A stretch of 64,000 nt of DNA from Phragmites australis. Taxonomy: Eukaryota; Streptophyta; Magnoliopsida; Poales; Poaceae. The notes below the pieces were generated by a model that saw only the letters and a program-made list of their open reading frames with translations, was not told the DNA's origin and did no database searches. This document shows positions 1-64,000 of this stretch, piece after piece. The number at the start of each line of letters is the position of its first letter. Positions within the stretch are counted from its first letter, which is position 1. The stretch covers positions 16,709,501 to 16,773,500 of the forward strand of contig NC_084928.1 of assembly GCF_958298935.1 (NCBI RefSeq). The letters run 5' to 3'. A program made the translations under genes and the position numbers.

Positions 1-49
1 GTAGAAAGAGTAGAGGATGCTTCCCGTAGATGAATCACACAGCACACAG

Positions 50-514
50 ATGGGTTTATATAGGTTCATGACTCCCTTAGGATAATAGCTCTACATCTTG
101 TTGGTCTTGTATTATTCTCTAAGACTATTTACAAGGGGGTGCTTGGCTAGCCTAGATAGATCTAAACCTAGTCGGAGGGTTCCCTTGCAAGTAATCACAA
201 AGAGATGCTAATACAGATCTAAGTTACAGAAGGCTCGAGGGGTCAGAGCTCCTATAGGCTTGAATGGCTTCAATAGACTTTTAGAGACTTCAATTGGCTT
301 GTTCTCTACAGGATCCCCTAGCTCCATATATATATGGGGGCATCGTATGACTCATGGAGTCTTTTCTTATCACTCTTGAAGATAAACTTCCCTGTTTATT
401 TGTGGACAGTTTCTATACATCTAGGGATTCCTTTCTCGGGGATAGATATATATCATAAGGATGTAGCAAAACCCTAGAGTGTCCGCATACGATAGTTTTA
501 CACTAGCCATTACA
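50..514 (-). repeat. LTR fragment R1 of a minus-strand Ty3/gypsy element
   Basis: This segment matches parts of 2125-2553 and 7105-7325, including the TATA-like stretch, the 'ctagggattcctttc' block and the 'gagatagatat' block. Just right of 514 is AGCCCCCCACC, which on the minus strand reads as a purine tract followed by TGTAAT, the arrangement expected at the 5' edge of a 3' LTR. I infer it is the 3' LTR of copy B, whose gag-pol lies to the right on the minus strand. The left end is uncertain and may lie outside the window. Confidence 0.5.
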
Positions 515-634
515 AGCCCCCCACCAGTATATGAAATGAGGCTTCTATGGATCAAAGGCTTAGTTAGCAAAGATAAACGTTTTGACTGACTGCATCCTCG
601 AGTAGATTATACGGGGATGCCCGATCTTCCATAG

Positions 635-1418
635 GTAATATGATAAGTCAATTTGGTGGAGTTTCGATGTTGATGATCCAAAGGCTCTGATCAGAATAGA
701 TCAAGAACTCTCGTAACCACTACACCACTACTCTATGGTTATCAACCGTGCCAAGAAGTGGTTGATCTCGCCAAGAAGGCTTTTCCTGCCAGTGAATCGA
801 GAACACAAGCAACAACAGGTAGATGCAATCTGAATATTGCTGATTACCAATGAAGTACTCAAGTTGGGGTTCAACAAACTGATAAACGATAAAACTATAT
901 AAAACAGAATAATCTAAGCTAAACCTAAGCCTAAACTATGATGATTGCCGCATATTTATAGTGGGATGTGAGGAGGTTGACCTAGGGTTGTGCAGCCATG
1001 GAAAGAGGCGTACACAACATGGACTCTGACCCCGACACGATTACAAGACCCAACTAGGTCTCAAACGGTGGTGCAACACCTTATTTTTTTTACTCTAACT
1101 AAACTAAAAGGAATATTTGATCGAGCTCATATCCATTTAAAAGGGCTCGTCGTAAACTTTCCAAAATGTCCAAGATCACCTAAAATGGACTTCGTATGAG
1201 AGAGTTTTGCCCGTTTTACTGACGTGATGTCCTGAGACTCGACCGCGACCATGACCATGACTAGAGCTCAGCCTCGAGTCTGAGTAGAGTTGGCCTTCGA
1301 GAGGTGACGTTCGAGTAAGGTTGTGGTGCTTCTCCCACGTTCCTAAGCAATAAAATATCACAAGAATTTAGTAGTAATCCATCCGAGGAAGCATGAACAG
1401 TGAGAAATGAGTTCACCT
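635..1418 (-). repeat. Dispersed repeat U, copy 1 (LTR-like)
   Basis: This stretch is collinear with 33985-34763. Shared blocks include 'actacaccactactct', 'atctgaatatt' and 'gttgtgc..ccatggaaagaggc'. On the minus strand it starts TGAACTCATTT and has a TATA-like stretch, so an LTR is likely, perhaps solo. No internal coding region was seen next to either copy, so the superfamily is unknown. Confidence 0.5.
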
Positions 1419-2124
1419 GGTGGTCTAATTGTCATGCACGTGCTCTTGTAATTGGACCTTGTATGATTTGAGGATTATTGGCGGTATTGATCTTATCCAA
1501 AGGAGCCATGAGCTTATCAGTAGAACTCGGGTCCCCGGATAGGATGGTACATCTAACCGGGTTCTTGGATTCATTGGATCATCTATTCGGGCTTACGAGC
1601 ACCTTCGAGTACTCAGGCGAGTTCTCGAGTAGGTATTCTCTCCAAGTAGGAATTGATTCATCCAAAAAAATATATCATCCTATTCTTTCAAAAGGACGAA
1701 GATAAAAGACTAGTCGCTGACTGGATTTGAAATTTGAACCGTTGCATTAGAGATTTTGTGTGGTGGTGAAGAGATTCTTGACCTAACAAGAGATGATAAC
1801 ACTTGGGGACCACACAAATACGGTGTAGTAATGCCTTATCCTCTCTGGGATACTATTCCAACTGCCCTGCGTGCATCAAGAGAATGCTTCGTGTATTGAA
1901 TGCGATGTGATACCGCCTCTTTATTTGCGTGAGTCTGCAAAAAAGATGTGACTTATGGCAGGTTGATGCTTGGTTCATTGTGAGTCATTATGCGGCCGCA
2001 CCCACCATTCAACGCGTGAAGAGAAAGAGCAACCATGTTGACAATTTGTGAACCGCCAATCTAATGAACTTGTTGAAGAGATAAGGGATGCTTTGAGAAG
2101 ACAATCACATGAGAACACTTGGGT
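1419..2124. other. Unassigned sequence inside the decayed gypsy block
   Basis: The longest open frame (1478-1705, plus) resembles nothing I recognise. From its position between R1 and R2 this may be the decayed antisense-ORF region of copy B, but I see no convincing motif. Confidence 0.2.
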
Positions 2125-2553
2125 TTTCATACAAGTTTAGGCTTCCTTGAGGTTAATAACCCTATGTCCTGATTGTCTTGTATTGATCTGAGCCTGTTAC
2201 CAGGGGGTATGTGTCTACCCTAGATGGATCTAAACCTAGTCGACAACTTCCTTGCTCGGCTTTAGGTGTCTTCTGGCTTGTCAAAAGGTTTGAGCGACTT
2301 GTTCGACTTCTAATTGCTCTAGCCCTCCACAAGGGCCCCATGCTCTGTATATATATAGGGGTGTCTTATGTCCTCTGGAGTCTTCCTTTCCATTTTTGGA
2401 GATAATTTTTCCTGTTTAAAGGATATCCTAGGTAGCTATGGGTAGTTTCCTTTCATCCAGGGATTTCCTTCCTAGAGATAGAGATATGCCATGAGAATTA
2501 CAGGAAACCTTAGGATACCTGGATATGGTAATTATCCGAGAATCTGGCCATCA
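2125..2553 (-). repeat. 3' LTR (R2) of gypsy copy A
   Basis: It shares two long blocks with R1 and its right half matches R3 at 7105-7325. The right end reads GGCCATCA followed by TCCCCACGG, which on the minus strand is a purine-rich tract followed by TGATGG. Antisense coding sequence of copy A follows directly at 2560. A TATA-like stretch lies near 2348-2358. The left end is not certain. Confidence 0.5.
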
Positions 2554-2559
2554 TCCCCA

Positions 2560-3715
2560 CGGATTCATCGAGCGATGCTCCCCCAGCTTCAATGGTATTG
2601 GGAACCAAGAGAGGTGCCCCGAGAAGACCCTCAAGAGGTTGACATCATTTTTTATCCCGGTAAAGCCCTCCGTGACCAAGAAGCGGCCCAGGTATATGTA
2701 AGTACGGCATACCTCTTTCCTATGTTTGTAGGAGCAAATTATTCAAATTCTTCTTTTTGTAGGCTATTGGGAGAGTCTCAGGCCCTGGTCGTGACCTCCT
2801 CTGAGGTAGATGTGTGAAAGCCTAGCAAGCCCCCAGTGACAGTTGTCGACAGCCAGGAAAATGATTCCTCAGCCTCCCAAGCTTGCGTCCCGAACAGGGT
2901 GCATGGGCTGTACGGGGATCTGACATGGAAGCAGATCATTGAAGGTCCTCCCGATCAAGATCCAAATAGCATCTTCTCATCCTTGTAAAGTATGAGAGCG
3001 TTCCTAAAAAGTAATTACTTAGTCAATGCAATAATGAGTACTGACCTGAGGTTTCACAGGTGTATGCGGTGTGGCTAAAGAGAGTCCACGAGGAGGCCTG
3101 GCGAGCGACCACTTAGGTGGCCATGCTTGAAGAAGATGCTGTTGTGCAGCACTAGAAACTCTCCCAGGTGACCTTCGAGAAGGATGGGCGATCAGCAAAC
3201 TAGAGGGCTAGACTAAGGGTACATCTCTGGTATTCCTGACTTGCCATCTCTTCACCCTACCGCCCTAACATGCCACTCTGCAGAATCCTCCACTACCCGA
3301 GAAGTCGTAGCCCAGGAGGAGGCCAAGATGTCAGCCACTTGCTAATGACTCATCACGTCCCTGAACTTCTTCCAGAAGGCACTTGCCGGGGTCAAGATCC
3401 AGGTGGAGGCTGACGGCAATGATGACATTACCGGACTGGCCATCCAGGCTACCATGCTTGCCGAGGTGTTTGGGGGACTCTGAGGAAAGGTAGCTGAGCA
3501 CCTCTCGAGCCAATCCTAATGGAGCGCAGAGTAAGCGGTTGCCTTTGTACTTGCCATCCTAAAGGCCCACTATCCAGCGATCAACAACAATGTTCTCAAG
3601 GAGGGCTTTGGGGAAGAGTCAGAGGAGTCATCAGTGTAGAAGGGCAAGGAGGTGACTGGGGCAGCCAAATCCTTGTTGTAGATCTTTCGTTTAATTTACC
3701 ATGCGGTCTATAATA
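2560..3715 (+). pseudogene. Antisense ORF remnant of gypsy copy A
   Basis: Broken plus-strand frames run antisense to the gag-protease relic of the same element. The clearest piece is about 3358-3500, with KALAGVKIQVEADGND and AIQATMLAEVFGGL, followed near 3540 by AFVLAILKAHYPAINN. That layout resembles the C-terminal part of the extra ORF found between pol and the 3' LTR in grass Tat-type elements. Several stops and frameshifts make it a pseudogene. The position just inside the 3' LTR mirrors the intact-looking antisense gene of element M. The family assignment comes from memory of grass elements and is moderate. Confidence 0.45.
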
Positions 3716-4480
3716 AACACTTGGTAGCTTTTGTTAGTTTGATTGGAATTTAAGCTCTTTTCATGTTTGATGGGAGTACTTTGTGCTGGACTCTCTTGAT
3801 AGCATATCATGGACTTCTTATTGATTTTTTTCTTTCGATTAGTTTGGGACGTGTTGATCGCTAGTCAGAGCGCTAATTATGACCAGCCTTAGGTCCGCTT
3901 GAGTGGGAGGCATCATAGCCCCTAGTTACTCATGGAACACGATAAGGAGCCATTTTGCAAACTCGAGTTCACAACGCAATGATCCTTCTCATATTGTTAG
4001 AATCTAATTTCAGATCGTACACAATATGTTGTTTTCGTTTCGAGTAGGCAATTTAAATAGTAAAAATGTAATAACACAAAGAGAGCTTATATTGCCTTTG
4101 AGTCGAGAAAAGCTTTTCACCGCCCCGAGTGCACATTTCAGATGAAGGACCCAAGGAGCAACTTACCCCTTTTGCCAGGCATGTGGGTGCGCAGAAATAC
4201 GAGTAAGGTAGGAAAAGAATTCGATCAACTTCCTAGGCAATATGATCTTTATTATTACGAAAAGGTACTCTTAGCACTTACACTCGGGACTTATAGAGTT
4301 TATTGACGACCAACGAGCTATGTAGACCTATTATCTTATACCTAAATGACACATACAAGATTAATCTGATAAGCAGTGACCCTTATTACTTTAGGGGTAG
4401 CGTAGGCGCTATTATATGGCTCTGTACTAGTCATGGAACCAAGCCCCTAGGTTTCTGAGTTTGTGTCTCGAGGCGCTATG
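3716..4480. other. Non-coding remainder of copy A, pol deleted
   Basis: No RT, RNase H or integrase motif is visible on either strand where pol is expected. The stretch 4190-4310 is nearly the same as 7575-7690 in copy B, so the loss of pol appears to be shared by both copies and predates their separation. Confidence 0.4.
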
Positions 4481-4487
4481 ATAATGG

Positions 4488-5030
4488 TCATGACTGAGGC
4501 TTCTCATCCACCTTGATCCTTGAGCTCGTGGGTTCCTCGCTTGGTTGGTGTTGAACTGCCATGTCAAGACACCACTTGTCACAATGGAGACTTGCCTTGG
4601 GACAACACCACACGGTGATGACTCCCTCAGGTCCTAGGATCTTAACGCACCGATAAGTATAATGCGTGGCTGCCATGAATTTGTTGAGAGTAGGTCTTCT
4701 CTAGATGGCATTGTATGCCATATCAAATTCAACCATGTTGAACAAAATCTTTCCTATCTAGAAGTTCTTATGCTTCTCGAAGGTAACGGGGAGCGATATC
4801 TGGCTGATGGGAGTGACCGAAGATCCAAGAACTATACCATTGAAAGTTTGAGTAACCAGTTTGATAGCAGACTGGGAGATATGCATCCCTTCGAGTGTGT
4901 TAGCGAAGAGGATATTCAAGGAACTCCCTCCATTGATAAGAACTTGGGTAACCAGGCAATCTTCTAGGGAACTCCCTCCATTGATAAGAACTCGGGAAGC
5001 GACCTGGCTGTGTGAAGTTATCAGGGCAAT
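4488..5030 (-). pseudogene. Protease-region relic of gypsy copy A
   Basis: The minus strand encodes VLINGGSSLNILFANTL followed by a block ending ILGPEGVITV, typical of the aspartic protease segment of plant Ty3/gypsy polyproteins. The catalytic motif reads INGG rather than IDGG, a change of the catalytic Asp to Asn; copy B keeps IDGG. Stop codons interrupt the frame. A local duplication of about 50 bp ('ggaactccctccattgataagaac' region) sits at 4917-5030. Confidence 0.65.
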
Positions 5031-5159
5031 CTTCTAGGTCAAAGGAGAGTTCAATGTTTGACTACTTAACATCCTGAACACTCTTGGGGATGGCGGCTAA
5101 GACTCCTTGAGCCACCACCTTGTACTGCATTTTGGATTCATAGGATGCAGAACCACCGA

Positions 5160-6890
5160 ACATGTGTCAATCATTCTCTCGGCCGGCTAAAAAGACCTCA
5201 AATATGTGTCCTCCTCCTACCTCTAGAGCTAGAATCCCTACCCTGGGCCACGACATGGGTCCTCTTTCCTTTGGCTACTTTCTCGACCTCCACTTTGATC
5301 ATCTTCTTCTAGAGACAACACTCGTGGAGGTTTTGGTTGTCGGTCTGGTGGTGATCACACCAAGGTTTACTATCGCGTTCGTCAGAGCTAGGTGTAGAGG
5401 TCTTGCGTCGAGAAGAACTAGGACACTTGTCGGGATGGGTATCAAGCACACCTGTAAAAACTTCCTTAGAATTATTTTTCTTATCCTTACCTCCCTTGAC
5501 ATTCTTCTTGAGCTTAGCCTCCCAGGTTGAGGGAGTTTGATGCCCTGAGTCTTCTCATTGACGAAGAGAAGCGCGGCTTCAGCCTTAGTGTACTCACTGA
5601 CGATTTTCATGAGCTCCTTGATGGTATTAGGCTCCTACATGGAGATGTCTTCAACCCATCTCTAGCTCTTGGCCCCCTGAGTGAATTCTTGTATGTTGTT
5701 GTTGTCGCTGACATTAGGGATGTTGTTTTGGATATTGCTGAAGTGGCGTATGAACTCACGCAAGGTTTTGTTCCATGTCTGCTCGTAATGGTTGAGATCA
5801 TTTTTCGTGTCGGGGCCAACGTATGTACCCTAGAAGTTTGGTCAGAATATATTGCAAAGCTACTCCCATGAGTAGATTGTTCCCGATGATAGGTTGGTCA
5901 ACCATGTATTGGTTGCCCCATCAAGGGCGGTAGGCAGGTAATTCAACATTACCTTCTTAACAAACCAGCTGCTTGGATCACCACGGTATAGATCAATAGA
6001 AACTTAATAGGTTTGTGCTTCCATTATATTTCTCAATCATACTGGGGCAGAACCTTGTCGATTAGCTTACGTTCCATAGATCTAGAGAGAAAGCCAGGTA
6101 TCCGTTGATGGCGCACTACTTGGTTCCAGTAGCCTCGGGGATTTTCCCATGGGTATCAGAGATCAGCCTCGATTTGATCGCTGTCAGGACGTCCCCTGAT
6201 TAGATTGTTGAGGGGTAGATGAAGCCCCTTTAGAGACCCTCAGACATCTTCATTAGTTGTTGATAACCTCACGCAAGTCATTGATTGAATGAACCTTAAC
6301 TGGCGAGGCTCGACGGTGGTTATTCGCCCGGTTGCTATCCTAGGAAGCCTTTTTCTAGGGTTGCACCTCTTTGAGTCCAATACGTCCCACGATAGGGTAT
6401 TGCATGGTCTACCCTATTTAGCACTATTTCTAGCCTGGGCTAGATGAGAGTTCTCAGCCTGGATGATGACATCTTTCGTTAAGTCAATCGCCGAGTTCAT
6501 CCAATCCTTATCGTCTGGGTCACCAAATCTATGGTTAGATGACGCATGATGGCCTCTTGTAGAAGGATCATCTTAGAAATTGCAAACCTGGAGTGTTCAG
6601 CACCTGCAGATGATTTGGGGAGGTGTGCTCATCTGGTGCTGACCATCGCCTGCACCTGGAGCCAAATGGCCCTGTCCGTTTGTAAGGTCATCATCATGAT
6701 TACCCAGACCATCACCCCTATCTCCGACAGTGAAAATTTTTCAGGGGTAACCTCCCCTAGAGGAAGTGTCTAGATCCATCATGAAGTTTTCATTGAATTG
6801 CTCCGGATTGGTGTCTTGATAGTCCATGTTGTTAGAAGCTGTGGCGATCGATTAATCCTAACTTTTTGTGAATCATACATTCACAATTGT
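5160..6890 (-). pseudogene. Gag relic of gypsy copy A
   Basis: Reading the minus strand from right to left gives a broken gag: RRASPVKVHSINDLREVINN near 6270, VMLNYLPTALDGATNTWL near 5920, LREFIRHFSNIQNNIPNVS near 5730, and a MKIVSEYTKAEAALLF segment near 5600. These are standard motifs of plant gypsy capsid proteins. Frameshifts and stops are frequent. The homologous gag of copy B is split between 8345-8901 and 26863-27905. Confidence 0.7.
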
Positions 6891-6891
6891 C

Positions 6892-7104
6892 TTAGCAGCC
6901 GAGTGGTTCAAACTCGATGTCGTAATCTTTGGAGCATTGATCCATAAATCGACTTACCTCATCACTTGAATCATCGCTGGAAAAGTCAGGGTCGAAATTC
7001 ACCCAATCAATCACCAGCTCTCCAGGAAGAGGGGTAAAGTTGTCGTAGAACACCTCATCATAAAAACCGATTCTCAGTGAAGGCTTGGGTGACTCTAACA
7101 GCAT
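6892..7104 (-). pseudogene. Acidic N-terminal gag piece of copy A
   Basis: A 70-codon open frame on the minus strand contains the acidic run FDPDFSSDDSSDEV. It precedes the capsid part of gag in the same element and probably represents the gag N-terminus. No partner or domain is recognised. Its ATG abuts the truncated 5' LTR fragment R3. Confidence 0.4.
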
Positions 7105-7325
7105 GTTCTATGTAGGCTCCGTATATTAATAGAGGTATCATACGTCTTCTAGAGTCTTCCTTCCCATTTTTCTAGATAAACTTTCCTGTTTTGGGGATAC
7201 CCTGGGTACTTACGAGCAATTTCCTTTCATCTAGGGATCCACTTCCTGGAGATAGAGATATGTCTCGAGAATTTCAAGAAACCCTGGGGTGCCCAGATAT
7301 GATAATTATCCAGTATTCATCGTCA
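7105..7325 (-). repeat. Truncated 5' LTR (R3) of gypsy copy A
   Basis: About 220 bp match the right half of R2 (2335-2553), including the 'gagtcttccttcccattttt' and 'gagatagagatatg' blocks. The left half of the LTR and the primer site are missing, so R3 lies directly against gag. To its right the sequence is copy B, which suggests A inserted in B. Confidence 0.5.
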
Positions 7326-7719
7326 CTTATCTGCTTTCAAAAGGTACATAATATATTGCTTTTTTGTTTCCAGTGTCTAGTGCTTATTAAGCCCCTGACT
7401 ATCTACTCGGAAAGAAGGATTTTGGGTAGGTAGTTTAAATAGTAAAGACATAATATCGTAAAAAGAGCTCATATTACCTTTGAGCTGAGAAAAGCTTTTC
7501 ACCACCCCTGGTGCGTGTTTGGGATGAGGATCGAGAAGCAACTTACCCCACTTGTTGGGCATGAGGATGCATAGAAAGGCGAGTAAAGCAGGAAAAGAAT
7601 TCGATCAACTTCTTAGGCAATATGATATTTATTATTATGAAAAGGTACTCTTAGCACTTAGACTTGGGACTTACAAACTTTATTGGCGCTGTGATTGTAG
7701 TCATGATTGAGGCTTCTTA
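7326..7719 (-). other. Copy B, non-coding part corresponding to 3990-4310
   Basis: This stretch aligns with copy A around 3990-4310, notably 'aggaaaagaattcgatcaacttc' at both sites. No coding motif is seen. Confidence 0.45.
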
Positions 7720-8115
7720 TTCACCTTGATCCTTGAGCTCTTGGGTTCCTCACTTGGTTGGTGTTGAACTGCCATGTCCAGACTCCACTTGCCACAGCAG
7801 AGACATACCATGGGACAACCCCAGACGATGATAACTCCATCGGGTCCTGAGATCTTCACGCACTGTTAGCGTAATGTGTGGCTACCATGGATTCGGCTAG
7901 AGTAGGTCTTTCCAAGATGCCATTGTATGCCGTCTTGAAGTTGACCACAATGAACAGAATCTTTGCTATTCGGAAGTTTTCATGCTTTCTGAAGGTAACG
8001 GGGAGCAATATCTGGCCAATGGGGGTGGCTAAAGATTCGGGTACTATACTGTGGAAGGTTTGAGTAACCAGCTTGATAGTAGACTGGGCGATTTGCATCC
8101 TTTCAAGTGTGTTAG
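7720..8115 (-). pseudogene. Protease-region relic of gypsy copy B
   Basis: The minus strand carries LATPIGQILLPVTF and ILERPTLAESM, matching the protease flap and tail of plant gypsy polyproteins, with VLIDGGS just upstream near 8145. It aligns with 4488-4960 of copy A. The catalytic Asp is kept here. The frame is interrupted. Confidence 0.65.
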
Positions 8116-8344
8116 CGAAGAGGATGTTCAGACAACTCCCACCATCAATAAGAACTCAGGTACTGCTGTTATTTATTGGCCTAGCCATACGAAGTTATCA
8201 GGGCAATCTTCTTGGTCGAAGGATATCTCAATGTTTGACCCCTTAATGTCCTGACGCCCCTTGGGGATGGCAGCTAAGACTTCTCAGGAAATCGTCTTGT
8301 ACTTCCTTTTGGACTCATAGGATGCAGAACCACCAAACATGTGG

Positions 8345-8901
8345 TCGATCATTCTCTTGTCCGACTAAAAAGACATCGGATCAATGTAATTCTTACTATC
8401 GTTGAAGCTAGAATCCCTACTTGGGCCACGATCTGGGTTTTCTTTCCTTTGGCTGCTTTCTCGACCTCCTCTTTGGCCATCTTCTTCCAGTGGTGGCACT
8501 CGTGGAGGCTATGGTTGTCAGTCTGGTAGAGGTCACACACGGGATTACCGTCACATTCTCTAGAGCCTGGTGCATAGCTCTTCCCTTGAGAGGAACCGTG
8601 ACGCTTGTCGGGACGGGTGTCAAGCTAATCTGCAAAAACTTTCTTAGAATTATTTTTTTCTTGCCCTTACCTCCCTTGACGTTCTTTTTGCTTGGGCTTG
8701 ACACCGTCACCCTCGAGCCCGGGTTGAGGGTATTTGATGCCTTGAGTCTTCTCCTTGATGAAGAGAAGCCCATCTGTAGCCTTGGCAGACAATTTTCATG
8801 AGCTCCTTGATTGTCTCAGGCTCCTAGATGGCGATGTTTTCAACACATCTCCAACTCTTGACTCCCCGAGTGAACTCTTGTTTGACATTGTAGTCACTGA
8901 C
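8345..8901 (-). pseudogene. C-terminal gag of copy B with a zinc-knuckle-like motif
   Basis: The minus frame contains CDLYQTDNHSLHECHHWKK, a typical variant zinc knuckle of plant gypsy gag, preceded by GSRVTVSSPSKKN. The gag is cut at 8901 by element N and resumes at 26863. The 5-bp target duplication CTGAC (8897-8901) is part of this gag. Confidence 0.7.
8897..8901. repeat. Left target-site duplication of N (CTGAC)
   Basis: CTGAC precedes the 5' LTR and recurs exactly after the 3' LTR at 26863-26867. Confidence 0.9.
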
Positions 8902-9766
8902 TGTTGGGGGGAAATAAACCAGCCTGAGAATAATGATTGAAGATCACCATCAAGGTCCCTCCGGAGCCTTGATCTCTAAACCCTTTGTTAAAAGTTTGAT
9001 CTCTGATGTCATCAGATCCTTTCATGGTATCCCTTCGCACCTACAAAGCCTTCCCTTGGCTTCACCGGCTCGACCTCCCTAAACCTCTTAAAACACAACC
9101 TCCCGAAGCCCCGGCCCTCTAGGGTACTATTTCCCAAAGCCTTCACCTCCCGGTTTTATGCCTCCAAGGCCCTCGCCTCGGGTTGATCGGGCCGCCGTCC
9201 CGAAGGTAGCGGGGTGGGTTAGCTGGCCTTAGGAAAGATCTGCCGGAAGGGGAGCGTCAGTCGTGCTTTGCCTGCAAGGAATTGACTGGCATTAAAGGCC
9301 TAGGCTAATGGACGCCAATCTGAAACCTCGGCGTGATGAAGGCTATCCTCACACCCCTGACAGTGCGGCGCCGAGCCGCAATCGGCAACCGGTCAGGGGG
9401 TAGGCACCATGATAATTACCACAGTGGATACTTATCTCCCCGATATGATAGAAGGTAGTTATTCAGGATAAGGCCCAATAATTTGGTCGGATCCCGGATA
9501 TTTGTACATTATGATAAATTGTACACCAAGCTACACACGGACCTATAAATAGGAGGCCATGGTCCTCTGGGCAAAGGATGAACACAGTGGAAAAGAACAA
9601 GAAAGACAGCGAATGCTGTGATACTCCTCCCAGAGTAATACATTTTTCTATCATCAATATATTTGTGGTGTTCCTTCCTCTTAAACTTCGTCTCCAAGCT
9701 TGAGTCTCCTCCTTAGAAGAAACTCTCACCATACTTGCTGGGGCAAGACAAACTCTTGCTCCAACA
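8902..9766 (+). repeat. 5' LTR of N
   Basis: It runs from TGTTGGGGGGAAATAAACC to CTTGCTCCAACA and pairs with 25995-26862 over its whole length with scattered differences. A TATA box lies at 9544-9551. Confidence 0.9.
9544..9551 (+). promoter_or_regulatory. TATA box of N 5' LTR
   Basis: TATAAATA in 'cctataaataggagg'; the same box is at 26642-26649 in the 3' LTR. Transcription would start about 30 bp downstream. Confidence 0.65.
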
Positions 9767-9790
9767 GCGCGTTGTCCATGGGGACTCGAA
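9767..9790 (+). other. Primer-binding-site-like region of N
   Basis: The sequence after the LTR, GCGCGTTGTCCATGGGGAC, aligns loosely with GTTGGCTCCGTTCGTGGGGAC after the LTR of element P. The expected initial TGG is lost, so the priming tRNA cannot be named. Confidence 0.35.
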
Positions 9791-9873
9791 CACAAATGTG
9801 CTAAAGGAGGTAGGAATCAACCAGGAAAACCACCAAAGGATTAGCTAAAACTGCCATACTCACTATTGCAAGC

Positions 9874-10421
9874 ATGCAACCATATGCATGGCTGCCTCAG
9901 CGATATGCACTGCATGCATGCTCCAGCCCCGCTGCCGTATGGGACAGCGTTCCTCCGACCTTGGCCAACTCAAAACCCTGGGTCGGTATAGGAGCTCCAG
10001 ACGGTGCGGAGGCCTTCCAGCCTTTGCACGATGAAGACCTCACCGCCTCAGGAGAGGATGCGGCCGAAGCCACGGTCAAGAAGGTCGCCTTCCAATGGTT
10101 CTGGGTGGTCCAACCCAGTGCTCCCACCATGACTTGGTCCCCAGGTATTTGCTTCGACCACACCTGGGATGCCCCGAGCGAGCCAACATCTTCGGAAAGT
10201 CTGTCCACCCAGCGCCCTCCTTGGGCCCCTTAGGGAAGGAGACCCTGGGGAAACCACAGGCTCCGGGACACACCGCCGTCCGCAGTGACCCTGACGACAA
10301 CTCCAAGCTCTGGTGCCCCCAGAGGCACACGGGTGCATCCTGTACGGACTAGGGCATGGCCACAACACCAACGACTGTCGTACCCTCATGACCTTCCTAG
10401 AGGAATACCTCGGAAGGAAAG
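9874..10421 (+). pseudogene. Gag remnant of N, cut by element T
   Basis: Short broken plus-strand frames. The recognisable part is 10325-10421, which encodes CILYGLGHGHNTNDCRTLM followed by a FLEEYLGRK tail, a zinc-knuckle variant of gypsy gag. The reading frame stays open across the junction when T and one target copy are removed, continuing at 21164. An open frame at 9874-10233 has no recognised domain. Confidence 0.55.
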
Positions 10422-10972
10422 TGTAACACCCTAATTTTTCCATCTTTAAAAATTCTCAAAATTTGCTAAAGTTTAAAATGAGTTTAAATAATTTAAAAGA
10501 GAGAAAAATCCTATTTCATATGAAAGAATGTATAATTGACATAGGATATAAATGATTATTTTGCATTCATGCTGAATTAGGCAAATAGGATTTTTATTTG
10601 GTTTTTGATGAAATTTATTTGAAGAGTTTTTGCTTTGATTTTGAATTTGAAGTTAGTTTTGAATTTAGAAAGAAAAGAAAACGATTAAAATCTTTCGCGG
10701 CCTACTTTTCTTTTTTCCCAGCCCGGCTTTTCTTTGGCCTCAGCCCAGGAGCCACTTCGGCTTTCTCTCCACCTGGGCCGCACCCCTGCCTCGGCCCACT
10801 CGCGCGCGCCAGCCAGCACACCGAAGATGCCCCCGCCATCGCCGCCTTAACCTACGCCACCGCCATGTGGGACCCGCCGGTCAGATCTATCGTCTCCGTC
10901 GCGCCGCCGAATCCAAGCAAGAAACCGACGCCACCTTGGAGTCCTGCAGCGCCCCGCGACCCTCCGAGCCGC

Positions 10973-10981
10973 CTATATATG
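10973..10981 (+). promoter_or_regulatory. Probable TATA box of T 5' LTR
   Basis: CTATATATG is followed by a pyrimidine-rich GC-rich leader. The 3' LTR has CATATATATG at 18688-18697. Consensus-like 5' splice sites lie downstream (G|GTAAGT near 11277), so the leader may be spliced. Confidence 0.5.
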
Positions 10982-12019
10982 TGCCCGCCCCCTCCCCGAA
11001 CTCATCTCATCCGAAAATCGGAGACTCGAGCCCTAGTTGTCGAGATCGAAGCTTGCCGAGCCGCAATTGCCGCCGCTTCAACCGAGATCGCCGACGCGCT
11101 ATTCCAGAGCAAAACAGAGCAGCCCGAGCCCACCATCGCACGCGTCTGCCCCTGCTGACGCTTTCCCCGCTGTCGCCTTGGTCCCTGCGCCACCAGAGAG
11201 CCCTTCCCGACGAGATCCCGAGGACCTCCGCCGCCCCTTCCGTCGCCACCCGCCTTTCCGTGCCGTGCCGCTTTCGGTAAGTCTCAAAACGGATACCCCG
11301 TGCTCCCCTGAACCTTTTCCGCTGCTCGTCGTCGAGGATTGAAGCCGACGACGACCTTTTTCTCCCTGCTCCGGTGAGTCGCCACCGTGCCGAGCTCGGC
11401 TCCACCGAGAACCACTCCGCCGACCGTCCCCTTTGAGCTCAGCTGTCAGATCCAAAACCCACGGCCCAGATTAGATCCCATCTATACCCCTTCGCTGACC
11501 AACCCGAGGCTGCCACGTGTTGCCACTTAACCCAGTCAGCCGCCACCTAGCCCCCTCTACTGATGTATCACCCCTGTCACCATGCCACGTCAGCCAAAGC
11601 AGCCCAGTCAGTATTTCAAGCCTTTTTTAGTATAAATATAAATATGATAATTCCTTTAATTGGTAATTTTGCAATTTAGCCCATGGACTTTTCTGAAATA
11701 ACAAAAAGAGCCCTATCTTTTTGCAGTTAGGTCCCTATACTTTTTCATAATTACATTTAGGTCCTTCTATTTTTACAAAAGGTCCCCGAACTTTCTATTT
11801 AATTCAAAATAAGTCCTTTTCTTTTTCCAGATTTAACCCTAGACTTATTTTAGCCCTAACTTTTTCATTGTAGCTCCAATTTAAACGATTCTTGCGCCGA
11901 TGGATTCGTTTTTCAGTGCTCTTTCTTGTTAAACAGTTTTTATCTCGTTGTTCTTTTGTTTTGTGCTCTGTTTTTAGTGTATCTTGTTTGTTTGTTTGCC
12001 GGTTATTGTGCGATTAGCC

Positions 12020-12473
12020 GACAACATCCTGGATCAATTTGAGGAACATCAAGACCAAGAGCAAGAGTACATTGAGCAGCAGCAAGGAGAAGGCAAGTGT
12101 CCTTGATCATATTGAACCTATGTTTTTAAATGCTTTGTTTTACAAAAATTGCATGCAATATCGATCAATATGATGGGTAGTACTAGATGGTTGTGGTATG
12201 CAGGGTGGGGAACCTTGTATGCTAGTTGATGGATTGTTTGGGTTACACTCATTTAACACTTGTTTCAAGCTTTTGAGTCCAAATGTGTTTTCATTACTCG
12301 CATTTACGCAAATATTACCATGTGTCAGCCTATTCTTGATATAAGCCTGCATGTCATTATTTTCCCACACTTGCTGAGTACTTTATGTGCTCACCCTTGC
12401 TTTCTGCTACAAAAATATATGCTGCTCAGTGGAAGACTTTGAGGATTTCCAAGACGACGACGTAGTGTTCTAA
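12020..12473 (+). other. LTR-internal acidic ORF split by a predicted intron (5' LTR copy)
   Basis: Exon a (12020-12092) encodes DNILDQFEEHQDQEQEYIEQ and a QQGE tail, ending AG|GCAAGT, the consensus of GC-AG introns. Exon b (12430-12473) follows a ...CTGCTCAG acceptor and encodes EDFEDFQDDDVVF before a stop. Joining the exons keeps the frame. The 3' LTR (19737-20906) and the diverged LTR S (32183-33435) have the same layout. The function is unknown and the start exon was not found. Confidence 0.45.
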
Positions 12474-12726
12474 GGAGCGTGTCTTCCAGTCGGTGCCTGT
12501 GGAGTTTTGGTCGTCAATGTTTTCGTCTCGCTGCCGTCGTTTAGATGCTGTCGTTTAGGTTAATTTTGAGGTTGCTCAAGTGAAGTCTTTTATTTGTAAG
12601 TGAACGTTTATTTAAATAAAGTATTGCTTTTGCTACTTCACCTATGATGTCCTTATGTGTGTTAAATTTTCTGGGCACACATGAGCCGCACTTGATTTTG
12701 TCCGTTAAAATCGGGTGTGACAGATG

Positions 12727-12740
12727 TGGTATCAGAGCCA
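12727..12740 (+). other. Primer binding site of T (tRNA-Met)
   Basis: TGGTATCAGAGCCA begins five bases after the LTR end and is complementary to the 3' end of plant initiator tRNA-Met, the usual primer for this lineage. Confidence 0.85.
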
Positions 12741-12889
12741 TACTGACTGTAGGATCGCAAGCCTAGCTAGAATGGTCGTCCTAAGGAATTACCTAGTCGT
12801 CTAAACCCATCCAAGCCTTTCCATAGTTCTCAAACTTGTCTCTTGCTATCCATAAGACTATTTCTTATATCCCATCTCTTCCTTTTTAG

Positions 12890-13699
12890 ATGGTTCGCTA
12901 GCTACTTACTGCCCGCAAGTCAACCGGAGGACGTCCACCCATTCTACAACGTGTACCAACTGAAGAGGAGATTGATGACCCCACCTTTCAGAGTATGGAT
13001 CTCGTTCCTGATGTTTATGAAAGTGATGGCCTTCATGCTGGACACCTTCCGCGCCTCCTTTGGGGAATACTTTCTGGACTTGGACATACTCAGAAGCCAG
13101 TCTACAGGGGAGTGAAGAAACAATACTCTGGATATGTGGAATGGAAGGTTGAAGTCACTATTTTTGATTATGAGCGAAGTCAAGATGAGGGTTTGGAAGT
13201 TCGAAGAGTGGTGGGCATTCACTCAGCAATGGTCCCAAGAGCAACCTTCACCGCTGGTGTTCGAGATGCAGCTCGTCAAGCCATATCCCGTGTTCGTGAT
13301 CAATACAACAGCAAGATGGACAACTCTCCTTATGCATACTGTCCCCGCAGAACTCGTGGGAGTAATGAATCGTTCGTAAAGAGCTCCTTTGGAGAAAACC
13401 CCAAGCTACGAGAGCAAGTTGCCCTTACTATGGCCTTGGAGGACAAGCTCAACTGTGCTTTATGGCTCAACTGTGCTTTATGGGAATTGGGAGAAGTTCG
13501 TCAGCACCTTGCCTTCGTCTCCGCTTCTCTTGAGGATGAACAAGACGCCAACCAAGAAGGATCTGAAGATGATGAAGAAGACTTGTCTATCCACTCGCCC
13601 CCACGCAAGAGGATCTGCTTCAACACCCCCGCCACCTTTGAGGATGGATCAGTTGATTCCTCCCCCTCAGGGTCTCGCACTAGAGAGGAGTCCCAATAG
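12890..13699 (+). pseudogene. Extra ORF before gag in T, with a histone H3 tail-like N-terminus
   Basis: A frame of 269 codons plus stop is broken only by TAG at codon 4 (12899-12901). After M-V-R-stop-L-L it reads TARKSTGGRPP. Counting from Met, TARKSTGG occupies exactly residues 6-13 of histone H3, so the lysine sits at the H3K9 position; Arg2, Pro16 and Gln19 also match. The rest is not histone: it has YRGVKKQYSGYVEWKVEV near residue 85, a 15-bp direct duplication (LNCALW twice, near 13448-13480) and an acidic C-terminus (EDDEEDLSIHSPPRKR). It lies between the primer site and gag. I recognise no family. Mimicry of the H3 tail is my inference. Confidence 0.7.
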
Positions 13700-13971
13700 T
13701 GTGGTCTTTCCATAGATAGTCTTATCCTTGTTAAAACCTAGCGTCGATGTAATCGTTAAGGGTAATAATAATGTTAGTGTGAGCTTTGTTATGGTGCTAA
13801 GTGTGCAAGTTGGAGTTTTTGTTTGAGTGCTGATGTGAGTTGTGGAATGCTTTGGCACCTTGTCCACATATGCATCTTTATTTCTATATAATATAATATA
13901 GATGGGTTTCTTTAGTTAAACTATTCCATACTTGCTTATCTACTTCTGTTCCCTTCTTCAACCCTAACCAG

Positions 13972-15155
13972 ATGGTTAACACAAGGAGGAGCATTAACAC
14001 TCAAGAGGAGAACAACAACAACCAGGATCCACCCCCGTCCCCTCCATCAACCTTGGAGCAACAGATGGCTATGCAGACTCAAATCTTGCAAGCTTTAGCT
14101 CAAACTATGGTGCATATGCAACAACAACAGCCAAACCATGTTCCTCAACCGCATCAACCATCAAGACTTGGAGAATTCAAATGAACTCAACCCCCAGTCT
14201 TCAATCATGGAGTGGAACCAATGGATGCAAATGATTGCTGAAGGATATAGAGAGGAAGCTACATGTTGCTCAGTGCAACGATAGGGAGATGGTTCTCTAC
14301 GCCTCGCATCAACTCACTGGTCAAGCCCTAGATTGGTGGGAAGCATACTGCGCTGCACATGAAAATCTTGCATCTATCACATGGATGGAGTTTAAATCTA
14401 GTTTCCACACCCATCACCTGTCATCTAGAGATGTTCGTCTGAAGAAGAAGGAGTTCATGAACTTGAAGCAAGGACCAATGATTGTGAGGGAGTACCTAAC
14501 CAAGTTTACTCAACTGTCCAGATATGCACCCAATGAAGTGGACATAGAGGAGAAGAAACAGAAACGTTTTCTGGAAGGCCTGAATGACGCCATAGAATAT
14601 GCTTTGCTTCCCCAAAAGTTTCCCCATTTCCCAGCATTGGTAAACAAAGCCCTAATGGTTGAGCACAAGCGTCGCCAGCTGGAGGAGAAGAAGAGGAAGA
14701 TGTCATTCCAGGGACAAGGAAGCAACACACGATCCCGTGGAGCAACACAGATGTCTCCGCAAGGCCCTATGTTTCGTTCCAACATTCAGTACTGGACTTA
14801 GTCGCAAACCCCCGTTCAGCGCTCCAACTATCAGACACCCCCGATCAACCCCACCAACTACTCCTCAAACCAAGAACAGTCCAGCAACTCCAGGCCCAAA
14901 CAAAGGATGTTTCTATTGTGGAGAGGAAGGGAACTATGTGAATAAATGCCCTAAAAAAATGCAGGATTTGGCCAGAACCAACAACACACCAAGGACAACT
15001 CCAGTTCCAGCCCAATCACGCAATGGAAGCCAGAACCCTAGTCAGAACAATCGTGGACAACAGAACTATATTCATGAGAAAGTCAACCATGTCACAGCAG
15101 AAGAGGCTATTGATGCTCAAGATGTGGTGTACGGTATGTTCCTCGTTAACTCCTG
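13972..15155 (+). pseudogene. Gag of T
   Basis: ATG at 13972 opens MVNTRRSINTQEENN. The capsid region has HQLTGQALDWWEAY, MEFKSSFHTHH and REYLTKFTQLSRYAP, standard chromovirus gag motifs. Defects are a TGA at 14182, a one-base loss near 14234 and a second frameshift near 14800-14850. The zinc knuckle near 14910-14950 reads CFYCGEEGNYVNKC: the expected His of CX2CX4HX4C is Asn. The frame ends at 15153-15155. Confidence 0.85.
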
Positions 15156-15159
15156 ACCT

Positions 15160-15904
15160 GCATCTGTTTTGTTTGATTCTGGAGCTTCGCATTCTTTTAT
15201 CACCATTCAGTATGTTACAAAACATGGATTGCCTATGGTTATGATGAAGAATAATATGTTTATTAGCTCGCCTGGAGGGAATTTGAAGGCAAAATATATG
15301 TCTTAGGATGAGGCTTAGCATAAGGGGGGTAGAATTCCCCGCGAATCTTATAGTCTTGGAAACCAATGGCATAGATGTGATCCTTGGAATGGATTGGTTA
15401 GCCAAGTTCAACGGAATTATAGAATGTGCCAGAAGGGCAGTTCACCTAACCAATGGAGAAGGTACCAAGGTTGAGTTCGAAGCCACTGTACCAGCAGCAG
15501 AGGATCGGTCTCTCAATTCGCTTGAAGGAACAACCATTGATCAGATCAAGATAGTTTGTGAGTTTCCTGATTTCTTCCCCAACGAATTGCCACGTATGCC
15601 ACCTGATCGAGAAGTCGAGTTTGTCATTGAGTTGGTACCTGGTACGGCCCCTATAGCAAAAAGGCCATATAGGATGTCGGCTAACGACCTAATCGAGTTA
15701 AAGAAGCAAATTCAAGAGCAGTTAAGCAAAGGTTTTATTAGACCAAGTGCATCACCCTGGGGAGCCCCAGTTCTTTTCGTGGATAAGAAGTATGGTAGCC
15801 GAAGGATGTGTGTAGATTACAGAGCACTTAATGAGGTAACCATTAAGAACAAGTACCCGTTGCCTCGAATTGAGGATTTGTTTGATCAGATGAGAGGAGC
15901 CTAA
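15160..15904 (+). pseudogene. Pol of T, protease and N-terminal reverse transcriptase
   Basis: The protease active site LFDSGASHSFIT is near 15167-15203 and the flap-side motif DVILGMDWL near 15375-15400; a frameshift or stop near 15304 separates them. RT begins near 15560 with [18 protein letters not shown] and continues to [25 protein letters not shown] at 15902-15904 interrupts the frame in the GA-stop-VFSKIDL block, which otherwise runs on in the same frame. Confidence 0.85.
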
Positions 15905-16675
15905 GTGTTCTCCAAGATTGATCTAAGATCAGGATACTATCAGCTGAAGATCCGACTGTCAGATGTACCAAAGACTGCTTTCAGTACCCGATATGGGCTA
16001 TACGAGTATACTGTTATGTCATTCGGATTAACCAATGCCCCAGCCTACTTCATGAATCTCATGAACAAGGTATTCATGGATTATTTGGACAAGTTTGTAG
16101 TGGTGTTCATTGATGATATTCTAATTTTCTCTAGAAGCAAAGAAGAACATGAAGGACGTTTGAGAATTATGCTACAGACACTCAGAGAACATCAGCTGTA
16201 TGCCAAGCTTAGCAAGTGTGATTTTTGGTTAGATCAAGTCGCGTTTCTTGGCCATATCTTAACCGCTGGAGGTGTAGTGGTAGATCCCAGTAAAGTAAAT
16301 GATGTATTGAATTGGTTACCACCGACCAACGTGACAGAAATCAGGAGTTTTCTTGGATTAGCAGGGTACTATCGCTGCTTTATAGAAGGGTTCTCTAGGA
16401 TAGCCCGACCTCTTACCTCTTCGCTTCAGAAAAATGTGGTATTTAAATGGAGTCCTGCTTGTCAGGCAAGTTTTGAAGAATTGAATAAGAGATTGACTAT
16501 GGCCCCAGTACTAGTTTTACCTGATATTAGCATGAATTTCGACATCTACTGTGATGCTTCGCGACAAGGACTTGGATGTGTTCTTGTGCAAGAAGGTCGA
16601 GTCGTGGCCTATGCGTCAAGACAATTAAGGAAGCATGAAGAGCACTACCCTACACATGATTTACCATGGAAATAG
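15905..16675 (+). pseudogene. Pol of T, reverse transcriptase core and truncated RNase H
   Basis: The frame carries [13 protein letters not shown], the catalytic box [11 protein letters not shown] (about 16100-16130), [10 protein letters not shown] and [14 protein letters not shown]. RNase H starts at [17 protein letters not shown] (about 16540) and stops after [17 protein letters not shown]. The following RNase H segment, normally about 100 residues, is missing, and the sequence jumps to the linker before integrase near 16665. Confidence 0.85.
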
Positions 16676-17590
16676 ATTGTACCCTTGAACAAGAAATTCG
16701 GAAAAGTCAACTGGAAGACGAGAAGCTCAAAGAAATTAGATAGCTTATTAAGGAGGATAGAGCTCCAGGTTTCACGGAGGACAGTCAACGTACAATATGG
16801 TTCAAAAAAAGAGTTTGCGTACCCAACCGGGAGGATATTAAAAAGATGATTCTCAGAGAAGCTCATGAATCAACATATTCCATTCACCCTGGGAGTACCA
16901 AGATGTATCATGATCTTAAGGATCGTTATTGGTGGTATGGAATGAAAAGAGAAGTTGCAGAATACGTAGCTCTGTGTGATACTTGTCAGAAAGTCAAAGC
17001 AGAACATCAGAGACCAGCAGGTTTACTGCAACCCTTGAAGATACCTGAATGGAAATGGGAAGAGATCGGTATGGATTTCATTGTTGGTTTGCTCCGTACC
17101 CAGAATGGCTATGATTCTATTTGGGTGGTAATTGATCGTTTGACAAAGGTCGCCCATTTTATTCCAGTAAAGACTACATATAGTGGAGCTAAACTAGCAG
17201 AGTTGTATATGTCAAGAATAGTATGTCTGCATGGAGTACCAAAGAAGATCGTTTCGGATAGAGGAACTCAGTTTACCTCCAAGTTTTGGCAGAAGCTACA
17301 TGAGTCTATGGACACAAAGTTGAATTTTAGTTCTGCCTATCATCCTCAAACAGATGGTCAGACAGAAAGGGTAAACCAGATATTGGAAGATATGCTGAGA
17401 GTGTGTGCTCTGAAGTATGGAAAGAGTTGGGACAAAAATCTGCCTTATGCCGAGTTCTCGTATAGCAACAGTTATGAGACAAGCCTCCAAATGTCTCCGT
17501 TTGAAGCATTGTATGGAAGGAAATGTAGAACACTGTTGTTCTGGAATGAGACGGGAGAGTCAGGTTTTTGGCCCAGAGGTTCTACGAGAT
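16676..17590 (+). pseudogene. Pol of T, integrase
   Basis: The zinc-binding part has HPGSTKMYHDLK and CDTCQKVK (about 16880-17000). The catalytic core shows Asp in GMDFIVGLL (about 17070), Asp in VSDRGTQFTS (about 17255) and Glu in GQTERVNQILED (about 17360), so the DDE triad is present. A TAG near 16740 lies before the domain and a single-base frameshift near 17555-17565 ends this frame. Confidence 0.88.
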
Positions 17591-18106
17591 GTAGAAAAGC
17601 AAGTCCAGATGATTCGAGAAAATCTGAGGATTGCACAATCCAGACAGAAAAGTTATGCTGATAATAGGCGAAGAGAATTGATTTTTGAAATTGGAGATTT
17701 CGTCTACCTTAAGGTTTCACCTATAAGGGGTCTTCATAGATTTAAGGTTAAAGGAAAGTTATCACCAAGATTCATTGGACCCTTCAAGATATTGGATAAG
17801 AGGGGAGAGGTAGCTTATCAGTTGGAATTACCGCCTCAGCTATCAGATGTTTCCCAGTTGAAAAAGTGTCTTCGAGTACCGGAAGAACAATTACACATGG
17901 AGGAACTAGATGTTCAAGAAGATCTCTCCTATATAGAGTATCCTGAGAAGATTCTTGAGAGATCAGAAAGAGTAACCAGAACCAAGGTAATACCAATTTG
18001 CAAAGTGCAATGGAGCCACCACTCAGAAGATGAAGCAACTTCGGAAAGGGAAGAAGATCTGAAAGCGGAGTTTCCTCATCTCTTCTCTGCTCCAGGTGAA
18101 TCTTGA
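17591..18106 (+). pseudogene. Pol of T, integrase C-terminus and chromodomain
   Basis: After the frameshift the protein continues with GDFVYLKVSPIRGLHRFKVK and SPRFIGPFKIL (GPF/Y module). The last 60 or so residues (about 17926-18085) read YIEYPEKILERS, CKVQWSHHSEDEATSE and EEDLKAEFPHLF, the chromodomain of plant chromoviruses. The usual Trp of EATWE is Ser here. Chromodomains of this class are thought to steer integration to heterochromatin. Stop TGA is at 18104-18106. Confidence 0.88.
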
Positions 18107-18120
18107 GGGCGAGATTCATT

Positions 18121-18136
18121 CCAAGGGGGGTAGGTT
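18121..18136 (+). other. Polypurine tract of T
   Basis: CCAAGGGGGGTAGG lies directly before the 3' LTR start at 18137, as expected for the plus-strand primer. Confidence 0.8.
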
Positions 18137-21100
18137 TGTAACACCCTAATTTTTTCATCTTTAAAAATTCTCAAAAATTACTAAAGTTTAAATAATTTAA
18201 AAGACAGAAAATCCTATTTTATATGAAAGAACGTATAATTGACATAGGATATAAATGATTATTTTGCATTCATGCTGAATTAGGCAAATAGGATTTTTAT
18301 TTGGTTTTTGATGAAATTTATTTGAAGAGTTTTTGCTTTGATTTTGAATTTGAAGTTGGTTTTGAATTTAGAAAGAAAAGAAAAAGATTAAAATCTTTCG
18401 CGGGCTGCTTTTCTTTTTTCCCGGCCCGACTTTTCTTCGGCCTCAGCCCAGCAGCCACTTCGGCTTTCTCTCCCACCTGAGCCGCACCCCTGCCTCAGCC
18501 CACTCGCGCGCGCCAGCTAGCACGCCGAAGACGCCCCCGCCATCGCCGACTTCACCTGTGCCACTGCCATGTGGGACCCGCTGGTAAGATCTATCGTCTC
18601 CGAGACAGACTCTACCGCGCCGCCAAATCCGAGCAAGAAACCGATGCCGCCTTGGAGTCCTGCAGCGCCCCGCGACCCTCCGAGTCGCATATATATGTGC
18701 CCGCCCCCTCCCCGAACTCATCTCATCTGAAAATCGCCGAGACCCGAGCCCTAGTCGTCGAGATCGAAGCTTGCCGAGCCACCATTGCCGCAACTTCAAC
18801 CGAGATCGCCGACGCGCCGTTCCAGAGAAAAACAGAGCAGCTCGAGCCCACCATCGCACGCGCCTGCCCCTGCTGAAGCTTTCCCCGTCATCGCCTTGGT
18901 CCCTGCGCCACCGGATAGCCCTTCCTGACGAGATCCCAAGGCCCTCCGCCGCCCCTTCCGTCGCCGCCAGCCTTCCCGTGCCACGCCACTTCCAGTAAGT
19001 CTCAAAACGGATACCCCGCGCTCCCCCAAACCTTTTCCGCCGCTCGTCATCGAGGATTGAAGCCAGTGATGACCTTTTTCCCCCTGCTCCGGTGAGTCAC
19101 CGCCATGCCGAGCTCGCTCCGTCGAGAACCACTCCGTCGACCGCCCCCTTTGAGCTCAGCTGTCGGATCCGAAATCCACGGCCCAGATTAGATCCCATCT
19201 ATACCCCTTCGCTGACCAACCCAAGGCTACCACGTGTTGCCACTTAACCCAGTCAGCCGCCACCTAGCCCTCTCTGCTGATGTGTCACCCCTGTCACCAT
19301 GCCACGTCAGCCAAAGCAGCCCAGTCAGTATTTCAAGCCTTTTTCAGTATAAATATAAATCTGATAATTCCTTTAATTGGTAATTTTGCAATTTAGCCCC
19401 TGGACTTTTCTAAAATAACAAAAAGAGCCCTATCTTTTTGTATTTAGGTCCCTATACTTTTTCATAATTACATTTAGGTCATTCTATTTTTACAAAAGGT
19501 CCATGAACTTTCTGTTTAATTCAAAATAAGCCCTTTTCTTTTTCCAGATTTAATCCTAGACTTGTTTTAGCCCTAACTTTTTCATCGTAGCTCCGATTTA
19601 AGCAATTCTTGCGCTGATGGATTCTTTTTTCAGTGCTATTTCTTTTTAACCAGTTTTTATCTCGTTGTTCTTTTGTTTTGTGCTCTGTTTTTAGTGTATC
19701 TTGTTTGTTTGTTTACCGGTTATTGTGCGATTAGCCGACAACGTCCCGGATCAATTTGAGGAACATCAAGACCAGGAGCAAGAGTACACTAAGCAGCAGC
19801 AAGGAGAAGGCAAGTGTCCTTGATCATATTGAACCTATGTTTTTAAATGATTTATTTTACAAAATTGCATGCAATGTCGGTCAATATGATGGGTAGTCAC
19901 CTATGTTAGGGTTTTCCCTAGATTTTCCCTTATCATCCCTTGGAACCTAGATGGTTATTGGTTAGGAGTCTTTTATGGGTAGATTGCTTAGCCACGCTTT
20001 TGGGATATTGGGAAGTGTCATAATTTTGACTAATGAACATATGCAGCAATGATGGTTAATATGTTGATGGTCTAGCAACATGGAACATTAGGTCTTGTGC
20101 AAAGTAGTTTTGATGGTGGTCATGGTTATGATGTTGGTTTAGCGTTTGCTCAAGCAACCTAAGTAAGGACCGGTTCGTGGAGCGACAACCCAAGAAGTAA
20201 CGTACTAACCACGAGGTTGATATGGGTAAGGCTTGATATACTAATTAGAGTCTGTCTAGTGTGCGTTGGGTCAGCACAAAAGGGAGCTTCTGGGTAGGAG
20301 CTTTGCTTGCGTAAAGCCTGGCGGTGAAACCTAGTGGGCAAACACATACTGGATTAGTCTCTGGTTAGTGGAAAGTGTCATACAGTGATTCTTGGCGGCA
20401 CACCACTGGTGTGTTAAGTGTCTTGCAAACACGACAACATGGAATTCACTGACTCGTGGGGAAAGCTAGACAACCTCTGCAGAGTGTAAAGCTGTTATAA
20501 CAGCCGTGCTTACGGACGTGAGAGACTTGGATCCTCACATGATTAGAGGGTGGATGGTTTTGGTTCTGGTACAAGGAGTGCCAGATGGTGTGGTTTGGTC
20601 ACAGTACAGGGAGTACTAGATGGTTGTGGTATGCAGGGTGGGGAACCTTGTATGCTAGTTGATGGATTGTTTGGGTTACATTCATTTAACACTTGTTTAA
20701 TGCTTTTGAGTCCAAATGTGTTTTCATTACTCGCATTTACGCAAATATTACCATGTGTCAGCCTATTCTTGATATAAGCCTGCATGTCATTATTTTCCCA
20801 CACTTGCTGAGTACTTTATGTGCTCACCCTTGCTTTCTCCTATAAAAACATATGCTGCTCAGTGGAAGACTTTGAGGATTTCCAAGACGATGACCTGGTG
20901 TTCTAAGGAGCATGTCTTCCAGTTGGTGCCTGTGGAGTTTTGGTCGCCATTGTTTTCGTCCCGCTGCCGTCGTTTAGATGCTGTCGTTTAGGTTAATCTT
21001 GAGGTTGCTTAAGTGAAGTCTTTTATTTGTAAGAAGTGAAAGTTTATTTAAATAAAGTATTGCTGTTGCTACTTCACCTATGATGTCCTTAGATGTGTTA

Positions 21101-21158
21101 AACTTCCTGGGCACACATAAGCCGCACTTGGTTTTGTCCGTTAAAACTGGGTGTGACA
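18137..21158 (+). repeat. 3' LTR of T (3022 bp, full length)
   Basis: It starts TGTAACACCC and ends GTGTGACA. It keeps the 717-bp segment (about 19898-20614) deleted from the 5' LTR. It also carries the split acidic ORF: exon a 19737-19809 and exon b 20863-20906. Confidence 0.9.
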
Positions 21159-21314
21159 GCAAGCAGAATACCTGGCCGCAGAAGGAGCGGGCGAAGGACG
21201 ACGCAGGGTTTGGAGGCCTAGGGCAATCTCCGGGGCAAATCCCCGGCCCCTCAACCTTGCAGCATCACTACCAACCCTACTACCAATGGTAGCACATCTA
21301 GCAACGAGAACTGA
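21159..21314 (+). pseudogene. Gag continuation of N after T
   Basis: The first five bases are the right target duplication of T (GCAAG). The frame encoding AEYLAAEGAGEGRRRVW continues the gag frame interrupted at 10421, which supports the insertion model. No domain beyond the zinc knuckle is recognisable. Confidence 0.5.
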
Positions 21315-21545
21315 GTCGGGGACACACCGTCGCCAGGCTCCGGACGGGATATCTCTACAGCCGGGCAGCAGCTAAGGGCCGAGGTGGTCAAGGACACCCT
21401 TTCTTGACTAGCCTTTGACTACACCTCCAACATGCCATCGCTAGGCTCCAGACAGATTACCTTCGGGGCAGGGCAACGGCTAAAGGCTGCAGGGGTCAAG
21501 CACCACCTCTCCCAGCCTAGCCCCAGGCTTCGAGGCTACCAAGCC
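21315..21545. repeat. 108-bp array, left part (about two units)
   Basis: Units containing 'gggcagcagctaagggccgaggtggtca' and 'cgccaggctccggacgg' match the larger array at 23823-24545. The block between the two parts has unrelated tandem repeats and seems to split one array. Confidence 0.6.
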
Positions 21546-21844
21546 TCACAATAGAGGCCTTATTCCTGCAAAGGTACACCCACTGTTAACTACCAAGTAG
21601 TTTACCTAGTGATCCGTCTTTCATACGACAAGGTTAGAGTCTGTTGGAGGCCTCTAACCTTACTGCTAGGAGTCTTTTTTCAATAGATAGCTACTAGGTA
21701 GAAGCAGTAGAACTTAAGTTACATTCTCACTTAGCATGAATAGTTATATCACTTAGTTATGTTTTATGCTACAAACAGCTTCTTATTGCCAATAGTAGAC
21801 TACAAAACTTAGCTAGTATAACCATACAAAATCCCTACACTCCC
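21546..21844. other. AT-rich spacer in N
   Basis: About 300 bp unlike the flanking arrays. No coding motif or terminal repeat is seen. It may mark the left edge of a 2.2-kb insertion that splits the 108-bp array. Confidence 0.25.
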
Positions 21845-22975
21845 GCAGACACATCGTGCCTAGGTCGCCTGGGGCGCGGGTATGCCCAGGTTTCCTGGAA
21901 GGCATTGTGTGGCCTCGGAAGTGTAGTTGCCACGTATCAAGGGATTTACTTGATAGACCGTGTTGTGGCACCACCCGTAGGACATCTTCGGGTGGTGTGA
22001 CAAGCCTGCGTACCGCAGACGTAGCATGCCTAGGTCAACTTGAAGGCAAGACTGCCTAGATTTCCTGGAAGGCATTGCGTAGTCTCGGTAGATAGTGAGG
22101 CCCACACACCGCGGGCGCCGCTTATGCCTAGGTCACCTGCAAGGCAGATTATGCCCAGGGTGCCCTGGAAGGCATTTGCGTAGCCTCGGGTGTTGAAGCC
22201 ACGCCCTGAGGGATGTCCCCAGTGGTGGAGTTGCGGTGCTCTGAGGAATGCTGTCGCAAGGAATCCTCGTCGCACGATATGTCTACACACCGTGGGCGTA
22301 GCATGCCTAGGTCACCTGGAAGGCAAGATTGCCTAGGTTTCCTGGAAGGTATTATGTAGCCTCGATAGTGTGTAGATGCTGGTTATCAAGGGACTTCCTT
22401 GGTAATATAGTTGCGGCACCCCCCCCCCCCCGGGGATTTCTCTAGCGGTGTGACAAGCCCACGCACCAGTAAGCATCGCTTGCCTAAACCCAAGAGGGTT
22501 TCCCGGAGGATAAGCTTTGCCCTGGTAGGAAGTGGAGCCCACACATCGCGGGTGTAGCATGGCTAGGTCACCTGGGGGGCAAGACTACCTAGGTTTCCTA
22601 GAAGGTATTGTGTAGCCTCGATAGTGTGTGGATACCACATATCAGGGGACTACCCTGATGTGAGGATGCGGTGCTCTAAGGAATGTTGTCGCAAGGAATC
22701 CTCTCTGCATGACATGCTTATATACCGCGGGCGCCGCTTATTCCTAGGTCACCTGCAAGGCAGATTATGCCTGGGGTGCCCTGGAAGGCATTGCATAGCT
22801 TCAGTCATATAAATGCCACGAGCCAGGGCACATCCTTGGTGGACAGTGTTGCGGTGCATCCTGGGCATTTCCTTGGGAGTACGACAAGCCTACATACCAC
22901 AGGCGTAGCATGCCTAGGTTTTCTGGAAGGTATTGCATAGCTCTGATAGTGTGTAGGACCTTCGGCATTAATACA
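21845..22975. repeat. Degenerate tandem array in N, unit about 80-230 bp
   Basis: The core 'gtagcatgcctaggtcacctggaaggcaagattgcctaggtttcctggaaggcattgtgtagcctcg' recurs at about 21850, 22020, 22110, 22300, 22555, 22735 and 22910. Spacers alternate between two types, one with 'ggtgtgacaagcc' and one with 'gaatgctgtcgcaaggaatcctc', so the array is a higher-order one. A run of 14 C lies at about 22420-22433. Confidence 0.7.
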
Positions 22976-22977
22976 TG

Positions 22978-23470
22978 CCAAGAAATCTCGCAAAAACCTC
23001 CAGCGAAAATGGAGAGTCTTACAAAAACCTCCAGCAAAAATGGAGAGTCTTACAAAAACCTCCGACAAAAACAGAGTCTTACTAAACCTCCGGCAAAAAC
23101 GGAGAACTCTACCAAAAAAGCTACGGTAAAAATGGAGAACTTTACCAAACCTCTGGTAAAAACGGAGAGTCTTACCGAACCTCCAGCAAAAATGAAGAAC
23201 TCTACCAAAAACCTCCGGTAAAAACGGAGAACTTTACCAAACCTCTAGTAAAAATGGAGAGCTTTACCAAATCTCTAGCAAAAACGGAGAACTGTACCAA
23301 AAACCTTCGGTAAAAATGGAGAACTTTACCAAACCTCCGGTAAAAATAGAGAGCTTTACCAAACAGCTAGCAAAAACGAAGAGCTTTACTAAACATCCGC
23401 ACACTGGAGAGCCTTACAAAACCTCCGCACAATAGAGGGACTTTCGAAAACCTCCGCGATGGAGATGTTT
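22978..23470. repeat. 30-33-bp tandem array in N, about 14 units
   Basis: Units follow the pattern 'ccaaacctccggtaaaaacggagaacttta', with lengths of 28-33 bp. The plus frame gives a loose ten-residue repeat such as ESLTKPPAKM, but unit length is not kept at a multiple of three. Copies decay toward the right end. Confidence 0.75.
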
Positions 23471-23822
23471 CTTCGAGAACTCCGCCGAGCGAAATGGTTC
23501 TGAAAAGACCTAACAGGAAAGGTACCCTAACATCTTGAAGGCTAATGCCTCTGTGTCGTAGTGGTACAAAACCCACTGGTCTCCAAAGAGCACCGCACGC
23601 AGATCAAAGAGTATAAAGATCCCCTCCCTATAGGGGACGGTATGATCATGTGACTCAAACATGTATGGTAAAAGGTAACAACATTACCCTACCATCTCCT
23701 TTGAGAACATCTTTTACATGTTATTTTATGAGGGTCACACTAACATTTAATAAAAGCCCACACCTCGTGGCACGGGAAACATAGTGGAACCCCCAACTAT
23801 CCATTACAGAGACCGCAAAGTC
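23471..23822. other. Spacer between arrays in N
   Basis: No repeat or coding motif is clear. A TATA-like 'gagtataaagatcccc' (about 23609) and an 'aataaaagccc' (about 23750) are present without supporting context. Confidence 0.2.
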
Positions 23823-24545
23823 GGGCAGCGGCTAAGGGCCGAGGGGGTTACAGACCGCCACTCCCGCCTGGCCTTCAGCTTCGCCTCCAACGCGTCGTCG
23901 CCAGGATCTGAACGGAATACCTCTGGAGCCGAGCAGCAGCTAAGGGCCGAGGGGGTCACGGACCGCCTCTAACACCTGGCCTTCGGCTTCGCTTCCGACG
24001 TGTCATCTCCAGGCTCTGGACAGAATACCTCCGGAGTCGGGCAGCGGCTAAGGGCCGAGGGGTTCACGGACTGCCTCTCCCGCATAACCTTCGGCTTCGC
24101 CTCCAACACGCCATCGCCAGGCTCCGAACGGAATACCTCTGGAGCCGGGCAACGACTAAGGGCTGAGGGGGCTGCGAACCGCCTCTTCCGCCTAACCTTC
24201 GACTTCACCTCTGACACGCCATCACCAGGGTCTGGACGGAATACTTCCGGAGCTGGGCAGTGGCTAAGGGCTAAACCGCCTCTCCTGCCTGGCCTTCAGC
24301 TTCGCCTCCGATGCGCCATCGCCAGGCTTCAAACGGAATACCTCCAAATCCGGGCAGCGGCTAAAGGCTGAAGGGGTCACGGACCGCCTCTCTCACCTAA
24401 CCTTCGGCTTCGCCTCAGAAGCACCGTCACTAGGCTCCAGACGGAATACCTCCAGAGCTGGGCAACGGCTAACGAACAGGGAGGGTCGCGGACCACCTCT
24501 CTTGCCTAGCCTTCGGCTGCGCCTTCGACACATCATCGCTGTCAA
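23823..24545. repeat. 108-bp tandem array in N, seven units
   Basis: Unit starts (GGGCARCGGCTAAGGG) lie at 23823, 23931, 24039, 24147, 24255, 24352 and 24461: spacing 108, 108, 108, 108, 97 and 109. A 108-bp period is 36 codons, and both strands keep a mostly open frame. The minus strand reads a repeated SALSRCPTPEVFRSEPGD and EAKPKARRE pattern; the plus strand reads SERNTSGAGQRLRAEG. The minus reading agrees with the orientation of the antisense ORF at 25078-25386. Confidence 0.8.
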
Positions 24546-25077
24546 CCTGGATAGTTGCTATGGAACTCGAAGGGTCAAGGACCACCTCCGGAGATTGTCT
24601 CCAAAAGTTCCAGAGGGACTTCGCTAAGTCGGAAGTCTGGAACAAATTAGGAAGGAGGCCCTACCAGTCCCAACAATGAGGAGTACAGAGTAACAAGGGA
24701 GGACGGGGTCACCACTATTCCACCGGATCTCCTTAGTTACCCTATGTATCCATCACTACCAGCTCGAGGCCACCTCTCCCCCAGGAGAAACAAAATTAGC
24801 AATGATCTATACGAAGGCTCGGTGCCCCGATCGTCAGAGAAACTAGCCATCACCTTCGAAAGGAACAAAGAAGTACGGTTTCGAGGCACGAAAGCACGCA
24901 AGCATGCGGTCACCCGCTCGAAAGGTCCCCTTGCATTCCGATACGGAAGGAGACATGACCATTCTCGAAGATCCACGTTATATTATTAAACAACCAGTAC
25001 ATCCAGGGATACAAACTAAAACAAACCGTACAAAAATTGCCACGAAGAAGATAGATCCCGGTGATCGCCTTCACCTC
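24546..25077. other. Non-repetitive interior of N
   Basis: Short open frames occur on both strands with no recognised motif. It may be decayed antisense-ORF sequence lying between the 108-bp array and the ORF at 25078-25386. Confidence 0.2.
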
Positions 25078-25386
25078 CTACGGGTCCCAACAACGGCCAC
25101 AAATGGGACAGCGTATGCGCCTCATCTGTGGCCTACCGCTACAGAAGCCAATACAGTAGCTGGCTCCCAAGCTGTCGGAGGATGCTGAGGAGTCCAAGGA
25201 GGTCAACAGCGGGGCCTTCTCCCTCGCCTTCCCGGTCTCCTCCTGCTTCGTCGTCAGGCCCACAGACACCGGCTCACTCTTCCTTTGCAGGAGATCCCAG
25301 TCGATCTCCTCACCGTCATCAGAGATATCAATGATCTCGACAGGCATGCCCTCCCCGGCCAAAGGTCGGGCCGGAGTGGCGGGCAA
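25078..25386 (-). CDS. Antisense acidic ORF of N
   Basis: The 102-residue minus-strand frame contains PVEIIDISDDGEEIDWDLL near its start, a Ser-rich middle and a C-terminus with RCPICGRCWDP. It lies antisense to N's gag and 0.6 kb inside the 3' LTR, the location of antisense ORFs in A and M. A second minus frame at 25396-25623 is adjacent. The plus strand at 25466-25505 encodes an inverted partner, VEIIDVSEEDEEKDD. The function is unknown. Confidence 0.45.
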   Translation of the reverse strand: MPATPARPLAGEGMPVEIIDISDDGEEIDWDLLQRKSEPVSVGLTTKQEETGKAREKAPLLTSLDSSASSDSLGASYCIGFCSGRPQMRRIRCPICGRCWDP

Positions 25387-25976
25387 CCGCCTCCCCTACA
25401 GAGGTGGAAACAGTTTCACCTCCGGCGCCTCTACCGACGATCGAAACAGCCCAGCTCCCAAAGGAGCTGTCGAGATCATCGATGTCTCCGAAGAGGATGA
25501 GGAGAAAGACGATGTCATGCTCAAGTCAAGGTTAACTACTTGCTCATGGGGCTGTGGAAACTCCAACCAGGTAACCCCAGCTTTATACTCGGGCCACGCA
25601 ACCACGTATGTCCGAAAGATCAAGCAGGACGAACATCACCGTGTCCTCCATTGAACACCTGGGGAGGGGGTTGTGGCCATATCTGGTTTCCCTCTAACAC
25701 GTGGCAGCGCTCCACGACGAATGCCTCATTTTCTCGCGCGGACGTCCCGTCACATTAATAACCCAAACCCTAAACAACCCCTCGCATTATCCAGTCAAAA
25801 CGCGGCAGTGGCACGTCTTGTCCCACCAGGCGAACGTGTGGGATTCTCCAAACCCACACGAAACCTCTACTCTAGCGACTTCAAAGGATAGAGGATCGCC
25901 ATCAGGTATCCTTGATACTATACCAGGCTGGAGTTAATTTTTCCTCTACATCCTCTCCCCCTCGAAATATCGGGGC
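25387..25976. other. 3' interior of N before the polypurine tract
   Basis: It contains the inverted duplicate of the acidic-coding segment (plus strand 25466-25505) and open frames on both strands. No domain is recognised. Confidence 0.25.
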
Positions 25977-25994
25977 CTGAGAATGAGGGGGTAC
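25977..25994 (+). other. Polypurine tract of N
   Basis: CCTGAGAATGAGGGGGTAC immediately precedes the 3' LTR start (TGTTG at 25995). Confidence 0.65.
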
Positions 25995-26862
25995 TGTTGT
26001 GGGGAAAATAAACTAGCCGGGGGATAATGGTTGAAGATCACCATCCAGGTCCCTCCGGAGCCTTGATATCCGAACCATCTATTAAAAGCTTGATCTCCGA
26101 TGTCATTAGATCCTTTCACGGTACCCCTTCACACCTACAAAGCCTTCCCTTGGCTCCACCGGCTCGACCTCCCGAAGCCTCCCAAAACATGACCTCCCGA
26201 AGCCTCAGCCCTCTGGGGTCCCGCTCCCAAAGCCTTCACCTCCTGGTTCTATGCCTCGCGAGGCCCCTGCCTCAGGCTGATCGGGCTACCTTCCCGAAGG
26301 CAGTGGGGTGGGTCAGCAGGCCTTAGGAAAGATCTGTCATAAGGGGAGCGCCGGTCGTGCTTTGCCTGCAAGGAAGTGACCGGCATTAAAGGCTAATGAA
26401 CGCCACTTTGACACCCCGGTGTGATGAAGGCTATCCTGACACCCCTGACAGTGCAGCGCTGGGCCGCAATCAGTGACCGGCTCGCCCCCTTCAGGGGGTA
26501 GGCACCATGATAATTACCATGGTGGATATTTATCTCCCTGATAGGATAGAAGGTAGTTATCCAGGATAAGACCCAGTAATTTGATCAGATCTCGGATATT
26601 TGTACATTATAATAACTTGTACACCAAGCTACGCATGGCCCTATAAATAGGAAGCCATGGTCCTCTTTGCAAAGGACGGACACAGTGGAAAAGAACAAGC
26701 AAGACAGCGAACGCTGTGATACTCCTCCCAGAGTTATAACTTTTTCTATCATCAATATATGCGTGGTGTTCCTTCCTCTCAAACTGTCTCCAAGCTTGAG
26801 TCTCCTCCTTAGAAAAAACTCTCGCCGTACTTGCTGGGGCAAGACGAACTCTTGCTCCAACA
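25995..26862 (+). repeat. 3' LTR of N
   Basis: It pairs with 8902-9766 and ends CTTGCTCCAACA. The right target duplication CTGAC follows at 26863-26867. Confidence 0.9.
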
Positions 26863-27905
26863 CTGACCTTGGGGATGTTATTCCGGATATTGCTGAAACA
26901 ACGTACGAACTCACGCAAGGTTTTGTTCCCTATCTACTCATAGCACTAGACATCGTTTTTTGTGCCGGGGCGAATGTTTGGACCCATGAAGTTGGCTCAG
27001 AATACATTGTAAAGCTGCTCCCATGAGTAGATTGTTTTAGGTAATAGGTTGGTCAACCATGTCCTGCCTACCCTTCTAGGGCGGTAGGGAGGTAATTCGT
27101 CATTACCTTCTCATCCCCACCAGCCGCCTGGATGGCCGTAGTATAGATCTACAGAAACTCAATGGGGTTTGTGCTTCTGTTGTATTTCTTGATCATCCGA
27201 GGGTAGAAGGTTGCCAACAAGCTTACATTCCGTAGATTTGGAGAGAAGGCTAGACAACCGTTGATGGGACCCTGCTTGGTTCGAGTAGCCTGGGGAGTTT
27301 TTCACACATGGGTCAGGGATCGGCCCTGATTTGATCAGTGTCGGAACATCCATTGATTAGATTGCCAAGGGGGTAGATGAAGCCCCTTCATAGGTCCTCG
27401 ATCACCTTCACCAACTGTTGATAACCTCAGTGAGTACATTGATTCAATGACATTTGACTAGCGAGGCTCGACGGTAGTTATCCGCCCGGTTGCCATCATG
27501 GGAAGCCTTGTTCCAGAGGTTACACCTCATCGAGTCTGATACATCGCAACAGGGAATTGCATGGTATGCCCTGATTAGCACTATTTTTGGCCAGGGCTTG
27601 ATGAGATTTCTCGGCCTGGATGATGACCTCTTTCATTAAGTTGATCAACGATTTCATCCAATCCTTATTGACTGGGGTCACTAGATCTGTGGTCTAAGGA
27701 TGCATTGGCGTCTCTTGTAGAAGAAGGATCCTCTTAGTAGTTGCAGATCTAAAGCGTTCAGCCCCTGCTGATGATCAAGAGATGGTAAGACCGGTGCTCC
27801 ATTAAGGTTTTGGGTTGGTGTGCTCATCTGGTGCTGACTATCCCCCGCACCCGAAGCCGGAGGGCCCTATCCATTTGTAGGGTCATTGTCATGATTACCG
27901 ATACC
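26863..27905 (-). pseudogene. N-terminal gag of copy B, right of element N
   Basis: It resumes the gag cut at 8901: the minus strand gives LREFVRCFSNIRNNIPKVS up to the insertion point. The rest aligns with 5715-6740 of copy A. At about 27906 similarity to A stops and a plus-strand pol fragment begins, so this is a rearrangement breakpoint. Confidence 0.7.
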
Positions 27906-27929
27906 ATTTCCCCTGACCTTTTTGAGTTG

Positions 27930-28390
27930 CCTAACGTACTCTAGGAACTTCGAATGACATCCAGCACGGTGATAGGTGAACCGCCTTTCTTCCTAATCTA
28001 CGGAGTTGAAGAAATGCTACCCTATGAACTAAAGATCAAAACTCCCTAAGTTGAACTATACACCGACAAGGATGAAATCCCAAGAAGACACGATGACCTC
28101 AATGTTCTCAAAGAAAAAGGACACAAGTGTTGATAAGATCAGTGGGTATCAGCAAGCTCTCCAGCGTTACCACGACCAGAACATCCACAAAAGATCTTTC
28201 AAACTCGGATATCTGGTCTTACGACTCATACAGAGCAAGAAAAATAGCAGCAACCTATCTCCGAGATGAGAAGGTCCCTATAGGGTGGTCGAATCTAACC
28301 GACCAAAGTTGTATTGGTTAGCTATGAAGGATGATCAAATCCTTAAAAATTCTTGGAATATCAACCAACTTCGCAAGTTCTATATGTAAG
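27930..28390 (+). pseudogene. Integrase C-terminal tail of a Ty3/gypsy element (fragment C)
   Basis: The plus strand reads PPFFLIYGVEEMLPYELKI, then ISGYQQALQRYHDQN and FKLGYLVLRLIQS, and ends SWNINQLRKFYM before a stop. This is the end of plant gypsy integrase, from the region after the catalytic core to the polyprotein stop. Frameshifts separate the pieces. Its strand is opposite to the gag relic to its left, so it is either a separate element or an inverted piece of the same one. Confidence 0.75.
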
Positions 28391-28869
28391 TATTTTGGAT
28401 ATATTTTGTAAATACTAATTGTCATGTTATCAATATATGTTTTTTTTATCTATTTTGAGCCAATGCCTTATACAAAAACTGAGATAAGATGTTGTTCGGG
28501 GACTTCATGTACATTAGGACTACAAAAGTTGTCGCGCACACCATATTTCTGAAGAGAAGGGAAGAAATATCTTTAGGAACCATAGAAAACCTTATCGTGT
28601 CCCCGAGTACCTGGGAGCTAAGACATTTTCCACTCAAAGTCTGACCTAAGGTGGTCACGATGAACAGTTTGATAAAACCCACTAAGTTACTCAAAAGAAA
28701 TTAAGGACAAAAACTTGTTGAAACTTCCCTTGCATTCATGAGAAGATTCACAATCATACACATACATTGCAGTATAAAGGAACCTTTCATTTAACAAGTT
28801 TCTGAGCTCTTTTATAGATAAGCTAAGGAAAAGAGGATACAAGAAGTCATAAAATATCTACTCAACAAA
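28391..28869. other. AT-rich sequence after the integrase tail
   Basis: No coding motif is recognised; the region probably belongs to the pol-to-3'LTR interval of fragment C. Confidence 0.25.
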
Positions 28870-29250
28870 GAGAAAGGAGAGACTTCCTTGACTCTCTCGA
28901 GCATCGACACCAACGGAGAGGATGGAGTCATCGACACTCCAGCCCCTGCAGAACTTGCCAGTGTCGTTGCCCGATCATTGACATCTTCGACGATGACAGG
29001 TTTGGGAGAGGCATTGTCTCCCTACCGTCATCATCGGTGTCGCTACTCTAGCTACTCAATTTGGTCGTGCTCGCTAGAATAACACGAGGACGGAGAGTAT
29101 GAAGCAGCTGATGTCTTGCCATCTTTAATGGAGATGTTGTTAGATACCTCCCTTCTCTCTGCCTTAGTCGTTGCCTCTTCTTCCTCTATTTCTACGTCCA
29201 AGCGATCTAAGTCCACCTCATCTTGGTATGGAGACCCTGTGGGCTGCCAT
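28870..29250 (-). pseudogene. Acidic antisense coding remnant of fragment C
   Basis: One minus-strand frame reads DEVDLDRLDVEIEEEEATTK and further left ASPKPVIVEDVNDRATTLAS and MTPSSPLVSMLE, with two stops. The composition and antisense position downstream of a pol end match the antisense ORFs of A and M. It is cut by the LTR at 29266. Confidence 0.35.
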
Positions 29251-30094
29251 CTTTAACAGGGACACTGTCATGTCTTAAATTCCATAATCACATGAATAAG
29301 GTAAATTATGCATCATTAGCATCATGATTAAACTTGAGGCAAATTTGTTTTGGCGCACTAGTGGACTTCGTTAAAAGTCAATTGGATGAGAGAAGGAAAT
29401 TCGGGAGAGAAAGGAATTGAATTCGCGGTCAAATAGACTTCTCTCTCTTGTACGTGAGCCCACTGGCTGGCCCCACCATCTCTCCCTCCACTTGGGCAGC
29501 AGCCCCACCTACTCCCTCACTCCCCCACGTGCTCCTCTCTCCTCTCCCAACCGGCCACACCTCAGGGAGCTGCCCCCTCTCTCCTCTCTCAAGCACTCTC
29601 TCCCTTTCTCCCTCAAATCCTCTCTAGGAGCCGAATTAAGGTATGCATGTGGTACTCACGCGATCCTTAGCTCATAAGCTTCCCATCCCTCCAATTTGTT
29701 TGTACTTTCCCAAAGGATTTGAGCCGGATTTGGTGTCTTTTGGTGTTTAGGGTTGAAATGTGAAGAACACCGGATTTCTTCCCCACATGAGCTTTTCCCT
29801 CTGTTTCCTCCTTCAATCAGTGGTCCACAACCTCGGTAAAGGCCATTGGGTGAGTCCCTGAACTCCCATGGCAAGAATCCGCCTTTTGGATGGTTGGATT
29901 TCGAATTTTGAGCTAGGGGTTTGAAGTTCATGAGTTCTTGATGAACTAGAAGAAATAGCCGAGTTTTGGTCGATTTCGGCGTATACATGTTGTCCTACGT
30001 GGTAGAGGGAGTCAATGTGATGCTCTAGGTCCAAGTCCCCACTCCAAATGTCGCCGAAATCGTCACCGGTGAGCTCCCAAAGTGCCCCCGGCGA

Positions 30095-30245
30095 CTCCCA
30101 GCGGTCTGACTGCCACCCCAAGGTCGGTCAGACTGCCAGGGGCCAAAACCCTCTACACAGGAGTGGTCTGACCGCATTTCTGGTGGTCTAACCACAACTC
30201 TTGGCGGTCTGACCACCATTATACCTGTGGTCTAACCGCTGTATA
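30095..30245. repeat. Short motif cluster in LTR S
   Basis: GGTCTGACYGC-like motifs recur at about 30103, 30124, 30163, 30184, 30206 and 30229. The layout recalls the CCGGA/TCCGG motif clusters in the copia LTRs of this window, though the sequence differs. Confidence 0.45.
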
Positions 30246-32182
30246 CCCAGACAGCACAGTTACTGCTTGCTAAAACTTGTAAAATTCATAATAAATTCTC
30301 TGTAGCTCCAAAAATTATAAAATAAATTTTGTTGGTTTCATAATAACCTAATATACCTACTAAAAATATCTCCAGCCATGAAATAATGAATTAAATTTCT
30401 GAGATTAATTAATTAGTTTAAAGCTTCAGTAATTCACTGTTAATTCATCATATGTCCAAAATTGATGAATCCAATTTTGCTAGTTTCCTTATGACTTGTT
30501 CTATCTCCGAAAAATGTTTTCATCTATTATATGCATATTGTGGCATATTTTTGCATTTCATCCATACTAATGGCATTGCACGTGTTATTCTTTTAAGAAA
30601 ATATCAAGCCGGTGATCCAGAAGAGCGAAGGAAATTTTGGGTAGCCACCTGAATAGCAAGGCAAGCATCTAGCATATTGCACCATGTTAACTTGAAAGTC
30701 TAAAGTGTTATCTATGCTTATGTATGTATGCATGTGTCGGGTACCTTTGGGTAGAACCTATGCCGTTGCATTCTTCTACCTTGGTCACGAGTTCATGTAT
30801 GTTCCTTAAAGCCTAGAGGTGATGTCAATGTCTAAAGGTCTTTGCTATGCTTAGCAATGCTTAGGTATTTTGGTAGAAGTCGAACGACGGCGTTCTCCGT
30901 TGTTCACGAGGATAGGATCTATTACTTTTTACAATTAATGTTGTTGCTGATAGTATGGTTGGTGAGTTATGAGTATGAGATGAGATGTGGGTGGTGTTAG
31001 GGGTGTCGTCTACCTCAGTGGAAAGTCCAGGGGGCAGGTCGGGAGAGGAAACCCGAGCACTATAGACCTCTTGCATCGTTTAAGGCCGATCGTCGGGGTA
31101 GTCGACTTTAGCACTTACCTTCTAGAAGAGCATCGACGCTCATGATTTTATGATCACTACGCCACTACCCCCATGTCTGGGCATGTTCGGCATGTGCACC
31201 TAGAATACATCTACATTCCCCATCAATCTAGTAGCTTTCTTGATGTGCCGACCACCTCACAGCGTGTCCCATCAAGCCTTATATGTGACCCTAATACCGC
31301 TTCTCTATTAGTGCAGAGTCACGACCGGAACACAGTTGCCAACTGCACTATGCCACAACCGTCACCCATCTTACCTCCACTCAATCTTCCTCTCAGTGGA
31401 TGATCTGTCCAAACCCATGCCATAGCATTATGTTCCAAGGAATTATGAATGTTCCTATTAAGATGATCTCAAATTTCATAGCTAGTCTTCAGCAATGCGT
31501 GCATCTGGAAGTGGCCATGGTTGAACTTGAGAATAGTCGTAGTTGCTTTGCCGCTGCCTCGGATGACCCCTTCCAAAACCAATCATACTGCTGAGTTAGC
31601 CTTTCCACGTTCTACACTATGCTTCCCTCGTTTTGCTGAAACGCCACAGAAACCAAGCGTCAACGCAACACCCAATTGCCGTCTCTGATGAAACCCGAGC
31701 TGCCACCTCCGCTACGTAGAGTCGATGGCAGTATCCTTAACCCAACAACACAACCTACAACCATTTTATCCATCATGGGCAGTCGAGACTAGACCTTAGA
31801 GTACCCCTTCTTTAACCAAAGTCGGCACTTGCATGGCATGCCAAGTCAATGCTGCATCATCCTCCTTTTAGCTTATTCAATGAAGTCTAGTCAGCCCTAT
31901 ATTTCTTGAACCTTGTGCAATGATGTTGTCAAGTCGGGTGCAATGATTGCACATTAAAGTCTTTTCCATAGGAAGATAATTGTAGTAAATCACTTTTTCC
32001 TTTTCAGTCTAATCCATCTCCCAAAAGCATGTTCTTGCATCTAAATTCCGATTTAGGCAATTCTTGCATCTAAATTCTTCTAAATTATAACCTATCCAAC
32101 CATAATGTTTTTAAAGTGTTTAATTGATGTTTGGTATGTTGTTTTTAGTGTTTCGTTTGTGTTGTTTGTCGGTAGTTCTTGT

Positions 32183-33435
32183 GATATCGATAATGTTTTG
32201 GAACAGATCAAGGGACTTCAAGACCCATATTTTGACAAAACTGAGTAGCACATTGGAAGAAGGTAATTGTTTTGAATATTCTGATCCTAAATTTTCAAAT
32301 GCGATCTTTATTTCAAATATGCATGTTGTTAATTCAAAATCTCATTTACTTTACTACCTTGTTCCATATTTTTCTTGTCACCCTAATTGTCAATAGTAGT
32401 TATGTTGGGTAGTTTATGCTTAGCTTCGCATAAGTGTATGGTTAGGTTATTGATTAAACATGATTAATAGTCTATGCAACTATGAGTTGGGAATTCTGGT
32501 AATTGTTGTAGCAACATAGAATATAGGGATGTTGAGCAGAAGGATTGGTGATGATGGTGCGGGAATGCACAGGTGCATGGAAGCACTATGGTTGGTGATA
32601 ATGTCTGCTTGGTATCCTAAGGACCGGTTCATGGAACGGGTAACCCCGATTAACAGTTTAACCACGAGGCTTATATGAGTATAGTATGACTAATTAATTA
32701 GTAGATCCTCAACATAGTATAAGTCAATGGTGATATAGTAAGGAAAGAGTAATTCTTTCTAGAGCTACAATGTGCAAAATGGGGCTTTTGGGTGGTGCGA
32801 TGCCACTTTGACGGCGGTGAAACCTCAATGGGTTTATTCTCGTTAGGAGGATGCTTTGTAACGGTCTTGCAGTGAAACCTAGCTGCACACCTCGGAAGTG
32901 TGTAAGTGCTGTGATGACACTAGCATACGGGAATCACGACTCGTGGATAAAGTTGAATGACCTCTACAAAGTATAAACTAACATATCAACCGTGCTCACG
33001 GTTAAGAGTGGCATGGTCCCTTCACATGATTATTTGGTTTGGTTTAGTTCTGGTGGATCACAGTGGTGAGAATTGTGATTCGAGGTTTTGTTGGTTAAGA
33101 AGTGGTTGGAACCTCGGATGTAGAGCAAGGTGGTTGAAACCTTGGCTCAGGTTTTAAAGATCTTTCACATAGTAAATAGGTTGCTTTCATAATTGTTTTA
33201 CTACTAAAATGGTATTTATGCAAATAAACCCTAGAGTTAAGCTATTTTTATATTAGCCCACATGTCATATTTTCCCACACTTGCTGAGTATTTCATGTAC
33301 TCACACTTGCTATACTCAAACATTGTTGCTTAGTCAGGGAAGATTTTGAAGACTTCGCAGAAGATGGCACATTCTACGGTGTGTTCTCCGTTGATTGCAT
33401 ATGGAGTCGGCCAATTGAAGAAGGAGGCTATGCTT
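32183..33435 (+). other. Split acidic ORF inside LTR S
   Basis: Exon a (32183-32262) encodes DIDNVLEQIKGLQDPYF and ends AAG|GTAATT; it holds one TAG. Exon b follows a TTAGTCAG acceptor at about 33338 and encodes EDFEDFAEDGTFYGVF up to a stop near 33435. The frame is kept on joining, although exon a ends one base later in phase than in the T LTRs and exon b starts one base shorter. That compensation supports real coding history. Confidence 0.4.
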
Positions 33436-33616
33436 AGTTCCGCTATTGTGTCTTTTCTGTTTGACCCTCGCTGGTCCCTTTTTTTAAGATCGAAGGTACA
33501 TTTAAGCTAAGGATATTGTTTCTGTTATTCACTTATGACATCACTATATGTATAAAACTTGATCCTGGCATACATATAGTTTACATTCGGTTTGGTCTTA
33601 AAACCGGGTGTGACAT

Positions 33617-33984
33617 TAGCGAACTTGTTTGCATCTTTATGTAAAATGTGCTGGTAAATTTGAAGATGAGATCCTTAGTACATATTTAGCATTATGTTAC
33701 CAGGTTTATATCATGCAGAGCTTGTACTTTACCTACTAGAAATGCTTGAATCATACACATTGCATTTAGCATTAATGAAATGCATTACTTGAACTCATAT
33801 ATAAATATTTATCCAAGTATGTGCATGCACTGCTTTTGTGCAATGCTTTAGTTTAGTGCTACTCGTTTCTTGTATGCCATGATCGACATTTTTGAGATTT
33901 TTTTGACAAAAAATACTTGCATAATTTTCTGGTTTTCCTATTTTTCTTTGATTGTTTTCTTTTCTTTGGTTTCTTTGATTATTG
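33617..33984. other. AT-rich intergenic sequence
   Basis: No ORF, repeat or element end recognised. Confidence 0.25.
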
Positions 33985-34763
33985 TTGATGGAAGTATGGC
34001 CCAATCTATCGAGGGGTAATGTGACATATCGATTTGGTGGAGTTTTAACTTTGATGAAACAAAGACTCTAACCAGAACAGATCGAGAATCATCACAACTA
34101 CTACACCACTACTCTGTGGTTATCAGCTATGTAGAACGCGATTGACCTCATCAAGAAGGCTTTCTTGCATGCGAATTGAGAACACAAACAAAAACACAGT
34201 AGATGTAATCTGAATATTACTAATTACCAATAACGAACTTGAGTTATCTAAAACAGAGTAATCTAAGCAAAACCTAAAGTGTAAAAGTATGAAGTCCACT
34301 GCATATATATATAAGGGAAACGTGAGAAGGTCGACCTTGGGTTGTGCGACTATGGAAAAAGGCGCACACAACCTGGAGTTGGACCTTGATATGCTAACAA
34401 GGCCTACCATGGCTCAAAATTATGACGCGGCACCTTATTTCATCGACTCTAATTGATTTCTAAGGAATATTCGGCAATCCATTAGAAATGGCTCGTCATA
34501 AACTTTCTAGCAAGTAAAAAACACTTTAATTGGACTCCTTATGCGAAAGTTATTCCTATTTCATTGACATATCCATAGATTTTGAACCGAATTTGAAGTC
34601 CGACTTAAGAACAACTTAGAATCCGAATAGATTTAGCCTTCGAGGGATGACGTCCAGATAATATTGTGGTGCTTCTCCCATATTTCTAAACAACAAAACA
34701 TCACAAGAAGTTAATAACATCCCATCCTTTACCAAGAAAGTATAAATAGTGAAAAATGAGTTC
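33985..34763 (-). repeat. Dispersed repeat U, copy 2 (LTR-like)
   Basis: It is collinear with 635-1418. On the minus strand it runs from TGAACTCATTTTTCACTA, has CTTATATATATATGCAG near 34300, and ends near 'gatatgtca'. It is probably an LTR; no internal domain was seen. Confidence 0.5.
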
Positions 34764-34893
34764 ACCTTGCATGTATTCGAAGAAGTGATTAAAACTAAGG
34801 GATTAAACTCTCAATGTGGGTGGAGATTCGGTGGTAGAAAGGCATAAACCCAATCCTCCCTTTCATAGATTCTCCTATGGAAAGCTACCCCAC

Positions 34894-35531
34894 TGTTGGG
34901 GATGATCTCTCGCCCTTCCCCTTCGTAGGATAACTCGAAGTCTATTGGAGGCTACGAATTCGGGTGATTACAAGGGCGTTTCAGGGAGTGCAGGTGAAGA
35001 TCACGAAGTACCTTTGGTCGAAGACCAGAGGTGTGCCTTCGGTCCCAGCTACCCGTGTCGATGAAGACGACAACAGGCCTTCGGTCGGAAGCCGAAGACT
35101 ACACCGGCAGTTTTGCTAACCGGAACGGGCGAAGGTAGCAGCGCGTCTCATGGCGCCGAAGGGGGGAAGCAAAGCCCGTGGTGAACCTTCGGGTGATAGC
35201 TGAGAAGCCTTCGGCGGAATCTCGGTGTTGACCGAAGACGGTGACTGGACGTCGGGGCGCACTTTAACTGCCCGGGGCAGAGTTGTAATTATGTAAATAC
35301 GCTTGATTGTACCATAATGCCCCTGAATATTCCAAGAATGTAGCAAGTAAGGGGGCAAAAACTGTAAACCCCGTGTGTAGTGGTTGAGTACGGGCTATAA
35401 ATAGGGCCATACTGTATCCGAGACGGGCGGAATCAATTGAGACAATTTACCCCAAACACGTGTCACACCTCAAACCCTTCGACTTTCTCTATAAGAGAAG
35501 GTTCACCTTGTTCGGGACATCGGTTCCAACA
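34894..35531 (+). repeat. 5' LTR of element P (638 bp)
   Basis: It starts TGTTGGGGATGATC and ends CATCGGTTCCAACA. The first bases match the LTR of element M on the minus strand (55393 leftward). The TATA box TATAAATA is at 35396-35403. The left flank is CCCAC; the right LTR is missing, so no target duplication can be tested. Confidence 0.8.
35396..35403 (+). promoter_or_regulatory. TATA box of P LTR
   Basis: TATAAATA in 'cgggctataaatagggcc'. Confidence 0.65.
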
Positions 35532-35552
35532 GTTGGCTCCGTTCGTGGGGAC
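35532..35552 (+). other. Primer-binding-site region of P
   Basis: GTTGGCTCCGTTCGTGGGGAC follows the LTR directly, the usual site and form in grass Tat-type elements. The exact tRNA is not assigned. Confidence 0.55.
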
Positions 35553-35568
35553 CAAACAGACCGAAGCC

Positions 35569-37200
35569 ATGCCACCCAAAAAGAAGATGAAGCTAACTGG
35601 TACATTGGAGGCATTGCCGGAACCTTCGGCTGCGGCTGGGGTTTCAGTCGAAAGACCCCCTTCGACGCTACTAGGGTCAAGCAATGCTTCGGCTGGAGGA
35701 GCTTCTGATGGGTGCGAACAGCACTACGATGTTGATGTAGCGCCACTAGGAAGCAATGAGGACAAGCACGGAGAGGCCGTCTAGGGAAATGCGGCACTGG
35801 TGCAGGTCGCGGAAACAAGCGATCACGCACGCTATGAGCCTTCGGCACAAGAAGGAGGGAAGGCGCGAGACTAAGAGTGGGAAGACCTAGATGACTTCGC
35901 AGAGTATGAAGATGAAGACGAAACACAGGAGGAAAGAACAGCCAGGCTAGAAGCTGAAGAGTTGGAAAGGCAGATTACGTAGAAAAAGCGCATGTTAGAC
36001 AGCCTGGCAGCAAGCCGAAAAGCTGCGGAATATCGCAGACGGGTAGAGGAAGCTAGGAAGACATTGGGGAAAATGCAAGAGGAAATCGATATGATGCATC
36101 GTGTGGAGGAAATAGCTCGCCAAGTGACGCCGTCCGAAGACACAGCGCGACCTCCGCAGGACCTTCGGCGGCGGTCATCTGCGGGAGACCCAGAATCCCC
36201 GCTATCCATTGGTCTGCAGAACCAACTGTGGCCCTCGGGCTTCAAGGTGCCCAGAGTAGTAATGTTCGATGGATAGTTAGATCCAAGGGAATTCGTAATG
36301 AGTTTTGAAGCGGCAGTCGAATCCGCCGAAGGAGACGGTGCAACACTGGCGAAGGCCTTCGTGTTAGCTATAAAAGGGATAGCAAGATCGTGGTACTCTA
36401 CGTTGCCTCCAGGATCCATATACTCATGAGAGCAATTGCGTAATGCCCTGTACAGCAACTGCCAGGGAAATCGAGCAGACAAGATCACTGCGAGTAACCT
36501 CTTCGCACTGAAGCAACAGCCAATAGAAACTTTGTAGAGCTACAAGCGCCGCTTCGTGCACATACGCTGTCAAGCGAAGGGACTGAGCGAAGACACAAAC
36601 ATCGACGCGGCTATACAGGGCATCAAAGGGGGACTCTTAGCAGGAAAGCTTACAAGAAAAAGGCCAGGGAGTGTACAAGAGTTGCTCAATAAGATGGAGG
36701 AATACGCAAGATCCGAGCTCGACCATCTTCGGAGGAAAAATGAAATGGTAGCCTCAAAAGCAGTCAAAACGAATACATCAGCCAGGGAGGCAGGCACTGG
36801 CCACCCTAGAGACAGATTGCGGCACGTGAGGAAAGTCGAAGCATCTGACTATAGAACAAGACAAAAAGAGGTCAATCCGATAGACTCCAGCTCCTTTGAA
36901 GCTGCTCAAGCGGCAAGCGAAGTTCAGAGTGGGGCTACTCAGGGAGGCCGAACTGGTAGAGGAAGGGGCCGAGGAGGCTGAGGCGGACGAGTTCCGCAGG
37001 ACCCGGCCACGTTTTACTGCGAGTTACATGGCGAAGGAGCCAACCACAGGACCAAGCAGTGCCCGTAGGTCATGGCCATGAAAGAGAGCTTAGGGAAGAA
37101 ATCCTTCGATCAAGCAAGAACCATACACCATGCCGCACAATTCAGGCGATGTGAAGCGTGGGAAAACCCCAACCCGGGCATGACTTTTGCCAACCAGTGG
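35569..37200 (+). pseudogene. Gag of element P
   Basis: ATG at 35569 (MPPKKKMKLTGTLEALPE). The same frame continues through KRMLDSLAASRKAAEYRRR, PRVVMFDG, EFVMSFEAAVESAEGDGATL and GSVQELLNKMEEYARSELDH to a zinc-knuckle variant CELHGEGANHRTKQC near 37020. In-frame stops occur near 35782, 36275, 36427, 36535, 36980 and 37066. Compared with the homologous frame of M, several correspond to Trp or Gln codons (TGG to TGA, CAG to TAG), consistent with cytosine deamination. Confidence 0.85.
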
Positions 37201-37431
37201 TGACTGATGCTAGCACCACAATAATATGCCCCTGCAGCCTCGGCTCAGCTGGATCAAACGAGTCAATTGACCCTCCAAGGGGAGCTACTTCCGCCTCCAC
37301 TAAGGCGCATCGAAGCACCACCAGAGAGCAGTAAGTTTGTGAAAATGGTAAATCGTGGATACAATGTGGTGTTAGCGATCTCAGGAGGATCTAATCAGGA
37401 CACATAATCTAAGAGGAAGCGGAAAGAATAC

Positions 37432-37995
37432 ATGAGAAGGGTCAACCACGTTGGTGTGGGGCCAACTTACATTTACTCAAGGTTGTCCAGTGTGCCCATT
37501 ACATTCTCGCAAGATGATATGAGGGTTTTAGATTACCCGCACACGGATGCCTTCATGATCACATCAAACATTTCGGGAAACGAAGTGCATAGAATCTTGA
37601 TAGATGGAGGAAGCTCCACGGATATCATCTTTGCGGATGCCTTCGACAAAATGGGTCTACGTCAAAACGACCTAGACCAGGCTGGATCCCCATTGCTAGG
37701 CTTCGGCGGGAATGCAATCAACTATCTGGGAAAGATAACAATCCCAGCGTCATTTGACGAAGAGCCAAATTTCCGGGCGGAGGATATTACCTTCGATGTG
37801 GTCGACATCAACTATCCATATAATGCGATATTCGGTCAGGGAGTCCTGAACACATTCGGAGCAATATCGCACCACACGTATCTGTGCATGAAGATGCCTG
37901 GTCCTGGAGGCGTCATAATGGTTCTTGGAGACCAGCAAGTGGCCCGAAGAATCAAAGTGGGAATCACTCCAGGACGGCAAAATGTCCAATGGTGA
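37432..37995 (+). pseudogene. Protease region of element P
   Basis: Open for 187 codons in the gag frame. It contains VGVGPTYIYSRLSS, DMRVLDYPHTDAF and the catalytic RILIDGGSSTDIIFADAF (about 37588-37645), then YNAIFGQGVLNTFGAI and HTYLCMKMPGPGGVIMV. The catalytic Asp is intact. A frameshift between 37995 and 38166 precedes RT. Confidence 0.85.
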
Positions 37996-38165
37996 CGGAA
38001 CCTTCTGCAGATGGAGAGGAGAGCGAGATTCAGCCAAAGATAACAAGGTAGCGAAGGCTATATCGGAGGGGGAAACCAGAATAGTGCCGCTACATCAAGA
38101 AAAACCAGATAAAAAAAATCACCATAGGGGCAGAGGCCCCAGAGGAAGACCAGCAAGAACTGATA

Positions 38166-39060
38166 ATGTTTCTTCGCAACAACGAGGATGTCTTCGCTTG
38201 GTCTCCAAAGGACTTGCAAGCGGTCAGTAGGGAAATCATTCAACACAGTTTAAATGTAGATCCTCGTGCAAAGCTAAGGAAGCAAAAGCTTAGAAAAGCT
38301 TCGAGTGAAAGGGAAGAAGCAGCGAAGGCTGAGGTAAAGAAGCTGCTCGATGCTGGCATAATACGTGAAGTGTTGCACTCAAAGTGGCTAGCCAACCCAG
38401 TATTAGTTAAGAAAAGCAACGGTAAGTGGAGAATGTGCGTAGACTTCACGGACTTAAACAGGGCTTGTCCGAAGGATGATTTCCCATTACCTAGAATCGA
38501 TCAGCTGGTGGACTCCGTGGCTGGTTGTGAAATGTTAAGTTTCCTAGATGCATACTCGGGGTACCACCAAGTCTGGATGGCAAAGGAAGATGAGGAGAAG
38601 ACAAGTTTCAGAACCTCCTTCAGCATATACTGCTTTGTGAGGATGCCCTTTGGCCTCCGAAATGCTGGCGCAACCTTCACCAGGTTGGTGCAAACAGTGT
38701 TAAGCTCACAAATAGGGCGAAATGTCCTAGCATACGTTGACGACATAGTGATCAAGAGTACCAGAAGAAGCCAACATCTTGAAGACCTGCGTGAAACCTT
38801 CGAAAGTTTGTGAAGGGCGGAACTAAAGTTGAATCCAGAAAAATGCACCTTCGGAATACAGTCCGGAAGGCTATTAGGATTCTTGGTGTCGAAGAGAGGC
38901 ATTGAAATGGAACCCCAAAAGATCTAGGCAATAATAGACATGAAACCTCCACAGAGCAGAAAGCTAGCACATCGCTTGGCAGGCAGGTTGGCGGCACTAA
39001 ATCAGTTCATTACAAAATCTGCAGAACAAAGTCTACCTTTCTTCAAAATGTTGAAAAGCT
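38166..39060 (+). pseudogene. Reverse transcriptase of element P
   Basis: The frame has WRMCVDFTDLNRACPKDDFPL, the box VLAYVDDIVIKS (about 38725-38760), LGFLVSKRGIE and GRLAALNQFITKSAEQSLPF. A TGA near 38811 and a TAG near 38925 interrupt it. The motif set fits Tat-type gypsy RT. Confidence 0.85.
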
Positions 39061-39960
39061 CTGACCCATTCAGATGGGGCACAAAGCAGCAAGAAGCCTT
39101 CGATGAATGAAGAACTATCTGACGAAGCTCACAGCCCTTTCCAGTCCCGATCTTGGCGCAGATCTATTGTTGTATATAGCGGCATCCCCTTCGGCAGTAA
39201 GCGCAGTACTTGTGCAGGAGAGGCACGGAAACAACAAACTATAGCAGTTCCCAATATACTACGTGTCAGAAGCTCTTGCAAGGCCGAAGAGATTCTACAC
39301 TGAAATGGAAAAAGTAGCATACGCACTGGTCATGGCATCTCACAAGCTTCGTCACTACTTCACAGCTCATAAGATCATAATACCAACCTCCATAACCCTT
39401 TGCGACATGATTGAAAATAGAGAAGCTACAGGAAGAATGGCGGAATGGGCAGCGGAAGTTGCCCCACTCAAGAACGGCGATGAAATCCCAAGCGTTAGCA
39501 AACTTCATAGTAGAATGGACACCGCTGGCCGAAACTCCAGAAAAACTGTTAGAACAGGTCTAGATCGCATATTGCAATGGGGTATGGGGGGCTACAGGAG
39601 TAGGCGCAGTGGCGGTATTATCTTCACCTTCGGGCGTAAAATTAAGATATGCTGCCAGACTAGAATTTCGATCTACGAACAAGATCACGGAGTACGAAGC
39701 CATCCTCCTTGGCCTTCGCAAGGCGAAAGCTTTGAGTGCCCAAAGGATGCTGGTTAAAACAGACTCCAAAGTAATAGCAAGCCAGATCGACAAGACGTGT
39801 TAGACAAAAAAACAAGAGCTTGTTAAGTACAAGGCAGCAATCCGAAGCATGGAAAAGAACTTCCTGGGATTCACGGTCAAGAGTATATCAAGAATGACAA
39901 CTTTGAAGCAGACGAGCTCGCCAAAGTTGCCGCACAATGCCACCAGATGTATTCTACCAA
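39061..39960 (+). pseudogene. RNase H and second (archaeal-type) RNase H of element P
   Basis: The gypsy RNase H is broken by frameshifts; EALARPKRFYTEMEKVAYAL and ASHKLRHYFTAH (39270-39380) are clear. A second RNase H-like domain follows at about 39560-39830 with EFRSTNKITEYEAILLGL and LVKTDSKVIASQI, the extra domain typical of the Tat lineage. Several frames are involved. Confidence 0.75.
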
Positions 39961-40101
39961 AAGTTGACCATGCCAGCCGTTGACGACCCTTCGTGAACAG
40001 CGCGTTCTGTTGCTATGATTGAAAGTGAAGATTGACGCTCTCCAATAATCGCTTACCTTTGTGATTATTACAAGCCCGAAGATAATTTCGAAGCGAAGCG
40101 T

Positions 40102-41253
40102 ATGGCCCAAAGAGCTAGAAATTACAAAATTGTGGGAAACAATTTGTACAAGGCCAGAGTCTGTGCACCTTGGTTGCGGTGCATATCTCAGGAAGAAGGG
40201 CAGAATTTGCTAAAAGAAATTCACGGTGGACTATGCAGCTCGCATGTGGGTACACGAGCCTTAGTTGGAAAGGTATATAGACAGGGATTCTTTTGGCCGA
40301 AGGCAATCAGTGATGCGGATCACATAGTCTGAAGTTGTATACAGTATCAATTCTGGGCGAAGGAGTCAAGCAGGCCTTCAGCAAAGACACAGCTAATCCC
40401 ACCAGTTTGGCCGTTAACACGGTGGGGAATTGACATTGTTGGCTAGCTGCCAGCCGCTCCAGGGAACTTGTGGTATGCCATCGTTGCGGTCGAATACTTC
40501 TCCAAGTGGGTGGAGGCAATACAACTCATAAACATAACATCGAAAAATATCCAAAAATTCTTGTGGCAGAACATCATATGCCGTTTCGGAGTCCCGCGCG
40601 AAGTGACGGTAGACAACGGCACCCAATTTGACAGTGTAGGATTCAGGCACTTCTGCGAAGGCTTGGGGATCAAAGTCCATTTCGCGTCTGTATACCACCC
40701 ACAGTCAAATGGAGCCGTCGAAAGAGCAAACTGTATCATCTTCACTGGTATCGCGAAGCGACTGCAAGGCCTCGTGAAAGGAAAATGGGTCGAAGAGCTG
40801 CCCAAGGTCTTATAGTCTGTAAGAACAACGATAACAAGACCAACCGGTTTCACACCGTTTCACCTTCTCTTCGGAGAGGAGGCAATGACCCCGGAAGAAT
40901 GCAAGAAAAAATCATTTAGGGTCATAAATGAATTAGAACAAGGCGAAGAGTTAACATCAAAAGATGCCCTCAAGGAAGTGAGATTGCAGGCCGCCGAGAA
41001 TTTGACCAAGTACCAGGAGGAGACAAGAAAGTGGAGAGACAAGAAAATATCCTTAAAGAACTTCATCCCTGGAGATTTGGTGCTGCGAAGACTCGGCAAT
41101 GCCTCATCAGTGGGAAAACTATAGAGCAAATGGGACGGTCCTTTCTTAGTCAAAAGGTTGTTAAGACCCGGCTCGTATCACTCGGCTACTCTGGAGGGTG
41201 AGGAGCTCCTGCATACTTGGAATGCGGATAACCTTCGCAAATTCTATGTGTAA
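40102..41253 (+). pseudogene. Integrase of element P
   Basis: Zinc-binding residues: HGGLCSSHVGTR and CIQYQF (the second Cys of the pair is Tyr). The catalytic Asp residues lie in RWGIDIVG and TVDNGTQFD, the Glu in SNGAVERAN. The C-terminus has PGDLVLRRLGNASS, KWDGPFLVKR and ends WNADNLRKFYV-stop. Stops at 40330 (TGA, Arg in M), 40444 (TAG, Gln in M), 40813 and 41122 break it. Confidence 0.85.
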
Positions 41254-41639
41254 TAGCGGTGAAGGTCTTCGCACCCCTAGGCGAAGAGTCCATGCCAAGG
41301 CAAAGTTTATGTAATTTTCTTTTTATGTAATTTTTCTTTTCATGTAATCAGAATGTATGGGAACTACACTCTTTTCCTCATAGGGAGACCCCTTCGTTAG
41401 GGCGTGAGGTTTTTAATGAGGCAGGCACCCTTGTAAACATCAATATAATGGAAATACCCCTAAAACAGAACACTTGGTTTGAGTATGAATAACTCATCGT
41501 TGAAGTATGCCATCGTTTCAGAACAAGGTGGCACACTAATCGACGAGGGGCGCGCCGGAAATAGACGGCACAACTTGAGGTGCGAAGTGTCAAGAAAAGA
41601 CAACGTACCCTTTCAACCTAAAAAAAAGAAAAAAAAAAC
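41254..41639. other. Non-coding interval after pol of P
   Basis: No ORF on either strand. It corresponds to 60020-60350 of M in reverse: both carry the 'ccccttcgttagggcgtgaggttttta' type block, seen here at 41390-41418. Confidence 0.5.
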
Positions 41640-42060
41640 CCGATGTGTTGCTCGACCCGAAAGAAGGCGGCGCACTTTTCGCTAAAAAGTCGGGGGCTAA
41701 GAGTGCTTGCCCCCGCACCGGAGGAAAAACAAACCTTCGGAAGAAAAAGCAGAAGTGTTGCTCGACCCGAAAGAAGGCGGCGCACTTCTAGCTAAAAAGT
41801 CATGGGCTAGGAGTGCCTGCCCCCGCACTGAAGGAAAAACAAACCTTCGGAAGAAAAAGCAGAAGTGTCGCTCGACCCGATAGAAGGCGGCGCACTTCTC
41901 GCTAAAAAGTCAAGGGCTAAGAGTAATTGCTCCCGCACCAAAGGAAAAATAAACCTTCGGAAGAAAAGCCAAAGTGCCGCTAGACCTGAACGAAGGTGGT
42001 ACACTTTTCACTAAAAAGATAGGGCCTAAGAGTGTCTGCCCTCGCACCAAATAATAAAGT
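41640..42060. repeat. Tandem array in P, unit about 110 bp, four copies
   Basis: Units carry 'gctaaaaagtcgggggctaagagtgcttgcccccgcac' and 'aaacaaaccttcggaagaaaa', with starts near 41681, 41791, 41901 and 42010. The M array (59591-60005) holds the same core on the other strand with a 104-bp unit. Confidence 0.8.
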
Positions 42061-42496
42061 TCTATTAGCCGAAGGTACATACGAAAAAAGTCGGGGGGGG
42101 GGGGGGGACAGCATTCTTGGAACAGCACTTCTTTCACAGCCGAAGGTACCTACGGCAAAAAGTCAGGGGGGGGGGGGGACGGCATTCTCAGATCTTAAAC
42201 ATTCATCATCGTCGAAGCGTCACCTGAAATAAATTATCGAGAATGACACTCGAGAAAATGTTTCGCAGAGCGTATTTGGTTCCCATAGCTAAAGTTAGGT
42301 GAACGGTGTTCGCCGAGGGAGACTTTGCTCAAGTTATTGCGAGGTGTTCCTAACCTCTGAAATCATTGTGAAACGTTTGTCAAAGTCACACTTCAAGCGC
42401 GGTGCCGCCGAAGTAACAACTCAGATGCCCAAAAAAGAAGTAAGAACTGTAAAAGCACTTTTTATTCCGCAAAGCGATCAATGTCGAGATCAACAA
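42061..42496. other. 3' remnant of P, ending at a junction with the copia LTR
   Basis: Two units contain homopolymer runs of 15 and 12 G (about 42093-42107 and 42167-42178) after 'aaaagtc'. M shows the counterpart CCCCCCCGACTTTTACT at 59449. P has no 3' LTR or antisense ORF; the sequence stops at the copia LTR near 42497. Confidence 0.5.
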
Positions 42497-44029
42497 TAGG
42501 ACTAACATGTTTGTCAAGAATATATGTTAGTAGTCTCATGGATGCAATACATGAAGAAGTCACCGCAGCCGAGACAAAGTTGAACTGAATTAGATAAGTC
42601 CTAGGAAGAATTTCCTCACCGGATGGTTCGGTGCTCTGGGTGTTGAACTCACCAGAGCATATTTGCCAAAGGGAGAGAGGGACCTGAAGTCCTCACCGGA
42701 TAGTCCGGTGATCAAAGCATGGCAACACTGGATTCTGTCCAGAAGGCAGAATAGAACAACCCACCGAATAGTCCAGTGATCAGAGGAAGATACACACTGG
42801 AGCATTTCCACCAGAGAAGGTTATAGCCGTGGAAGATCGAAGATCAACACGCCGGAAGGTCCGGTGATAAAGCAAGACTACACCGGACAATACATCGAAC
42901 AATGAACAGTGTAAAGAGACATAACGAAGTTTCAGGTATCGAATAATCCGGTGATGAAGTGATATACACCGTATACTAACACCGAAGCAATTTACACAGA
43001 GAAGATGCAGTTGGCTCGGATGGCTTAAGATAACTAACCGGATGGTCCGGTGATGAAGATAAAGAATACACTGGAGTGTCTGATGTTCACAGATGCTTGA
43101 GTAGGGTTCCAACAGCTAGTTTGTAAGAGTGTACTCACCGAATGATCCGGTATTAGTACTATTGTTCTCACCGGATTATCCAGTGTTAACAACTTTTCTG
43201 AGCCGTTGGGTTAACGGCTAGTGCACAAGTTTAAGACTATAAATACCCCTCCACTCAGTCATTCAAAGTGGTGGCACACTGCTAGAGTCGATAGGAAGCT
43301 TATACACACTTGAGAAGATATCTAAACCAAAATGTTTAATGTGATTATCCAAAGCTATTAAGTACAAGATTAGTAAGTGATTAGTGCTTATAGGCCTAGA
43401 GAGAGTGTTATTAGGTGATTGCTGTGTAGAGAGTGAACCAAGAAGTGATCCAACCTTATACCAAGTAGTACGTCGACACCTTAGAGTCTTGGTGACTCGC
43501 CGGTAAGCTTATTGACCCTCCAACTTAGTGACGACAAGGCGATTATGCGGGGACACAGAAACCCTCGCCTTTGTGGCTCAAGCTCTGAAATGATCACGGT
43601 GGCAAGAAACTGAAAGAGAGACTAGTGGTGACTTACCTTGGTGGCTTGGTGACTCATCCAGGTGAAGGCCTTGATTTTGTAACTTGGTGGCTCAAGAGAC
43701 GTGATCGAGTGCCGATCGAGAGCATATCCTTTATGGAGCTCCAACTTGGACTAAAGCTACTATTCATACCATCGATACTACAGGAAAAAAATCCCTTGCG
43801 GTGAGTTTGCTCTTTCTACCTTATTTACATTTCCGCATTTATATTTTTGTAATTTACCTTCTTAGATAGGTTGAAAGTGCTTTGATCGGTAGAATATACA
43901 CACTAGATAAACCTAAAGCACATCTAGATAGAATTTGATATATGTTTATTTTGTGTTGTTTTTGAAGCCAAAATAGTTCTAAGTGTCCTAATTCACCCCC
44001 TCCCTCTTAGGACGTCACTGATCCATTCA
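42497..44029 (+). repeat. 5' LTR of the copia element, first ~75 bp missing
   Basis: It aligns with 47240-48762 from 'ggactaacatg' on. The first part of the LTR (47166-47239 in the 3' copy) is absent. TATA box TATAAATA at 43238-43245. About eight imperfect palindromes of the form CACCGGATGGTCCGGTGA are spread over 42617-43185. Confidence 0.8.
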
Positions 44030-44031
44030 TT

Positions 44032-44043
44032 TGGTATCAGAGC
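44032..44043 (+). other. Primer binding site of the copia element (tRNA-Met)
   Basis: TGGTATCAGAGC two bases after the LTR end. Confidence 0.85.
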
Positions 44044-44187
44044 TAAGGCTCACATCTAGCTCTATAATTTGTGTTAGAGCTTCACACATTTCACAAGGTT
44101 TCACCAATTCAAGTGGCATTTGAGCCTTAGTCTTATTGTGATTGGTTAGGCTTCACCACGTAGTAAGTAGTGACGTTCAGAGTTAGG

Positions 44188-46046
44188 ATGGATTCCCATA
44201 GCGTTCCACTTGCGTTCCACTTTTCGATGGCACAAACTTCCCCGATGAAAAATTCTAATGACTAGTTATTTGCATGCCTGAGGGTTAGATGTTTGGAGAG
44301 TCACCGAGGAAGGGATGAGACCTCGCATCACCAACAAGTAGAGACAATTAGATGCATTGGTCAAGAATATCCTTTTATCTTCTATATGTGTTGATGCATT
44401 TAATCGTGTTTATTCTCTCAACAATGTACATGATATTTGAACTAGTTTCATTGAAATACATGAAGGTACAAAGGATATGTGCAATGAGAAATATCATGTG
44501 CTTGCTACTAAGCTCAATAGCATCAAGCAACTACCCCATGAAAATGCTAATGACATATACTCATGTTTAAATATTCTTGTCAATAAGATCAATGGGTTAG
44601 ATTTGACGTTAATTAATGATAATCAAGTGGTGAAAAGAATACTTCAAGCTCTTTTTTCAAAGTACAAGTTGATAGTCTCCATCTTCAAGAAGATGACTCC
44701 AAATCAAGTGCTTAGCAAAATCACCGCCTATAAGATGACAATAAACATGAGGGTAAAACCTTATTCCTCATCTAACACAAAGAATCTTGCCCGCAAGCAA
44801 GCAAGCTCAATGTTAACTCATGAAGACAAGGATTATGAGACAAGAGCAAGAGTCAAGCTCAAGAAAAAATGATGTTAATTAAGATAAAAAGAGCTATGAA
44901 GAAGATGATCAAAGCACATCGAATGATAAGGAAATTGATTTTAAGATGACCAAGCTCTTCTCAAAGTTAGAAAAAATATGAAGAGGATAAGTGACAAGAT
45001 TGATCATCATATCTCTATTGAAGACTTGATCGACGCAATTGATCATATTAAGAACGAGAAAAATAAGACCAATAACAAGAGGGAGAAAAAAGAGAAGAGC
45101 CAAAAGCATTCGCAAACATAGGAAGATAGGTGAGCGACGATGAAAAATCAAGCTAAAGTGATGAAAGCTTCACCATCCTCCTCTCAAAGAAAAACTTTCT
45201 CAAAGTCGTCATCACACAAGTCATTTCACAAGTGTCTTATGACCAAAGGTATGTATAGCGATGTAAGTGATGATAAATCTGCTAAAGATTCTCTTTCTTA
45301 TGATGAACTTCTTTATTTGATAAATGAGCAACAAAGGGCCCTTAAAAAACAATCTAAAGAGCTCAAAAAATTCAATACACTTAACCTAATTATGAACAAT
45401 TATTAAGAAAATTAAATTTACTAAACAATGAGCATGATGAGCTTAAAGCTAAATTTGAGTGAATTGAATCTTAAACTAAGGTCCCTTTGAAGCAATCTAC
45501 CTCTATTTAATTTCAATCTTGAATTGAATCTTACACTGAAGTCCATTTGAACAAATCTACCTCTCTATTTATTTCAATCTTAAAATATATGCTCTACTTC
45601 TTGTGATAATTTAATTGCTTTACCTAGCTCATCCTTTTACAATGAAATTTATGTTGAGAATGTTATTGTAGAATCATCTAACAACCTCATTGCATAAGAG
45701 AATGACGAGCTTAAACAAGAAGTAGAAAACCTCAAGGACTTGCAAGTTTAAAGGGCAAAGAGTATATCCAACCTCCTCAAGATAATCATGCTTTCATGGT
45801 GAAGAAGCTTGTAAAACCATCCACCATGATATGTTTCAAATGCCATCAAGAAGCTCACAAATCTCTTCAATGCAAATAAGTGAAGAAGAAGATAAAAAGA
45901 AGAAAAAGATGACAAACCTCTCTAGCAAGACCTCCAACCTCTACAACAAGCCCAACTATAAGATCAAGATGAAAAGCAATCACTACAAGCTCAAGAAGAA
46001 GTACAATAGCAAGATGGTTGCACATATAGTTCGAAGAAAGAATTGA
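44188..46046 (+). pseudogene. Gag of the copia element
   Basis: ATG at 44188 (MDSHSVPLA). Broken frames give RITNK..QLDALVKNILLSS, NEKYHVLATKLNSIKQLPHE, DLTLINDNQVVKRILQAL and FKKMTPNQVLSKITAYK, standard copia gag (UBN2-like) motifs. A zinc knuckle CFKCHQEAHKSLQC near 45833-45875 has all four ligands. Lys-rich frames follow. Several frameshifts and stops. Confidence 0.75.
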
Positions 46047-47165
46047 GGTGGAACTAACCTATTTTGATGCCCAAAGAAGTTATCACCAACATGAAAAGAC
46101 CCTAATCGGTTTAAGTACCAAAAAAGACTTAAAAGTCCAAAACGGCTATAGGGATTTAGAGACTTGGCTCACAAGATGAAATGAAAGTTCAAGCAAAGAA
46201 ACCAAGTGTACAAAATAGGCGCATTAATAAAAATTATAATCATCATATACCCAAATCCCCTTCTAAAGATAAAAAAGATAAATGATAGCTAGACTTGTAT
46301 TCATGCATTTTGTTTTTTTTTTTGCTTCTAACTTATTTTTCTCGTCTAGGATTGCATACGCTTATTTCAATTTATTGCAATTCTTGGTATAGATTTTCAT
46401 ATGGAAAGTTGCTTGCGTTTATCTCTAATCCATGAGCAACCTACAAGGTTTATTAGTTATAGGTTCATTTCATGACACTAGTTTTTACAATTGGTATCTT
46501 TCATATGCCATGATTTAGTCTATAAGATAAACCCCTATTGTTATCAATAATAAGTGCATATATCTTACAAATATTCAACACTTGTATGCACACTTTTAGG
46601 GAGAGTATATCATATATGTTGTGATTTTGAGACTAACATGTGTTGCAAGTTGTATTTCTTATGGTCTCATGGAGCAATCAATATGTCTAGAGATATGTAA
46701 TGTTTAAATGCTTCTATTAGTATCATTGTCGAATCTTTTATTAAATTAAGCTACCCCATGCATAATATATCTTAAACTTCCTATCTTGACACAATGTCTA
46801 ATTATGCATATATTTTTTCTCATCATATGTATGCATACATATAGAAGGAGTTTAGACTATATTATGTGTTTTATAAATTATGATCTATATATTTTCATAG
46901 CCTACAATTAGTATCATTCATTTGTAGTGATATCCATATAATTTTTGTTCTTTTAATTGGTTCAAAGCTCTTGCAAGGTCGATCAAGAGAGATAGTGACG
47001 ATGAAGAAATAGGGAGCCACAACAAAAAAGGGAACTAAGTGGAAGAACATGCATTTAAGCAATGTGGTAAGAATTAATGCTCGCTTATAATCTTTATATT
47101 TGGTATCATTTATTATTTACCACTTGCTTTGCTGGTGTTGTCATCAATCACAAAAAGAGAGAGAT
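46047..47165 (+). other. AT-rich interior of the copia element
   Basis: A WVPKEVITN-like segment near 46075 resembles the sequence after gag in SIRE-type elements. No integrase, RT or RNase H motif follows on either strand. The tract 'acaaaaagagagagat' before 47166 is the probable polypurine tract. Confidence 0.5.
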
Positions 47166-48762
47166 TGTAGCAAAAATAGCCCTATTAAGTCATGATTATG
47201 ATTTTAGTGATTAATAACAATATAGTCACTGGGACTAACATGTTTAACAATAATATATGTTAGTAGATCTCATGGATGCAATACATAAAGAAGTCACTGC
47301 AGCCGGGACAAAGTTTGACTGAATTGGAGAAGCTCATAAAAATTTGCCTTACCGAATGGTCCGGTGCTCTAGGCGTTAAACTCACAAGAGCATATTGGGC
47401 AAAGGGAGAGAAACCTGAAGTCCTCACCGGATAGTCAGGTGATCAAAGCATGGTAACACCGGATTGTTTCTGTCCAGAAGACAGAATAGAACAACCCACC
47501 GAGCAGTCCGATGATCAGAGGAAGATACACACTATTGCATTTCCACTAGAGAAGGTTACAGCCGTAGAAGATTGAAGATCAACACGCCGGAAGGTCCAGT
47601 GATGAAACAAGACTACATCAGATAATACACCAGACAATGAACAGTGCACAGAGGCAGAACAAAGTTTAAGGCGGCATCAGATAGTTCGGTGATGAAGTGA
47701 TGTGCATCAAATTCTAACACCGGAGCAATTTACACAGAGAGGATGTAGTTGGAACGGATTGCTTAGGATAACTCATCGGATAGTCCGGTGATAAAGATGA
47801 AGAATACACCAGTGTCTTGTGTTCACAGAGGCTTGAATGGGGTTCTAACGTCTAGTTTGTGAGAATGTACTCACCGGATGATCTGTGTTAGTACTATTAT
47901 TCTCACCAGATCATCCGATGTTAAAAACTTTTTTGAGTCACTGAGTTAACAGCTAGTGCGTGGGTTTGAGGCTATAAATACCCCCTACTCAATCATTCGA
48001 AGTAGCAGCATGCTGCTGAATCTAGAGGAAGCTCATACACACTTGAGAAGACATCCAAACCACCAAAGTGCTTAATGTGATTATACAAGGTGATTAAGCA
48101 CAAAATAAGTGAGTGATTAGTGCTTATAGGCCTAGAGAGAGTGTTGCTAGGTGATTGCCGCCTAGAGAGTGGATCAAGGAGTAATCCAACCTTGTAACAA
48201 GTGGTACACCAGCACCTTAGAGTCTTGGTGACTCACCTGTAAGCTTGTTGATTCTCTGACTTAGTGTGGAGTGACAGCAAGACGATTATGCGGGGAGGCG
48301 GAGACCCTTGCCTTGGTGGCTCAAACTACGAAGTGATCATAGCGGCAAGGAACCGAAAAAGAGTCTAGTGGTGAGACCTTGCCTTAATAGCTTGTTGACT
48401 CATCCAGGTGGAGACCTTGTCTTTGTGACTTAGTGGCTCAAGAACCGTGACTGAGTGCTGACCGGGAGCATATTCTTTGTAGAGCTCCAACATAGACTAG
48501 GGGTGACATTCATACCATTGATACCATGTGATAAAAATCCCTTATGCCGAGTTTGCTCTCTCTAACTTATTTACGTTTCTGCATTTACAATCTTGTAATT
48601 TACCTTCTTAATAGGTTACAAGTGCTTTGTAGACACACTAAATAAAACTAAAGCACATTTAGATAGAAATTGATATAGATTTATCTTGTGTAGTTTTTAA
48701 AGCCGAACAGATTTTAAGTGTCCAAATTCACCTCTCTTCTTAGGACGTCATTAATCCCTTCA
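47166..48762 (+). repeat. 3' LTR of the copia element (1597 bp)
   Basis: It starts TGTAGCAAAAATAGCCC and ends ATTAATCCCTTCA. TATA box at 47973-47980. The same palindrome cluster as in the 5' LTR lies at about 47350-47920, with different mutations. Confidence 0.85.
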
Positions 48763-49257
48763 GCTACGAAGCTCGCTAGACTCGTGGAGGCAGAAGATCT
48801 CCTCGGCACCGCCGAGGTGGTGGCTGTCGATGAAGACCTAAGGGGCGTCATGCGACGGAACTAAGGCAGGAGCGTGGTGAGCTCCGAGAGGAAGCCGAGG
48901 TCCGTGGAAAGGCCCCGCTCGTCAACGGCCACGTGGAGCCCCCGCTGGATGGTCCACACGACGCAGCAGTCCTCGTAGGTGCGCAAACAACGTGAAAGGA
49001 GGTGAAGTAGAGCACCAACCCCCCTCCCCACCCAATGGGGAGCTCCCCGATGACGGGGGATGGGGCCAAGGGCTGCTGGAGCGTGCAAAGGATTCGAAGG
49101 GCGGAGACGGTGATGCACGATGATGAGGATGGCGTGGCAGCATGGGTGGAGGTGTCCGACACGAGCAGGGACTGAAGGTCCTTGAGCATGGACAAAGGCA
49201 ATGGAGGTGAAGGCGACCACCGACGAAGAGGATGAGTTGCATGTCTTCACCCAGGAC
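48763..49257 (-). pseudogene. Glutaredoxin-like pseudogene
   Basis: GC-rich host-type coding sequence in three frames on the minus strand: GGGLVLYFTSFHVV, then RTYEDCCVVWTIQRGLHVAVDERG, then VFIDSHHLGGAEEIFCLHES. In order these match the plant glutaredoxin-domain proteins that carry a FTS..RT(Y/F)EDC core, VDERDVSMD and VFV.G.YLGGAEEV. At least two frameshifts occur. The C-terminus is cut at 48763 by the copia LTR. Assignment rests on motif order; the exact paralogue is unknown. Confidence 0.7.
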
Positions 49258-49429
49258 GGCTACAAGACGGCTTGTAGCTTCATCTTATTGTACAAGAGGG
49301 GGATGGGATTTTCCTTCGTTGGATCTCACACACAGCTTTGATGAAATTGAAGTCACGATGACTTCAATTTAGCTGAAGTCAGAGGATCTTGCACCCGTTG
49401 CAACAGGAGCCAACAATGGCCAGGGACAA

Positions 49430-49765
49430 TATAGTTGCCTAGGTGAAACTAATACAAAATATCACCACATAACTGATCAGCAGCAAGTTCAACTCCACCA
49501 TGAAGGATGTATGCTTCAGCAAAAAAAAAAAAATGCATTCAGTATTTTTTTTAGCTCAACGTAATTTCATTATAAAATATAGTTAAATGCCCAGAGCCAA
49601 AGAAATAATATAGTTGATTGGGTGATGGGAATGCAAATAACACCACACGACCAATCAACAACAGGTTAAACTCTATCATGAAGGGTGTATGCTTCAGTAA
49701 AAAAAAATGCATTATATATTTTTTGTAGCTCAATGTAATCTCATTATAAAAATAACGGTGAAGTC
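49430..49765. repeat. Direct duplication of about 165 bp
   Basis: Two copies (about 49430-49590 and 49600-49765) share 'atgaagg(a/g)tgtatgcttcag(c/t)aaaaaaa', 'tagctcaa(c/t)gtaat(t/c)tcattataaaa' and 'caatcaacaacagg'-type blocks. Each contains an A-run followed by 'tgcatt'. Origin unknown. Confidence 0.6.
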
Positions 49766-49795
49766 GAAGGAAATACAAACCAGCACTTAATTATA

Positions 49796-50599
49796 GAGAA
49801 ATTCTACTATTTGCTATCGAATAATCACCGATTCTACGATTTGCCATTGAATAAATTCCGTTTACTTCTATACCATCGAAGAAATGGTTCGGTTACTTAT
49901 CCACCATCGACTCGTCTGATTTTTTAAGAATTCCGACACTACCCTCCGCTGTACTGTTCCTCCGCTGTGCTGTTCAGCTCATTATAAACAGTACCGAGAG
50001 CTCAAAAAAGTCAAAAAAAATATGTCGATTTTTGTGCATTCTCTATAATTCATAATCAACCTATTTTAACTGTATTCACCTAAAAATACTGTATAGAATT
50101 CAAACTAAAATTTCTCAAAATGTGGTACTTTTGTAATACTGTGCATTACAAAGAACTCACTTTTTCACCGCGGGAGATAATTTTAGAAATTATTACATCA
50201 CATTAGAGGAATATTAATAATTTTCTCAAATGTTTTGTAAATTTTTATGAGACTTAAAAATTGCAAGAAGTTACAAAAGTAGCACATTTTGAAGAATTTT
50301 AGTTTGAATTCTACACAGTATTTTTAGGTAAATACAATTAAAATGGGTTGATTATGAATTATAGAGCGTGCACAAAAATTGACATATTTTTTTTGACTTT
50401 TTTTAGCTCTCGGGGGGTACTGTTCATAATGAGATGAACAGTACAGTGGAGGGTAGTGTCGGAATTTTTCAAATATCAGACGAGCCGATGGCATATAAAG
50501 AACTGAAACATTTATTCGATGGTATAAAAGTAAACAGAATTTATTCGATGGCGAATTGTAGAATCAGTGGTTATTCGATGGCGAATCGTAGAATTTCTC
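49796..50599. mobile_element. Mutator-like MITE with long terminal inverted repeats
   Basis: The ends are GAGAAATTCTAC and GTAGAATTTCTC, and the inverted repeat extends inward for about 330-370 bp on each side (for example 'taaaaatactgtatagaattcaaactaaaatt' against its complement near 50300). The flanks are TTAATTATA (49787-49795) and TTAATTCTA (50600-50608), a nine-base duplication with one mismatch, as expected for Mutator-like elements. No transposase. Confidence 0.8.
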
Positions 50600-50699
50600 T
50601 TAATTCTACCCATCAAACACAATCCTCACTAAGCTGGTAACATGCATCGGCTTCTAGGAAAAGTAAACAAAAGGCTGACTTCAGTTAAAATTTTGGTAC

Positions 50700-50995
50700 A
50701 AAACATTAGGAGCCTAACACCATTCTTTGTAACATTGCTGTTTCAATCATACCACAAACAAAGGCCACCAGCCTATCCAGTGTTCTTCCATAGAGACCAA
50801 CTACTCCAATAACTACCATGTTCTTTTGTCTCTTTGAAAAAATTATGAGTTATCTTTAGTCAGGATGCTATTTTTAATCACAAGCCAAAGAAAAACTTTA
50901 ATCGTAAGAGGGAATTTCACTTGGCAAGTAAACTTTTGAGACATAAATCTTGGCATTTCAACATAGTATCCATTGAAACCAAAAAACCTTGCTAC
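50700..50995 (-). pseudogene. LINE fragment (RT-associated zinc-binding region)
   Basis: The minus strand at 50845-50990 reads FPLTIKVFLWLVIKNSILTKDN, the hallmark of the zf-RVT segment at the end of plant L1-type ORF2. The continuation toward 50700 is coding-like but broken (GVVGLYGRTLDRLVAF). No poly-A tail or RT core is present. Confidence 0.6.
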
Positions 50996-51764
50996 TATTC
51001 CCCTGCCAAACTAAAATTTCTAGATGTCCTGTAGCTGTACATGGTCATACAATTGTGTGAGCTGCTGTCGCATTCTGCTGGTAGCCCTCCAAAGAGTTAT
51101 CCTAAACCTCTATGCAGTTTATCCCCTCATCTAAAAATAACTAAAGAAGCAAATGGCACATATTTGGTGAAGGTTAGATTTAAAGCCTTAGCAATTGTAA
51201 AGCTAAAAGGTGAATCATTTATTCTAGAATCTAGTTGATTCACCAATCCCAATTTTTTTCTAACATTTGGGAAAAGGAATAAGCAACCTCACCTTCAAGA
51301 AACAAGCATTCTATGCAATCAATCCTGTGTTGCACCTGAAAGGGCATCATACAAAATTAGTATCTTACTAATGCAGATTTGGGAAAACAAAAACATTAAC
51401 TATTGCAAGAGTTTACCAGATAAGGCAAACAAAGGCTATGAAGAAACTTGTACAAATTTTAATTATTCATTAGTCGCACATACCTGAAAAATGGTTCTTG
51501 GAAAGATTGAAGATATACAATGGTTGGCCAATTCATACCAAAGTAAGAACGGAAAAATATATAGGCATATGGTTCGGTCAAATGGGCCAACATCATGAGT
51601 TTTTTCTTTAACCAGCAGCTAGAAATTTAAATATGACTAGAAAAATAGCATGCCAACGGCGCGCCGTGTGACCCATCATTGATGCAGTATATTAATTTTC
51701 AAAATGTAACCTGTAAAGTTAGGAAATAAATTGGTGTATTTGTATTGGTGGAGTTCTTCCGTTT
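50996..51764. other. Mostly non-coding, possible small exon
   Basis: On the minus strand a 43-bp open segment (VQHRIDCIECLFLE, about 51299-51341) is bounded by CTTTCAG and GTGAGG, like a short exon. No gene is recognised. GGCGCGCC at 51659 is incidental. Confidence 0.25.
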
Positions 51765-52320
51765 TTACTTCTCAAATTGGTGTATCAGAACCAATTCAAC
51801 TATAGCTGAACTAATAGAAACAGCACCAGATGATATGTTAGTATCACCGCAAACATGCTTTGCAGGTGTGATTGCATCCTTGAACATCATGCCAATGTTC
51901 TTTCTCAAACCTCTGTTGTGTTGTCCACTTCTCAACTTGAGTAAGGGTTGCGGCATAATCGCTGAAACAAACAGATAGATTCTATAAGCAGATTGTGATC
52001 CACAATCCAAAGCTGAAACAAACAAGATAAATTCTATAAGCCAATCCAAAGCTGAAACAAACAGGACAAATTCTATAAGCAGATTGCCACAATCCATCTT
52101 TTCACAATCCATAATCTACAAGCTACTTTTAACAATCCAAAAGTAAAACAAACAGGCCCTAAGGATTTGTCCTTCACCAAAAACTAAATAATCAAGCTCA
52201 GCTGATACCCTAAATAGATGGCGTGTAGCATCATTGTCACACAACATGGACAGGTGCTGCTTCAGCTCAGAAGCAGGACATCTTTCCCTAACTGTGTTTT
52301 TCAGCAACCGAAAAAAGGAA
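51765..52320 (-). pseudogene. HEMA: Glutamyl-tRNA reductase pseudogene fragment
   Basis: The minus strand encodes [20 protein letters not shown] and [16 protein letters not shown] (52290-52168), then SGQHNRGLRKNIGMMFKDAI and GDTNISSGAVSISSAIVE (51930-51790). These are consecutive conserved blocks of plant glutamyl-tRNA reductase, the first enzyme of tetrapyrrole synthesis. A 210-bp insertion (51950-52159) splits them and a few codons are lost at the join. Neither the N-terminus nor the NADPH-binding part is present, so this is a gene fragment. Confidence 0.85.
51950..52159 (-). mobile_element. Short DNA-transposon-like insertion in the HEMA fragment
   Basis: Flanks TAAGGGTT (51942-51949) and TAAGGATT (52160-52167) form an eight-base duplication with one mismatch, as in hAT elements. 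On the minus strand the insert begins GGGCCTGTTTGTTTTAC and repeats 'ctgtttgtttcagctttggattg...cttatagaatt' about three times. The other end lacks a clear inverted copy of the terminus. Confidence 0.5.
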
Positions 52321-52471
52321 AATCTGGACAAAAGGACTATAGACTGAACAAAAGAGAGCTGATCAAATGATTCTCACTTTTGACATTGAGTCTACTACTT
52401 CTCTGATACTACGGTGTCATGAAAAGAAGAGGATGAGAAAAGAAGAGCATTTTAATGCAGTTTCAGCTTAC

Positions 52472-52533
52472 CTGTTGATCCTGGCAAGCACATTCTCTGA
52501 AGACATGATCACCACTGGAATGTCCTTCAATGA
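52472..52533 (-). pseudogene. Type-A response regulator exon fragment
   Basis: The minus strand reads LKDIPVVIMSSENVLARIN ending in a splice donor AG|GTAAGC. DIPVVIMSSENV.ARI is the beta4-alpha4 segment of the receiver domain of plant type-A (cytokinin) response regulators, and an intron at this point suits the family. No other exon of the gene was found, so it is an isolated fragment. Confidence 0.7.
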
Positions 52534-52919
52534 GGAGGAAAAGAAAGGCATGAAATTGCTGGGTAGCATCCTTCCAGCATAAAATTATTTACCCAGGGGA
52601 AATATTTCATAAGAAATGGTTCTCTGCATATGAACCGCCAAAAAGATAAAATTTTAATCTATTGTGAAAGTGGCAGTAATGGTATACCTTTCATGAATCA
52701 ACTTTACTTTTCTAACAGAAGAAGGCTTGCAATGAGTTAGAGAGTTACTTTCCCATTTCATGTAAACTAAAGATATTTTTTTTACCAAATCATACAGAAG
52801 TAGATACTCAGTGACAATTATATTTTGAAAAGTTATTATAGCATTGTGATTTGGCGATTTGGCCGATAAGCTTATGTAGTTTGTGCATGCAAACTACATA
52901 AGATTGAAAAGGTAAAGAC

Positions 52920-53023
52920 CTCACTGGCCTCAGCTCGCTGTTTTCTTCACATATTCTATAAATCTTGCATAGCGTATAATAGTCACAATTGTGATCCAGA
53001 TGTATACATCCACACCTTGATGC
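52920..53023 (-). pseudogene. Exon-like fragment, unidentified
   Basis: A 104-bp segment between CTTTTCAG and GTCTTT on the minus strand is open as IHLDHNCDYYTLCKIYRICE and neighbouring residues. I do not recognise the protein. Confidence 0.3.
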
Positions 53024-53671
53024 CTGAAAAGGAAAATTTAATGAACACCAAAGTTTTGACTTTTTAGTTCTTTGTTAAGTGTGGAGATTCCTTGTTATGT
53101 CCGATTGTATTTGTTTGTTTGTCTTTTGGCATAATGCACCTTAAAATTGGTACTTGAATTTTTTAGCAGAGGAAAATTGCAAGTTTAGCCCCCTTTTTTA
53201 ATAAGATAATGTTAATCATGAAACTAATATCCAAGCACTATTAAGAGGCAATGCTCAAATTATTACCTTTGCTGTAGCTGTAAGTGTAGCATATTGTAGA
53301 AAGGCTATGCAATTGGCCAGCCACGCTCAAGCTGAACAATAAAATTGTCATCATGTTGTGTCATCACTGGGTTTGATCAACAGCAATTGGAACAGCCAGG
53401 CCGAGCAGATTCACAAGTCTCCTTTCCTCCGACCTGCAGCCTCCATATGGAAATGAAAATGGGATTTAGCTTTCTTAGTTTTCCCTTCACGTCTAAGAAT
53501 TGCTGCATCCAACAAAACATAGAGCGATTTCCCTTTTCAATTAATACTATACCCTTCAGATGAGAAAACTCTATTGCAGCAAAGCAAGAGTTGTCAGCAA
53601 GATGTAGCTCAATCCATCTTGTAGATTTGTTCAGCTCATGTAGCACCTTCAGGAAACAGAAGTTAGTGTCT

Positions 53672-53761
53672 CTATGATAATTGATTGGTGTGGCTACTGA
53701 ATGCCTTCGCAGCTTTACCGTCATGAAGTGCCTTGATAAAGTCTATCATTTCTCCTCCAAT
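53672..53761 (-). pseudogene. Exon-like fragment, unidentified
   Basis: After a TCTTCCAG acceptor the minus strand encodes GGEMIDFIKALHDGKAAKAF and nine further residues up to a TAG at 53672. It looks like the last exon of a host gene; no family is recognised. To its left, 53560-53660 gives a second coding-like stretch (LHELNKSTRWIELHLADNS). Confidence 0.35.
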
Positions 53762-54258
53762 CTGGAAGATACAAAGAAAGGCCACCATCAAATGGAGATT
53801 AATAAAGATCATAACACAAAATGTAGTTCAGGTTGCCACTTCTCTTTTTCCTGAACTGATTGCAGCTAGTTTTTAACTTAGAGAAAAAGGGCTAGCTAAG
53901 TGATGAAAATTTCATGACATTTCCACTTGTGGCTTGTGATGAAAATTGATAGAGTTTAAATTGATAGAGATAAGCTATTGCTGAAAGATACAGAATGGAG
54001 ACAACCACCAGGATGCATGCATGTTCATCGGTAAAACTTCTCCCCTTGGATTGAACACCTGCATATATTGATCTTATCAAAACCATGTTCGTAAAATGCA
54101 AATTCAAACTATGTGCTTGGATAAGACTTGTTCCGAATAGGTGTGTAGCAGGCATAGACTTGTTCCATAACAGTAAAGTAAACACAACACAGAAAAAAAA
54201 AACCAGAAGATGGGTCAAGCAAAGTTCATATTCATCAATAATAATATAAAATCACGAT

Positions 54259-54510
54259 TTACTTCTTTTCTAACTCCACCTCATCTTGTGTGCACGGAAC
54301 CATCGGTACCCTCATATTAATTTCATCCAACAGCTTTATTGGGTAATAGCCCAATAACACAGCAATAGTCCTATGTAAAGAGTTAGCCTGATAATCTATA
54401 ATGGTGCAAGTTATAATTCTCACATACTATCAAAGATAAAAAGAAGATTTACCCAAGAGGGTCAGGAGGTAAAAATCTCATTCTAGTCATCCACTTTCTA
54501 ACCTCGTCCA
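54259..54510 (-). pseudogene. Last two exons of an unidentified host gene, cut by element M
   Basis: Exon 54510-54453 encodes DEVRKWMTRMRFLPPDPL and ends GG|GTAAAT. The next exon, 54370-54259, starts after ACATAG and encodes TIAVLLGYYPIKLLDEINMR followed by VPMVPCTQDEVELEKK and a stop. Splicing in phase 2 keeps the frame. The upstream side ends exactly at the LTR of M, which implies that M inserted into this exon. I do not recognise the protein. Confidence 0.5.
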
Positions 54511-55393
54511 TGTTGTGGAAGACGCCTTCGCAGCAACTTCAGGCACCTCGGGCAAAGTTGGAGCTTCCAAGCGGCCTTCGTGTGCCATCGGGCGAAGGGA
54601 GCAATCTTTGCGGCCCGGGTTGTGCGAAGATGGAGTTCGTCGTGGGCCGCTTGTGGTCACCTGTGGGCCTCATACTGCCCGCTCTCCCTCACCGCGCTGA
54701 GCACAGGTAACGTCTCACTGTGCACAAGTACTATTTTTCTCCGGCAAAAATGTTTAACCTAGCTGGGTGTTGGGATCGAAGTCCCAGACCAGATGGGGGC
54801 CTTCGGGGGTAGAACTGGCGAAGGCCCGTTATGTGATGTGTACTGGAGAGTGAACAGTCTGACATACTGTTTACATTTACATTGTGGCTCTATTTATAGC
54901 CCACACCCCCGCAATCACAGACCCGGTTTACACTTACTACCCCCTAACCTACTACATTCCCGGAATATCCGGGGGCAATATGGTACAATTAAACATGGTC
55001 CCATAATCACAATAGTGCCCATGATAGCTGGGCCCACTATCCGGCTATTTCTCAATCGAAGGGTGTCGAAGTCATCTCCATCCAGCCTTCCGATGAGCTG
55101 CCTCTACCATCTCCAAGCGAAGCCTTGATCTTGTCTTCGCCACCACCAGGCGAAGGCCTGGCTCGGTCGTCACCACTTCCATGCGAAGGCCTGGTCCTGT
55201 CTTCGCATCCATCAGGCGGAGGCCTGGCCCCGTCTTCGCTGCCTCCTGTCGAAGGCCTGGAGCGCGAACTGTAGCTTCGCCGGGTAGTCGGGGCAGACCA
55301 GTCTTCGCATCCATCGGACCGGTTGTGGATCCAACTCCAACTAACTTCGCAGTTGCCCTCGGGTATGGGGACGGCTGGGGATGATCCCCAACA
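54511..55393 (-). repeat. 3' LTR of M (883 bp)
   Basis: On the minus strand it runs from TGTTGGGGATCATCC to GGCGTCTTCCACAACA. The flank to the right, AGTAGCCCCCTA, is the complement of a polypurine tract. A TATA box (TATAAATA, minus) is at 54891-54898. Between 55130 and 55270 a motif of about 45 bp ('gcgaaggcctggtcctgtcttcgcatccatcaggc') repeats four times. Confidence 0.8.
54891..54898 (-). promoter_or_regulatory. TATA box of M LTR
   Basis: TATTTATA on the plus strand, i.e. TATAAATA in the direction of gag-pol transcription. Confidence 0.6.
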
Positions 55394-55699
55394 GTAGCCC
55401 CCTACTGGCAAGGTTTATCTTCGATAGGCCGAGCCTGTAGAATTTTGAGGTATCTAAGCGCCGTCCCCCTTCGGCCTATCGAAGTTGGTTGGAGGCAAAG
55501 CCTGGTTTTATTATTGATATTATTGTTGTTATAATAATAATATATGTTATTATTATTTTTTCTCTTTTTTTTTATTTTTATCTGTTGAAACGTTAGGGAT
55601 AACTGTTTGCATTTAATGTTCACGGTAGTTACCCGAGCGCGTTTTCCGGTGTCGGTTGAGATTTCGATGCAGGTGGTGTTAACCGCGCTTGACTTCTCC

Positions 55700-55707
55700 T
55701 ATAAATA
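55700..55707 (+). promoter_or_regulatory. TATA box of the antisense gene in M
   Basis: TATAAATA in 'gacttctcctataaatacagagg' lies 139 bp upstream of the ATG at 55846, on the strand opposite to gag-pol and outside the LTR. It would give the antisense gene its own promoter. Confidence 0.55.
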
Positions 55708-55845
55708 CAGAGGTAGTCAAAAAAAAAATTTCACCTTGCCTTTGTTTAGAGTCTTTGCTCTCGTACGAAGCAAGTTTGAGACCTTCGGACAGGCTAGTCT
55801 TAGCCCCCTGTTCCCTTCGCTCCGCTTGGAAGTCCCTTGAACTCG

Positions 55846-58800
55846 ATGGTGCCGAAATACAGATCGTCGTGTCCGAAGACATATTGGATTGGACAGTCGA
55901 AGGTGGATAGCGAAGTTTTGGCTGGCCTTGTCAGGGAGGGGCTGATTGATGACGTATCCAACGTCCGGCTTCCCGGGAAGCAGGAGATTCCCGAACCCGC
56001 TGATGATGAAGCCATTGTTTTTGTGCATTACTTTAGGGCTGGCCTTCGACTTCCCTGCGACGAAATGGTAATTAAGGTGTTGAAGCTCTTCGAAGTGTAC
56101 TTGCATCAGTTGACGCCCAATGCCTTAGTCAGAATGAGTCTGTTCGCTTGGGCTGCCCGTTCTGAAGGAGTTAAGGCTTCCGCGAGGGCATTCTCCGCTG
56201 CGCACCGCTTGCACCATCAACCAAAACCCGTTTTTGTTCACGGAGTGCAGAGCGAAGCGCACTATGGTTGTCTTAATTTCGCATACCGCGCTGGCCTATC
56301 CACTCCCGCGGTTGTATACAGGAACAAGTGGCCGAGCGACTGGACCCAATGGTGGTTTTACCACAAAGTTGAAAACGAAGAGTATCTTGTGTCGAAGTGC
56401 GAAGGAGTAAAGGGAAATCGCGCCCCTGATGTCCGGTTGAAAACATCGCAAGAAACGGCACTTGAAGCCTTCGCACGGTGCGCAAAATATCTGTCAACTC
56501 GTGACTTGGTCGAAGAGTTTCTAGCGGCCGGCATCTGGCCTCTCAGCCGTGGATGGAGTATACCGACCTTCGGTGAGAAAGGGCCTGAGGGGCTCTGCCG
56601 TCCTCAGCCTGCTATAGAGGGCTTCGCAGGTATCCTCTTGGACGTGTACTATATTATGATTTAAATCTTGTTGCTTAACAGTTGTTTTAATGGTAACTTT
56701 GTTTATAGATTTGTCAGTGGCCGAAGTTGAAGCGAAGGCTGTGATGTTGGTTGGGAAGGTTACCCCTGGCGAAGCGCAGCTCTGCGCAGACCAGGGGCTT
56801 AACCATAGGTTAAACAGGATTTTTGAGTACCGTGAATTGTCTTACGATGAGCGGCCGAAGATTTCGGCTGTCCTGCAGAGCAACGTGGGAGGTTCCCCAC
56901 CAGTGGAGATAAGCGAAGAGCCTATTGCTTGCCCTCCGGCGAAAAGAAAGACTTCGGAACAATCGCCAAAATCTAGGCGTACCAAGAAAGCTGTCGCACT
57001 GCGCAAAAAACCACGCGAAGCTGCGCCGGAGCCTCACGTGGAAATGTCACCGGAGGGCTCAGCTGTCTCACGCGGCTTGAACCGTCGGGAGAGTTCCGAA
57101 GGATTGCAAGAGGGCCAAGCGCCGAAATCTTTGTTTTGCACCCGCGTCGATCTTCCGACGCTAATCCTGAGCGACGACGAGGAGTTGACGGGTGTGGGCG
57201 TGGCATCGGAGCCCGGTGTCCCAGAGGAGCCCGTTGATGAGGGCGGCGACGACGTAGAAGTGGCGGGGCATTCGTCGCCCTCCTCCTCGTCGACCTCATC
57301 TTCCGAAAGCGAAGATTCGACGCCAAGTGCGCCACGACGGAGAGGGAAAGGCCTTATGGGTCTTGGCGGGCTGCTTGACGCGAAGGCCCTTGCACCCGAG
57401 GCTTTGCGGCCTGCCTGTTCTGAGCCGAGTGCCAGGGTAAACGATGCGAAGAGGATTTTTGGCTCCTTCGTTCTCCCTGAGATCGAGATCCCGCTTGGGC
57501 GGAAGTCTTCGAGCGAATTGATTGATGCTGCTGATGTGGCAATCGCGAAGGTATGTTGTATCTTTTCTTTGAATGGAAATAAAGGAAATTTTGTATTTAC
57601 TAAGTTGTCAGTTGAAATTTCAGGTTTTACTTCTCTCCCGAGCTCAGCGCAAACAAGCAGAAAAGTCTGAAGCCCGCGCCCGAAGCGCTGAGGGCCAGAT
57701 TGAACTGCTACAAAAACGGGCGGAGAAAGCCGAGAGTTAGAAGCGCGAGTTGTCACGGCGAGCGAAGGATGCAGAATTGCGATCGGAGAAGCTCGAAGCG
57801 GAGCTCGAAGCGCTGCGTGCGGCGAAGGATATTGCTAACGGCGAAGTGAATTGTCTTCGTCAGAATTTGCAATCCTCCGAAGCGCAAGTTTGCGAACTGC
57901 AATCAGAGTGCGCATCGGAGAGGGAAAGAGCGGAGCGGCTGCAGATTGAACTGAGCGAAGCGAAGGCTTATAACGAAGATGCTCTTAACGTCATTGGGGA
58001 GCTTGAGCCGAAGGCAGTAGCCGCCTGCGAAGCAATCAGCCATACATTTGAAGGTATAGACGCCTCGGCAATTCCTCCATCAGTTGAACTCGTTGGACTG
58101 GGTGGACTTATTGGTTGGATCCGCGAGACCAGCAGTAGCCTGCTTCCAGCCGCTCAGCTATACGGCGATTTCTGCGCCATGGTCGCCGCCCGGAGCCTCG
58201 TGCAGTCTGTGGAGATGACGGGTTACGACCATCATACTGCCCTTCAACGACCCTCCTTCCAGTATCCTTCGGATATGTCAACTTCGGCTGTTACCAGGTC
58301 GTCGAAGAGCACCGCCCGTTCATTCACCACCAATTATTGGTGTAAGTATGGGCGCGAGCTAGCTCTTCGAGAGGCCGAAGTGAATCGTCAAAGGGTACAG
58401 ATTCCAAACTTGCGTTTTTTTTTTCTTTTTTCGAAGGCAATAATTTGTTTATTGTTAAAATTTATAGGCTAAGGCGAGGGAGGACACTTCGTCGAAACCG
58501 ACCAATACGGCGGCCGAAGATACTGGGAAGGTGGGATGAATTGGCGCGAAGGGTCGTTGTCATATTTTGGTTTTGTCATTTACAATGCAATACAGTGGCT
58601 GTGTAATACATTATGTATTAATGTCGAAGTGATATTGACCTTTTTGCGCTCCCTGCGCAGGTCCTTGCTTCGGACACTGCGCAGGTAGCCGAAGAAGCTG
58701 TTCCTTTGACTATGATGAGGGATAATTTTTATGTCTCCTGGTCCTGCTGGGAATCATTTCAACGCCGCCATGCTGATATTGACTTGGAACGTTATTGGCA

Positions 58801-59209
58801 TGCGAAGTGTAGATCGTATGATGATATGAATGCTAGGACGAAGGTGTTTTGGAAATCAGTTCGTCCTTCAACGATAGTTAACCGGCGAGCTGAACGAATT
58901 CTTCGCCGCGAGGCAAGAGGGAACATTGACGGTGCATCGGTACTTCTTGAACCGAAAATTGAACCGCAAGACGACGAGCCGGTTTGCCGGAGACCCCAAT
59001 TGTGTTATCGGCGTGGTCCCTCTACGCAAGTAGCTACAGGAAGTGGTAGTAACAACAGATCTTCCATGCCGATGTGTTGTAATCAAGTTGGGGCCACTTC
59101 GGCCCCATCATCGCGTTTCCATGCCAGCGAAGGCATTGAGTATCAATTTTATTTTAGTCGCTTGTATAAGGATTTTGTTGATCCAGAGGTTGATTTAGGT
59201 GCGGAATAA
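55846..59209 (+). CDS. Five-exon antisense gene of element M (putative gypsy-type transposon domain)
   Basis: Predicted exons: 55846-56629, 56709-57550, 57624-58394, 58468-58530 and 58661-59209. All four introns are GT-AG and every phase fits, giving 3,009 nt and 1,002 residues, with one TAG in exon 3 (57738-57740). Exon 1 contains LVREGLIDDVSNVRLPGKQE, PADDEAIVFVHYFRAGLRLP and LFEVYLHQLTPNALVRM, the Pfam 'putative gypsy type transposon' domain (PF04195, from memory). Exon 2 is basic then acidic and Ser-rich (LILSDDEEL, HSSPSSSSTSSSESED). Exon 3 starts as a coiled coil (AELRSEKLEAELEALRAAKD). Exon 5 has WESFQRRHADIDLERYWHAK. It lies between pol and the 3' LTR, opposite in strand. The function is unknown; related antisense ORFs are reported for Grande and RIRE2. 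Confidence 0.75.
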
Positions 59210-59590
59210 ACTTGGTTTGTGTTGTGACTTGCTGTTGTTTTTTTTTGTCTCACTTCGCACGTCACGCGGAGTATGTTTTTTTGTTTTTTTTATGTTTTTT
59301 TTTCTTTCAATTCTCCGGGATCGTAAGTCAAATTCTCCGGGTTGACTTTCTTGACGAAAACCATCCCCCGATTTTCGCCGCAGTTTTCTGCGATTCCATT
59401 GGGTTGGTAATCTTATGATAATTAGTGTTACACTTGTGAAGCGCCGTCCCCCCCGACTTTTACTCGCAGGTAACTTCGGCCTACCTTTGGTGGATCGATG
59501 TCTGATTCCTAGACTTCGAAGTCTTCCGCCTTCTACCTGTTTTCTCCGTTGATATTTATGTTTGCATTTTTAGTGCTGTGCCTTCCGGTT
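59210..59590. other. 3' flank of the antisense gene
   Basis: T-rich sequence (59236-59300), then GCGCCGTCCCCCCCGACTTTTACT at about 59441, the counterpart of the poly-G units at 42090-42180 in P. No ORF is supported. Confidence 0.35.
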
Positions 59591-60005
59591 GGCGATGCTT
59601 CGCTTAAGCGAAGTTATGTTTTTTCCTTCGATGCGGGGGGCAGGCTCTCTTCGCCCCCGACTTTTATCGAAGCTCGCTGCCTTTTATTTGGCTTGGCGAT
59701 GCTTCGTTTAAGCGAAGGTTTGTTTTTTCCTTCGATGCGGGGGGCAGGCTCTCTTAGCCCCCGACTTTTATTGAAGCTCGCTGCCTTTTATTTGGCTTGG
59801 CGATGCTTCGTTTAAGCAAAGGTTTGTTTTTTCCTTCGATGCGGGGGCAGGCTCTCTTAGCCCCCGACTTTTATCGAAGCTCGCTGCCTTTTATTTGGCT
59901 TGGCGATGCTTCGTTTAAGCGAAGGTTTGTTTTTTCCTTCGATGCGGGGTCAGGCTCTCTTAGCCCCCGACTTTTATCGAAGCTCGCTGCCTTTTATTTG
60001 GCTTG
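59591..60005. repeat. Tandem array in M, unit about 104 bp, four copies
   Basis: Units 'ggcgatgcttcgtttaagcgaaggtttgttttttccttcgatgcgggg...cccccgacttttatcgaagctcgctgccttttatttggctt' begin near 59591, 59695, 59799 and 59902. The copies are nearly identical, so expansion or homogenisation is recent. The P array has the same core with a 110-bp unit. Confidence 0.85.
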
Positions 60006-60351
60006 GCGATTTCTATAATCCTGCGAAGGTCGTAAGTGTATGCTTGCCTGCTTACACTTTGCACCTTATTACGGTCGTCGATTGGTGCGCCAATCTTGTG
60101 AGGTTACGCACTTCGACGAAAGGTAGTGCTACTCGAGATAAGAAATATTTCTGGGGGTTTCTATCTTTCTTCATTTGGGTTTCTGCCTCGTTAAAAACCT
60201 CACCCCCTAGCGAAGGGGTCCCCCTGTGAGGAAAAGAGTGCAGTACCCTTACATGATAATTACATGGGCTTGTACGGAAACTAGAAAAAACAAAAAACAA
60301 AAAATAAAAAATAAAAATTACATTGGAATGTCGGACTTATGCTGCCGATTC

Positions 60352-62114
60352 TCAAGCATAAAACTTGTGAAGATTGTCTGCATTCCAGGTGTGTGGAAGC
60401 TCTTCACCTTCCATATTCGACAGATGGTACGAACCGGGTCTTAAGGATCTTTTAACTATGAAGGGGCCGTCCCATTTGCTATGAAGTTTGCCAAACGATG
60501 TTGCTGTACCAAACCTTCGCAATACCAAATCTCCTGGGGCGAAGGCATTTTCAGATACGTTCTTGTCTCTCCATTTTCTTGTCTCTTCTTGGTAAGTAGC
60601 CAGGTTTTTGGCGGCTTGCAATCTTACTTCTTCGAGGGCTTCTTTTGACGAAAGTTCATCACATTGCTCTGCGTCATTCCCGACCCTGAATGATTTGGCT
60701 TTCAATTCTTCGGGAGTCATGGCCTCTTCGCCGAATAGTAGGCGGAACGACGTGTCGCCTGTTGGTCTTGCGACCGTTGTTCTTAATGACCATAACACCT
60801 TGGGTAGTTCTTCGACTGCGCAACTCCTGCAAAGATGATACCATTTGCTCTCTCAACTGCGCCATTGGATTGCGGGTGGTAGACTGATGTGAACATTAAC
60901 TTTATGCCCAAGCTGTTACAGAATTCTTTAAATCCAGTGCTGTCGAACTGAGTACTGTTGTCCACAGTCACTTCGCTTGGAACCCCGAAGCGGCACACGA
61001 TGTTCTGCCATAGGAATTTTTGTATATTTTTTGACGTTATGCTTACGAGTGGCATTGCTTCTACCCATTTTGAGAAATACTCTACCGCCACCACGGCGTA
61101 GCGCAAATTTCCTGGGGATGTTGGCAGTTGTCCGACAATATCAATTCCCCATCGCCGTAATGGCCAGATTGGCGGAATGAGTTGTATCTTCGTTGTCGAT
61201 CTGCTTGATCCCTTCGCCCAAAATTGGCACTGTTGGCAACTTCGTACCAGTTGGTCTGCATCAATTACAGCCGTTGGCCAATAGAAGCCCTGCCTGTATG
61301 CTTTTCCTACCAAAGCCCTTGTTCCGATATGCGAACCGCACAGCCCGCTGTGAATTTCTCTTAACAGTTGTTGGCCTTCTTTCTGGGATATGCATCGTAA
61401 AAATGGTGCGCAAACTCCTGCTTTGTACAGATGTTCGTCTATAATTTTATAATTTCTTACTCTTTGAGCCATGCGCTTTTTTTCGACGTGATCTTCGATA
61501 CTGCTTTGACCCCGCAGATATGATATTATCGGGAGACGCCAGTATTCGTTTTCAACCGATGCGACTATTTGTGTCTGGCTGGAATTGTCATCGCAGGCCG
61601 ATTTACTTAGTTTCTGATAGAAGACATCTGGAGGCATGGGCATGTTTTGCGAAGCTACTTTCGCTAGCTCATATGCTTCGTTGTTATCATTTCTTGATAC
61701 ACTCTTCACCGTGAATCCGACGAAGTACTTTTTCATCTTTCGCACTGCTGATCTGTACTTGACAAGTTCTGGTTCCTTTGCTTGGAATGTTTTTTCAATT
61801 TGGCTTGCTACAACCTTCGAGTCTGTTTTGACAAGTATTCTTCGAACTCCCACAGCCTTCGCCTTGCGAAGTGCCAGGAGTACAGCTTCGTATTCCGCCA
61901 TGTTGTTTGTGGATCGGAACCCCAACCTTGCAGCGTATCGCAGCTTCGCCCCGGATGGTGAGAATATTACCGCCGAGACTCCTGCTCCTGCCGCTCCCCA
62001 AGCTCCGTCACAGTATGCGGTCCAGGTTGGTTCTGCTGTTTCGTCATCCGAAGGTTCAGTTGAAGGTGTCTACTCTGCCACAAAATCCGCTAATGCTTGT
62101 GATTTTAATGATGT
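60352..62114 (-). pseudogene. Second RNase H and integrase of M
   Basis: Starting near 62100 the minus strand gives KSQALADFVAE, a stop (Trp position), then TAYCDGAWGAAGAGVSAV, FRSTNNMAEYEAVLLAL and KTDSKVVASQIEK: the archaeal-type RNase H of Tat elements. Integrase follows: HSGLCGSHIGTR and CQQCQF for zinc, Asp in RWGIDIVGQL and TVDNSTQFD (the usual DNGT is DNST), Glu in SNGAVERAN. A frameshift near 60790 precedes the C-terminus (FGEEAMTPEELKAK, FAPGDLVLRRFG, WNADNLHKFYA). The stop is at 60352-60354. Confidence 0.85.
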
Positions 62115-64000
62115 TCGCTTCCCAAAATGTTCGCAGTAATGACTAGGGCATCTGTGTGCGGATAATCTAATACCCTCATGTCCTCTTGCGAGAATGTGAT
62201 GGGAATGTTAGACCATCTTGAATTAACGTATGTTGGTCCTACTCCGACGTGGTTAACCCTTCGCACGTATTCTTTCCGCTGTCTTTTGGATTCTGTTTGC
62301 TGGTTGGACCCCCCTAAGATAGGCACCACCACATTGTACCCATTGGTCAAGGTGTTGACTGATTTGTTACTTTCTGGTGGTGGCTCGATTGCTGGCCTTG
62401 GCAGAGGCGCGGGCAGATCACCCCGTATGTTCAGTTGTCTGTTTTGATCAAATTGGATTGGTGGTGCGGGTGCGAATTGTGGTGCTGGAACTTGATTCCA
62501 TTGGTTTGGAAACATCATGCTTTGACTGTGGTTCTGCCAACCTTTGCCTCTTGCGAAGCCTGCTGTGTGGTGAACCACTCGTTTGTTATCTGCTGTCGGC
62601 TTCGCTAAACTTTGCTTCATGGCCACGACTTGTGGACAATGTTTAGTCCGGTGGCCTGCTCCTTCACCGTGCAGTTCACAGTAAAAAGTTGTCGGGTCAT
62701 GCGAAAGTCGACCACCTCTACCTCCGCGGCCTCTTCCCCTACTTGTCCGGCCCCCTCTGTTGGATAAATTGTAAGCTTCGCACGAATTTTGAAACGCTTC
62801 GGGCGGGCCAGGGTCGATCTGGTTAATTTCTTTTTGCCGCGGATGATCCGGACCTTCAGGTTTTCTTGGTCGCTGGGGTCTGTCTCTCGGATTGCTCGGA
62901 ACTGTCTCCCTATTTGGTGCATGTTTTGCTCTTGAGGCAGTAAACTCGTTTTTCCTTGTAGATGATCTAACTCAGACTTTGAGTATTCTTCCATCTTGTT
63001 CAATAACTCTTGAACGCTTGCGGGTCTTTTTCTAGTGAGCTTTGCTGCCAAGAGGCCTCCTCTGATTCCTTGAATTGCAGCATCGATGATGGTGTCTTCG
63101 CTCAATCCCTTCGCCTGACATCGTATGTGAACGAATCAGCGCATGTAGCTTTGTAAAGTTTCTGTCGGTTGTTGCTTTAGGGCGAAGAGGTCAGTTGCGG
63201 TAATGTTGTTTGCTCGGTTTCCTTGGAAGTTGCTGTATAGGGCAGCCCGCAGCTGCTCCCAGGAATGTATGGACCCCGAGGGCAGGGCGGAGTACCATGA
63301 CCTTGCTATTCCCTTGATTGCCAAAACAAAGGCCTTCGCCAAAGTTACACCATCACCTCCAGCTGACTCCACGGCTGCCTCGAAGCTCATGACAAATTCT
63401 TTCGGATCTGACTCTCCATTGAACATGACCACCCTAGGCATCTTGAATCCTATCGGCCATGGCTGATTTTGTAGGTCCATTGCTAGAGGTGATTCAGGGT
63501 CTCCTGTGGAAGATCTTCGCCGAACTTCTTGCGAAGCCCGTATGCAATCTCTTGGTGGCGTTGGTCGGCGAGAGATGCCTTCTGTTTGAAGTATATCGAT
63601 TTCTTCTTGGAGCCTCTCCAAAGTCTTTTTTGCTTCCTCCGCCCTACGACGGTACTCCGCAGCTTTCCGGGATGCTGCTAGGCCATCCAACATGCGCTTT
63701 TTGTGCGCAATCTGTCTTTCCAACTCCTCAGCCTCTAATCTAGTGTTTCGTTCTTCGTTTGTTTCTTCATCATGTTCCAACTCAGCGAAGTCGTCTAGGT
63801 CCTCCCGTTCTTCGCTTCGGCCTCTGTCGCCTTGTTTTTCCGGAACATCGAAGCGAATGCGATCTATCGGCTCCATGATCAGCATTTGCTCGGTGTCCAC
63901 TCGCAGTGTGTCGTCATGTCGGCCATCGGCAGTTTGTTGTTGCGCTGTCTCAACTTCGCAATCCTGGTGTTGTGCAGCCGAGGCCCCCCCGGTTGAGGCA
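62115..64000 (-). pseudogene. Gag and start of protease of M (runs off the edge)
   Basis: Open at the right edge. It includes KRMLDGLAASRKAAEYRRR, MPRVVMFNGESDPKEFVM, TLAKAFVLAIKGIARSWYS and ASVQELLNKMEEYSKSELDH, with a TGA near 63136 where P has Arg. A one-base loss in an A-run near 62955 shifts the frame, and the zinc knuckle CELHGEGAGHRTKHC is read in the new frame. It ends in the pre-protease block VLDYPHTDALVITANILGSE, directly joined to the second RNase H: RT is deleted. Confidence 0.85.

Follow-up and report, generated by a model that had tools for sequence, protein, structure and literature searches.

The pre-gag open reading frame (ORF0) of a Ty3/gypsy element in the Phragmites australis genome starts with a short tail that, judged from sequence comparison, is almost certainly a conserved mimic of the N-terminus of histone H3. 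As shown below by comparison of its relatives, the tail begins at the initiator Met, is common to deeply diverged families, and is conserved far above most of ORF0, chiefly at R2, T6, R8 and K9. The element lies in a stretch of 64,000 nucleotides, hereafter the window, which corresponds to C8:16709501-16773500 of the 848 Mb genome. The features assigned to it, in window coordinates, are as follows.

10422..12722, + strand: 5' LTR, with the ends TGTAACACCC...GGGTGTGACA
12727..12739, + strand: primer binding site TGGTATCAGAGCC, read from the sequence, which we take to be of the initiator tRNA-Met type
12869..12889, + strand: pyrimidine-rich, splice-acceptor-like stretch, the TAG at its end adjoining the ORF0 ATG
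12890..13699, + strand: ORF0, the pre-gag ORF, of 270 codons including the final stop, with an internal stop at codon 4
12890..12949, + strand: H3-like N-terminal tail, M-V-R-stop-L-L-TARKSTGG-RPPILQ
12917-12919, + strand: lysine codon at the H3K9 position, within the H3-like tail
13049..13300, + strand: stretch aligning with the dsRBD-like domain (about residues 54-137), from alignment and models of the relatives P0141 and P0148
13595..13612, + strand: SPPRKR motif, read from the sequence, present in many relatives and presumably nuclear-localisation-like
13969..13974, + strand: CAG/ATG at the gag start
14235..18106, + strand: remains of gag-pol (gag, protease, RT, RNase H, integrase and SH3) with several broken frames
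17945..18082, + strand: chromodomain, apparently of group II, with the Tekay-type motif RVTRTK, from a PF00385 match
18137..21158, + strand: 3' LTR, which exceeds the 5' LTR in length by about 720 bases

The two LTRs are 91.7% identical over 1775 columns and 94.5% over 550 columns. ORF0 is located upstream of gag-pol, as in the Retrosat2/RIRE relatives, and the LTR ends show one difference per end compared to those of Retrosat2/RIRE8, given as TGTCACACCC...GGGCGTGACA in PMC3485330. The element is classified as a Tekay/Retrosat2-type chromovirus on four features, namely ORF0, the LTR ends, the primer site and a single chromodomain motif. The window ORF0 also contains an 18-base in-frame tandem duplication at 13448-13483 (LNCALW twice), of which P0002, a relative with 91% identity, has a single copy. 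Outside the element, a short array at 23788-24502 consists of tandem repeats with a period of 108 bases (62-82% alike in the comparisons listed) and is related to a single copy at 21328.

The initial annotation had described an ORF starting with M-V-R-stop-L-L-TARKSTGG, and the frame from the ATG at 12890 indeed reads MVR-stop-LLTARKSTGGRPPILQRVPTEEE..., with its stop ending at 13699 (translation MVR-stop-LLTARKSTGGRPPILQ...). The in-register match to H3 proposed there was likewise confirmed: upon removal of Met, R2, T6-G13 and P16 coincide with H3, so that 10 of the first 14 residues match, Met counted, and the tail differs from H3 at residues 1, 4, 5, 14 and 15, the stop at codon 4 standing at H3 residue 3. 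The pattern M[AV]R-xxx-TARK occurs once in the window versus 0 times in 100 dinucleotide-preserving shuffles. Among the ARKS- and ARR/ARK-type strings across the window, none was found near any other ORF0, and tblastn of the window with 14 ORF0 proteins gave matches at 12890-13696 only.

A whole-genome DNA search provided 342 candidates for further copies of the same family, of which 40 were scored, all being 93-100% identical to window 12880-13200 (family A; the letters A-D are labels of this analysis). The prospect raised beforehand, that other copies might lack ARKS or the start codon, was not borne out: the ATG is kept in 38 of the 40 scored copies, R2 in 33, T6 in 34, A7 in 37, R8 in 36 and K9 in 38, with the whole TARK in 30 and the whole TARKSTGG in 26. 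These counts depend on copy starts placed by ungapped match, by which a copy with an indel in this region can be misplaced (in the worst case, 25 of 58 countable bases agree). Five copies have a stop at codon 4 and 35 a sense codon, which agrees with the earlier presumption that the stop is a later mutation.

Genome-wide, the in-register pattern M[AV]R-xxx-TARK was found 295 times (142 + 153), host H3 genes included, versus once (1 + 0) for the reversed pattern, which served as the only control at this scale. The T-K-Q codons of H3 stand at 14 of the 100 listed pattern places, of which at least one (L127) is an ORF0. Inspection of the first 30 pattern loci gave 26 ORF0-like loci, three host H3 genes and one chance-looking match (L070); the primer site lies 163-194 nt upstream of the ATG in 25 of the 26 ORF0-like loci, and AG directly precedes the ATG in 25 of them.

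Three protein searches yielded 19, 412 (120 of these listed) and 27 proteins, nearly all without a functional name. Twenty-three ORF0 proteins were hand-picked from these searches to build a profile, leaving out the P0019-like clade with its drifted tail, which makes up the bulk of the 120 listed of the 412 proteins, and hence the outcome speaks for the remaining relatives. Searched against PDB sequences, the profile gave 154 matches at E up to 10 (best E 0.009), modest values because only some 20 of the 260 positions can match. The best 60 of the 154 matches are all H3, H3 variants or chimeras (one labelled Cse4), starting at profile position 1 in 59 cases and at position 2 in one. At the composition of the family, the probability of such a resemblance arising by chance is about 1e-14 for 12 of 13 matches and about 4e-9 for 9 of 13.

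By sequence, family A is not the best example of the tail, as sister families are nearer to H3, such as those starting with MARVKQTARKTTGG and MARTKNTARKSTGG. The genome of the window holds three other ORF0 families, B (MARTRKTARKSTNGRLPARP), C (MARTRLTARKQVGG) and D (MARVKQTARKTTGG), and related starts were found in P0141 (MARTKNTARKSTGGYVPPR), P0140 (MARVKQTARKTTGG), P0146 (MVRTRQTARKSTCGYLPPR), P0020 (MARNKLTARKSCSG), P0006 (MARTKLTARKCNDG), P0139 (MARTRLTARKQVGG) and P0148 of Urochloa humidicola (MARTKLTPRKSTCR). Residues 1-10 of H3 are reproduced exactly in two sequences, P0154 (MARTKQTARKRACGYLPGR) and the ORF0-type start at L127 of the window's genome (C6:22427200-22428700; MARTKQTARKVTGGYV); codon-based screening would take the latter for a host H3 gene. 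An ARK[S/T]-type motif surrounds K9, with TARKS in families A and B and TARKT in D, and residue 10 differs in family C (TARKQ) and several others. Recognisable starts, defined by at least 7 of 14 H3 matches, made up 42 of 50, with the whole TARK in 24 of the 42, a threshold that makes the residue counts of these starts lean towards H3; weaker family members reach 5 of 13 matches. The H3-like core is lost in two clades, one P0004-like and the other the large P0019-like clade (MVRTLQTTRVNTN). P0019 and its relatives retain R2, T3, Q5, T6 and R8 in a drifted tail (MVRTLQTTRVNTNYAPPPRQ) from which K9 is gone, raising the question of what replaced the mimic in this clade. Of the 144 rows of a genome search, 20 loci were hand-picked for comparison. 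Three family C copies at C10:34239278, 34247930 and 34256573 share one orientation and a spacing of about 8.65 kb, which suggests that these LTR retrotransposons are arrayed in tandem; ORF0 is open in further, nearly identical copies of family C.

The conservation of the tail was best evidenced by comparing two deep groups of 7 and 8 proteins, i.e. 15 rows in which the tail is largely intact, with four tail-lost rows and four fragments excluded and P0116 and P0011 placed with one gap from residue 13 on. Between these groups, identity is 70% over residues 2-10, 27% over residues 11-20 and 22% over the 214 remaining columns, and the conservation of residues 2-10 is equalled or exceeded nowhere but in windows over the DAARQA block. 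R2, T6 and K9 are 100% conserved, R8 and P16 88%, R18 75% and A7 43%; the agreement with H3 is looser at P16 and at the basic residue at 18. In a tree built without the tail, the deepest split, drawn at the midpoint, has TARK on either side; the TARK label takes 4 changes versus 8.8 in shuffles, on long branches that leave the joins unsure. With one hand-picked intact copy for each of families A-D, codons 2-10 gave pN 0.27 and pS 0.63 compared to pN 0.45 and pS 0.78 in the rest, and among the 192 other windows of nine codons 16 have a pN as low; with such small counts and with A-D distances near saturation, the deep-group comparison weighs more. D and D2 differ by five synonymous and two non-synonymous changes in codons 2-20 and by 18 and 19, respectively, in the rest, and C and C2 differ by one of each. 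Conservation at the RNA level only was rejected, given that synonymous codons vary under constant residues; the A7 codon, for example, is GCC, GCT, GCG or GCA in the listed pattern matches.

Structural models of members of both deep groups predict a disordered tail followed by a body with a dsRBD-like fold (alpha-beta-beta-beta-alpha), and the best rows of the fold search are the plant proteins DRB7.2 and HYL1, with 14-21% identity to the plant DRB rows. The earlier statement that this is not a captured H3 gene thus holds, the models giving a dsRBD-like core and a long helix and no histone fold after the tail. Capture of a complete H3 gene was ruled out by this modelled non-histone body together with PDB matches to H3 that are limited to about the first 44 positions. 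It is likely that ORF0 consists of three parts, a flexible tail resembling H3 1-10, a dsRBD-like domain, and a long helix accompanied by an acidic tail; an SPxRKR motif is found in the C-terminal part of many members. Compared to plant DRB proteins (DRB7.2, HYL1 and DRB4), ORF0 has the H3-like tail in addition. No Pfam dsRBD match was obtained for eight ORF0 sequences at E up to 5, a search in which HMMER filters drop weak matches. The RNA-contact lysines of dsRBDs sit at the start of helix 2, and none was seen by eye in the corresponding F.AGIRDAARQAL. A search of viral contigs with ORF0 query A1 gave nothing useful, and a viral structure library nothing at E 0.001 or better.

The surroundings of the start codon are also shared. 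In families A-D the ORF0 ATG is preceded by TAG, often after a pyrimidine-rich stretch (TAG in 35 of 40 family A copies), and lies 163-194 nt after the primer site. The gag start of these families reads CAG/ATGGT... (window 13969-13974; L015, L090, L069, L079, L072 and L063). ORF0 and gag hence both begin at a splice-acceptor-like AG, by which separate spliced messages would be possible; no shared 5' splice donor was found in the leader or the LTR end of families A-D. In the host H3-like genes L084, L124 and L126, AG likewise directly precedes the ATG, which looks like an intron end abutting the start codon, and L084 has further introns in its coding part. Six other H3-type starts comprise L127 (the ORF0) with TAG, L128 with GAG and four of host type without AG. 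Given the AG/ATG junction in the three host genes, the part captured from an H3 gene may have been its 5' end alone. Two readings of the junction in ORF0 are thus possible by sequence, namely separately spliced ORF0 and gag messages or a captured H3.3 5' end.

Combining these observations, we propose, with a probability of about 0.45-0.46, that ORF0 is an element-encoded anti-silencing factor in which a decoy or substrate tail is carried on a DRB-like scaffold. Once Met is removed, the tail would be bound by host enzymes or readers recognising H3 around Lys9, for which SUVH-type methyltransferases and CMT3-, SHH1- or AGDP1-type readers are candidate partners. H3K9 writers or readers would meet in it a decoy or an alternative substrate, so that the chromatin of the element would be silenced less well, and the DRB-like domain may bind element RNA or host DRB/DCL proteins and bring the decoy to the silencing machinery. 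The conservation of T6, R8 and K9 (A7 in many) together with R2, while T3, K4, Q5 and S10 vary, favours partners that see Lys9 along with a free N-terminus, and engagement of writers or readers of the H3K9 context by the tail seems somewhat probable in its own right. A more elaborate version, of which we are doubtful, is a two-headed anti-silencing protein, whose H3 tail, possibly taken with a splice acceptor from a host H3.3 gene, would occupy or be methylated by the H3K9me2/CHG machinery while the DRB-like domain would block or hijack the small-RNA arm.

Other roles of the tail have to be weighed against this proposal. The element encodes a chromodomain itself, and group I chromodomains read H3K9me (PMC3350952), so the tail, with K9 methylated or not, might be bound by the element's own integrase, connecting the integration complex with ORF0 or its RNA. 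A chromodomain is indeed present behind SH3, as the initial annotation had it, but it is a weak PF00385 match (E 0.013; 15.9 bits, below the gathering cut-off of 25.1) that looks like group II. Of the two Tekay motifs, (K/R)-X-(L/T)-R-X-(k/r) and EEXTWEXE (PMC3350952), the former is present as RVTRTK and the latter appears as DEATSERE, with two fixed positions differing in this decayed copy. Reading the sequence by eye, W45 is kept and the other two cage residues appear absent, and the domain therefore looks cage-deficient. Group II chromodomains in general are described as lacking the H3K9me cage residue Y24 and in most cases Y48 as well (PMC3350952) and, in PMC12786077, as lacking cage residues with an unknown mode of action. 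These features, together with the lack of a known partner, weaken the earlier suggestion of binding to the element's integrase, which we now consider quite unlikely. It is also unlikely, if less so, that the tail is a tag for nuclear import or chromatin docking, copying the part of H3 carried by importins or histone chaperones so that ORF0 enters the nucleus along with element RNA or cDNA. The basic character of residues 2, 8 and 9, and often of 4 and 18, and the predicted nuclear location of ORF0-type proteins (PMC11728184) would suit such a tag, but a plain basic signal needs no T6, which is invariant between the deep groups, nor need it begin at residue 1, and an SPxRKR-like motif is already available at the other end of many members.

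SNAG-type tails enter the H3 pocket of LSD1, and the extreme A1-R2 end of the ORF0 tail could similarly recruit or block a demethylase or an H3 reader of the PHD or WD40 type instead of an H3K9 partner. An invariant R2 between the deep groups, a register fixed from Met and a small residue 1 (A, V or P) in tail-keeping members are consistent with this; T6, R8 and K9 are equally conserved, however, and T3 and K4 vary, making such a role distinctly unlikely. Very unlikely is a tail that merely marks a start site, as a relic, devoid of H3-like function, of a stretch captured from the start of a host H3.3 gene (the end of an intron and the first codons). The AG before the ATG in L084, L124 and L126 and the TAG before ORF0 in families A-D fit such an origin, but a relic would erode, whereas the tail is kept between groups with 22% identity elsewhere, its codons changing and its residues seldom; the AG may have no tie to H3, given that gag has the same CAG/ATG, and a captured origin is in any case compatible with function. 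Least credible is a short basic start that resembles H3 by chance. The brevity of the motif, and the 10 of 14 matches, Met included, when the window copy is taken by itself, would fit, but the pattern counts of 295 versus 1, the profile matches to H3, the deep-group conservation and the odds of 1e-14 and 4e-9 all stand against it. Chance in one decayed copy was ruled out by the family A copies together with the genome-wide counts, and can be regarded as refuted for the window copy; had the resemblance arisen by chance just once, in an ancestor shared by the families, the same odds would apply.

The anti-silencing factor proposed here shares features with several known systems. Influenza A NS1 binds dsRNA, has a C-terminal tail, and differs from ORF0 in its RNA-binding fold. 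Its tail is H3-like (PMC12937675), and both are thus H3-like tails on proteins of parasite genomes, placed at opposite ends and with no relationship claimed. The automethylated H3-like motif of G9a binds HP1 (PMC9768651), and an ARKS motif is described for the G9a/GLP mimics (PMC10611923); these are H3K9-like motifs in non-histone proteins, bound by HP1 when methylated, but they are internal and belong to a host enzyme, unlike the motif at the extreme N-terminus of the element's ORF0. Plant elements are known to encode anti-silencing proteins, such as VANC of Arabidopsis VANDAL elements, which counters silencing (PMC5735166). VANC is also element-encoded, with anti-silencing shown for VANC and only proposed for ORF0; it belongs to a Mutator-like DNA transposon and binds DNA sequence-specifically, and the abstract of PMC5735166 describes no H3 tail. 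ORF0 itself has been reported in Retrosat2, RIRE3, RIRE8 and FRetro3, with homologues in maize, sorghum and Brachypodium (PMC3485330), as a fast-evolving extra ORF of unknown function that lies between the LTR and gag; the elements are grass chromoviruses with long LTRs and similar LTR ends. Hydrolase-type functions were inferred there from homology models, which we compare by description only. The 5' aORF of grass Tekay elements (PMC11728184) is likewise a pre-gag ORF with a nuclear prediction and a weak DRBM-like structure (maize Tekay and sorghum Sb7). The word 'histone' is absent from the main texts of PMC3485330 and PMC11728184 and from the searched text of PMC7264820 on additional ORFs, as are 'histone', 'ORF0' and 'mimic' from that of PMC13317346 on gene capture. 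No report of a histone mimic in a retrotransposon was recognised in the literature searched, a scope outside of which lie subscription journals, preprint servers and supplements.

Known histone mimics include those of host enzymes and of some pathogens. With a conserved H3 tail, a family of mobile elements would possess a direct handle on its own silencing pathway, and the unexplained ORF0 of grass retrotransposons thereby gets a testable role, in which the chromatin and small-RNA arms of silencing may be linked in one short protein. In practice, element proteins could turn up in grasses when reagents or spectra are directed at H3K9 tail peptides. Should the two-headed version be true, ORF0 would represent among plant mobile elements what NS1 represents for influenza, and the success of these elements in grass genomes might in part be explained by it.
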